Shown piece by piece: positions 1-43,947 of a stretch of DNA of 43,947 nucleotides. Made by a program: the position numbers and the translations under genes. Each line of letters opens with the position of its first letter. The first letter of the stretch is position 1. Below the pieces are notes generated by a model that was not told the origin of the DNA, made no database searches, and saw only the letters and a list, made by a program, of their open reading frames with translations. Source of the DNA: Thermoflexia bacterium (GTDB lineage Bacteria; Chloroflexota; Anaerolineae; B4-G1; SLSP01). The stretch covers positions 1-43,947 of the forward strand of contig DUEJ01000014.1 in assembly GCA_011192175.1 (NCBI GenBank), in the 5' to 3' direction.

Positions 1-126
1 ACCGCTTCTGGGGACGCTGTCCCTGAAAACACCCCGAAAACAGGCCCTCAGTGGGGCAAAATCTTCAGCCAAGCAGTGTTTCTGGCCCTCAAATGGGAGC
101 TGGTTTTCCATATGCGATTGCCCTGG
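1..126. mobile_element. MITE-like repeat, copy 1 (cut by window edge)
   Basis: These 126 bases are the reverse complement of 32393-32518 with a single mismatch (position 109). The right end is the 15-base terminal repeat ATGCGATTGCCCTGG (112-126). By comparison with the complete second copy, about 18 bases of the left end lie outside the window. The element has no coding capacity. It sits 36 bases before the first attC site, so it borders or has inserted into the cassette array. The repeat itself is seen directly; calling it a non-autonomous transposable element is an inference from the terminal repeats and target duplication of copy 2. Confidence 0.85.
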
Positions 127-162
127 GGGCAGGGCATATAGGCAATTGTATTGGTTTTCGCC

Positions 163-290
163 GTCCAACCCCGCGTTAAGCTGACCCGCCTTCGGCTCTA
201 GGTGGGCGGCGCTATTTTTGCTCAATTTTTTCTGGGTAAAATTAGGTTGCGTTTGCAAAGTCGGCGGGTAGCTTACGCCATTCGTTGGGT
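163..290 (+). repeat. attC-1, integron recombination site
   Basis: The site begins with GTCCAAC (163-169; consensus RYYYAAC) and ends with GTTGGGT (284-290; consensus GTTRRRY). Inside, GCGTTAAGCTGACCCGCC (173-190) pairs with GGCGGGTAGCTTACGC (263-278), leaving two unpaired bases, T and G, on one arm. Imperfect inner arms with extrahelical bases are the hallmark of attC sites, which an integron integrase recognises as folded single strands. Length is 128 bp. It resembles the sites at 1238, 2143 and 4144. The gene of its own cassette, if any, lies left of the window. Confidence 0.8.
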
Positions 291-403
291 TGCTTTATTC
301 AGGCAAATAGAATAGCTTTGTGAGATCGTATGTAGGCAAGTTCAATAGCAGTAAAGAATAATAATATCGAGTTTAGTTTCATACAAAGGCGAGAAAGAAT
401 ACC

Positions 404-811
404 ATGATTCAATGTCCGAAGTGTAATCGAAAACAACCCCAAACCGTTATCATTTGTGATTGCGGGTATGATCTTAAAAAATACCGTGATGAACAAGAAG
501 AAATTCGCAAAAAGCAAAAATTTGCAGCACGCCCATATCGTTGGCTTCCAATATTTCGTGGAATTCTACGTCTTGCGGGTGGATTCACACTCATTACCGG
601 CACAATCAGTACTTATGTTTTCATATCAAATGGAGAAAGCTATGGATTAATGCTGACAAATCTGACTATTACAATTATTGCCTGTATCGCTTTATTTGCA
701 TATGCAGAAGTTATATCCGTCCTGCTTGATCTCAATGTTCAAAATAAAGATATTCTCTCCAAGCTTGAGCACATAAAAAGTTCAACGAACATTTCAACTC
801 AGTCTGAGTAA
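404..811 (+). CDS. Hypothetical zinc-ribbon membrane protein (cassette gene)
   Basis: A 135-residue protein of unrecognised function. It opens with a zinc-ribbon-like pair, CPKC at residues 4-7 and CDCG at 19-22. A basic, charged stretch follows (residues 25-45), then two hydrophobic segments at roughly 52-75 and 84-108 that look like a membrane hairpin, then a polar tail rich in Asn, Ser and Lys. The start ATG is preceded by GAGAAAGAA, a weak ribosome-binding site. It is AT-richer than the core genes. It lies between attC-1 and the degenerate attC at 1238, so it is probably an integron cassette gene. No function is proposed. Confidence 0.7.
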   Translation: MIQCPKCNRKQPQTVIICDCGYDLKKYRDEQEEIRKKQKFAARPYRWLPIFRGILRLAGGFTLITGTISTYVFISNGESYGLMLTNLTITIIACIALFAYAEVISVLLDLNVQNKDILSKLEHIKSSTNISTQSE

Positions 812-1237
812 GATGCTGACGGATAAAAACGCGCACTTGCTACCCGTTTGTTGTGGTCGAGTAAATATGGTTGTAAAAGCTGTCATCAAGTAACCTTTGC
901 TGCCAGGCCAGTGTGAGCGCACGTCGGTACATAAACTTCTTGCCAGCAGTGAATACCATAACTTTCCAAGTATCATCTCAAAAAATTAGGGTCGGTTGTA
1001 TCCCGGATTGTCAATCCGGCGGGCGGAATACCATTCCGCGCTACAAGCCCCCGAAATATTGAGATGCTACCTTTCCAATATAGCTTCATCCAAATTGGGT
1101 TGGTGATAAGAATTCTAGTGGACAAATCAGATAGATTGCGCAACAATACATCGCGTTGGAAGCAGAATCGTTTTTTCAGTTTATGGGTGGGGAGGTGTGC
1201 AGATGATGAGTTTTTCCTTTATTGGCTTCAAAATCAA
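812..1237. other. Non-coding cassette tail
   Basis: No convincing gene on either strand; the short open frames have no recognisable domain or good ribosome-binding site. The only clear structure is the double hairpin at 1003-1039. This is the long non-coding 3' part of the cassette that carries the zinc-ribbon gene. Confidence 0.5.
1003..1039. repeat. Double-hairpin (REP-like) element
   Basis: Two adjacent short palindromes: CCGGATTGTCAATCCGG (1003-1019) and GCGGAATACCATTCCGC (1023-1039). Neither is followed by a T run, so they are not obvious terminators. Paired GC-rich hairpins of this kind are typical of dispersed REP-like repeats. No second copy was seen in the window. Confidence 0.45.
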
Positions 1238-1365
1238 GTCCCCCCCAGGGCTAGCTGACCGGAACTTTCGACCCGTCGGGAACGCGGCGCGATTTTGGGA
1301 AGTTCAATCGGAGCGAAGCTTAGCCAGGGTCAATTCCGCCCCGGCAGCTAAACATCCTGTTGGGC
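1238..1365 (+). repeat. attC-like site with degenerate R'' box
   Basis: The right box GTTGGGC (1359-1365) fits GTTRRRY. The arm TAGCTGACCGGAA (1252-1264) pairs with TTCCGCCCCGGCAGCTA (1334-1350), leaving an unpaired A. The span is 128 bp, the same as attC-1. The left box reads GTCCCCC instead of RYYYAAC, so the site is probably decayed. It separates the zinc-ribbon cassette from the dehydrogenase cassette. Confidence 0.45.
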
Positions 1366-1410
1366 AGCCTGCAATGTAAGAAAACGTTTGTTTAGAACAA
1401 GGAGGCAAGT

Positions 1411-2109
1411 ATGCGTTTGATGGTGATTACCGGGGCAAGTAGTGGAGTGGGCAGGGCCACCGCGTTGCGTTTTGCTAGCGAAGGGTATGCAGTGTGTGCT
1501 CTAGCGCGCAGCGCAAACAAATTGGATGAATTGGTAGTGGAGGCAGTAGGGAAGATATACCCATACCCTACTGACGTCTCTGATTCCCAGGCAGTGGAAC
1601 GGACATTCGCCAAAATACTTGAGGAGCACGGCAAGATCGACGTTTTGGTGAATAACGCGGGTGTTACAACCGGTGGTCGGCCAATTGATTTCGCCATGAT
1701 TGACCGCATCATCGACACGAACCTGAAAGGTACTCTGTACTGTACCTTTGCGGCGCTACCGTCAATGCGGCAGAATGGCGGGGGGCATATTGTGAATGTG
1801 GCCTCCATAGCCGGCGTAAATATCTCTGCGCAGGGAGATGACGGTCTATATATCGCCTCGAAGCATGGCGTCGTCGCCCATTCCGAGGCTTTAGGAAGGC
1901 TGGTCAGGCGTGACGGGGTACTGGTAACGGCCCTGTGTCCCGGCGGCATTGACACTCCACTGTGGAATGACGAAAATCCATATCCTTATGACGAAGGTAT
2001 GATGATCCAGCCGGAAGAAGTTGCAGACCTTATTGCCTACATCCTGGCACAACCCAAACGCACCCTGTTCAAAAATGTCATTTTCGTCCCGGTTGTTGAG
2101 CAGTGGTAA
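1411..2109 (+). CDS. Short-chain dehydrogenase/reductase (cassette gene)
   Basis: A 232-residue classical SDR, an NAD(P)-dependent oxidoreductase of unknown substrate. The Rossmann cofactor motif TGASSGVG is at residues 7-14, NNAG at about 81-84, the catalytic Ser in NVASIAG, and the catalytic pair YxxxK as YIASK near residues 149-153. The C-terminal LCPGGIDTP segment is also typical. The start is set by GGAGG (1400-1404) just upstream of ATG. The gene is followed 33 bases later by attC-2, so it forms a gene-plus-attC cassette of about 0.9 kb. Stress or metabolic enzymes of this kind are common integron cargo; the substrate cannot be read from sequence. Confidence 0.9.
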   Translation: MRLMVITGASSGVGRATALRFASEGYAVCALARSANKLDELVVEAVGKIYPYPTDVSDSQAVERTFAKILEEHGKIDVLVNNAGVTTGGRPIDFAMIDRIIDTNLKGTLYCTFAALPSMRQNGGGHIVNVASIAGVNISAQGDDGLYIASKHGVVAHSEALGRLVRRDGVLVTALCPGGIDTPLWNDENPYPYDEGMMIQPEEVADLIAYILAQPKRTLFKNVIFVPVVEQW

Positions 2110-2142
2110 AAAATTTACCCGGCATACGCCAATAATGTGGCC

Positions 2143-2273
2143 GCCCAACCAGCGGTTGCAGCCGACTTGGCTAATCGGTGCGCTTTTCGAGTTTTTTCAC
2201 CCGCATTGGGGTTATTTGCTTGGCGAAGGTACTCGCGCCGCAGCCGCCCAGCGCGTGAAGGCAACCGTTAGCC
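2143..2273 (+). repeat. attC-2, integron recombination site
   Basis: Left box GCCCAAC (2143-2149) and right box GTTAGCC (2267-2273) enclose 131 bp. The arm CGGTTGC (2153-2159) pairs with GCAACCG (2261-2267). The start GCCGCCCAACCAGCGGTTGC shares its layout with attC-4 at 4141. It closes the dehydrogenase cassette. Confidence 0.75.
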
Positions 2274-2517
2274 CGCCGAAGCGCATACGGTACGGAAAGG
2301 TTTTACCAGGTTTCCGAGTTGATTTGCACATCGACAAGGGCGGTTTGCTTGATGAAACGGGGCTTCAAGTAGTCTAATCGTTGCAACCTCGTCAAGATCA
2401 TCGAGCAGGACGAAATTTGATTGCGCCTGGGTGAGTAAAAGCTGCACAGATATAGACGCCCACTATACTTCGGAGTAATCGCTGGTATTTTGTGCGGCTT
2501 TGCCGTATAATATCAAC
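2274..2517. promoter_or_regulatory. Upstream region and -10 box of the HigB/HigA-like cassette
   Basis: No gene is seen. A perfect -10 hexamer TATAAT lies at 2506-2511, only six bases before the toxin ATG at 2518. Transcription would therefore start at or almost at the initiation codon, giving a leaderless message. No good -35 box was found at 17 bases. A short GC-rich dyad (CGGC-TTT-GCCG, 2495-2505) touches the -10 box and could be an antitoxin operator. Confidence 0.45.
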
Positions 2518-2829
2518 ATGGTCTTCATTGAAACTTCCACGTTCACGAAATTGATAGTCTCGTATCTCACAGATGACGAATATCGGGGACTGCAACTGTT
2601 TCTCCTCTAACGTCCCAACGCAGGACGGATTGTTCGCGGCAGCGGTGGAGTCAGAAAGTTGCGTTGGGCGCTACCTGGCAAAGGCAAAAGTGGCGGTATC
2701 AGGATCATCTATTATTGGAAACGGCAAGAGGATGAAATCTGGATGTTGACGGTCTATAGTAAGAGTGAACGAGAGAGCATACCGAGTCACATTTTGAAAA
2801 AGATAGCCGAGGAAATCAAAGATGTCTGA
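2518..2829 (+). pseudogene. HigB/RelE-like toxin, interrupted by an in-frame TAA
   Basis: Read through one stop, this frame gives a 103-residue RelE/HigB-family mRNA interferase-like toxin. The first part ends LQLFLL at residue 30, codon 31 is TAA (2608-2610), and the same frame continues with RPNAGRIVRGSGGVRKLRW, then GGIRIIYYW and DEIWMLTVYSK, the typical core of the family. There is no frameshift: a single codon is changed. The core and C-terminal part should not be translated, so the toxin is probably dead. The end overlaps the antitoxin start by 8 bases (ATG at 2822), as in intact higBA-type operons. Confidence 0.8.
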
Positions 2830-3109
2830 ACGAAATATGGGGAACGAAATTCTGGAGGGCGTCCGGGAAATTAAAGCCCACAAAACCGGCCAGTTGGAAC
2901 TTAGGACGCGCGAACTCAGCAAGCCGTCTACATCGCGGGAGATCCGCGAACGACTCGATTTATCGCAGTCTGCTTTCGCAGGGTTAATGGGAGTGAATCT
3001 GCGCATGGTGCAGGAGTGGGAACGAGGCAAGCGCAAGCCATGCGGACCAGCAAGGTCGTTGTTACGGATAGCCGAGCAGCATCCAGAAGTGTTTGTAAAG
3101 GCAGTGTAG
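2822..3109 (+). CDS. HigA/NadS-like XRE-family antitoxin
   Basis: A 95-residue protein with a helix-turn-helix domain over about residues 42-85: LDLSQSAFAGLMGV forms the first helices and NLRMVQEWERGKRKP the recognition helix and wing. This matches XRE-type antitoxins of HigBA/NadS pairs, which bind and neutralise the toxin and repress their own promoter. The start ATG at 2822 overlaps the toxin end; an alternative ATG lies 15 bases downstream. The gene appears intact although the toxin before it is broken. It may survive as a repressor or as protection against a related toxin elsewhere; that is inference. Confidence 0.8.
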   Translation: MSERNMGNEILEGVREIKAHKTGQLELRTRELSKPSTSREIRERLDLSQSAFAGLMGVNLRMVQEWERGKRKPCGPARSLLRIAEQHPEVFVKAV

Positions 3110-3257
3110 GTCTCGAAGTCGAGATATGTGCTAACGCGCAAATAGTAGGTGGCGTGATTTGGCGTGGGTAGGGAAGGTTGCGGGTGGTCTGGTCGTTGCG
3201 CGGCGGGAGCGAAAGTTTCACGAGCAAGCGTCGTCGTGGCGAGGGATTTCACACGGT

Positions 3258-3294
3258 GGCGGAGGCAATGGGCGCGTAGCGCCGAGCCTCCGCC
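3258..3294. repeat. GC-rich hairpin before attC-3
   Basis: GGCGGAGGC (3258-3266) pairs with GCCTCCGCC (3286-3294), with an inner hairpin GGCGC-GTA-GCGCC (3271-3283). It follows the antitoxin gene by about 150 bases and touches the left box of attC-3. There is no T run, so it is not a classical terminator. Apart from it, 3110-3291 holds no supported gene. Confidence 0.45.
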
Positions 3295-3348
3295 TAACTG
3301 CTCCATGCAGCCCCTGGGGGGAGGCGGCTTATCCCGCGCTCGTTAGCC
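3292..3348 (+). repeat. attC-3, short integron site
   Basis: Left box GCCTAAC (3292-3298) and right box GTTAGCC (3342-3348), 57 bp apart end to end. The right end CGTTAGCCGCC is nearly the same as in attC-2 (CGTTAGCCCGCC), and the left side TCCGCCTAAC resembles GCCGTCTAAC of attC-4. Inner arm pairing is weaker than in attC-1, hence lower confidence. It ends the HigA cassette. Confidence 0.5.
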
Positions 3349-3398
3349 GCCGCAGTCCAAACCAGAATCAAAGGTTGGACAACGGGTTAGAATGACCT

Positions 3399-3425
3399 GA
3401 TATTGCGTGCAATATCCTTTATAAT
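3399..3425 (+). promoter_or_regulatory. Promoter -10 box with palindromic operator for the PIN/RHH pair
   Basis: A perfect 8+2+8 palindrome, GATATTGC-GT-GCAATATC, occupies 3399-3416. The -10 box TATAAT follows at 3420-3425, six bases before the ATG at 3432. The dyad covers the space where RNA polymerase would contact the -35 and spacer region. This is a natural site for autorepression by the ribbon-helix-helix antitoxin encoded second in the operon. Binding is inferred. Confidence 0.65.
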
Positions 3426-3431
3426 ATCAGT

Positions 3432-3860
3432 ATGAAAACCCCAGACGTAGTTCTTGATACCAACGTTATCATCTCCGCCCAACGTTCCTAAAGAGGGGCT
3501 TCGGCGAAATTGATGTCTCTAATCGGGGCAGGTCGCTTTGAAATCCATCTATCTGTGTCATTGGCGCTCGAATACGAGGATGTGCTGCGCCGCCAAAGCA
3601 ACGTCTTAAGATTGACTCGAGAAGATGTGATCGATTTGATTGATGCTCTGTGTTCCTTATCGCAGCACCACAAAATCTATTTTCTTTGGCGTCCTCAACT
3701 CCGTGATGCAGGGGATGAATTGGTATTGGAACTAGCAGGGGCTGCAAAGTGCAATTACATTGTGACGTACAACCGGAAAGATTTCGCTGGTGCAGAGAAA
3801 TTCAGGCTGAGAGTGGTTACGCCAAAAGAATTCTTGCAGGAGCTAGGTGAATTAAAATGA
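3432..3860 (+). pseudogene. PIN-domain toxin, interrupted by an in-frame TAA
   Basis: Read through one stop, this frame encodes a 142-residue PIN-domain ribonuclease-like toxin. The start MKTPDVVLDTNVIISAQRS carries the first catalytic Asp (LDTN, residue 9), but codon 20 is TAA (3489-3491). The frame then continues with RGASAKLMSLIGAGRFE, an EY (EYEDVL) acidic motif, and a C-terminal NYIVTYNRKDF segment. Re-initiation at ATG 3510 would lack the first catalytic Asp. The toxin is therefore probably inactive. Its end overlaps the antitoxin start (ATGA), showing the original operon design. Confidence 0.8.
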
Positions 3861-4093
3861 GTATGCTGAGCTTGAGACTCCCCAAGTCGATGTATGGTGA
3901 TTTGAAAGATGTCGCTAAGGCGGAAGGCGTCTCGATGAATCAGTTTGTCACGCTTGCGATTGCCGAGAAGATAGCCGCGTTGAACACGCTGGACTATTTG
4001 GGGAAAATAGCCCAGCGGGGTAGTTGGGAGAAATTGCTAGCGGCGTTGGCAAAGGCGCCAGACGTCGAACCAGAGGAACATGACAGGTTGTAA
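3857..4093 (+). CDS. Ribbon-helix-helix antitoxin (HicB/CopG-type)
   Basis: A 78-residue protein. The N-terminal strand MSMLSLRLPKSMYGDL followed by an amphipathic helix pair (VAKAEGVSMNQFVTLAIAEKIAAL) is a ribbon-helix-helix DNA-binding fold. The C-terminal part, with LGKIAQRGSWEKLLAAL, would wrap the toxin. It overlaps the PIN gene by four bases, so the two are translationally coupled. It probably represses its own promoter at the 3399-3416 palindrome. The gene is intact while the toxin is not. Confidence 0.8.
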   Translation: MSMLSLRLPKSMYGDLKDVAKAEGVSMNQFVTLAIAEKIAALNTLDYLGKIAQRGSWEKLLAALAKAPDVEPEEHDRL

Positions 4094-4140
4094 TCTGTCT
4101 TCTATTGCAGAGTAAGCTAATACCTGCATTCAAGTAATGT

Positions 4141-4172
4141 GCCGTCTAACCAGCGCATGCACCCGACCGTGC
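4141..4172 (+). repeat. attC-4, left half only
   Basis: GCCGTCTAACCAGCGCATGC followed by ACCCGACC matches the left arm of attC-2, with box GTCTAAC (4144-4150). No matching right arm or GTTRRRY box follows before the core genes begin. The site looks truncated and marks the right edge of the cassette array. Confidence 0.6.
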
Positions 4173-4270
4173 TAACCTTGTCCCCTCCGCAAATTAATGA
4201 GATGGGAGACGCGCTCTGAAAGCGGCGAAAGCCTGAAGATACTAACCGGTTTCCGCAATATGCTATTTAG

Positions 4271-4317
4271 ATGTGATTGCCCTGCCCTGGAACTATCCCG
4301 GGGGCAGGGACTTTTTG
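4271..4317 (+). terminator. Terminator-like hairpin overlapping a MITE-end relic
   Basis: CCCTGCCCT (4280-4288) pairs with GGGGGCAGGG (4300-4309, one wobble), and CTTTTT follows at 4311-4316, as in an intrinsic terminator. The bases ATGTGATTGCCCTG (4271-4284) match the MITE terminal repeat ATGCGATTGCCCTGG apart from one internal change, so the hairpin may be built on an old element end. It would isolate the cassette array from the LysM gene. Confidence 0.55.
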
Positions 4318-4326
4318 GGGCTATGG

Positions 4327-4332
4327 TATAAT
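4327..4332 (+). promoter_or_regulatory. -10 box of the LysM lipoprotein gene
   Basis: TATAAT lies eight bases before the GTG start at 4341, so transcription would begin at or within one or two bases of the start codon. No clear -35 box is present 17 bases upstream. Confidence 0.5.
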
Positions 4333-4340
4333 TCCCCGCT

Positions 4341-5360
4341 GTGAAGAAACGACGCGGGGGGGCAATCTGGTTAGGAATATTCTTGATCCTCTTCGGGGGA
4401 GGAGGTTGTGGGACGGTTCTGACTCCACAACCAGTTGTCTCTTCTCCTACTCCAACTGCTCTGTTGTCGGTGAGTGAGCCGAGCATCTCTGAGGCGACAG
4501 TGGCTGTACAACTAACCCCGCTTCCCCCGACACCAACTTTCACTCCGATCCCTTCTCCTACGCCGGTGATGCACAATGTGGAATCCGGTGATACGCTTTT
4601 CGGCATTGCGTTGGAATATGGGGTCACGGCGGAAGCGATTCAAGAGCAGAATGGGATGGCTGATCCTAACGCCTTGAGCATCGGACAGGCTCTGATTATC
4701 CCGCTGGACGAACCGAAGGAGGCAGAAACTTCTCCGGAGGTTCAAGGGAATTTGATATTGCGCACGCCTACCCCGCTCCCGTTGCCAGAACCGCACGTCG
4801 CTCTCTACCCCACGGCCGTGGGCGGGATTTGGTGTCTGGGAGAAGTGGCAAATAGCACTGCCGGGCCGATCACCAATCTACAAGTACAGGTGACATTACT
4901 GGATGAGTTAGGCACCCCGCTCGTCACCCAGCGGACGCTGGCGGCCGCGGATTACTTGCCGCCTGCAGAAAGGGCCCCTTTTGCGCTACTCTTTGCTGAG
5001 CCTCCAGCAGGAGCCGTTAAGGCAGAGGTTGTCTTGCGTCGCGCTGAACCTATCGGCGGGATAACCGCTGGGTTTCTCCCTCTGGAGGTGAGCCAGCTGA
5101 CTGGTGGGGTTTCTGGTCCGCAATATCGAGTTGCTGGGCAGCTGACGAATCAAGCGACCGCGTTGGTGGAGCGGGTTATGGTGGTAGTTACCCTCTATGA
5201 TGACGCTGAGCAGGTCTTGGCCTATCGGCAGGCGTTGCTGCTGGAGGGAGAGAGTCTCAATCCTGGCCAGCTGCTGGAATTTGTATTATTATTAACTCCC
5301 AGAGGTAAAAAGGCCCCCGCCTCTTTCCAGGCTTTAGCCTGGGGATACCGGGGTCATTAA
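4341..5360 (+). CDS. LysM-domain lipoprotein
   Basis: A 339-residue exported protein. A basic N-terminus and hydrophobic core (residues 10-18) lead to a Cys at about residue 23, consistent with a lipoprotein signal peptide. A Pro/Thr-rich linker (about 28-75) precedes a LysM peptidoglycan-binding domain at about 77-121, with SGDTLFGIALEYGV and LSIGQALIIP. The remaining half contains two related beta-rich repeats (GEVANSTAGPITNLQVQVTLLD and GQLTNQATALVERVMVVVTLYD), like FxLYD-type domains. It is probably attached to the cell surface. The GTG start directly follows a TATAAT box, suggesting a leaderless message. The acyltransferase gene follows nine bases after the stop and is probably co-transcribed. 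Confidence 0.8.
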   Translation: MKKRRGGAIWLGIFLILFGGGGCGTVLTPQPVVSSPTPTALLSVSEPSISEATVAVQLTPLPPTPTFTPIPSPTPVMHNVESGDTLFGIALEYGVTAEAIQEQNGMADPNALSIGQALIIPLDEPKEAETSPEVQGNLILRTPTPLPLPEPHVALYPTAVGGIWCLGEVANSTAGPITNLQVQVTLLDELGTPLVTQRTLAAADYLPPAERAPFALLFAEPPAGAVKAEVVLRRAEPIGGITAGFLPLEVSQLTGGVSGPQYRVAGQLTNQATALVERVMVVVTLYDDAEQVLAYRQALLLEGESLNPGQLLEFVLLLTPRGKKAPASFQALAWGYRGH

Positions 5361-5369
5361 TGAGGTGAA

Positions 5370-6002
5370 ATGGATAGAAAATATGCACGTATTCGGAAGG
5401 TGCTCTCGATAGTTTTTCAAGTTTTAGGGCGTGTGGAAGCGCAGGGCGTGGAAAATATCCCCCAAGAAGCGGGTTGTATCTTAGCTCTTAATCACTTGAG
5501 CCGGTTGGATACGTTCTTGATTGGGATAACGTGTCCGCGGCAGGTCTACGCCCTGGTGGCGGCTAAATACAAATCCTATCCGCTGGTCAACTGGTTCATA
5601 GAAGCTATCGGCGGAATTTGGGTAAATCGCACGGAGTTTAGTCGTGAACCATTGATGACGGCCATCAAGATATTGAAGCGTGGCGAGGTGCTAGGCTTGG
5701 CTCCGGAAGGGACTCGGTCTACCAGCGGCGCGTTACAGATAGGAAAGCCCGGAGTTGCGTTCATCGCGGCACATGCCGGCGTCCCTATCGTCCCCTTGGG
5801 AATTACGGGGACACAGAACATGAAAGAGCTGTTGCGTTTCCGCCGGATGCGGGTGAGCATAACTTATGGTGAACCTTTTTATCTATCCCCGGAAGGGCGG
5901 ATGAGCTCGGACGAGCTGGCGGCAGCCACCGAACTTATAATGGTGCGAATCGCGAAGTTACTACCGCCGGAATATCGCGGCGTCTACGCGGAGAAGGTCT
6001 AG
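5370..6002 (+). CDS. plsC: 1-acyl-sn-glycerol-3-phosphate acyltransferase (PlsC family)
   Basis: A 210-residue protein. The acyltransferase block I motif NHLSRLD (H-x4-D) lies near residues 41-47 and block III PEGTRS near 112-117. Enzymes of this family add the second acyl chain to lysophosphatidate on the inner face of the membrane, making phosphatidic acid for phospholipids. Length fits the family. GAGGTG precedes the ATG. It sits nine bases after the LysM gene. Substrate specificity is not certain: several related acyltransferases share these motifs. Confidence 0.85.
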   Translation: MDRKYARIRKVLSIVFQVLGRVEAQGVENIPQEAGCILALNHLSRLDTFLIGITCPRQVYALVAAKYKSYPLVNWFIEAIGGIWVNRTEFSREPLMTAIKILKRGEVLGLAPEGTRSTSGALQIGKPGVAFIAAHAGVPIVPLGITGTQNMKELLRFRRMRVSITYGEPFYLSPEGRMSSDELAAATELIMVRIAKLLPPEYRGVYAEKV

Positions 6003-6042
6003 CTACCCACGTTGATTTTAATTGAGCGCTCTGATTTTTACT

Positions 6043-6070
6043 TTGACTGACATGGCTGGTATGGTATAAT
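6043..6070 (+). promoter_or_regulatory. Sigma-70-type promoter of rpoB
   Basis: TTGACT (6043-6048), a 16-base spacer, then TATAAT (6065-6070). Transcription would start near 6077, leaving an untranslated leader of about 277 bases before the rpoB ATG at 6354. Confidence 0.75.
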
Positions 6071-6219
6071 AGTCAGTCGTGATTGCGTGAGTCAGTCAGT
6101 CATTTGATTATTAAAGAATGGAGGTTACTACGCAGGTTGACCTATTTTAGATCTCGGAGGTCTATCTTGCCTGAGTAGTAGCGAATGGAGAAGTTTAAAT
6201 AGCCCGCAGTTCTAAAGAG

Positions 6220-6260
6220 CGTGATGCAAGTTGGGGATGTAAAAGCATCGCGTTTTCTTT
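6220..6260 (+). terminator. Terminator-like hairpin in the rpoB leader (candidate attenuator)
   Basis: CGTGATGC (6220-6227) pairs fully, with one wobble, with GCATCGCG (6245-6252), followed at once by TTTTCTTT. This has the form of an intrinsic terminator placed about 95 bases before the rpoB start and well inside the transcript from 6043. A smaller hairpin, GACCT (6139-6143) with AGGTC (6158-6162), lies upstream. Together they suggest control by premature termination; no antiterminator partner was proven. Confidence 0.6.
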
Positions 6261-6353
6261 GTTGGTTAGATTTTTTAAACTGTTCAGTTAATTAGTAGCT
6301 GCGGAATTGTGGCTATCGCCATCCGCAGGAGACTCCGGGAGGAGAATACCGAT

Positions 6354-9300
6354 ATGCAGGAAACCGACCTGAGAGTTAAGTCGTACGCACAGTTCTCCAG
6401 TGTTTTGGAACTACCGGGCCTCGTGGAAGTCCAATTGAAATCTTATCAGTGGTTGCGAGATGAGGGCTTACGACAGCTCTTTGATGAAATATCACCTATC
6501 GAAAGCTACAATGGTCAGTTAAGCCTCTATTTCCCCGGCCGACGGGCCGAAGAGGCGGAATTTGATTTAGGTTACCGTTTTGTCGATCCTAAATACTCGC
6601 GTCAGGAGTGCGTAGATCGAGATCTGACCTATGCGACCCCCCTTTATGTGGGGGTTGCGTTGGTGAATCGTGAGACTAGTGAGATCGTGCAGCAGGAAAT
6701 CTTCCTGGGCGATCTACCTTTGATGGCCCAGAATGCTACCTTCATCATCAATGGAACGGAGCGGGTAATCGTTAGCCAGTTAATCCGTTCGCCAGGGGTA
6801 TATTTCGATGTGGATGGGGATGGTGGTTACCGTTTGGCGACGGCTAAGATGATTCCTGACCGGGGCGCGTGGATGCAATTTGAGACCCGTAAATCAGGGT
6901 ATTTAACTTTGCGTTTTAATCGTAAGCGGATCATTCCCGTCACGCTCTTCTTGCGGGCGCTGGCGGCCATTGATGATGAATTGCACAGCGATGTATTGAG
7001 TACTGGTACCAATGAGGAGTTACTGGGGCTTTTTGAGGAAGCCGATAACGATCCCGAGCATCCGTGGATTGCGACGACAATGCGTCAGGAACCAGAATTT
7101 GATCTGCGCGATGGTAAATATACGGTGGCCGAGGCTGCATTGATAGAGTTCTATCGCCGCATGCGTCCCGGTGACCCGGCGACCCTGGATAACGCTGAGG
7201 AATATCTTACTTCGCAGCTCTTTGATCCCCAACGGTATAACCTCCAGAAAGTGGGACGCTACAAGCTGAATCAACGTATGGGTCTAAATATCCCCATGGC
7301 TGTCCGGACTATCACTAAAGAAGACCTAGTGGCTTTTGTGCGGCGTATGATCCATATCAATAATGGCGTCGCTGGCCCGGATGATATGGATCATCTGGGA
7401 AATCGCCGGGTAAAGACGGTGGGCGAATTGGTGCAGGCGAAATTGCGCGTCGGCATGGTGCGGATGGAGCGGGTGATCAAGGAACGCATGAGTATTCGTG
7501 ATGACTCTCCCACTCCCGTGAGCCTGATCAACATCCGTCCGGTGGTGGCCGTGATCCGCGAATTTTTTGGCTCCAGTCAGCTATCACAGTTTATGGAGCA
7601 GACCAACCCCTTGGCCAGCCTCACCCATAAACGGACTCTCTCTGCTCTGGGGCCGGGAGGATTGAAGCGTGAACGGGCCGGCTTTGATGTGCGGGACGTG
7701 CATAACAGTCACTATGGGCGTATTTGTCCTATCGAGACTCCGGAGGGACCGAACATCGGCTTGATCGGTCGTTTGGCAACCTATGCCCGCGTGAACGATT
7801 TAGGGTTTATTGAAACGCCCTATCGCCGGGTAATTCGGGTGGTACCCCCCACCCAAGAGAAACTCCGGGGAGAGACGTTGCGCGAAGATGTGCGGGACCC
7901 CGATACTGGAGAGGTGGTGGCCCCAGCCGGCGCGGTGGTAGATACAGCATTGGCCGAGAAAATAGTCGCGTTGCCGCTGAGTGATAGCGTTAAAATTGTG
8001 CCGCACGTGACCTCTGAGATAGATTATCTCTCCGCCGACCGAGAAGAGGTTTATGCTATCGCGCAGGCCAATACTATGCTGGACGAAGGGGGTAATTTTA
8101 TCACCCAACGTGTTTCAGCGCGTAAGGGGGGACAGTTTATTGCCACTTCACCAGAGCGCATAGATTACATAGACGTGGCCCCCTTGCAGATTGTAGGTGT
8201 TTCTGCGGCTTTGATTCCCTTCTTGTCACACGATGATGCCAACCGTGCGTTGATGGGTTCGAACATGCAACGGCAGGGTGTGCCGTTGGTTTTACCGGAT
8301 GCCCCGCTGGTGGGGACCGGCATGGAGCGTCCCGCGGCAGCGAACTCGGGGTTAGTGGTGATTGCTCGCCAATCTGGCGTGGTCATCAGCGCGACGAGTG
8401 AGAGGATTGCGGTGCGCTCTGATGACGGTGAAGTGGAGCGCTACGAGCTGCTTAAATACGTTCGTTCCAACCAGAGCACCTGCTTTAATCAACACCCGAT
8501 TGTTATCAAAGGTCAACGGGTGGCAGCTGGTGATGTTTTGGCCGATGGCTCTTCTACTGAAAAAGGCAACTTGGCCCTGGGGCAGAACGCTCTGGTGGCG
8601 TTTATGTCATGGGAGGGCGGGAACTTCGAGGATGCGATTCTGCTCAATGAGGAGCTGGTTCGCCAAGAAAAATTTACTTCCATTCACATGGAGGAATATG
8701 AACTTGTGGCGCGCGATACCAAACTGGGGCCGGAAGAAGTTACTGCTGAAATCCCTAATGTTTCCGAGAATGCCTTGAGCGACCTTGATGAAGATGGTAT
8801 TATCCGCGTGGGGGCAGAGGTGGGCCCATTGGATATTTTGGTGGGCAAAATTACTCCCAAAGGCGAGAAAGAGCTCACGCCAGAGGAGAAATTACTACGC
8901 GCTATCTTCGGTGAGAAATTACGTGATGTGAAAGATACGAGCATGAAAATGCCCCATGGGGCGCGAGGTAAAGTAGTTGACGTGAAAGTCTTCTCGCGGG
9001 AAGAGTATCGCGATCTGCCCGCGGGAGTGGAGAAGGTGGTACGTGTCTATGTGGCGCAGCGCCGACCGATTACCGTTGGCGATAAGATGGCTGGTCGTCA
9101 TGGCAACAAAGGCGTGATTTCTAACATGGTACCGACGGCCGATATGCCTTATTTGGCAAATGGCCGGGCAGTTGATATGATCCTTAATCCGCTGGGCGTG
9201 CCGGGGCGCATGAATATCGGCCAGGTGTTGGAGACACATCTGGGCTGGGCGGCTGAACGGCTAGGGTTCCATACAGTTACTCCGGTTTTCGATGGCGCAG

Positions 9301-10259
9301 ATGAAGATGAAATTGCTGCTGATATGGCGCGAGCTTGGCTCATTGACAAGGCTGAAGATGAGATTATGGCGCGGGCCTGGAGCTGGTTCAAGGCGCAAGA
9401 ATACGATTTAGGTCAGTTGGAGAGCGATGCTGAGGCGCGCCTCATCTACGTGGCGGCCTGGCTTTCGCGGTTGGGTTATGATTTGGATTTATTGCGCGAT
9501 GATGAGGTCTATGCTCGCCGTTCAGTACTCTCTGAATGGTTACGGGAAGAAGGGTATGATCCCGCTAAGGTGCTGGTTTTTGAGGACGATCCGCGGAAAA
9601 ACAACGAGAAGAAGGAAGCGGATCTCTTAGCGATTGATATCTGTTTGCGTTTATGGATGGAAACGCATGGACAGGAGCTAGGGAATCTCTCCGGTGAAGA
9701 GTTGCGGTTGAAAGCAACAGAGATTAGCATTCGGGAAAATTTATCTCTACCTACGTTAGGCAAGATGCAACTTTACGATGGGAAGACAGGCCGCCCTTTT
9801 GATCAGCCGATCACGGTGGGTGTGGTTTATATGCTTAAATTGCATCACTTGATCGAGGACAAGGTTCACACTCGTTCAACTGGGCCTTATTCCTTAGTGA
9901 CCCAACAGCCATTGGGCGGCAAAGCTCAATTTGGCGGTCAACGGTTTGGTGAGATGGAAGTTTGGGCATTAGAGGCTTACGGGGCGGCTTACGTCCTTCA
10001 GGAGATGCTGACCATCAAGTCAGATGATGTGCAAGGCCGGGTGAGCGCCTACGAGTCCATTGTCAAGGGCTTGCCCATCGAGGAACCGGGTATCCCTGCC
10101 TCTTTCAATGTATTGGTGAAAGAATTACAGAGTCTGGCGCTCGCCGTGGAAGCGGTCACCGATACAGGTGAGGTGTTGCTGTTCGCCCGCGAACGGAAAG
10201 ATGCCAAGCTGCCGAAATTGGGGATGGGGTTGTTGGGGCTGGTCCCTGAACGGCGGTAA
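6354..10259 (+). CDS. rpoB: DNA-directed RNA polymerase subunit beta
   Basis: The beta subunit forms the catalytic core of RNA polymerase with beta'. The frame is open from GTG 6309, but GGGAGGAG at 6338-6345 points to ATG 6354, giving 1301 residues. Landmarks are the rifamycin region ([14 protein letters not shown] then [13 protein letters not shown]), [43 protein letters not shown], and the C-terminal clamp [21 protein letters not shown] charged insert of about 130 residues separates [12 protein letters not shown] from [11 protein letters not shown], as in other Chloroflexota. Residue Thr428 replaces the nearly invariant Arg (E. coli Arg529) that contacts rifamycins. A terminator and the rpsL promoter follow; rpoC is absent here. 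Confidence 0.97.
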
Positions 10260-10271
10260 ATTTCGTAACCT

Positions 10272-10308
10272 AGTGAGAGGCGCTCGCGGGGGGAGCCTCT
10301 CACTATTT
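10272..10308 (+). terminator. Terminator after rpoB
   Basis: AGTGAGAGGC (10272-10281) pairs perfectly with GCCTCTCACT (10295-10304), followed by ATTTT. A ten-base perfect stem just 12 bases after the rpoB stop; the T run is short, so some read-through into the str operon is possible. Confidence 0.75.
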
Positions 10309-10374
10309 TCGAGTGGTGGTCAAAATGTGGTTGATAACGATCTCTTTTCCCTGACAAAATCGATTCGCGAAGGG

Positions 10375-10402
10375 TTGACGTTTTTTACCTTCATGGTAGA
10401 AT
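10375..10402 (+). promoter_or_regulatory. Sigma-70-type promoter of the ribosomal superoperon
   Basis: TTGACG (10375-10380), 16 bases, TAGAAT (10397-10402). It lies between the rpoB terminator and rpsL and is the best candidate for driving the whole rpsL to rpsI block. Confidence 0.7.
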
Positions 10403-10478
10403 TCAGTTTTGCGGGGAGGGGAAAAATAGGTTGAAATCACCCTCGTTAAAATGAATTGATATTTGGGTCGTCAAAAGA

Positions 10479-10505
10479 GGCCATCAGAGTTATGATGGCC
10501 TTGTT
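10479..10505 (+). terminator. Hairpin in the rpsL leader
   Basis: GGCCATCA (10479-10486) pairs perfectly with TGATGGCC (10493-10500), followed by TTGTT. It sits in the transcript from 10375 and 30 bases before rpsL. It may act as an attenuator or as an mRNA-stabilising leader hairpin; the short T run makes full termination unlikely. Confidence 0.5.
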
Positions 10506-10529
10506 CACTGGATTTGGCAGGAGGAGAAG

Positions 10530-10943
10530 GTGCCCACGATTAACCAGTTAGTTCGTAAGGGGCGGGAGCGGGGAGAGAATAGATCTAAGTCGCCCGCTTT
10601 GCAATATAATTATAATTCGCTAAAAGGGAAGCGGGTGCGAGTAAAAGAAGGTAATCCGCAAAAGCGTGGTGTTTGCACTATTGTGCGTACCACTACGCCG
10701 AAAAAACCCAACTCAGCGTTACGCAAGATCGCACGGGTACGCCTCTCGAATCGACTAGAGATTACGGCTTACATTCCCGGCGAAGGACATAACCTACAGG
10801 AACACTCTGTGGTACTCGTGCGCGGCGGACGGGTGAAGGATCTCCCTGGTGTGCGTTACCATATCGTCCGAGGGGTTTTGGACACTAGCGGCGTAGAAGG
10901 CCGGCAGCAGAAGCGGTCCAAGTACGGGGCCAAAAAGGCCTGA
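10530..10943 (+). CDS. rpsL: 30S ribosomal protein S12
   Basis: A 137-residue decoding-centre protein. PKKPNS (residues 57-62) keeps both Lys residues linked to streptomycin sensitivity, and [15 protein letters not shown] and [13 protein letters not shown] are intact. Compared with E. coli it has about 15 extra residues before NPQKRGVCT (residues 27-42), an insert I associate with Chloroflexota. The start is GTG, set by AGGAGGAG just upstream. It is the first gene of the str section, 17 bases before rpsG. Confidence 0.96.
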
Positions 10944-10960
10944 TAGAGGAGGAGCGAAGT

Positions 10961-11431
10961 ATGCCGAGAAGGTATCGTCCAGCTAAGCGGGAAATTGCAC
11001 CTGACATTCGTTATGGGAGTGTGTTGGTTGAGAAATTCATCAACCAGATGATGATGGGTGGGAAGAAGAACCTCTCGCGTCGCATTATGTATGAGGCGCT
11101 GGGTAAAATTGAAGAGCAGTCTGGTAAGCCCGCTCTGGAAATTTTCGAGGAAGCGATGAGCAATGTTGCCCCGACGGTAGAGGTGCGGGCGCGACGGGTA
11201 GGCGGTTCCACTTATCAAGTCCCGGCAGAGGTTAATAGCTATCGCCGGAGGTCCCTGGGTATTCGGTGGTTGCTGTCAGCGGCGCGTAAGCGGGGTGGGC
11301 GGGGTATGTCCAATAAGTTGGCGGCGGAATTTATGGATGCAGCTAAGGGAGTTGGAGCGGCTGTTAAGCGCCGTGAGGAAGTCTATCGTATGGCGGAGGC
11401 CAACCGCGCGTTTGCTCATTTGCGTTGGTAG
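10961..11431 (+). CDS. rpsG: 30S ribosomal protein S7
   Basis: 156 residues, the normal length. It organises the 3' major domain of 16S rRNA in the head of the 30S subunit and touches E-site tRNA. EVRARRVGGSTYQVPAEV and SLGIRWLLSAARKR are characteristic. GAGGAG precedes the ATG. In E. coli S7 represses the str operon by binding between rpsL and rpsG; the 17-base gap here leaves no room for the same structure. Confidence 0.96.
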   Translation: MPRRYRPAKREIAPDIRYGSVLVEKFINQMMMGGKKNLSRRIMYEALGKIEEQSGKPALEIFEEAMSNVAPTVEVRARRVGGSTYQVPAEVNSYRRRSLGIRWLLSAARKRGGRGMSNKLAAEFMDAAKGVGAAVKRREEVYRMAEANRAFAHLRW

Positions 11432-11486
11432 GTTTGGTTTAAGGCTATCGTCGTATAGCGGATAGGCAAAGAGGGATTTAACGACG

Positions 11487-13556
11487 ATGGTTGGTAAGGC
11501 ACATTCACTGGCGAATATCCGAAATATCGGAATTATTGCCCATATTGATGCGGGAAAGACGACGACTACTGAGCGGATTCTCTATTACACGGGGCGTACG
11601 CATCGACTGGGCAACGTTGATGACGGTACCACGGTCACGGATTGGATGGTGCAAGAGCGCGAGCGGGGGATTACCATCACTTCGGCGGCCGTAACGTGTT
11701 TCTGGCGAGATTGTCAGATTAACATTGTTGATACACCCGGGCATATTGATTTCACCGCAGAAGTGCAGCGTAGTTTGCGGGTGTTGGACGGCGGCGTGGT
11801 GATCTTTGATGCCGTGGTGGGAGTTGAACCGCAATCGGAGACGGTCTGGCGGCAGGCGCGCTCATTTGGAGTGCCCTTGGTGGTCTTCATTAACAAGATG
11901 GACAAGCTAGGAGCCAATTTTGAGCACGCGGTTGAGACGCTGCGTGAACGATTGCGAGCCAATCCGATATTAGTTCAATGGCCGATTGGCGCGGAATCTG
12001 GTTTTAGGGGTGTGGTGGACTTGCTGACCTGGCAAGCAATCGTCTGGCAGGATGAGTTGGGGGCAGAGCCGAAAAAAATTCCCATTCCACCAGCTTTGCA
12101 GGCGCGGGCGCGAGCGGCTCGGGAGAGGATGATTGAGACTCTCGTGGAAACTGACGATGTGCTAATGATGCGCTACCTGGAGGGCGAAGAGATTTCGGTG
12201 GCGGATCTGCGGGAAGCCTTGCGCGCGGCAACGATTGCAGGCGATATGCAGCCGGTACTCTGTGGCTCATCATTGAGGAACAAGGGCGTGCAGCCACTGT
12301 TGGATGCAATCGTAAATTATCTACCTTCGCCGGCAGATATTCCTCCGGTGCAGGGCGAGACTAAAAAAGGCATCCGTGAGCGTCCGGCGAATTTAGAGGC
12401 GCCATTGGCGGCACTGATCTTTAAAATTGCTACAGACCCTTACGCGGGACGTTTGGCTTATTTCCGCGTTTACTCTGGAGTGATGCACCAGGGTGAGGTC
12501 GTTTATAATGCGGGCAAGAGAAAGCGGGAGCGGATATCTAGGTTGTTGCGCATGTTTGCCGATCGCCGCGAAGAGGTGGATAAAATAGGAGCGGGTGATA
12601 TCGGTGCCACGGTGGCACTGAAAGATAGCTTCACTGGCGATACCTTGAGTGCGGTTAATGCCCCCATTATTCTGGAAAATATCGATTTCCCGGAGCCGGT
12701 GATTTCGGTGGCAGTTGAGCCAAAGACGGTTGCTGATCAGGCGCGGCTTGATGAGTCACTAGCGCGATTGGCAGAAGAGGACCCTACTTTCAGCGTGCGG
12801 GTGGACGAGGGAACAGGACAAACGCTGCTTTCTGGCATGGGGGAGCTCCATCTGGAAATTTTGGTAGATCGAATGTTGCGGGAATTTAACGTGCAAGCTA
12901 ATGTTGGGCGCCCGCGAGTGGCCTACAAGGAAGCAGTCACGGAATCTGCTTCAGCGGAGATAATTTTCGATCGCATGTTGGCCGGGAAACCGCAATATGC
13001 ACGAGTCGGTATTACGGTATCTCCCTTGCCTGGTGGCGGCGAAGCGCGTTTTGAAGCTGCTTTGTCTGCTACTGATTTTACCAATGATTTTGAGAGTGCT
13101 GTGCGAACGGGCATTATGGGGTCAATGGAGAGTGGCTTTCTGGCGGGTTACCCACTGGTGGGGTTGAAGGTTACATTGGTCTCCGTCGGGGTAGACGAAG
13201 AGAGGTCTACGCAAATGGCCTTCAAAGCCGCAGCAGCTCAAGCGTTGCGAGTGGCGGTCGAAGCTGCCAGTCCGACACTTCTGGAGCCGGTCATGAATGT
13301 GGAAGTTGTTGCTCCTGAGAAGTATGTGGGTGAGGTGCTGGGAGATCTTAATGCGCGGGGAGCTGATATCAAGGCGTTGAACCCACGGGCAGGAGATGTA
13401 CAAGCGGTTCAAGCTTATATCCCTCTGGGGCAAATGTTTGGATATGCAACTGACCTGCGTAGTGCAACGCAAGGGAGAGGGACATTTGCGATGGAGTTTG
13501 ACCATTATGAACCGGTCCCACCTCAGAAGGTAGCTGTTATCCTTTATGGCGGTTAG
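11487..13556 (+). CDS. fusA: Elongation factor G, EFG II-like
   Basis: A 689-residue translational GTPase that drives translocation or, in some paralogues, ribosome recycling. G-domain motifs are complete: AHIDAGKTT, RERGITI, DTPGH, NKMD. Domain IV is unusual. The first tip loop reads LAGKPQYARV (from about residue 498) instead of the canonical GG-GQYG loop, and the second reads VSVGVDEERS (from 565) without the His-Asp motif (E. coli His583 region) that enters the decoding centre. These features recall the divergent EFG II class rather than EF-G1. Position between rpsG and tuf is that of the main fusA. Whether another fusA exists elsewhere cannot be seen. Confidence 0.9.
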   Translation: MVGKAHSLANIRNIGIIAHIDAGKTTTTERILYYTGRTHRLGNVDDGTTVTDWMVQERERGITITSAAVTCFWRDCQINIVDTPGHIDFTAEVQRSLRVLDGGVVIFDAVVGVEPQSETVWRQARSFGVPLVVFINKMDKLGANFEHAVETLRERLRANPILVQWPIGAESGFRGVVDLLTWQAIVWQDELGAEPKKIPIPPALQARARAARERMIETLVETDDVLMMRYLEGEEISVADLREALRAATIAGDMQPVLCGSSLRNKGVQPLLDAIVNYLPSPADIPPVQGETKKGIRERPANLEAPLAALIFKIATDPYAGRLAYFRVYSGVMHQGEVVYNAGKRKRERISRLLRMFADRREEVDKIGAGDIGATVALKDSFTGDTLSAVNAPIILENIDFPEPVISVAVEPKTVADQARLDESLARLAEEDPTFSVRVDEGTGQTLLSGMGELHLEILVDRMLREFNVQANVGRPRVAYKEAVTESASAEIIFDRMLAGKPQYARVGITVSPLPGGGEARFEAALSATDFTNDFESAVRTGIMGSMESGFLAGYPLVGLKVTLVSVGVDEERSTQMAFKAAAAQALRVAVEAASPTLLEPVMNVEVVAPEKYVGEVLGDLNARGADIKALNPRAGDVQAVQAYIPLGQMFGYATDLRSATQGRGTFAMEFDHYEPVPPQKVAVILYGG

Positions 13557-13616
13557 AGCTAAAAGCAATTAGAGATTTTATATAAGTAGAACAAGTAAGC
13601 AAAAGGAGAGAATGTA

Positions 13617-14834
13617 ATGGCTAAGGAGAAATTTGAGCGCACTAAGCCGCATGTGAATGTTGGTACAATTGGTCACATTGATCATGGTAAAACGACGTTG
13701 ACAGCCGCAATTACGCGCGTATTATCAACCAAGGGGTGGTCGTCTTTTAGGGCTTATGATGAAGTAGCGAAGGCAGATGCCAAGATGTTCCGGCGTGACG
13801 CAACCAAGATTCTAACGGTTGCCATTTCCCACGTGGAGTATGAGACTGCAAATCGTCACTACGCGCACGTGGACTGTCCTGGTCACCGTGACTACATTAA
13901 GAACATGATCACGGGCGCTGCGCAGATGGACGGCGCGATTTTGGTGGTTTCTGCGGTTGATGGCCCGATGCCCCAAACCCGTGAGCATATCTTGTTGGCG
14001 CGCCAGGTTGAGGTTCCTGCGATCGTGGTCTTCTTAAATAAGGTTGACTTGATGGATGACCCCGAACTCCTGGAGCTGGTGGAGTTGGAGATTGCGGAGC
14101 TATTGGATTCTTATGGATTTCCCGGTGACGAGATTCCTATCGTGCGTGGTTCTGCGCTGGAGGCGTTGAACTGTGAGAGTAATGATCCTGAGGATCCGGC
14201 CTATGCTTGCATTTGGGAATTGGTGCGGGCGGTTGATGAGTACGTTCCCACCCCGGAACGTGATGAGGATCGACCTTTCTTGATGCCTATTGAGGATGTT
14301 TTCTCCATCAAGGGGCGTGGTACCGTGGTAACTGGGCGTGTTACCCGTGGTACGATGAAACCCAATACGCCGGTGGAGCTGGTCGGGCTAGAAGCGGAAC
14401 CGCGCAATACCGTGGTCACTTCAATGGAGATGTTCCACAAGATTCTGGCCGAGGTCAAAGCTGGTGATAATGCTGGGTTGCTTCTCCGGGGCGTGGGTAA
14501 AGAGGAGGTAGGGCGCGGTATCGTGGTAGCTAAACCTGGCTCTATCAAGGCTAAGAAGCACTTCAGGGCCGAGGTTTATATCCTTAAAAAGAGTGAGGGA
14601 GGGCGACATAAGCCGTTCTTCACCGGTTACAAACCGCAGTTTTACATCCGCACCATGGATGTAACCGGGCAGATCTCCTTGCCAGAAGGTGTGGAAATGG
14701 TGATGCCTGGTGATAACTGTGAGATGGAAGTTGAATTGATCTACCCTGTCGCCCTCGAAAAAGGTGCCCGTTTCGCTATTCGTGAAGGTGGCTTGACGGT
14801 TGGTGCAGGTGCTATCACTGCTGTGTTGGACTAA
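13617..14834 (+). CDS. tuf: Elongation factor Tu, divergent
   Basis: A 405-residue GTPase that delivers aminoacyl-tRNA to the ribosome. GHIDHGKTT, the catalytic His in CPGH, NKVD and GSALEAL are intact. Switch I is changed: after AYD, 23 residues instead of the usual 18 precede HVEYET, and the normally invariant RGIT is KILT (the Mg-binding Thr is kept). Other changes from near-universal residues, in E. coli numbering, are A85R (CPGHRDY), G257S (TSMEMF), T320K (GGRHKPF), T335M and R381L (EGGLTVG). AAAAGGAGAG precedes the ATG. It lies between fusA and rpsJ as usual. It could be a working but fast-evolving EF-Tu or a specialised paralogue. Confidence 0.93.
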
Positions 14835-14861
14835 GCGGGTTAATTTTAACTTAGGTGGTCT

Positions 14862-15170
14862 ATGAGTAAACAGCGTATTCGAATTCGACTTAAGGCGTAT
14901 GATCACAGGTTGCTAGATGAGTCTGCGCTACGTATTGTTGAGGCGGCTGAGCGTACTGGGGTCGGAGTGGTTGGGCCAGTACCTTTGCCGACCAGGAAAG
15001 AGCGTTTTACCCTACGTCGCTCCACCTTTATTGATAAAGACAGTCATGAGCATTTTGAAATCCGTACGCACAAACGGTTGATTGATATTGTGGAACCGGA
15101 TTCGAAAACGATTGATACCCTGATGCGGCTTAATATGCCCGCGGGCGTGGATATTGAGATAAAGCTCTAA
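14862..15170 (+). CDS. rpsJ: 30S ribosomal protein S10
   Basis: 102 residues, standard length. [17 protein letters not shown] opens the protein, and [17 protein letters not shown] and [12 protein letters not shown] are the conserved core. It sits in the 30S head and is also the NusE antitermination factor. It opens the S10 section and is followed by a 169-base structured gap before rplC. Confidence 0.96.
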
Positions 15171-15179
15171 GTGTTGTGT

Positions 15180-15328
15180 CTGGGACTTAGCTCCCAGCGA
15201 TATTCCTGGTTTATTACTCTCCCCCCTGGTGGATTTGCCGTTGGGGCAAAGACCCCGGGGGGATGGTGTGAACTGGACTCAGGGATGATGCGGTGGATTG
15301 GATTAAGAGGCTGGCAGTCCCAGGGAGG
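15180..15328 (+). promoter_or_regulatory. Structured leader between rpsJ and rplC
   Basis: CTGGGACT (15180-15187) has two exclusive partners: a local one, TCCCAG (15192-15197), and an exact distant one, AGTCCCAG (15316-15323), which abuts the GGGAGG ribosome-binding region of rplC. Between them CCCCCC (15221-15226) pairs with GGGGGG (15257-15262), enclosing TTTGCC (15234-15239) with GGCAAA (15245-15250). The distant pairing could hide the rplC start region. This resembles a ribosomal-protein autoregulatory leader, but no known class was matched. Confidence 0.55.
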
Positions 15329-15339
15329 CAGTAAGGAAG

Positions 15340-15990
15340 ATGAAGAGTATTTTAGGGAAGAAAGTGGGGATGACCCAAGTGATCATGAAGTCTGGCGAAG
15401 TAGTGCCGGTCACTGTGGTGGAAGCTGGCCCCTGTTATGTGGCTCAGGTGCGGACGGAAGAACGCGATGGCTATCGCGCCGTGCAGTTGGGTTACGTGGA
15501 GGCGAAGCCCAAGCACCTGACTAAGGGGCAGCGAGGGCATTTGGAGAAAAATGGTATTCCGGCGCTGCGTTATTTGCGCGAAATTCGCACGAATGAAGAT
15601 GAGGAATACGAAGTAGGGCAGATTATCAAGATTGATATTTTCCAGCCCGGTGAACGGGTGGATATTGTGGGTATTTCTAAGGGGCGAGGTTTTGCCGGTG
15701 TGGTGAAGCGTTATGGCTTTGCTGGCGGGCCGAAAACCCACGGGCAATCTGATCGCCAACGGGCGCCAGGTTCTATTGGGGCTTGTGCTTCGCCCGGTCG
15801 TGTATGGAAGGGCATGCGGATGCCCGGACACATGGGCGCCAAACGTGTAACTTCTCAGAATATTGAAGTAGTTGTGGTTGATCCTGAACGCAATCTCATT
15901 GCTGTCAAGGGCAGTGTCCCCGGACCGAATGGGGGATTGGTGCAGGTGAAACCCACTCGCAAACAGCGAGTGCGGAAGGGAGGTAGGTAA
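15340..15990 (+). CDS. rplC: 50S ribosomal protein L3
   Basis: 216 residues, normal length. The start KSILGKKVGMTQ and the block GPKTHGQSDRQRAPGSIG followed by MPGHMGAKRVTSQN near the peptidyl-transferase centre are diagnostic. L3 binds 23S rRNA early in assembly. Its start region lies next to the switchable pairing in the upstream gap, so it may be the regulated cistron. rplD follows two bases later. Confidence 0.96.
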   Translation: MKSILGKKVGMTQVIMKSGEVVPVTVVEAGPCYVAQVRTEERDGYRAVQLGYVEAKPKHLTKGQRGHLEKNGIPALRYLREIRTNEDEEYEVGQIIKIDIFQPGERVDIVGISKGRGFAGVVKRYGFAGGPKTHGQSDRQRAPGSIGACASPGRVWKGMRMPGHMGAKRVTSQNIEVVVVDPERNLIAVKGSVPGPNGGLVQVKPTRKQRVRKGGR

Positions 15991-15992
15991 CG

Positions 15993-16655
15993 ATGCGCGT
16001 TCCTGTGTTGAACATGCAGGGTGAGACGGTCCAAGAGGCTGAGCTACATCCTGAAATTTTTGAGGCTCGGGTGAACATACCGTTGATGCACCAGGCTCTT
16101 GTGCGGCAGCTGGCAAATGCTCGTCAGGGCACGCATAGTACCAAGACGCGCGGTGAAAACAATCGCACCAAAGCGAAGTGGTTTCGGCAAAAGGGAACCG
16201 GTCGGGCGCGTCATGGTAGCAGAAATGCTCCTATATTCGTGGGTGGTGGTGTCGCTCACGGGCCTAAACCGCATAGCTACAAGAAGCAAATGCCACGCAA
16301 GATGCGGCAGGCGGCTTTGCGTTCTATGCTGACCGTTTTGTTGGCAGAAGAGCGGATAGTGGTGGTAGATGCTTTGCAACTACCGGTGCCCAAAACAAAA
16401 GAAGCCATTAAAGTACTACGGAATCTGGCGGTCACGGGGAAGGTCTTGATCTTATTATCGAAGGATAACGAGTCGGTAGAACGGGCAGTGCGTAACTTAC
16501 CTAAGGTTGATACTTTGCGCGCTGGCTATCTGAATGTGCGAGATGCTTTGAGTGCAGATCATGTAATTATACCCTTGTCCGCACTCGGGGTGTTGGAATC
16601 TATTCTAGGGAAGACCTCCCAACAGAAACCCATGACTGGTTCAGAGGGGGAGTGA
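15993..16655 (+). CDS. rplD: 50S ribosomal protein L4
   Basis: 220 residues. The extended loop that lines the exit tunnel is present: GTHSTKTRGENN, KWFRQKGTGRARHGS and GGGVAHGPKPHSY. In E. coli L4 represses the S10 operon; the leader before rplC is a candidate target here. The tail ends in polar residues. GGGAGG within the rplC end serves as ribosome-binding site. Confidence 0.95.
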   Translation: MRVPVLNMQGETVQEAELHPEIFEARVNIPLMHQALVRQLANARQGTHSTKTRGENNRTKAKWFRQKGTGRARHGSRNAPIFVGGGVAHGPKPHSYKKQMPRKMRQAALRSMLTVLLAEERIVVVDALQLPVPKTKEAIKVLRNLAVTGKVLILLSKDNESVERAVRNLPKVDTLRAGYLNVRDALSADHVIIPLSALGVLESILGKTSQQKPMTGSEGE

Positions 16656-16659
16656 TATT

Positions 16660-16947
16660 ATGAATGTTTATGATGTGATTATCGCCCCAGTGTTTACCGA
16701 GAAATCGGAGGCGATGAAGTGGGACGGCAAGTACACTTTCGAGGTACATACCAAGGCTAATAAGAATGAAATCAAGAGGGCGGTTGAGGTTATTTACAAC
16801 GTGAAAGTTGCTTCTGTAAATACCATGATCATGCCCGCTAAGTTCTCTGGTTCGGCGGGCCGCCGTCGCGGGGTACGGACCAAGGTTTGGAAAAAAGCTA
16901 TTGTCTCGCTGGTTTCTGGGCAGCGAATTGTGGCGTTGGAGGCGTAA
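16660..16947 (+). CDS. rplW: 50S ribosomal protein L23
   Basis: 95 residues. [17 protein letters not shown] and [20 protein letters not shown] are typical. L23 lies at the tunnel exit and is the docking site for trigger factor and SRP. It starts four bases after rplD. Confidence 0.95.
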
Positions 16948-16949
16948 TT

Positions 16950-17792
16950 ATGGGAATTAAGAAATTCAAACCTACATCTCCGGGCCGCCGTGGAATGACA
17001 GGTTACACATTTGAGGAGATTACGCGGAATAAACCAGAGCGGAGTTTGTTGCGCCCCTTGCGCAAGAAGGCCGGCCGTAATGTCCATGGGCGGATTACGG
17101 TTCATCACCGGGGTGGTGGTCATCGCCGGCAATACCGCTTGATTGATTTTCGGCGGAATAAATTTGGTATCCCTGCCCGCGTGGATAGTATTGAGTATGA
17201 TCCCAACCGCTCGGCGCGGATTGCGTTGTTAGTCTACGCTGATGGTGAGAAACGTTACATTATTGCTCCCTTGGGGTTGAAAGTCGGTGATAAGGTTATC
17301 AGCGATAAGGGGCCGGTGGAGTTGAATGTCGGTAATGCTACTCCGTTGGCTAATATCTCGGTAGGCACCACGGTGCATAACGTGGAGCTTTATCCTGGTC
17401 GCGGAGGACAGTTGGCCCGTGCGGCCGGCGTGGTGGCACGGGTGGTGGGGCGTGAAGGCGACTACGTGATATTGCGTCTACCCAGCACTGAGTTGCGGCG
17501 AGTACGCAAGGAATGTTTGGCCACCATTGGACAGGTAGGCAACGTTGAACATGCTAATGTCAAGTTGGGGAAAGCCGGTCGAAAGCGTTGGCGTGGCTGG
17601 CGCCCGACGGTTCGTGGTTCGGCGCGCTCGCCGCGTGACCATCCCCATGGTGGTGGCGAAGGGCGTTCCCCGATTGGGATGCCTGGTCCTAAATCCCCGT
17701 GGGGGTGGTACACACTGGGACGTAAGACCCGGCACAACCTCGCGACGGATAAGTACATTGTGCGCCGTCGGCGGAAAGGCCGCGAAAGGTAA
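16950..17792 (+). CDS. rplB: 50S ribosomal protein L2
   Basis: 280 residues from ATG 16950; the longer open frame to 16887 overlaps rplW and is not used. The start [28 protein letters not shown], and the C-terminal [12 protein letters not shown] with its catalytic-centre His are all present. L2 is needed for subunit association and peptidyl transfer. Confidence 0.96.
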
Positions 17793-17807
17793 ACGGGAGG
17801 TAAGTAA

Positions 17808-18116
17808 ATGTCGCGTTCTCTGAAAAAAGGGCCGTATATTAGCCCGAAATTATTGAAAAAAATTGAAGAAATGAATCGTGCCGGGCAGAAGCGGGTTATT
17901 CGTACTTGGTCACGGGCCTCCGTCATATTCCCGCAGATGGTAGGACATACGATTGCCGTACATGATGGTCGGCGTCATGTTCCCATCTACGTTACAGAGA
18001 ATATGGTGGGACACCGTTTGGGTGAATTTGCGCCCACGCGGCTCTTCCGGGGTCACAGTAAGCGTGGTTCGGCTGCTGAAGAGAAAGAGCGCAAATCTAA
18101 GATCCCCGGTATATAG
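17808..18116 (+). CDS. rpsS: 30S ribosomal protein S19
   Basis: 102 residues. [11 protein letters not shown] and [23 protein letters not shown] are diagnostic. It sits in the 30S head with S13. A basic, Glu-rich tail of about ten residues extends it slightly. GGGAGG precedes the ATG. Confidence 0.95.
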
Positions 18117-18135
18117 TAGGGGCGGAGTAAAAATT

Positions 18136-18492
18136 ATGGCAGAGAGAGTTCGAGCGCAGGTTAAACATGTTCATATGGCGCCTCGCAAGGTGCGGCGGAT
18201 TTTATCCCCGTTTCGGGGTATGAAGGCGCAGCAAGCGCTTTATATGTTGAAGGAGATGCCCCATGCTGCCGCGATGCCTGTGGCGAAGTTAGTGCGTTCC
18301 GCTATGGCAAATGCAGAGGTCAAGGGGTTAGATACAGATAGTTTGTATATTGTGCAACTGATGGCCGATGCAGGTTCCGGCGTTATGCCTGGCAAAGGCT
18401 GGCGTGCGCGCTGGGGCGGTCGGGGACGATATAAACCTATCCGTAAGCGCTCCTCACATATTACCGTCGTTCTTGAAGAGCGGTTTGAGTAG
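18136..18492 (+). CDS. rplV: 50S ribosomal protein L22
   Basis: 118 residues from ATG 18136, chosen for GGCGGAG just upstream and for MAERVRAQVKHVHMAPRKVR; the longer open frame runs back through rpsS. The loop GWRARWGGRGRYKPIRKRSSHITVVL reaches the exit tunnel, the region where macrolide-related changes occur in other bacteria. Confidence 0.95.
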   Translation: MAERVRAQVKHVHMAPRKVRRILSPFRGMKAQQALYMLKEMPHAAAMPVAKLVRSAMANAEVKGLDTDSLYIVQLMADAGSGVMPGKGWRARWGGRGRYKPIRKRSSHITVVLEERFE

Positions 18493-18512
18493 GTTAGGTA
18501 AGGAGGCGAATC

Positions 18513-19190
18513 TTGGGTCGTAAAGTTCATCCCTACGGTTTTCGTCTGGGCATTATCCGGGGTTGGAAGTCCCGGTGGTATGCTGAAGGACGTGACTACG
18601 TTAAGTTCTTAGAGGAAGATCGCAAAATTCGGGAGATAGTCTATGCTGATATGCGATCTCATACCAGAGATAATCAGTCAGCGGTCTCGCGTGTTGAGAT
18701 TGAGCGTTTCCCGCCCAATCAGGTTTCGGTGATTGTTTGGACCTCGCGGCCAGGCGTTGCTATTGGCCGTAAAGGTTCGAACGTCAAAGAGACACGAAGT
18801 AAATTGGAAAAGCTGACAGTTGGGAAACGGGTCCACATTGATGTACGTGAGATTAAGAATCCTGATCTGGATGCGAAGCTGGTGGCTGAAAACATCGTGG
18901 CGCAACTGGAGAAGCGAATTTATCATAACCGGGCGATGAAACGCGCGGTGCGTCAGGCGATGCGCGCTGGAGCAGAGGGCATTAAAATTATGTGCAAAGG
19001 GCGTCTTTCCGGTTCTGAGATGACACGCCGTGAGTGGATACGTGAGGGGCGGGTGCCTTTGCATACCCTCCGGGCCGATATTGACTACGCGCTACAAGAA
19101 GCGCGGACGGTTTCTGGCTTTATTGGCGTGCGGGTCTGGATTTATAAAGGCGATATCCTGGCTCCAGAAGCTACTACTAAGGCCAGCTAA
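18513..19190 (+). CDS. rpsC: 30S ribosomal protein S3
   Basis: 225 residues with a TTG start placed after AAGGAGG. GRKVHPYGFRLGI opens it, the KH-domain GRKGSNV is at about residues 87-93, and SGSEMTRREWIREGRVPLHTLRADIDY follows. S3 forms the mRNA entry channel with S4 and S5. It is a little longer than many homologues at the C-terminus. Confidence 0.95.
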   Translation: MGRKVHPYGFRLGIIRGWKSRWYAEGRDYVKFLEEDRKIREIVYADMRSHTRDNQSAVSRVEIERFPPNQVSVIVWTSRPGVAIGRKGSNVKETRSKLEKLTVGKRVHIDVREIKNPDLDAKLVAENIVAQLEKRIYHNRAMKRAVRQAMRAGAEGIKIMCKGRLSGSEMTRREWIREGRVPLHTLRADIDYALQEARTVSGFIGVRVWIYKGDILAPEATTKAS

Positions 19191-19224
19191 TAATAGCTGT
19201 GCAGGATAGTTAGGAGGTGGGATT

Positions 19225-19656
19225 ATGTTGATGCCTAAACGAGTAAAATATCGTAAGCAGCATCGCGGGCGCATGAAAGGGAAGGCGTCCCGTGGTGTGA
19301 AGGTTGATTTTGGGGATTATGGGTTGCAGGCATTGGAACCTGCCTGGATAACAGCGCGCCAGATCGAATCTGCGCGGCGGGCTATCGTGCGTCACATGCG
19401 GCGGCGGGGAAAGTATTGGATTCGTATTTTCCCCGATAAATCGGTCTCTGCAAAGCCGGCCGAATCGCGCATGGGAAAAGGTAAGGGCGTGGTGGATCGA
19501 TGGGTGGCCGTGGTGCGTCCAGGACGGGTCATGTTTGAAATTAGCGGCGTGAATGACGAGATAGCTTTAGCGGCACTGCGCTTAGCTGCGCATAAAATGC
19601 CCATTAGAACCCAGGTGATTACACGGCTAGGGTTGGGCGAATCAATGGGAGAATAG
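19225..19656 (+). CDS. rplP: 50S ribosomal protein L16
   Basis: 143 residues. [19 protein letters not shown] and the segment [20 protein letters not shown] are typical. L16 lies close to A-site tRNA on the 50S subunit. GGAGG precedes the start. Confidence 0.95.
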
Positions 19657-19659
19657 GTG

Positions 19660-19902
19660 ATGCAAGCTAGTGAGTTACGGGAATTAACAAATGAGGAATT
19701 ACAGCTTCGCCTTCAGGAGACCCGACGGGAACTGTTCAACCTGCGGCAGCAGTGGTATGATGGCAGTTTGATGGATGTGAATGTTATTCGTGGGGTGCGA
19801 AAGGACATCGCTCGCATCCTAACCATTCTCCGTGAACGTGAGTTGGCGGCAGAGATGGTAGTGACATCCCCGCTCCAAAATGAAGTAGGAGGTGCGGCAT
19901 GA
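19660..19902 (+). CDS. rpmC: 50S ribosomal protein L29
   Basis: 80 residues from ATG 19660 (a GTG start at 19657 would add one Met). [17 protein letters not shown] and [12 protein letters not shown] match the family, though GALxNP-type residues vary. It is longer than most L29 because of a C-terminal tail (about residues 62-80). It sits next to L23 at the tunnel exit and overlaps rpsQ by four bases. Confidence 0.92.
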
Positions 19903-20150
19903 AAGAGCGACGTAAGCAGCTGGTGGGAGTAGTGACCAGCGATAAAATGGATAAAACCGTGGTTGTGCGGGTGGAGCGTCGTTATCGGCATAAGCTATAC
20001 CAAAAGGTAATTAGCTCGGCCAAAAAATATATGGCGCATGACGAAGAAAATGCTTGCCGCGTTGGTGATAAAGTGCGCATTGTAGAATCGCGCCCCCGGA
20101 GCCGCCGTAAGCGCTGGGATATCGAAGAGATTCTGAGACACGTTACGTGA
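19899..20150 (+). CDS. rpsQ: 30S ribosomal protein S17
   Basis: 83 residues. [19 protein letters not shown] and the OB-fold segment [17 protein letters not shown] identify it. It binds the 5' domain of 16S rRNA. ATGA overlap with rpmC suggests coupled translation. Confidence 0.95.
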
Positions 20151-20160
20151 GGAGCTAACT

Positions 20161-20532
20161 ATGATTCAAAGCGAAACACGTCTTAAAGTTGCGGATAATA
20201 CAGGAGCACAAGAAATTCTTTGCATTCAGGTGTTGGGTGGCTCGCGGCGCCGCTACGGTTCTGTGGGGGATATTATTGTGGCAGCTGTGAAAGCTGCTAG
20301 TCCGAGTTCTTCTGTTAAAAAAGGAGAAGTGGTACGAGCGGTTGTGGTGCGGGTGGCACAAGGTTATCACCGCGCTGATGGTTCTCATATCCGTTTCGAT
20401 GAGAACGCGGCCGTAATCCTAGATAAAAATGGGATTAACCCTAGAGGTACTCGTATTTTTGGGCCGGTGGCCCGTGAGTTGCGCGAGAAAGGCTATGCAA
20501 AGATCGCCTCTCTGGCACCGGAAGTGTTGTGA
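20161..20532 (+). CDS. rplN: 50S ribosomal protein L14
   Basis: 123 residues, standard length. [18 protein letters not shown] and [18 protein letters not shown] are diagnostic. L14 lies at the subunit interface, forming bridge B8 with 16S rRNA. GGAG precedes the ATG. Confidence 0.96.
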
Positions 20533-20556
20533 GCAGGGATAAGGCGGTTTAATAAG

Positions 20557-20880
20557 ATGAAGCGGATTAAGAAAGGTGATAAAGTTGAAGTGATTTCCGG
20601 GAACTACCGTGGAGTGCGGGGAGAAGTCTTGCGCGTGTTGTCTAAAGAGGATCGCGTAGTCGTTTCCAACGTCGCCATTGTTACCAAGCATCAACGCCCG
20701 GTACGCGCGGGGCGGTCTCAGATGCAGGCGGGGCGCATTAAGTTCGAGGCTCCGATTTATACTTCTAAGGTGATGCCCATCTGTCAGCATTGTGACGCCC
20801 CGGTGCGGGTTGGTTTTACTCTGTTGGATGATGGTCATAAAGTAAGGGTCTGCCGTAAATGCGGTGGAGCCATTGACTAA
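20557..20880 (+). CDS. rplX: 50S ribosomal protein L24
   Basis: 107 residues. The KOW motif KKGDKVEVISGNYRGVRGEVL is at the N-terminus, and a zinc-ribbon-like CQHC...CRKC pair lies near the C-terminus (about residues 75-102). It is an assembly initiator that binds 23S rRNA domain I. Confidence 0.94.
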   Translation: MKRIKKGDKVEVISGNYRGVRGEVLRVLSKEDRVVVSNVAIVTKHQRPVRAGRSQMQAGRIKFEAPIYTSKVMPICQHCDAPVRVGFTLLDDGHKVRVCRKCGGAID

Positions 20881-20893
20881 AGGAGTGTGAGAT

Positions 20894-21433
20894 ATGCCTG
20901 AGCTGAAGAAACGGTACGAGGAAGAAATAGTGCCGGCATTGATGGCCGAGTTTGGTTATGATAGCGTGATGCAAGTGCCGCGCATTCGGAAGATGGTGCT
21001 CAATGTGGGCATGGGGGAAGCTCTGGATAATCCCAAATCAATTGATTACGCTGTGCGCGATTTAGCCACGATTACCGGGCAACAGCCAGTGGTAATTAAG
21101 GCCCGTAAATCGATTGCGGCTTTCAAATTGCGGGCGGGGCAACCAATAGGGGTGAAGGTAACCTTACGCGGTAAGCGCATGTGGGCCTTTTTGGATCGCT
21201 TGATAAATATCGCGTTGCCGCGCACTAGGGACTTTCGGGGAGTTCCCGATAAATTTGATGGGCGAGGTAACTATACTCTGGGTTTGCGTGAGCAATTACT
21301 CTTCCCGGAAATTGATTATGATCAGATTGATAAAGTCAGGGGTTTTGAGATAAGTATTAACACATCCGCTGAAACAGATGAGGAAGCCTACCGTCTATTG
21401 ACGATGTTAGGTATGCCTTTCCGCCAGCGGTGA
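20894..21433 (+). CDS. rplE: 50S ribosomal protein L5
   Basis: 179 residues. [36 protein letters not shown] and [19 protein letters not shown] are typical. L5 binds 5S rRNA together with L18 in the central protuberance. Confidence 0.96.
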
Positions 21434-21469
21434 TCGTGGAAATACAGTAGGGTAGAGAGGTAAAATAAT

Positions 21470-21652
21470 ATGGCGAAAACATCGATGCCGATTCGGGAAA
21501 CTCGGCGCAAGTATAAAGTGCGAGTGCGTAACCGTTGTAGCCGTTGTGGTCGTCCACGCGGTTACTATCGTCGCTTTGGACTCTGCAGAATTTGCTTGCG
21601 AGAAATGGCGTTAGAGGGTAAGATTCCCGGTTTAAAAAAGGCAAGTTGGTAG
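21470..21652 (+). CDS. rpsZ: 30S ribosomal protein S14, zinc-binding form
   Basis: 60 residues, the short zinc-containing form. Cys residues in CSRC and CRIC (about 23-42) bind zinc. [12 protein letters not shown] and the end [10 protein letters not shown] fit the type Z family, unlike the longer zinc-free S14 of E. coli. Confidence 0.95.
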
Positions 21653-21665
21653 TGAGGTTGAGATA

Positions 21666-22073
21666 ATGACAGATTCAATTGCCGATATGTTGACTCGGAT
21701 TCGTAACGCCTTAATGGTGCGACACAGTACTGTTGCCATGCCCATGTCCAAGATGAAGGTGGCAATCGCCAAAGTCTTGCGGGATGAAGGGTACATTGAG
21801 GATTACAAGGTGGTCGAGGAACAAGAAAAACCGCAAGCCACTCTATATATCAAGTTGAAGTACGTGGGGAAACGTAAAGAGCAACGCTCGGTGATCACCG
21901 GTTTGAAGCGGGTGAGTAAGCCAGGGCGGCGTATTTATGCTTCAGTCGAGCAGATTCCCTGGGTGCGTAGTGGTATGGGCATCGCTATTCTTACCACTCC
22001 CAAAGGGGTTATTACAGGACAACAGTCCCGACGTCTAAACGTTGGCGGGGAAGTTATTTGCCACGTTTGGTAG
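21666..22073 (+). CDS. rpsH: 30S ribosomal protein S8
   Basis: 135 residues. DSIADMLTRIRNA and the C-terminal GMGIAILTTPKGVITGQQSR with a final CHVW are typical. S8 binds helix 21 of 16S rRNA and in E. coli represses the spc operon. It is followed by a 134-base gap with a clear hairpin. Confidence 0.95.
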   Translation: MTDSIADMLTRIRNALMVRHSTVAMPMSKMKVAIAKVLRDEGYIEDYKVVEEQEKPQATLYIKLKYVGKRKEQRSVITGLKRVSKPGRRIYASVEQIPWVRSGMGIAILTTPKGVITGQQSRRLNVGGEVICHVW

Positions 22074-22100
22074 TTGCGTAGTTAACTTCCGCGGATCAAG

Positions 22101-22151
22101 TTGAAAGCGTACAGAAAAAGCTGTGCAACCGTGTAGCTATTTAGCTTTCAA
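22101..22151 (+). promoter_or_regulatory. Hairpin in the rpsH-rplF gap
   Basis: TTGAAAGC (22101-22108) pairs perfectly with GCTTTCAA (22144-22151); smaller pairings such as CAG with CTG lie inside. No T run follows. The gap is far longer than others in the spc section, so it may hold an RNA regulatory element, for example an S8 target or a processing site. The function is unproven. Confidence 0.45.
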
Positions 22152-22207
22152 TTCTGAAGGGCTGGTTGACTGCCCAGGCAACTGACGGGCTAATTTGGAG
22201 GTACAGA

Positions 22208-22753
22208 ATGTCTCGAATTGGTAAAATGCCGATTCCGGTCCCATCCGGAGTTGAGGTGGATATTGTGGGGACAAACGTAACGGTAAGCGGTCCCCAAGGG
22301 AAGCTGACACAAACTTTCTCTTCAGAGATGAAAATTTTTTTGAAAGAGAAAGTTGTGTACGTGGAGCGTCCTGATGATGAGCGCAAGTCAAAGGCTATCC
22401 ATGGTTTGACTCGCGCGCTAATCAATAATATGGTACAAGGTGTCTTCAAAGGTTACCAGAAGGCTCTGGAAATCCATGGCACCGGATACCGTGCTGAGAA
22501 GCGTGGAGAAACGTTGGTCATGACGTTGGGGTTTTCGCATCCGGTAGAGATTGTGCCGCCAGAAGGACTGGTGTTTGAGGTGAATCCACGTGCTAATACC
22601 ATTGTTGTCAAGGGTGCTGATAAGCAGCTAGTCGGGCAACTGGCGGCCGAAATCCGCCATTGGCGGCCAGTGGAACCCTACCTGGGTAAGGGGATTCGCT
22701 ATGTTGGTGAGAAAGTGCGGCGTAAGGCTGGTAAGGCTGGTAAGGCGATCTAG
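22208..22753 (+). CDS. rplF: 50S ribosomal protein L6
   Basis: 181 residues from ATG 22208, preceded by GGAGG; the longer frame to 22166 is rejected. SRIGKMPIPVPSGV, IHGTGYRAEKRG and PVEPYLGKGIRYVGEKV are diagnostic. L6 lies near the factor-binding site of the 50S subunit. The tail KAGKAGKAI is a short repeat. Confidence 0.95.
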   Translation: MSRIGKMPIPVPSGVEVDIVGTNVTVSGPQGKLTQTFSSEMKIFLKEKVVYVERPDDERKSKAIHGLTRALINNMVQGVFKGYQKALEIHGTGYRAEKRGETLVMTLGFSHPVEIVPPEGLVFEVNPRANTIVVKGADKQLVGQLAAEIRHWRPVEPYLGKGIRYVGEKVRRKAGKAGKAI

Positions 22754-22800
22754 TTTTAATTGTACGTGGTGCCGAGGGTAATTAAAAGGATGGATGAATA

Positions 22801-23166
22801 ATGAAACCAGGGGGTAATCGTAGTAGAGCCCGAGAGCGACGTCGTTTGCACGTTCGTAAGAAAGTGTCTGGGACGTCAGAACGTCCCCGTCTGAATGTCT
22901 TTCGTAGTTTGAATCATATTTATGCTCAAATTATTGATGATACGGTGGGGTATACGTTAGCTGCCGCTTCAACGATGGATAAGGGAATTCGGCTGACTGC
23001 TGAGCTGACTAAGGTTGAAGAGGCGCGGGTTGTAGGTCAATTGCTGGCAGAACGGGCATTGGCAAAAGGAATTAAGCAGGTTGTTTTTGACCGGGCTGGA
23101 TATAAATTCCATGGTCGCGTGAAAGCGTTGGCCGAGGCGGCCCGCAAGGCTGGCCTGGATTTCTGA
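22801..23166 (+). CDS. rplR: 50S ribosomal protein L18
   Basis: 121 residues. [20 protein letters not shown] and the C-terminal [22 protein letters not shown] match the family. It binds 5S rRNA with L5. Confidence 0.95.
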
Positions 23167-23198
23167 AGTGCCATTGGATGAAAATGGCAGGAGGAAAA

Positions 23199-23726
23199 AT
23201 GAGTCGACAAAATAGGCGTGAAGAGGTGTCAGAACTGGATGAGCGGGTAGTCGATATTACACGCGTCTCCAAGGTAGTGAAAGGTGGACGTGCTTTCCAT
23301 TTTCGTGTGGTAGCGGTGGTCGGAAACAATAAGGGTGAGGTGGGCGTGGGAATCGGCAAAGCTCCTAAGGTCCCCGAAGCCATTGGTAAAGCCACTGAGC
23401 GTGCGCGGCGGGATATGGTCTCTGTTGTGCTGGAGGGGACTACGGTTCCGCACGAGGCAGTAGGCGAATGTAGTCGGGCGCGTGTGTTAGTGCGTCCGGC
23501 CACTCCCGGGACTGGTGTGATTGCAGGCGGCCCGGCGCGCGCAGTCTTGGAAGCCGCTGGGGTACATGATGTGCTAACTAAATCACTAGGCAGTGCCAAG
23601 CAAATTAATGTTATTCAGGCAACTTGGGATGCACTGAAGCAGATGCGGAGTGTCGAAGAGGTAGCGCGGGACCGGGGTGTACCAGAAGCTCGCGTGATGC
23701 CTTTCTGGCGAAGGAGTGAGAGCTGA
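23199..23726 (+). CDS. rpsE: 30S ribosomal protein S5
   Basis: 175 residues from ATG 23199, selected by GGAGG five bases upstream; an in-frame ATG at 23178 lacks such a site. [34 protein letters not shown] and [19 protein letters not shown] are typical. S5 contributes to decoding accuracy and the mRNA entry channel. Its stop overlaps the rpmD start by one base. Confidence 0.95.
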
Positions 23727-23929
23727 TGGCTGAACAGGGCCGGCTAAAAATCAAATTAGTGCGTAGCCCAATTGGCTACTCGGTGCGCCAGAAACGTACA
23801 GTGCGCGCCTTGGGTTTACGCAAAATCAATCAAGTTGTGGAGCGACCGGCTAATGATGCTATTCGCGGGATGATATTTAAGGTCTCTCATTTGGTTCAAG
23901 TTGAGGAAATCGTCAATCCCGCGGCATAG
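23726..23929 (+). CDS. rpmD: 50S ribosomal protein L30
   Basis: 67 residues. [25 protein letters not shown] and the VEEIVNP end are typical. Start and preceding stop share a base (TGATG), so translation is coupled to rpsE. Confidence 0.95.
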
Positions 23930-23954
23930 TGGGGTTGTGGTTGGAGGATATAGT

Positions 23955-24437
23955 ATGAAGTTACATGATCTAAAACCTGCTCCTGGTTCAACTAAGCGGC
24001 GGAAGAGGGTCGGGCGTGGTATAGCAGCCGGACAAGGTAAGACCGCTGGTCGTGGGACCAAAGGTCAAAATTCTCGTGCGGGTGGTGGTGTTAAACCTTA
24101 TTTTGAAGGTGGACAATTACCTCTCGTGCGCAAGCTCCCTTTTGTGCGGGGGCAGGGGTTTTCCGATCCTTGGAGGGTTAAATTTCAGCCGGTGAATGTC
24201 TATGAGCTCTCAGTATTGTTTACGACGGGAGATGTGATTACCTTGTCCGCGTTAGTGGCACAAGGATTGATCAGGAATGAAAAAGAGCTGGTAGTTATCT
24301 TGGGTGATGGGGAAATTGATATCCCCGTGGCGGTGCAGGCGCATCGGATTTCCAAGAGTGCGCGCGCTAAAATTGAAGCCGCTGGTGGCACAGTTGAATT
24401 ATTGCCCTGGAAGCGAGGCGGCTACCGTACTCGCTAA
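23955..24437 (+). CDS. rplO: 50S ribosomal protein L15
   Basis: 160 residues from ATG 23955 with GGAGG upstream. KLHDLKPAPGSTKRRKRVGRG and the Gly/Arg-rich segment through GRGTKGQNSRAGGGVKP lead into a globular C-terminal part. L15 is a late 50S assembly protein. Confidence 0.95.
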   Translation: MKLHDLKPAPGSTKRRKRVGRGIAAGQGKTAGRGTKGQNSRAGGGVKPYFEGGQLPLVRKLPFVRGQGFSDPWRVKFQPVNVYELSVLFTTGDVITLSALVAQGLIRNEKELVVILGDGEIDIPVAVQAHRISKSARAKIEAAGGTVELLPWKRGGYRTR

Positions 24438-24463
24438 CTCAGTTTAGTGGAGGAGGAATTAAA

Positions 24464-25768
24464 ATGATTGAAGCCCTGCGTAAAGCATTAAGATTGCCAG
24501 ATTTGCGGCGACGCTTGCTTTATACTCTGCTAATTCTGATAATTTATCGTTTGACATCCAATATCCCGGTACCGGGAGTGGATCGTGAGGCCTTGCAGCA
24601 GATCCTTTCCGGAGGGTCAGCCACGGGGCAGCTGATCAATTTGTTGGATATGCTCTCTGGTGGTGCCGTAGCAAATTTTTCTGTATTGGCGGCGGGAGTT
24701 TCACCTTACGTGACCTCTTCAATCGTTGTGCAGTTGCTATTACCTATTTTTCCAAGACTTGAACAGATGATCAAGGATGAGGGTGAAGAGGGCCAGCGGA
24801 AGATGAACCAGTGGGTTTTTTATCTGACTGTCCCTTTGGCATTCTTATACTCTTTTGGATTAGCGCAATCGCTTACCGCAGCGTCTAATGTGTTGCCTGA
24901 ATTTGGTTTTGGAAGTGGGCAAGTGCTTTCTACTATCACTGTTCTGCTAACTATGACTGCCGGGACTATGTTCGCCGTGTGGCTAGGCGAGTTGATTACT
25001 GAACAGGGGATTGGAAATGGTCTCTCATTGATTATCTTCGGAGGTATCGTTTCGCGAGTTCCCTCGAATCTAGCGCAGATATGGGCTACTGAGGATCGTA
25101 TTTTGGGCATTGCGCTCTTTTTGATTCTTACCATTCTGACCATCTTAGTCATCGTTTACGTGCAGGAAGGAGAACGTCGTATCCGCGTGCAGTATGGCAA
25201 ACGGGTACGCGGAATGAAAATGTATGGTGGGGGAAGCACTTACATTCCGCTGAAGGTTAATACGGCAGGGATGATCCCCTTGATCTTTGCGCAGTCCATT
25301 CTCTCTTTCCCAGCAGTAATTGCGCAATTCTTTGTGGGGAGCACTAATCCGGGGGTGCGAGATTTTGCGACGGGGGTGATGGGATTCTTCAGTGGTTCGA
25401 ATCCATGGTATACGCCGCTTTATTTTGCGGCCGTGGTTGGATTCACTTACTTCTACACTGATGTGATGGTGCAACAGCAAAATTTACCGGAGTCCTTGCA
25501 AAGACAGGGAGGCTTCATTCCGGGTGTACGCCCTGGGCGTAGAACAGAAGCGTTCATCAATGGTGTTTACCGCCGGATCACGTTGGTTGGAGCTCTTTTC
25601 CTGGGAGGCGTAGCGGTTTTACCCTTCATTGTCAGATTTTTCACGAGTGTCAATGTGATGGTAATTGGCAGCTCCGGGCTTTTGATTGTCGTAGGCGTGG
25701 TAGTAGATACGATGCGCCAGCTGGAAGCGCAATTGTTGATGCGTCACTACGATGGTTTCTTGCGATAA
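24464..25768 (+). CDS. secY: Protein translocase subunit SecY
   Basis: 434 residues with about ten hydrophobic membrane segments. RRRLLYTLLILIIYRLTSNIPVPG, the plug-region GGAVANFSVLAAGVSPYVTSSI, TEQGIGNGLSLIIF and the cytosolic loop GMKMYGGGSTYIPLKVN are diagnostic. It is the channel for protein export. In many bacteria adk, map and infA follow; here a 170-base gap leads directly to rpmJ. Confidence 0.97.
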   Translation: MIEALRKALRLPDLRRRLLYTLLILIIYRLTSNIPVPGVDREALQQILSGGSATGQLINLLDMLSGGAVANFSVLAAGVSPYVTSSIVVQLLLPIFPRLEQMIKDEGEEGQRKMNQWVFYLTVPLAFLYSFGLAQSLTAASNVLPEFGFGSGQVLSTITVLLTMTAGTMFAVWLGELITEQGIGNGLSLIIFGGIVSRVPSNLAQIWATEDRILGIALFLILTILTILVIVYVQEGERRIRVQYGKRVRGMKMYGGGSTYIPLKVNTAGMIPLIFAQSILSFPAVIAQFFVGSTNPGVRDFATGVMGFFSGSNPWYTPLYFAAVVGFTYFYTDVMVQQQNLPESLQRQGGFIPGVRPGRRTEAFINGVYRRITLVGALFLGGVAVLPFIVRFFTSVNVMVIGSSGLLIVVGVVVDTMRQLEAQLLMRHYDGFLR

Positions 25769-25826
25769 TTGAAGTCTAGGAAGCTTGTCAAACTGATAAA
25801 AGCGGGTATCATGCGGTCTTGGTTTA

Positions 25827-25843
25827 CGAATAACCATTATTCG
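25827..25843. repeat. Small hairpin in the secY-rpmJ gap
   Basis: CGAATAA-CCA-TTATTCG, a seven-base perfect stem with no T run. It lies in the 170-base gap where adk, map and infA are usually found. No gene or gene remnant was recognised in 25769-25938. Confidence 0.4.
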
Positions 25844-25938
25844 GTATCTTTGATAATTATGGTTTGGAGATGAAGAATAAAGTGGTTGGGGAGTGATAGA
25901 CCTTGTAGTTAGTGGTACAGGGTGAGGAGGGTAACAGC

Positions 25939-26052
25939 ATGAAGGTATCACCATCTGTGAAGCGGCGTTGTCCTAAATGCAAAATTATTAAACGGCGTGG
26001 GGTGGTGCGGGTGATTTGTGAGAATCCGAAGCACAAACAGCGACAAGGGTAG
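25939..26052 (+). CDS. rpmJ: 50S ribosomal protein L36
   Basis: 37 residues. [15 protein letters not shown], then [16 protein letters not shown]; three Cys and one His form the zinc site of the C+ type. GAGGAGG precedes the ATG by about seven bases. It opens the alpha section before rpsM, its normal place. Confidence 0.93.
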
Positions 26053-26095
26053 AGCGGTTTATTTGAATTAGAGTTTAAGAGGGTGGAGGAAGTGT

Positions 26096-26485
26096 ATGGC
26101 ACGTATTGCGGGCGTAGACCTACCTCGAGAGAAGCGCGTGGAAATTGGTTTGACCTATATCTACGGCATTGGTCGAGTAACAAGCAATGATCTTTTGGAA
26201 AAAACGCAGATTGATCCTGATAAACGGGTAAGAGATCTTTCAGAGAGGGATATCGCTCTTTTACGGGCGGTTATTGATCAGGAACTGGTCGTAGAAGGTG
26301 ATCTGCGGCGCGAGGTGGGGCGGAACATAAAACGATTGATTGAAATCGGCAGTTATCGAGGATTACGCCATCGCCGTAGTCTTCCTGTGCGCGGACAGCG
26401 CACGCGGACTAACGCGCGCACCAGAAAAGGCCGTAAAAAGACGGTGGCGGGTCGTGGTCGAAACCGTGGGATGAAGAAAAAATAG
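26096..26485 (+). CDS. rpsM: 30S ribosomal protein S13
   Basis: 129 residues. [44 protein letters not shown] and the basic tail ending KKK are typical. It contacts P-site tRNA and L5 across the subunit interface. Confidence 0.96.
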
Positions 26486-26557
26486 TAGAGGCGGAATGTG
26501 TGGCATTGCTGGTGGTCAACAGCAGTGATGTCGCATGTAAAAAGATCAGGAGGATTT

Positions 26558-26962
26558 ATGGTAAAAAAACGTCGCGAGCAGAAATCGCGAAAGACTCGTC
26601 GCGTGAAGCGTAATGTGCCTCGAGGGCGTGTTTATATTCATACGACATTTAATAATATCATTGTTACTGTAACGGATCCCCAGGGAAATGTTGTGCGGTG
26701 GAGTAGTGCGGGTAAGATGGGCTTCAAAGGAACGCGAAAGAGCACGGCTTTTGCGGCGCGCTTGGCGGCGGAAAAAGTTATGCAGGAGGCGATGGCGACT
26801 GAGGGTCTGCAGGAGGTAGATCTTTTTGTTAAGGGTGCCGGGCCGGGTCGTGAAGCTTCGTTGCGCGCTATCGCAGGCACTGGCATTCGTGTACGTTCCA
26901 TTGTGGATCGCACACCGATTCCGCATAATGGTTGTCGCCCATCCAAAAAGCGACGCGTATAA
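26558..26962 (+). CDS. rpsK: 30S ribosomal protein S11
   Basis: 134 residues from ATG 26558, set by AGGAGG; an upstream in-frame GTG is rejected. IHTTFNNIIVTVTDPQGNV, GFKGTRKSTAFAA and PIPHNGCRPSKKRRV are diagnostic. It forms part of the platform of the 30S subunit. Confidence 0.96.
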   Translation: MVKKRREQKSRKTRRVKRNVPRGRVYIHTTFNNIIVTVTDPQGNVVRWSSAGKMGFKGTRKSTAFAARLAAEKVMQEAMATEGLQEVDLFVKGAGPGREASLRAIAGTGIRVRSIVDRTPIPHNGCRPSKKRRV

Positions 26963-26983
26963 AGAAGAAATAGGAGATAATTT

Positions 26984-27622
26984 ATGGCAAGATATTTAGG
27001 CCCTTCGTGCAAACTTTGCCGCCGTGAAGGCCAGAAACTCTTTCTTAAAGGCCAGAAATGTTATACCGACAAATGTCCGTTTGAGAAACGTTCGTATCCG
27101 CCGGGGCAACATGGGCGGGCGGCTTCTTTCCGCCACCAGAGGATCTCTAACTATGCGGTCCAACTGCGTGAGAAACAAAAGGTTCGTCGTATCTATGGGG
27201 TTTTAGAGCGGCAGTTCCGACGTTATTTCCGCGAAGCAGAGCGGCTACCTGGTCTTACCGGTGAAAACCTGTTGATGTTATTGGAAACGCGCTTGGATAA
27301 TGTGGTTTATCGGCTGGGATTTGCTGATTCCAGAGCGCAAGCACGCCAATTAGTGGGGCATGGCCACTTTATGATTGACGGGCGCAAGACTGACATCCCG
27401 TCATTTGCGGTAAAACCGGGTATGATGGTGTCTGTGCGTCCTGAGAGCCGGTCAGCATCCTTCTTCAAGACTCGAAAGGAGTTGTTGGGGGCCGTTGCTG
27501 TTCCTCAATGGTTGAGCCTGGATGTGGGCGAGCTCCTGGGGCGGTTGGTGAATTTGCCAACACGTGAGGAAATCGAAGTGTTGGTGCAGGAACAGTTAAT
27601 CGTTGAGTTTTACTCACGGTAA
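26984..27622 (+). CDS. rpsD: 30S ribosomal protein S4
   Basis: 212 residues. The N-terminus has four Cys (SCKLC, KCYTDKC) in zinc-binding arrangement, followed by [10 protein letters not shown] and the S4 RNA-binding segment [20 protein letters not shown]. It starts 16S rRNA assembly and in E. coli represses the alpha operon. Confidence 0.96.
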
Positions 27623-27638
27623 GCAGACAGGAGGCGAC

Positions 27639-28697
27639 GTGGTACTAACAGCGCCAGTTCTGCCCAAAGTTGAAGTGGGGGTAACCACTGCCAAGTATGG
27701 CCGTTATATTATCGGCCCCATGGAGAGTGGGTATGGGGTAACATTGGGGAATTCGTTGCGACGGGTGTTGCTCTCCTCGTTGGAGGGGGCGGCCATCACT
27801 TCGATGCGGCTTACGGATACTCCCCATGAATATGCAGCTATCCCTGGTGTTCGGGAAGATGTTCTTCAGGTAATGTTGCAACTCAAGCAAGTCCGCTTGA
27901 GCATGCAGGGTGAGAATACACAGTATATGACTTTGCGTGTCGAAGGTGAAGGGGTGGTGACCGCAGGTGATATTATGGCGCCGGCGGAAATAGAGATTAT
28001 TAACTCCGATCTTTACTTGTTCACTGTTGATGGTGATGATGCGCAGTTAGATTTTGAATTTACTGTTGAAAAAGGACGGGGTTATTTACCCGCAGGAGAG
28101 CGTGAACGGATGCCGGTGGGTTATTTGCCGGTTGATGCGATTTTTGATCCTGTGCGGAGGGTGGCTTTTGAAGTGGAGCCAGCCCGTGTGGGACAACATA
28201 CCAATTACGATCGACTGACGATAGAAATCTGGACCGATGGTTGTATTGTCCCCTTAGAGGCACTGAAACAGGCTGCGGGCATCTTGGTTAAACACCTGCG
28301 GTTGGTGGCTGGAGCAGAGGTCGCTCTTGAGGTAATCGATGTCGAGAAGGGGTTGGCAGAGGATCACATCCCCGAACGAGCTTATGCGACTCCTATTGAA
28401 GATTTGGCGCTAGGAATCCGAGTATACAATGCACTCAAGCGCACGGGGATTTCCAACGTTGGAGAAATTTTGGAGATGTTGAAGCACGGTGGCAATGATG
28501 CTTTGCTCGCTATTCGTAATTTTGGGGAGAAATCTCTTGAAGAGCTAAAAGAGAATTTAATTGAATCCGAGTTCTTCACAGCCGAGAATAAGGAAGATAC
28601 CGCGGAGTTCGATAAAGAGCTCGGGGAAGAACTTGAAGAATCTAACGAGGAAAGCGACGGGAAAGAAGCGGAGCTTGAATTAAGGCAGGAGGTCTAG
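27639..28697 (+). CDS. rpoA: DNA-directed RNA polymerase subunit alpha
   Basis: 352 residues from GTG 27639, preceded by AGGAGG; the frame extends back into rpsD. The N-terminal assembly domain has GYGVTLGNSLRRVLLSSLEGAA and the C-terminal DNA-contacting domain has ISNVGEILEML and RNFGEKSLEEL. After the C-terminal domain comes an acidic tail (about residues 316-352) rich in Glu and Asp, longer than usual. The protein dimerises to start polymerase assembly. Confidence 0.96.
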   Translation: MVLTAPVLPKVEVGVTTAKYGRYIIGPMESGYGVTLGNSLRRVLLSSLEGAAITSMRLTDTPHEYAAIPGVREDVLQVMLQLKQVRLSMQGENTQYMTLRVEGEGVVTAGDIMAPAEIEIINSDLYLFTVDGDDAQLDFEFTVEKGRGYLPAGERERMPVGYLPVDAIFDPVRRVAFEVEPARVGQHTNYDRLTIEIWTDGCIVPLEALKQAAGILVKHLRLVAGAEVALEVIDVEKGLAEDHIPERAYATPIEDLALGIRVYNALKRTGISNVGEILEMLKHGGNDALLAIRNFGEKSLEELKENLIESEFFTAENKEDTAEFDKELGEELEESNEESDGKEAELELRQEV

Positions 28698-28698
28698 G

Positions 28699-29091
28699 AT
28701 GCGACATCGTGTCGCGGGAAAAAAATTAAGTCGTTCAACCGCTCATCGCAAAGCATTGCGCCGCAATCTTGTGATTGCACTTTTTACTCATGGGCGGATT
28801 CGTACAACGCGGGCTAAAGCTGAGTCTATGCGTGGACAGGCGGAGAAGTTGATCACACGTGCCAAGCGAGGACTAAGAGCCGAAGTGGAAAACCCCGCTC
28901 AGGGAGTCCATGCTCGGCGTATGGCGGCGGCGCAGTTAAACAACGATCGCAAGCTTGTGGGTAAGCTCTTTGATGAGATTGCTCCGCGTTATATGGATCG
29001 GCCCGGTGGGTACACACGTATGCTCAAATTGGGAATGCGTAAAGGGGACGCCGCGCCCATGGTGCTTTTAGAGTTGGTAGAAAAGGAATGA
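28699..29091 (+). CDS. rplQ: 50S ribosomal protein L17
   Basis: 130 residues. MRHRVAGKKLSRSTAHRKAL and RTTRAKAESMRGQAEKLIT are typical; the end GDAAPMVLLELV completes the family pattern. It starts one base after the rpoA stop, using GGAGG inside rpoA. Confidence 0.96.
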   Translation: MRHRVAGKKLSRSTAHRKALRRNLVIALFTHGRIRTTRAKAESMRGQAEKLITRAKRGLRAEVENPAQGVHARRMAAAQLNNDRKLVGKLFDEIAPRYMDRPGGYTRMLKLGMRKGDAAPMVLLELVEKE

Positions 29092-29094
29092 TCG

Positions 29095-29823
29095 ATGCGG
29101 GTGCAGGCCATCGTTGCTTACGATGGGACCGAATATAGGGGATTCCAGATACAAGAGGATGTCCCTACTATACAGGGAGAATTGGAGCGGGTTTTAACAC
29201 AATTAACCACAGTTCCAACCCGGATTCTGGCGGCGGGACGCACGGACGCGGGAGTGCATGCTGAGGGACAGGTAATTGCCTTTGATCCGATTTGGCGGCA
29301 TAGTCTTGGAGATCTTCACCGGGGCATGAATGCGTTGCTTCCTAAGCAGATAGCGATTAAAAAACTGGAACGAGTGGCGCGGGATTTCCACCCACGCTTT
29401 GATGCGGTGCGGAGAAGCTATCGCTATAGAATATATCGTGCGGCAGTCCGCAATCCCTTGGTTAGTCGTTACAGCTTACATGTACCTGGGAAGCTCTCCG
29501 TTCCAGCTATGCAGCGAGCGGCAGAGGCTTTACTGGGGATACATGATTTCGGAGCTTTCGGCTCACCTCCGCAAGGGGATGTCACAATCCGCGAGGTTTT
29601 TGAGGCAGCTTGGCAGCGGATAGATGATTGGCTGATCTTTGATATTGTAGCTAATGCCTTTCTGTATCGAATGGTGCGCATTTTGGTAGGGACAATGTTA
29701 CGGGTAGGTTATAATTCCTTGAGGGCGGAAAAATTTCAAGAGATGCTGTGGACTGGGGAGCGGCGTAACGCTGGGCCGGCTGTGGCAGCGCAAGGACTGA
29801 CACTCAGAGCCGTGATCTATTGA
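29095..29823 (+). CDS. truA: tRNA pseudouridine synthase A
   Basis: 242 residues. The catalytic Asp is in AAGRTDAGVHAEGQ (about residues 45-58), with AYDGTEYRGFQIQ at the start and FLYRMVRILVGTMLRVG near the end. The enzyme converts U38-U40 of the tRNA anticodon stem to pseudouridine. It starts three bases after rplQ, an arrangement common in bacteria. Confidence 0.94.
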   Translation: MRVQAIVAYDGTEYRGFQIQEDVPTIQGELERVLTQLTTVPTRILAAGRTDAGVHAEGQVIAFDPIWRHSLGDLHRGMNALLPKQIAIKKLERVARDFHPRFDAVRRSYRYRIYRAAVRNPLVSRYSLHVPGKLSVPAMQRAAEALLGIHDFGAFGSPPQGDVTIREVFEAAWQRIDDWLIFDIVANAFLYRMVRILVGTMLRVGYNSLRAEKFQEMLWTGERRNAGPAVAAQGLTLRAVIY

Positions 29824-29890
29824 ATTTTATGTTTGCGGTTTTGAGGTTTGATCAGTAGAAAGCACTGTTCTATTAGAGGGAGTAATTAAA

Positions 29891-30337
29891 GTGAAGAATA
29901 TAAAAATAGAAAAAACATATATGGCTAAGACTGATGAAATTTCACATGCTTGGTATATCGTGGATGCTACCGGTCAGACCTTGGGTCGTTTAGCCACTGA
30001 AATCGCTCATATTTTGCGGGGGAAACATAAACCACAGTATACGCCACATGTTGATAGCGGCGATTACGTTATTGTTATCAATGCCTCGAAAATAGAAGTG
30101 ACTGGCCGTAAATTGGATCAAAAGAAGTATTATCGTTTTTCTGGGTACCCTAGCGGCTTGAAAGAGATGACTTTGCGGCAGATGATGGAAAGATCTTCGG
30201 ATCAAGTAATCAAGAAGGCCGTCAAGGGCATGTTACCACATAATGTCTTGGGGCGTAAAATACTCAAGAAGTTGAAAGTGTATACTGGTTCGGAACACCC
30301 GCATCAGGCACAACAACCCCAGCCACTGGAATTGTAA
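29891..30337 (+). CDS. rplM: 50S ribosomal protein L13
   Basis: 148 residues with a GTG start after GAGGGAG; a shorter start at ATG 29921 is possible. [38 protein letters not shown] and [11 protein letters not shown] are diagnostic. It pairs with rpsI as in most bacteria. Confidence 0.95.
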
Positions 30338-30347
30338 GGAGTTGAGA

Positions 30348-30746
30348 ATGGCAGAGAGACGCTATTATGAAGGTTTAGGACGTCGGAAACGAGCTACCGC
30401 ACGTGTGCGTATCTATCACGGTGGAGAAGGTCAAATATTGATAAACGGGAAGAACTACCAGGAATACTTTGGGCGTCAGTTTGATTGGCGGCATGTGGTA
30501 TCTTCCTTCAAAGTTACGCAAACCGAGGAACTTTTTGACGTTACTGTGCAGGTGAAAGGTGGCGGGATTACAGGGCAGTCCGAGGCCGTGTTATTGGGGA
30601 CGGCGCGCGCGCTGTTGAAGTACGATCCGGAATTACGACCTGTTTTACGGAAGGCCGGTTTCTTGACGCGTGACGCGCGCGAAAAAGAGCGCAAAAAACC
30701 CGGTCTACGGGGCGCGCGCAGAGCGACTCAATACACCAAGCGCTAA
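30348..30746 (+). CDS. rpsI: 30S ribosomal protein S9
   Basis: 132 residues from ATG 30348 (AAGGA upstream). RRYYEGLGRRKRATARVRI opens it; GGGITGQSEAVLLGTARAL and the basic end GLRGARRATQYTKR, whose last Arg contacts P-site tRNA, are typical. It is the last gene of the superoperon. Confidence 0.96.
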   Translation: MAERRYYEGLGRRKRATARVRIYHGGEGQILINGKNYQEYFGRQFDWRHVVSSFKVTQTEELFDVTVQVKGGGITGQSEAVLLGTARALLKYDPELRPVLRKAGFLTRDAREKERKKPGLRGARRATQYTKR

Positions 30747-30788
30747 GCTTGCTATACTGAATTTGCTTTTTAAGTGGATTGCACAATG

Positions 30789-30829
30789 GACAGGTAGATG
30801 ATTTATCATCTACCTGTCATTTTGTTTTT
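30789..30829 (+). terminator. Terminator of the ribosomal superoperon
   Basis: GACAGGTAGATGA (30789-30801), loop TTTA, TCATCTACCTGTC (30806-30818), then ATTTTGTTTTT. A perfect 13-base stem with a T run 43 bases after rpsI. Confidence 0.92.
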
Positions 30830-30853
30830 ACGATAGTTGCAAGAGCTCACGGA

Positions 30854-30879
30854 CGCTATCCTCACGGGTGGCGTTTTTT
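30854..30879 (+). terminator. Second terminator-like hairpin before mazG
   Basis: CGCTATCC (30854-30861), loop TCAC, GGGTGGCG (30866-30873), then TTTTTT. It backs up the first terminator or forms a leader hairpin. A TATAAT at 30879-30884 follows at once and may be the mazG -10 box, although no -35 box was seen. Confidence 0.6.
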
Positions 30880-30919
30880 ATAATTACGATTGACGGACGG
30901 GGCAAATAGGGAGGTAACG

Positions 30920-32290
30920 ATGCCGCAAATTACTATCGTGGGGCTAGGGCCAGGTGGGGCTCAATATCTTACGCGAGAAGCTTGGCAGGTATTAACGGGC
31001 GCTGATGAAATCTGGCTCCGTACATTGCACCATCCAGGGATTGAAGAGCTTCCTGAACGAATACCATTATTTACTTTTGACGCCTGTTACGAAGAGGAGG
31101 CAACTTTTGAGCAAGTTTACATGCGGATTGTGACTGAGGTGTTGGAGCTAGGGAGGCGCGAGCAGGGAGTAATCTACGCAGTCCCAGGACATCCGCTGGT
31201 GGGAGAGTCGGCCGTGCTCCAAATTTTGCGTGATGCGCGTGCAGCCGGTATATCTACGCAGGTGGTGGCCGGAATAAGTTTCATCGAACAAGTTCTGACC
31301 GCGCTAGAGGTGGATGCGTTGAATGGCTTGCAGATTATGGATGCCCTAGCCGTGATGGCCTTACAACACCCTCCGTTAAACCCTGATTTCCCAGCCCTGA
31401 TCGGGCAGATTTACAGCCAAGCGGTGGCCTCTGAGCTGAAGATGACTCTGATGAATCAATATCCGGATGAACATGAGGTTGTGCTGGTTGATGGGGCGGG
31501 AACTACAGCGCAGCAGCTCCGGCGGTTACCATTGTATGAATTGGATAGACTCCCGGTGGGTTTATTAAGCGCCCTCTACGTGCCGCCTTTACCGGTTTAC
31601 AATTGTAGTTTTGAGGTTCTCCAGGCTACCATCGCGCGCTTGCGCGCCCCCGAAGGTTGCCCCTGGGACCGGCAGCAGACACATAAAAGCCTTCGTGATA
31701 ACTTATTGGAGGAGACTTATGAGGTGCTGGAGGCTATTGATCGCGGTGACGAGGCCGCTTTGCAGGAGGAATTGGGAGATTTATTACTGCAGGTGGTTCT
31801 GCACGCGCAGATCGCTACGGAGTACGGAGAATTTCGGATGGCGGACATTATTGCAGGCATTAACGCCAAGTTGCGATATCGCCATCCGCATGTGTGGGGC
31901 GAGGTGGAGGTGGAAGATGCAGCCGAGGTTTGTCTGAATTGGGAGACCCTCAAGCGGCAGGAACGGGAGGAGCAAGGCCAGACGGAGCGTTCGCTGCTGG
32001 ACGGGGTTCCCAAATCGCTACCCGCGCTCACGCAGGCGTATGATTATGGCAATCGCGCTAAGCATGTAGGTTTTAAACCAGACATCAAGACACTACAGGT
32101 GCGGATGTGTGAGCTCTTGGCCGGCTTGGAAGACGCTCGCTCAGAAGTGCAAGCCATTCAATTAGGCGAGTTGCTTTTTGCGCTGGTGGATTGGGCCCGG
32201 TGGTTGAAAGTTGATCCCGAAAGCGCTCTGCGGGAAGCGAATCTGCGGTTCGCACAGAACTTTCAGGGGATTGAAACAGCAGCTCCGTAA
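30920..32290 (+). CDS. mazG: Tetrapyrrole methylase-MazG fusion (nucleoside triphosphate pyrophosphohydrolase)
   Basis: 456 residues from ATG 30920, set by GGGAGG. The N-terminal part (about 1-220) is an S-adenosylmethionine-dependent tetrapyrrole methylase fold (ITIVGLGPGG, VYAVPGHPLVGES as VIYAVPGHPL). The C-terminal part (about 235-456) is MazG, with LRAPEGCPWDRQQTHKSLRDN, the metal-binding EETYEVLEAID and EELGDLLLQVVLHAQ. The same fusion is known as YabN in Bacillus. MazG cleaves (d)NTPs to monophosphates and clears damaged nucleotides; the role of the methylase half is not established. Confidence 0.9.
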   Translation: MPQITIVGLGPGGAQYLTREAWQVLTGADEIWLRTLHHPGIEELPERIPLFTFDACYEEEATFEQVYMRIVTEVLELGRREQGVIYAVPGHPLVGESAVLQILRDARAAGISTQVVAGISFIEQVLTALEVDALNGLQIMDALAVMALQHPPLNPDFPALIGQIYSQAVASELKMTLMNQYPDEHEVVLVDGAGTTAQQLRRLPLYELDRLPVGLLSALYVPPLPVYNCSFEVLQATIARLRAPEGCPWDRQQTHKSLRDNLLEETYEVLEAIDRGDEAALQEELGDLLLQVVLHAQIATEYGEFRMADIIAGINAKLRYRHPHVWGEVEVEDAAEVCLNWETLKRQEREEQGQTERSLLDGVPKSLPALTQAYDYGNRAKHVGFKPDIKTLQVRMCELLAGLEDARSEVQAIQLGELLFALVDWARWLKVDPESALREANLRFAQNFQGIETAAP

Positions 32291-32392
32291 CTAGGCCGCT
32301 CTCTGGTAGAGCTGAATGAGGATGAAAGCTTGACTTTGTACGCTATTTGATGCTGTTCATGTTCGGTTCCCTGATTGCCCTGCGATGACCGG

Positions 32393-32536
32393 CCAGGGCA
32401 ATCGCATATAGAAAACCAGCTCCCATTTGAGGGCCAGAAACACTGCTTGGCTGAAGATTTTGCCCCACTGAGGGCCTGTTTTCGGGGTGTTTTCAGGGAC
32501 AGCGTCCCCAGAAGCGGTCAAATGCGATTGCCCTGG
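32393..32536. mobile_element. MITE-like element, copy 2 (complete)
   Basis: A 144-bp non-coding element with 15-base terminal inverted repeats, CCAGGGCAATCGCAT (32393-32407) and ATGCGATTGCCCTGG (32522-32536). It is flanked by the 8-base direct repeat ATGACCGG (32385-32392 and 32537-32544), a target duplication. Bases 32393-32518 match window bases 1-126 in inverted orientation with one mismatch. A partial end-like sequence TGATTGCCCTG just upstream (32373-32382) may be a relic of another insertion. No transposase is present, so it would need one supplied from elsewhere. Confidence 0.88.
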
Positions 32537-32553
32537 ATGACCGGCGGCTGCAT

Positions 32554-32606
32554 TTGCAAATCCTCTTTTCTGGTGCTATAATGGCTATGTTGCGTCAAGG
32601 CGCAAC
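32554..32606 (+). promoter_or_regulatory. Promoter of the first M23 peptidase gene
   Basis: TTGCAA (32554-32559), 17 bases, TATAAT (32577-32582), starting 17 bases after the MITE end. A small hairpin GTTGCG-TCAAGG-CGCAAC (32589-32606) lies in the short leader. The MITE stops just short of the promoter and could influence it. Confidence 0.6.
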
Positions 32607-32612
32607 CAATTT

Positions 32613-33800
32613 ATGGGTGAAATAGAAAAGTCTTTTACAAAAGCTACAGCTATGGGTACGAGGAGTCTCGGAAATATGGCTAATGCTTTGAGGAAATTTG
32701 TTGTATGGTCTTGGCGGTTACTCGGTGATCGTCAGGTTGTAGTTTCGTTATTGGGACGTTATAGCGCTCACTTGGCAATGATAGCGTTGGCGTTCCTCTT
32801 AGTTTTTCTTCAACATATCTCTTTTGCTAATGGTCTCGCGGCCAGTGGGCCGCTCCCCTCTTTGCCGGCAGTGGCAGAACCGGTGGCTACTCCTACTTTT
32901 ACCGCTGCTGGCGACCCAATTTCTTGGCAGACTCCAGTACAGGAAGCCATTGCCAGAAAGGCTTTACCTTACACTGAAATCCCGGAGCGCTTACGCTTGG
33001 AGGTGATAACTTACACTGTTCAGATCAATGATACCGTGTGGGGGATAGCGGAGCGCTTTGGACTTACTCCAGCGACCATTGTTTGGTCCAACATGGAGAC
33101 TCTGCAAGGCGCTCCCTGGTTGTTGCAGCCCGGGTTGACGTTGGATATTTCACCTGTGGATGGAGCTTACCATACCGTTGGAGCGGGAGAATCGGTGGCG
33201 AGCATCGCCGAGGATTACGAGGTACCCACGGCGGCAATTTACAACAGCTGGAATAATTTGGAGCGTGGAGATACACTTCGAGAAGGACAGCTCTTAGTTA
33301 TCCCCGAGGGTATTGGCGAGGATTTCGATTGGGAACCACCGCCGCCGCCGGCACAGTCGGGTGTGGCCTCGGCCAATTATAGCTACGGCTTTTGTGGCAA
33401 TGTGAGTGTGAGTGGGCCAGGAGCCAATGGTTGGTTTATTTTGCCTACCGGCTCTTATGCCGTCTCGGGATATGTTTTTCGTGATCCGGTTAACCCGCGA
33501 CATAATGGATTGGATTATCGCTGTCATTTGGGCGATGCTATCTATGCGGCTGATAATGGGGTGGTTGTCTATGCCGGTTGGGCCAGTGGATATGGCAATC
33601 TGGTGAGGATTGATCATGGTAATGGTTTTATGACTTACTATGCACACCTGGATTCGGTTTGGGTGAGTTGTGGGCAAGCAGTCTACCAGGGGAGTGTGGT
33701 GGGGCCTTGTGGTACGACCGGTTGGTCAACGGGGCCGCATTTGCATTTTGAAATCCGTAAAGGCGGCGTACCTCAGAATCCGGTTTTCTATCAACCGTAA
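32613..33800 (+). CDS. LysM and M23 metallopeptidase, membrane-anchored (first copy)
   Basis: A 395-residue cell-wall hydrolase. A hydrophobic segment at about 53-72 should anchor it or act as a signal. Two LysM peptidoglycan-binding domains follow (about 131-175, YTVQINDTVWGIAERFG; and 182-228, HTVGAGESVASIAEDYE). The C-terminal M23 domain has the zinc motifs HNGLD and GPHLHFE, with AYYAH-type YYAHLDSV between. Four Cys in the catalytic region (FCGN, YRCH, VSCG, GPCG) could form disulfides. The start is uncertain: ATG 32613 is used, but ATG 32652 is possible. Adjacent to a paralogue. Confidence 0.85.
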   Translation: MGEIEKSFTKATAMGTRSLGNMANALRKFVVWSWRLLGDRQVVVSLLGRYSAHLAMIALAFLLVFLQHISFANGLAASGPLPSLPAVAEPVATPTFTAAGDPISWQTPVQEAIARKALPYTEIPERLRLEVITYTVQINDTVWGIAERFGLTPATIVWSNMETLQGAPWLLQPGLTLDISPVDGAYHTVGAGESVASIAEDYEVPTAAIYNSWNNLERGDTLREGQLLVIPEGIGEDFDWEPPPPPAQSGVASANYSYGFCGNVSVSGPGANGWFILPTGSYAVSGYVFRDPVNPRHNGLDYRCHLGDAIYAADNGVVVYAGWASGYGNLVRIDHGNGFMTYYAHLDSVWVSCGQAVYQGSVVGPCGTTGWSTGPHLHFEIRKGGVPQNPVFYQP

Positions 33801-33805
33801 GGACT

Positions 33806-34927
33806 ATGACGGGATTGGTGGAGGTGCGAGAGCCGGAGGTGTGGCATGGGCGAATTTTGACCCAGGCCATCGCTCTTTTTGCGGCCAAGATTTGGCGGTG
33901 GAATGCGGACCGGCATGGGCAGCGACCATTGTTGAGCCGTTTCGCAGCGCATCTGGCGGTTTTCCTCGTGGCATTGTTGATTTGGGGTGGTGGGAGCCTG
34001 CATTTTTCCGCTCCTCTGGGCGTTTCCTCCGAAGCGGCTAATTCACTGGAGACGCATCCCCTAATTGGGCAAGCGACTAGTAGCCACGGGGCGACGACTT
34101 CCACGCGCGCTTATTATCGTGCTAGCTCCAGTGGACTGATTCCTCGCCAGCCCAAACCACATACAGCTATCCCCGATCGCCCTCGTTTGGAAGTGGTAAT
34201 TTATCAAGTGCAGCCTGGTGATACTACCGAATCCATCGCCGAGGATTTTGCGCTGCAACCAACCACGATTATGTGGTCAAATCCCTCTCTTGAGAAATCC
34301 CCTGATCTGTTGAAGTTAGGACAGGAATTGTTTATCTTGCCGTTAGATGGGGTTTATCATACGGTGGCAGAAGGGGATACGCTCGAAGCGTTGGCTGAAG
34401 ATTATAAGGTTTCAGTACGGGATATCACTGGCTGCCAATTCAATAAATTGCCCGCCGCGGGGGAGTTAGCGGTGGGAAGCCGGGTAATTGTACCTAATGG
34501 CACGAAGCCTTACGAGCGACAGCAGGTAACGGCTTATACGGGTGTGGTGTCTGAGGAAATCGTCGGGGCAGGGATCTTCTCTTGGCCCGTGAGTGGCTGG
34601 CTTAGTCAAGGATATTGGTGGGGGCATCGAGCTATTGATATCGCGAATAACGTCGGCACGGCGATCAAGGCCGCTGACGCGGGATATGTGAGTTTCGCTG
34701 GATGGACGGATATTGGTTATGGTTATCTGGTGGTGATAGATCATGCTAATGGGTACCAGACCTATTATGCTCATCTGAGTGATTTTTACATTGCTACCGG
34801 GCAGACTGTCTATACCGGGCAGGTCATCGGAGCGCTGGGAAGTACCGGTAACTCTACGGGTCCCCATTTGCACTTTGAAATACGCTATAATCAGTATCCG
34901 ACGAACCCTTTGATCTACTTACCATAA
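33806..34927 (+). CDS. LysM and M23 metallopeptidase, membrane-anchored (second copy)
   Basis: 373 residues with the same plan as the gene before it: membrane segment at about 50-66, two LysM domains (YQVQPGDTTESIAEDFA and HTVAEGDTLEALAEDYK), and an M23 domain with HRAID, YYAHLSDF and GPHLHFE. It lacks the Cys residues of the first copy. The start follows the preceding stop by five bases, with TAAGGA as ribosome-binding site, so both are likely one operon that arose by tandem duplication. These enzymes cut peptide cross-links in peptidoglycan or act in cell division and wall remodelling. Confidence 0.86.
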   Translation: MTGLVEVREPEVWHGRILTQAIALFAAKIWRWNADRHGQRPLLSRFAAHLAVFLVALLIWGGGSLHFSAPLGVSSEAANSLETHPLIGQATSSHGATTSTRAYYRASSSGLIPRQPKPHTAIPDRPRLEVVIYQVQPGDTTESIAEDFALQPTTIMWSNPSLEKSPDLLKLGQELFILPLDGVYHTVAEGDTLEALAEDYKVSVRDITGCQFNKLPAAGELAVGSRVIVPNGTKPYERQQVTAYTGVVSEEIVGAGIFSWPVSGWLSQGYWWGHRAIDIANNVGTAIKAADAGYVSFAGWTDIGYGYLVVIDHANGYQTYYAHLSDFYIATGQTVYTGQVIGALGSTGNSTGPHLHFEIRYNQYPTNPLIYLP

Positions 34928-35048
34928 TATCTAGGACTTTCGCTAACGACACTTTTTAACCGTTAATTCACGCGAATGAACGCCAAAAACTACTAAAATT
35001 GGCGTCCATTCGCGGTTTAGCTGCCTAGTGAGCGAAACTTCCTAATAT
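34927..35048. repeat. Large imperfect palindrome (possible MITE)
   Basis: The core CGCGAATGAACGCCAA (34971-34986) pairs with TTGGCGTCCATTCGCG (34999-35014) with one mismatch. The pairing continues outward: TAGGACTTTCGCT (34932-34944) against AGCGAAACTTCCTA (35031-35044), with ATAT at both outer ends. The whole 122 bp could fold into one long stem. It has no T run and no gene. This form suggests a palindromic miniature transposable element rather than a terminator. Confidence 0.6.
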
Positions 35049-35071
35049 CAACTAAGGTGGTAACTGTTTTG

Positions 35072-35093
35072 CGGGCCGTGAGGCCCGTTTTTT
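35072..35093 (+). terminator. Intrinsic terminator before the HD hydrolase gene
   Basis: CGGGCC (35072-35077), loop GTGA, GGCCCG (35082-35087), TTTTTT. It lies 145 bases after the second peptidase gene and probably ends that operon. Confidence 0.8.
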
Positions 35094-35128
35094 GTTGCGG
35101 GAGCGTAATTGCTAAATAGGAGAGCGGC

Positions 35129-35764
35129 ATGATGGAGATAACCATAGAGCTGGCGCGGGGTTTGTATCAGGCGGCGGATAGCGTGCATGATTTCGATCAC
35201 ATTCTGCGTGTGTGGCGATTGGCTGAACGTATCGCGCGCGCTGAAGGGGCGGATTTGGCAGTGGTGCGTCCGGCGGCCTTGTTGCACGATTGGGGTCGCG
35301 CGGTAGCTCAGGCCGCAGGAGAAGATCACGCAGCGTGGGCGGCTGCCCGCGCGCGTGAATTGCTCGCGGGAGAACCACGCGTATGGGTGACGGCGGTAAC
35401 GCACGCGATCGCCGCGCATCGCTTTCGTACCCTTCCGGCCCCGGAGACCTTAGAGGCGCAGGTGCTCTTCGATGCGGATAAGCTGGATGCTATCGGAGCT
35501 ATCGGAGTGGCGCGGGCTTTCGCCTATGGAGGCGCGCACAGACAACGGTTGTGGGCGCCTTTAGCCGAGATTAACGCGGAACGTTGGGCCGAAGAGGGGG
35601 ATGATCCAGTGACGCATACGCCGGTCCATGAATTTGTCGTGAAGCTCTCGCGTCTCAAGGAGCGACTTTACACTCTGACTGGCCGGGCTATCGCGGAGGA
35701 GCGAGATCGTTACATGGTGGCTTTTTATCAGCGGCTAGATGACGAGGTGCGTGGGAAACAGTAA
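35129..35764 (+). CDS. HD-domain phosphohydrolase
   Basis: A 211-residue metal-dependent hydrolase of the HD superfamily. Metal ligands are visible as HDFDHILRVW (about 19-28), the HD pair in LLHDWGR (about 52-58), HAIAAHRF (about 90-97) and DADKLDA (about 112-118). Relatives act on nucleotides or other phosphate esters; the substrate here is unknown. ATG 35129 or 35132 could be the start, after AGGAGAG. It runs convergent to lysS with an 11-base gap. Confidence 0.85.
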   Translation: MMEITIELARGLYQAADSVHDFDHILRVWRLAERIARAEGADLAVVRPAALLHDWGRAVAQAAGEDHAAWAAARARELLAGEPRVWVTAVTHAIAAHRFRTLPAPETLEAQVLFDADKLDAIGAIGVARAFAYGGAHRQRLWAPLAEINAERWAEEGDDPVTHTPVHEFVVKLSRLKERLYTLTGRAIAEERDRYMVAFYQRLDDEVRGKQ

Positions 35765-35775
35765 GCGGGCTCCCC

Positions 35776-37284
35776 TTATTCCCGCGCTCGCAGATGCGGG
35801 TAGAGCAGTACCTCACGGATGGAACTGCAATCGGTGAAGAGCATTGCCAGCCGATCCACGCCTAGTCCGAACCCGCCGTTGGGCGGCATCCCGTATTTCA
35901 TTGCGCGGAGGTAATCTGTATCTAGCGGGTGGGCCTCTTCATCTCCTGCCTCGCTGGCGTGGCTTTGTTGCAAGAAGCGTCTCTCCTGTTCAAAGGGATC
36001 GTTGAGCTCGGTGAAAGCGTTCCCTATCTCCATGCCCCCGATGAAGAGCTCGAAACGCTCCACGTGGGTGGGATCGGTGGGTTTTTGCTTAGCTAACGGT
36101 GAGATTTCCACCGGGTAGTCATGGACAAAAGTGGGTTGGAGCAGCTCCGGTTCTACCGCCGAGAGCAGATTGTCCACCAGATGGCCCCAAGTGGCGTTCG
36201 TGGCGGCCTCATAGCCGCGCGCGCGCATCGCGGCCCGCAGTTCGTCCGCTTCATGGTAGGACATGTAGTCAATCCTGGTCCGCTGGTGGATGAGCTCACG
36301 GAGCGAGACTCGTCGCCAAGGGGGGCGGAGATCAATGTCGTTACCCTGGTAGGTGAGCTGCGTAGCCCCCAAGACTGCCTGTGCCGCGTGGGATAGCAAT
36401 TGCTCTACCGTAGTCATCATGCCGGCGAGATCGGTATAAGCGCAATAGAGCTCCAGTTGGGTGAATTCGGGGTTGTGTTTGTAGGAGACGCCTTCATTGC
36501 GGAAATCGCGGCCAATTTCATAGACCCGCTCGTACATTCCCACCAGCAGGCGCTTGAGATAGAGCTCGAAGGAGATACGGAGGTAAAGATCCTGCTTGAG
36601 CTGGTTATGATAGGTAGTGAAGGGGCGGGCGGCGGCGCCTCCATAGACTGGTTGGAGAATGGGAGTTTCGACTTCCAGGTAATCCTCCTTATCTAACCAG
36701 CTGCGCAACGCGCTGATCATGCGCGAGCGGGTGCGGAAAATCTCCCGGACTGCGGGGTTGGTTGCCAGATCAGCGTATCGCTGCCGGTAGCGTTCGTCCA
36801 CATCGGAGAAAGCGCCATGCCGGGTAATGCGTCCTTCCTCATCCGCATATTCTTTGGGGAGGGGGAGGGGGGTGATCGCTTTGCTGAGCATCCGCAGACC
36901 GTGTACTTCCACGCTGATCTCGCCAGTGCGAGTGCGCAGTAGCGGGCCGCTCGCTGCTACGAAATCACCCAGGTCAAAGGTCTTCTTGAAGAGCGCGAAA
37001 CTCTCTTTAGCCATTTTGTTCTGACGCAAAAAGAGTTGGATTCTTCCCGCTCCATCTTCGATGTGGGCAAAGGCGATTTTTCCCATCACGCGGATGCTGA
37101 CTAGACGCCCGACGACGGTGACTGTCGGGGCGGGCAGCTGTTCCTCTTCACGCTCTGCGTAGCTGCGGATAGCTGCGGCGGTAGTATGGGTACGTTCTAT
37201 GCGATGGGGGTAACCAGGCATCCCGGCGGCTTGCAGCTCCTGCAATTTTTCCCAGCGGTGTTGCTCCAGGTCGCTTAATTTCAT
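35776..37284 (-). CDS. lysS: Lysine--tRNA ligase, class II
   Basis: 502 residues from the ATG at 37284, preceded on the minus strand by GGGAAGAG; an upstream in-frame ATG at 37314 is less likely. An N-terminal OB-fold anticodon-binding domain (about 50-150) precedes the class II catalytic core, with motif 2 FRNEGVSYKHNPEFTQLELY and motif 3 GLGVDRLAMLFTD near the end. It charges tRNA-Lys. Length fits the family (E. coli about 505). greA lies upstream in the same direction, a pairing seen in many bacteria. Confidence 0.96.
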   Translation of the reverse strand: MKLSDLEQHRWEKLQELQAAGMPGYPHRIERTHTTAAAIRSYAEREEEQLPAPTVTVVGRLVSIRVMGKIAFAHIEDGAGRIQLFLRQNKMAKESFALFKKTFDLGDFVAASGPLLRTRTGEISVEVHGLRMLSKAITPLPLPKEYADEEGRITRHGAFSDVDERYRQRYADLATNPAVREIFRTRSRMISALRSWLDKEDYLEVETPILQPVYGGAAARPFTTYHNQLKQDLYLRISFELYLKRLLVGMYERVYEIGRDFRNEGVSYKHNPEFTQLELYCAYTDLAGMMTTVEQLLSHAAQAVLGATQLTYQGNDIDLRPPWRRVSLRELIHQRTRIDYMSYHEADELRAAMRARGYEAATNATWGHLVDNLLSAVEPELLQPTFVHDYPVEISPLAKQKPTDPTHVERFELFIGGMEIGNAFTELNDPFEQERRFLQQSHASEAGDEEAHPLDTDYLRAMKYGMPPNGGFGLGVDRLAMLFTDCSSIREVLLYPHLRARE

Positions 37285-37310
37285 TTTCTCTTCCCTTTTG
37301 TTGATAAGAG

Positions 37311-37339
37311 ACATCCGATCTCTTTAAGAAATCGGATGT
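37311..37339. repeat. Hairpin between greA and lysS
   Basis: ACATCCGAT (37311-37319) pairs perfectly with ATCGGATGT (37331-37339), loop of 11. No T run follows on either strand. It lies just before lysS in the transcript and may affect its translation or stabilise the message. Confidence 0.5.
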
Positions 37340-37359
37340 TGGAGTTAGCAATTGTAGAA

Positions 37360-37830
37360 CTACGCAATGCTGAGGATATTAAAGACCAGGTCGCCATCAG
37401 GGGCGGCCACTATGGCTTTATCGCCAATCCGTTTGTTCAATAAAGCCTTTCCTAAAGGTGATTCATTGGAAATTTTCCCTTGCTTGGGATCAGCCTCGGC
37501 GGAACCGACTAGGTGGTAAATTTCAGGGATGGTAGTGCCATCCTCTTCTATCGTAACGCGGCAGCCAACGGTGACTATATCCTTGGGGGCGGTGTTTTTA
37601 ATGAGAACGGCATGGTGTAATTGGTGTTCAATGGTTTGGATTTGGCCCTCGACGAATGATTGTTCACGGCGGGCATCCTCCAGTTCCGCGTTCTCAATGA
37701 GATCACCTTCTTCTAGCGCTTCGTGCAAGCGGGCGGCCACCTCTTTGCGCCGCACTTGTTTTAGCTGCTGGAGTTTGGTTTCTAGCGTTGCGTATCCTTC
37801 TTCTGTGATGTAGACTGGGCGTTGGTTCAT
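37360..37830 (-). CDS. greA: Transcription elongation factor GreA
   Basis: 156 residues, normal length. The N-terminal coiled coil contains the acidic tip EEGDLIENAELEDARREQ, whose Asp and Glu help RNA polymerase cleave backtracked RNA, and the C-terminal domain includes ISNESPLGKALLNKRIGD. The start ATG follows AAGGAAA by 13 bases on the minus strand. Confidence 0.94.
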   Translation of the reverse strand: MNQRPVYITEEGYATLETKLQQLKQVRRKEVAARLHEALEEGDLIENAELEDARREQSFVEGQIQTIEHQLHHAVLIKNTAPKDIVTVGCRVTIEEDGTTIPEIYHLVGSAEADPKQGKISNESPLGKALLNKRIGDKAIVAAPDGDLVFNILSIA

Positions 37831-37914
37831 AAAATTTAATTTTTCCTTGTTAGATGTTGCTGTGAAATATATCTCGATGACTTAGCAGCTTGGTCAGAGT
37901 GGCTGTCATGGTGA

Positions 37915-37949
37915 AATACAAAAAACCCGAGAGTGCCACGATGGCGCTC
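37915..37949 (-). terminator. Terminator downstream of the GAF histidine kinase
   Basis: On the minus strand GAGCGCCA (37949-37942), loop TCG, TGGCACTC (37938-37931), then TCGGGTTTTTT. It lies about 180 bases after the kinase stop and before greA, so it separates the two-component operon from greA-lysS. Confidence 0.6.
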
Positions 37950-38053
37950 ACAGGTAAAGGGATGATACCATAGGTTGGGGGTTTGTAAAGTACGCTGAAG
38001 CGAATTTTATATCTTGATGCTTGCGCGCCACGCTTCTGGGGAAGGGCTGCGGC

Positions 38054-38075
38054 GCGGTTAGGAGACCGCTTTTTT
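38054..38075 (+). terminator. Orphan terminator-like hairpin, plus strand
   Basis: GCGGT (38054-38058), loop TAGGAG, ACCGC (38065-38069), TTTTTT. No plus-strand gene ends nearby: both neighbours are on the minus strand. It could end an antisense or small RNA, or be chance. Confidence 0.35.
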
Positions 38076-38129
38076 ACTGCGCTAGAATGAGGAATCTGTG
38101 GAGAGAATGAGACTTGGCTCCCCGAGCCT

Positions 38130-39341
38130 TTACGGTTGCTCCGGAACGCTGTTTGTCCGAGAGGGAAGGGCGAAAGCAAAGGTGCTGCCCTGCCCCAGTG
38201 CGCTTGTGGCCCAAATGCGGCCGTGATGCGCGGCGATGATTTGACGGGAGATATGGAGTCCCAGCCCGGAGCCGGTAGCGTGTTTTTCACTGCCGGGCAG
38301 CCGTGAGAATTTCTGGAAGAGCAGGGCGAGATGCTCTGCGGAGATGCCGGCTCCATGATCGGTGACGCTCACTATCACTTCGCCATCTTTCTCTTGGCAG
38401 ACCAGGTCAATAGTGGTATGAGGGTTTGCGTATTTGACAGCATTGGAGAGGAAGTTGAGCAACACTTGTTCAATGCGTTGGGCATCCCCAGTCACGCGCG
38501 GTAACTCGTGTGGACAGAGCTGGTTGATTTGCATGTCGCGTTGGGCGGCTCTGGGTCGGAGTACGTTGGCTGCGTGGGTGATGATGGCGGGGAAGGAGAG
38601 GATTTTCTCTTCCATCGTCACGCGCCCGGATTCTAGCTGTGCCAGATCCAGGAATTGATTGATCAGTGTTCCTACCCGTTCTGCTTCTTGTTGGATGATC
38701 TGAATAAATTGCTGACCTAGTTCGCGGTTAAGCTGGGGGCGTTCTAATAAATCTGCATAAGCGAGGATGGAGGTCAACGGTGTGCGTATCTCGTGGACAA
38801 TTTCAGCGATCCAGTCGTTTTGTTGGAAGAGCCGGGCGTTCTGTACCGCTACCGCGGCGATGCTGGCTAACGTCTCCAAAGTCTCCACGTCCGAGGGTGT
38901 AAAATGGTGAGTTTGTTGGTGGGTGAGCACTTCCAATACCCCGATAATTTGGGAGCCAAAAGAGAGCGGCACGGCAATGATGGAACGGACGGTGCTATGG
39001 GGTTGTAGATCGTACATACGCGGATCGGATTCCGCATCGTTCACGATGGCAGTTTGCTTTTGCTGTACTACCCAGCCAGCCAGGCTCTTGTTGATGGGCA
39101 CCGCGGCGCTCTTGAGCACCGAGATTTTCGGTCCACAGAAAGCCGCGAAGCGCAAAGTGTTCTCGCTTTCCACCAACAGGATCGAGGCGGCGCCAGCCGC
39201 CGTCATGTCGCGCGCAGATTCGACGATGCGCAGTAATAGCGGGCGCATTTCTAGGGTGGAGTTGAGCTGCCGGCTGATAGCGAGTATTTGTTCCAGGGTG
39301 TTGATTCGTTGTCGGAGCACAGATACTTCCGATGAATTCAT
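38130..39341 (-). CDS. GAF-domain sensor histidine kinase
   Basis: 403 residues, no clear membrane segment, so probably cytoplasmic. A short N-terminal coiled coil (RQRINTLEQILAISRQL) leads to a GAF domain (about 25-170). The dimerisation domain carries the phospho-accepting His in IVHEIRTPLTS (about residue 184), and the ATPase domain has LLNFLSNAVKYA, VTDHGAGIS and GSGLGLHIS. It follows the receiver-ParA gene by 87 bases on the same strand and probably pairs with it. The GAF ligand is unknown. Confidence 0.9.
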   Translation of the reverse strand: MNSSEVSVLRQRINTLEQILAISRQLNSTLEMRPLLLRIVESARDMTAAGAASILLVESENTLRFAAFCGPKISVLKSAAVPINKSLAGWVVQQKQTAIVNDAESDPRMYDLQPHSTVRSIIAVPLSFGSQIIGVLEVLTHQQTHHFTPSDVETLETLASIAAVAVQNARLFQQNDWIAEIVHEIRTPLTSILAYADLLERPQLNRELGQQFIQIIQQEAERVGTLINQFLDLAQLESGRVTMEEKILSFPAIITHAANVLRPRAAQRDMQINQLCPHELPRVTGDAQRIEQVLLNFLSNAVKYANPHTTIDLVCQEKDGEVIVSVTDHGAGISAEHLALLFQKFSRLPGSEKHATGSGLGLHISRQIIAAHHGRIWATSALGQGSTFAFALPSRTNSVPEQP

Positions 39342-39428
39342 AAATTTTCCTTGTTAAGTTCCCTTGTGAAAGATAAAAAATTTTACCACAGAGAGAGATA
39401 GAGAGCGAGGAGTTAAGCCTGTAGCAGG

Positions 39429-40568
39429 TTAAAATTGTTCTAGCATATCATCCACCAGCATCTTCACCTGGCGTGAGAGCAAGCTCAGGGGGTGCCCGGT
39501 AACCATGGGGCGTCGTGTAGTCCAACTTTCTTGCGCTAGATCCGGCACTGGGGGGATACTTCCCAGGATGTCTTGATGAAGTTGCTCTTTTATTAGCTCG
39601 CGGGTGATCGCGGAGGCCGTATGGGCCCGGTAGATGAGGGCCAGCTTGATTTTATACTCTCCGATATTCAGCTTTTGGAGCTGGTGGCGCATTTTTTGGG
39701 CCAGCTTAAGCGTGATGTTATCTGGCGCCAGGGAGAGTAGAATGTAGTCAGCTTGCCGGAGGAGTTCACTGACGGGTGGAGTAACGGATGGGGGGAGATC
39801 AAATAGTAAATAATCGTAGTTGGCGGTGAGATGCGCGTACAAGGAAGTCGCCAATTTTTTGGTTAGGAGGGGAGCCGTTCCCGCCGGGTTGGTGGTGGCC
39901 GGGAGGAGATGTAACCCCGTGGAATAACGGAGCATTTGACCTTCTAGGGCCTCGCGGGTTAGCTGGATAGGTTTGTGGGCGAGGAGCTCTTGCAAACCCT
40001 TGTCCGTGGAATTTCCTACTTGCAGGGCCAGCGACCCGCTGCCATCCTTAAACTCCACTAAGATAACTTTCTTGTCCGGGGCTTGACGGCTAAGACTGAT
40101 AGCTGTGTTGAGCGCCAAGGTACTGTTCCCGGTGCCTCCCTTGACCGGCAGGAAGGCGATGGTTTTGCCACGGGGGATGGCAACTTTTTGCTGCCGGGCG
40201 GTACGTTGCAACAGGGCTTCCACGCGCGTTATTAGCTCGGTAGGATGGATCGGCTTGGTAAGATAGCCATCTCCGCCGGATTGGAAGCCCTCAATCTTGT
40301 CCGAGAGCGTACTCTTAGCTGTGAAGAAGAGGATCGGCGTGTTGGTGGTGTGCGGGTTATTGCGTAGCTTTTTGGCTACTTCGTACCCATCCATTCCGGG
40401 CATCATGATGTCTAGGATGATAAGGTCCGGTTGCGTTTCTACGGCACTGGTCAATCCTTGCATTCCTGAAGATGCGGCCTGGATGTTGTACCCTTTGCGC
40501 TCCAACATCGAGCCGACCAAGCGTAAGGCTTCTATATCGTCATCTACGATCAGGATAGTGTATGGCAT
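39429..40568 (-). CDS. Response-regulator receiver fused to a ParA/CpaE-like ATPase
   Basis: 379 residues. A receiver domain fills about 1-120, with the acidic pocket VDDD, the phosphorylatable Asp in LILDIMMPGMDG (about residue 53), and the Lys in YLTKPIHP. Residues about 135-379 form a MinD/ParA-type ATPase with a deviant Walker A KGGTGNST and the DLPPS segment that replaces the DxPP motif. This layout is that of CpaE/TadZ proteins, which place type IV Flp pili at the pole; no pilus genes are in this window. AAGGAG precedes the ATG. Probably the partner of the kinase downstream. Confidence 0.88.
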   Translation of the reverse strand: MPYTILIVDDDIEALRLVGSMLERKGYNIQAASSGMQGLTSAVETQPDLIILDIMMPGMDGYEVAKKLRNNPHTTNTPILFFTAKSTLSDKIEGFQSGGDGYLTKPIHPTELITRVEALLQRTARQQKVAIPRGKTIAFLPVKGGTGNSTLALNTAISLSRQAPDKKVILVEFKDGSGSLALQVGNSTDKGLQELLAHKPIQLTREALEGQMLRYSTGLHLLPATTNPAGTAPLLTKKLATSLYAHLTANYDYLLFDLPPSVTPPVSELLRQADYILLSLAPDNITLKLAQKMRHQLQKLNIGEYKIKLALIYRAHTASAITRELIKEQLHQDILGSIPPVPDLAQESWTTRRPMVTGHPLSLLSRQVKMLVDDMLEQF

Positions 40569-40758
40569 GGTTTAATAGCTCCTTCATTAATTACTAGGGG
40601 ATGGCCCAGTTTGACCAGATTATACGCTTAAGAGGCCAAAATTTCAAGCGGACAAGTTGCCAATCTTAGCGTTCCGATGTATTATGGATGAGTGTTTAAT
40701 AATTGCTTCTGGGTTTCGCTCTCCCCAGTATTTTGATATCCCCGCGTAGGTGTGTATT
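40569..40758. other. Divergent intergenic region
   Basis: This 190-base stretch separates the minus-strand receiver-ParA gene from the plus-strand kinase and must hold promoters for both. It is AT-rich around 40670-40710, but I see no promoter good enough to call. Confidence 0.4.
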
Positions 40759-43700
40759 ATGGGTGTTAGGTTTGAAATTTGGCGGCAGCCAGGCCAATTC
40801 TCTTTGATGTATCCAGGGTCTTGGGGCGGGTTTATGCTCCTGGGTGTATACTTGGTTCTTTGGGCCTGGTTCTTATTTACGCGACGCCAAGATTTTAGGC
40901 GGATGGGACGCCAGGATGGGTTTGTTTTTGGGGTGTTCCTTTTGCTCCTGCTGCCCGCCAATGCTGGTTTGATCCTTTCCCGCCCCGCGACGGGCGCCCT
41001 GTTTATTGCTCCAGTCACGGTGCTCCGCTCCCCGCCGGCGCTTTCTCTCTTGACGTTGCTGGTGGTGAGTGTATTCAGCCTCTGGTTGGGACCAGGCCCA
41101 GGAGCAATCGCCGGTCTCTGGGGGGGAGTGACCAGTGCCTGGATTTCCCCGCAAATTTTGACCGATACTTTTGCTCTGGCTGCCTGGGGGGCGTTGTTAG
41201 GAAGTCTCTGGTATCAACCATACAGAGGGCGGTTCTTCGATTTCTTACGGCTGACTCTGGTTATCCCGGTGGTGGCCACGGTGGGCCCCTTGTTATTGCT
41301 CAGTTCAAATCGGCTGATCGAATCTATACACTTGGGGATCCTGTTGGCAATTGATTATACAGCTGTTCCCTTTCGTGATGCCGGGTTGCTCTGGTTGTTG
41401 AACGGTTTGGTAATAGGAATTATTTTCACTTTGTTCTTCCGGCTCTTTCCACATCTGCGTCCGGGCCAACGTTCTGATCAGAGCTCTATTTTTAGCCGTT
41501 CGTTGCGGGCGCGCTTAATGATTGCGTTGGTGCCGCTCCTGGTATTGAGTGTTATTTTTTCGGTTATGGCCGTCACGCAACAGGCGATCTCTCTGGCTCG
41601 GCAACAGGCCTTAGGGGAGATGTCGCGGAGTGCAGATAATGCGGCTAGCGGTACCGCTAATTTTTACTACACTGGCGCTAACCTCTTGGAGGAGTTCTCT
41701 GCCAATCCGGCTTTGCGCGAGCCGGATACCCGCGTGGCGATATTGCAAATCGACCGTCGGGTAGTGCCTTTTTTCCAGGAGATGTTGCTGGTGGATGCTA
41801 GCGGCATGGTAGTGGCTGCGGTGCCAGTAGCGGCCTCTGTGCCCCCGTTGACGGCGGAAGAGGAGGCATTGATTGCGCAAGCGTTGGACTTTGGAATATC
41901 GCGTTCCACGCATGTGACCGCTCTCTCCACCGGCGAGCAGCGTCTGACGTTCATTCACCCGCTGTTAGGGGAGGACGGGGAGAGCGCTATTGGCGCCATC
42001 TTGGGACGGGTGGATTTTAGCATCAATCCTAGTACCAAGCGCGTTTTAGAGACCTTGCAGGGCACGCGGGGCGAGGGAGCCGGTTTTATCTTGGATGATC
42101 GCCATATAATTATTGCGCACCCTGATCAGAATGCTTTGTTACGCCCCTGGTACCCTAATGCAAACGTAGTCTTTTATCAGATGGCAACTGGTGAGGCTTA
42201 CGAGGATATCGGGCCGGATGGCAACCGGGTGCTGATTTATCTGCGCGAAATAGTGCGCGGGACTACGGTTGTTATTCGGTTGCCCTTCACGGTGGTTTTG
42301 GAAGCCGCCACTTTTATCTCCAATCCGCTTTTATACGTGCAACTAGGGACCGGTGTGTTGCTCTCTCTGATCGTCCCTCTTTTGGCTGCCCATATCACTC
42401 GTCCTCTGGAGACTCTCTCCGAGGCGATCCATCGGATCGAACAAGGGAATTTGGAAACCCCGGTGCATATTTTGGGGGAGGACGAGGTGGCGCGTTTAGG
42501 CGGATCCTTCGAGTTGATGCGCCGCCGGTTGCGGGACCGGTTGAATGATCTCTCGCTTCTCTTGCAGGTTGCCCAGTCGGTTTCTGCGACTCTGGAGTTG
42601 CGGAAGGGGGTGCCGCTGATTTTGGAAGGGGTGCTGGCGGAGACGCAAGCCATTGTCGCCCGCTTTGTGGTGCTGAAGAGTGATGAGCACTCGCGGCAGA
42701 TATTTTCGGTGGGAGCGGAACATGCAGCGTTTGTGAAGGTCGATACAGCTCTGATTGCGGCCTTGCAGCGCCGGCAGGGGCCGTTGGTGAGCCAATATCT
42801 GCGGCGAGAAAATATCGTGCCTTCTTTGAGCGAGACCTTGCGCAGTTTGGTCGCCTTCCCGGTGCGGATTCATCAGCAGACGGTCGCGGTTATGTGGGTG
42901 GGGGCGAGCGAACCGGCGGCTTTTGATGAGGCGCGTATGAATTTCCTCACTACGCTGGTCAGTCAAGCTGCGGTGTTGGTAGAGAATGCGCGACTCTTCC
43001 AGGCGGCTGAAGGGGGACGTCAACGTTTGTCCGCCATCCTGGCTAGCACTACGGATGCTATCCTGGTTACTGACCAGGAGCAGCGATTACTATTGATCAA
43101 CCCTGCTGCGCAGCGTATTCTAAAACTGAGTGAGCTGGCTTATGGCCGCCCGGTAGCACAGGTGGCGCAGATTCCAGGGCAGCTCAAAGCGGTTTTAGTG
43201 CGTCCTTATGACGAGCAAGCGGTTCCCCCGACTGTGGAGGTGGCATTGCCTGATGGGAGGGTATTTGTGGCCAGTGTGGCTCCCGTCAAGAGTCTTGCGG
43301 AGATGGAAGATGGAAGCCGCGTGGTGGTGATGCGGGACGTAACGCATTTCAAGGAATTGGATGAGATGAAGACCGAGTTTGTCTCCACCGTTTCTCACGA
43401 CTTGCGAGCACCGCTCACTTTTATTCAGGGCTACACGACTATGTTGACAATGGTGGGGGAGTTAAACGATAAGCAGCAAGAATACATGCAGCGAATTCTC
43501 AAGGGCATTGGGCAGATGCGGGATTTGATTGATGATCTGCTTAATTTGCGCCGGATTGAGGCCGGAGTAGGTATTGCCACAGAGCTGTGCCGGTTGGGGC
43601 TGGTGATGTTGGAAGCAGTTGATTCTATGCGGGCGCGGGCTTTGGGGAAGAACGTCACATTGCATTTGGAGCCTTCAGAAGGTGCGTATTCTGTAATGGG

Positions 43701-43947
43701 CGATCGGGTTTTGCTCCGTCAGGTTATGGGAAATTTGATTGATAATGCCATCAAGTATACCCCTGATGGGGGAGAGGTGCGCGTGGGATTGACGGTCAAC
43801 GAGCGCGAAGCGGAGGTAGTACTGTATGTCGCTGATACGGGGCTGGGGATCTCGGCAGAAGATCAACTCCGTTTATTCGAGAAATTCTATCGAGTGAAAC
43901 GGCGGGAAACCATCAGTATCTCTGGCACTGGCTTGGGGCTGGCCTTG
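40759..43947 (+). CDS. Large membrane sensor histidine kinase (3' end beyond window)
   Basis: Open for 1063 codons to the window edge. The N-terminus (about 20-235) has six or more membrane segments in a MASE-like integral sensor. A further segment at about 252-272 starts an extracellular Cache-like domain (to about 520), closed by a segment at about 530-550. HAMP (about 550-605), GAF (about 615-755) and PAS (about 755-868) domains follow. The kinase core shows the phospho-accepting His880 in VSHDLRAPLTF, NLIDNAIKYTPDGG, ADTGLGIS, and GTGLGLAL at the edge. Only the end of the ATPase domain is missing. GTG 40750 is an alternative start; the ribosome-binding site is weak. The signal sensed is unknown. 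Confidence 0.9.
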   Translation, partial: MGVRFEIWRQPGQFSLMYPGSWGGFMLLGVYLVLWAWFLFTRRQDFRRMGRQDGFVFGVFLLLLLPANAGLILSRPATGALFIAPVTVLRSPPALSLLTLLVVSVFSLWLGPGPGAIAGLWGGVTSAWISPQILTDTFALAAWGALLGSLWYQPYRGRFFDFLRLTLVIPVVATVGPLLLLSSNRLIESIHLGILLAIDYTAVPFRDAGLLWLLNGLVIGIIFTLFFRLFPHLRPGQRSDQSSIFSRSLRARLMIALVPLLVLSVIFSVMAVTQQAISLARQQALGEMSRSADNAASGTANFYYTGANLLEEFSANPALREPDTRVAILQIDRRVVPFFQEMLLVDASGMVVAAVPVAASVPPLTAEEEALIAQALDFGISRSTHVTALSTGEQRLTFIHPLLGEDGESAIGAILGRVDFSINPSTKRVLETLQGTRGEGAGFILDDRHIIIAHPDQNALLRPWYPNANVVFYQMATGEAYEDIGPDGNRVLIYLREIVRGTTVVIRLPFTVVLEAATFISNPLLYVQLGTGVLLSLIVPLLAAHITRPLETLSEAIHRIEQGNLETPVHILGEDEVARLGGSFELMRRRLRDRLNDLSLLLQVAQSVSATLELRKGVPLILEGVLAETQAIVARFVVLKSDEHSRQIFSVGAEHAAFVKVDTALIAALQRRQGPLVSQYLRRENIVPSLSETLRSLVAFPVRIHQQTVAVMWVGASEPAAFDEARMNFLTTLVSQAAVLVENARLFQAAEGGRQRLSAILASTTDAILVTDQEQRLLLINPAAQRILKLSELAYGRPVAQVAQIPGQLKAVLVRPYDEQAVPPTVEVALPDGRVFVASVAPVKSLAEMEDGSRVVVMRDVTHFKELDEMKTEFVSTVSHDLRAPLTFIQGYTTMLTMVGELNDKQQEYMQRILKGIGQMRDLIDDLLNLRRIEAGVGIATELCRLGLVMLEAVDSMRARALGKNVTLHLEPSEGAYSVMGDRVLLRQVMGNLIDNAIKYTPDGGEVRVGLTVNEREAEVVLYVADTGLGISAEDQLRLFEKFYRVKRRETISISGTGLGLAL

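Follow-up and report, generated by a model that had tools for sequence, protein, structure and literature searches.

The closest described systems are mRNA structures that control ribosomal-protein genes. In E. coli, the L4-responsive leader of the S10 operon lies before rpsJ, controls the S10-L3-L4 cluster and acts on both transcription and translation (PMC10931766); the site itself is not widely conserved, as stated in section 3.3 of that paper. The E. coli str and spc operons have intercistronic S7 and S8 operators, which are translational and lie inside a ribosomal-protein cluster and not at its head (PMC2704228, PMC10931766). Comparative genomics has yielded the L4 r-leader of Archaeoglobi and the L2 r-leader of Alphaproteobacteria as candidates located before rplC-rplD or rplB (PMC7247131, Table 1). 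No Chloroflexota leader appears in this Table 1, and the accompanying text argues that known ligands recur among leaders.

The window studied here, i.e. the whole stretch of 43,947 nucleotides of Thermoflexia bacterium DNA that was analysed, carries a compact hairpin between rpsJ and rplC. With the E. coli S10 leader it would share the control of the S10-L3-L4 cluster by an mRNA structure, and L4 is a candidate ligand here. Unlike that leader, it is located after rpsJ, beside the rplC Shine-Dalgarno sequence, and no terminator-like site accompanies it; the two were compared by position and mode of action. An earlier note on this DNA had placed a possible regulator after rpsJ and not before it, pointing out the difference from E. 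coli, and this placement holds for the element in the rpsJ-rplC gap. The likeness to the S7 and S8 operators is one of placement, and their genes and ligands are others. The Archaeoglobi and Alphaproteobacteria r-leaders belong to other lineages and gave no Rfam 15 match here, and on these two grounds they are set apart.

Neither the window nor any of 20 relatives gave a match at the gathering score of an Rfam 15 family, and permissive scans returned chance-level matches only. According to PMC7779021, Rfam has incorporated the Weinberg collection together with the PMC7247131 leaders, so the scans included these motifs to the extent that Rfam contains them. The element was found neither in Rfam 15 nor in the literature searched (main texts, with supplementary files and most subscription journals outside the search). 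The hairpin matches no Rfam 15 family and makes a good candidate new ribosomal-protein leader.

The rpsJ-rplC gap and its hairpin

The genes tuf (13617-14834), rpsJ, rplC, rplD and rplW follow one another on the forward strand, and all five proteins were confirmed by Pfam. The gap of 169 nt between rpsJ (ribosomal protein S10; 14862-15170; PF00338) and rplC (ribosomal protein L3; 15340-15990; PF00297), the first gene under the proposed control, extends from 15171 to 15339. It is followed further downstream by rplD (15993-16655; PF00573), which encodes the candidate ligand L4. The gap as a whole is strongly folded (-72.2 kcal/mol, z -2.87), and 1 of 200 shuffles folded equally well. A transcription attenuator was rejected, as no terminator-like site was detected in window 14830-15420. 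An open reading frame of 117 amino acids (15171-15524) was dismissed as a small protein of the gap, since it has no Pfam family and overlaps rplC in another frame. Upstream, in window 10259-10530, a long open reading frame that reads like rpoB is followed by an rpsL-like one without an rpoC-sized frame between them.

The compact hairpin occupies 15282-15321 on the forward strand and ends one base before the probable Shine-Dalgarno sequence of rplC (GGGAGG, 15323-15328), which was assigned from the sequence and a Shine-Dalgarno scan. Its outer helix P1 is formed by GGGAU (15282-15286) and GUCCC (15317-15321) and is backed by covariation and RNAalifold. It encloses an internal loop with GAUG (15287-15290) on the 5' side and GCA (15314-15316; RCA in relatives) on the 3' side, as read from the alignments. 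The inner helix P2 (CGGU, 15291-15294, and GCUG, 15310-15313), identified by covariation and RNAalifold, is capped by an apical loop (15295-15309) that varies in length and sequence in the alignments. The helices on either side vary, while the GAUG / RCA loop is almost invariant. The inner UG of GAUG may form pairs with the CA opposite; these bases hardly vary. A likeness of AUGAUG/CUGA to a kink-turn or box C/D motif was rejected, as the CUGA half ends in A in 41 of 88 rows and in G in 38.

A second hairpin further upstream (15221-15262) is common to the family of the window (f1). The earlier note had correctly described it as a C6/G6 stem with an inner hairpin; C6 lies at 15221-15226, G6 at 15257-15262 and the inner hairpin TTTGCC/GGCAAA within 15234-15250. 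In the form CCCCCCUGG ... CCAGGGGGG, then GUGUGG, it occurs in most gaps of f1, as collected with a script that mis-anchored several rows. The family gaps displayed little covariation in it, and it is regarded as accessory to the class-wide element.

Covariation in relatives

Among 30 loci of relatives, a shared block just 5' of the Shine-Dalgarno sequence, GGGATGATGCGG ... CCGGCAGTCCC, was recognised in 26. A first alignment, A1, comprised 20 of the 26 cores, with long-loop and near-identical cores omitted, and was the basis of model R1. A further alignment, A3, was made from sequence only, without the window's copy; of 96 distinct cores 83 were short, and 72 of these entered it. Its script passed over 8 candidates, and it served as the basis of model R2. 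RNAalifold recovered P1 and P2 unprompted from the 72 relatives in A3. Altogether 96.0% of the cells were paired, and double-sided compensatory changes were present at 8 of the 10 pairs. P1 alone occurred as GGGAU/GUCCC, GAGAU/GUCUC, GGAAU/GUUCC, AGGAU/GUCCU and CGGAU/GUCCG. Double-sided compensatory cells numbered 92, compared with 13.3 in shuffles and at most 27 in slid versions; sliding A3 by 1-3 columns destroyed the covariation signal.

This outcome was matched in a gapless anchored alignment, where the top eight among 624 column pairs all belonged to P1, P2 or their extensions, with pair counts lowered by a few mis-anchored 3' ends. On a protein tree (FastTree; S10 and L3 together, but for six rows only S10), pair 4-40 underwent at least 9 state changes and provided 6 independent contrasts, of which a mean of 5.8 were compensated and none was opposite; the contrasts for each of the other fully listed pairs were too few for significance singly. 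The window's own copy, which is outside A3, scored 34.6 bits (E 1e-7), the next best match 10.8 bits.

Folding of single sequences gave a different picture. Just 9 of the 21 gaps from the window's family put P1 above a probability of 0.5. In the window itself the value was near 0, and for the window and L007 the 3' strand of P1 preferred an upstream partner. Single-sequence folding alone would therefore have missed the element.

Distribution and placement before rplC

The class was taken as Anaerolineae in the wide (GTDB) sense. With strict filters, R1 found the element in at least 73 of the 298 class genomes, and R2 gave one match per genome in at least 86 of 298. All 74 class matches of R1 were inspected: 73 lie in the rpsJ-rplC gap, and the remaining one (L108, the second in G014), antisense inside a long open reading frame, was taken as chance. 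Across the phylum, R2 matched 29 of 301 genomes, all 29 within the class, and R1 matched 19 of 301; a single R1 match outside the class (L069) is antisense inside a 407-aa open reading frame and was likewise attributed to chance. An exact-pattern scan of a named genome collection returned 116 stretches. Among the 80 listed, 79 are situated before rplC, and the titles of these 79 name Chloroflexota (Chloroflexi) or groups within. The remaining one, in a Schwartzia MAG (L156) at a locus where neither rplC nor rpsJ was found, was considered fortuitous. The hairpin is conserved in structure and position and is restricted to rplC.

Forty gaps were hand-picked from genomes without an R1 match so as to spread over families; the element was recognised in 16 and not in the other 24, which makes its absence from class members common too. 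When R1 was run unfiltered on the 16, it reported 11 at E <=0.01 and L130, L131 and L143 weakly; L139 and L140 were unlisted, and their element was read from sequence pairing only. In L068, an rplC without rpsJ in front keeps the element, and rplD is also retained. The distance to rplC is 10-41 nt in most loci; in L217 it is 67 nt, and in L173 and L218 it reaches 149-153 nt, so that the element is not beside the start codon there. L111 and L112, from family f4 and without the element, may form a different hairpin (GACACCGCTGCC ... GGGCAGTGTC) ahead of rplC, perhaps a leader of another kind.

A script applied to 135 loci detected the element in 103; it missed L029, L121, L139, L144 and L147, which were counted as full or degenerate elements by eye or model. 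The scan relied on assumed anti-Shine-Dalgarno letters. The Shine-Dalgarno sequence follows P1 in 91 loci, and in 72 of these it starts 0-4 nt from P1. Only a weak one, after P1, was seen in 3 of the 103. In 9 loci from seven other families (L103, L113, L120, L123, L130, L131, L132, L140 and L143), the sole strong Shine-Dalgarno sequence precedes the hairpin and the start codon is located 14-19 nt after it. Folding showed that P1 is often extended outward toward the Shine-Dalgarno sequence in these loci. This arrangement is a possible variant in which the hairpin bridges the ribosome-binding site. L122 and L139 also have the hairpin between a strong Shine-Dalgarno sequence (AAGGAGG or similar) and the rplC start.

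Promoter-like boxes were noticed in some gaps. L064, L067 and L073 contain TAAAAT or TATAAT boxes between rpsJ and rplC, one of which passes the promoter scan, and this suggests a separate rplC promoter in family f54. The site in L067, TTGGCA-17-TAAAAT, is positioned about 110 nt before the element, which may be a true 5' leader there; shuffles average one such site.

Proposed function and alternative readings

Three features of ribosomal-protein leaders were found together in the element: it stands consistently before a ribosomal-protein gene, its structure covaries, and it adjoins the Shine-Dalgarno sequence. The near-invariant loop between covarying helices looks like a candidate protein-binding site. 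From the position, the conservation of the loop and the known habit of ribosomal-protein operons we infer autogenous translational repression. Acting like a ribosomal-protein leader is the likeliest role of the element, its functional membership being putative. In sum, the hairpin is probably an intercistronic leader that serves as an autogenous translational operator on rplC-rplD. The start of the rplC mRNA would form the small hairpin of P1, GAUG / RCA loop, P2 and variable cap. A ribosomal protein encoded in the operon, when in excess over rRNA, would bind the internal loop and hold the hairpin, and the bound hairpin would block access of the 30S subunit to the adjoining Shine-Dalgarno sequence. 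Translation of rplC would then fall, that of rplD and the later genes would fall by coupling, and tuf and rpsJ upstream would escape control. In either arrangement around the Shine-Dalgarno sequence, a bound protein would obstruct the 30S subunit.

Any protein of the operon might be the ligand. The most likely one is L4, as it is the established ligand for the S10 operon elsewhere; L3 is the second choice, given that the element sits beside rplC and accompanies it in L068, where rplD stays too. A comparison with two 23S rRNA loci, one of them a partial gene, made to look for rRNA mimicry, gave nothing above chance for R1 or R2. A more specific proposal, which we consider doubtful, is that a single sensor module responsive to L3 has two wirings, one in most lineages, upstream beside the Shine-Dalgarno sequence, and one in others, between this sequence and the AUG, where the folded hairpin would build the site and the bound protein would shut it. 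To our knowledge, no L3-responsive leader has been established.

If the proposed operator is real, Anaerolineae, a large and mostly uncultured class, gain a ribosomal-protein leader in the S10 region after rpsJ, a placement that, unlike that in E. coli, leaves rpsJ outside control. The compact RNA with its near-invariant loop would be a handle for ligand tests, and the two arrangements around the Shine-Dalgarno sequence would permit a direct study of the evolutionary rewiring of a translational operator.

The best-surviving alternative, in our judgement an unlikely one, is a protein-independent initiation structure that insulates or presents the rplC site, or bridges the Shine-Dalgarno sequence and the AUG, and sets a fixed rate without a ligand. 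The constant vicinity of hairpin and Shine-Dalgarno sequence agrees with it, and so do the nine loci with the hairpin between Shine-Dalgarno sequence and AUG and P1 often extended outward. However, a near-invariant internal loop amid freely covarying helices exceeds the needs of such a role, and the element occurs as a single copy per genome, only before rplC.

Decidedly less probable is a site of RNA processing or stability that would divide the message of tuf and rpsJ from that of rplC. Although the element lies between these two gene groups, and the window's family has further strong hairpins upstream, it persists without rpsJ in L068 and tracks the Shine-Dalgarno sequence instead of the rpsJ end.

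The earlier note had proposed a two-state switch, in which CTGGGACT (15180-15187) pairs either locally with TCCCAG (15192-15197) or with its exact complement AGTCCCAG (15316-15323) and thereby gates the rplC start. These strings are indeed present, and AGTCCCAG touches the Shine-Dalgarno sequence at 15323. When only the window's own sequence is folded, the long-range pairing has the lowest predicted energy (-72.3 kcal/mol versus -67.5 kcal/mol with the conserved P1 forced). In a same-genus sister (88% identity over the query), CTTGGACT stands at the site of CTGGGACT, one base different; the long-range pairs were predicted there at <=0.03 and P1 at 0.90. At least one exact 8-bp complement of this kind arose in 7.8% of 2000 gap shuffles. 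For the rplC-proximal 8-mer of the 21 family gaps, the best complement upstream did not surpass what shuffles gave (fractions of shuffles 0.295 to 1.0). The window's perfect 8-bp match and its energy minimum speak for the switch, which is nevertheless hardly credible as a conserved mechanism, since its pairing is lost in the sister genome, stays at chance level in the family gaps and is unremarkable against shuffled gaps. At most it would be a rearrangement special to the window's genome, whose own folding energy favours it.

What endures of that proposal is a probable RNA regulator in the gap by the rplC ribosome-binding site; the mutually exclusive pairings of CTGGGACT are not supported. The covariation analysis that the note had suggested for relatives gave strong support for the hairpin at 15282-15321 and little for the C6/G6 stem. 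The hairpin itself had been overlooked: the same AGTCCC that was assigned to the long-range pairing pairs with GGGAT at 15282-15286.
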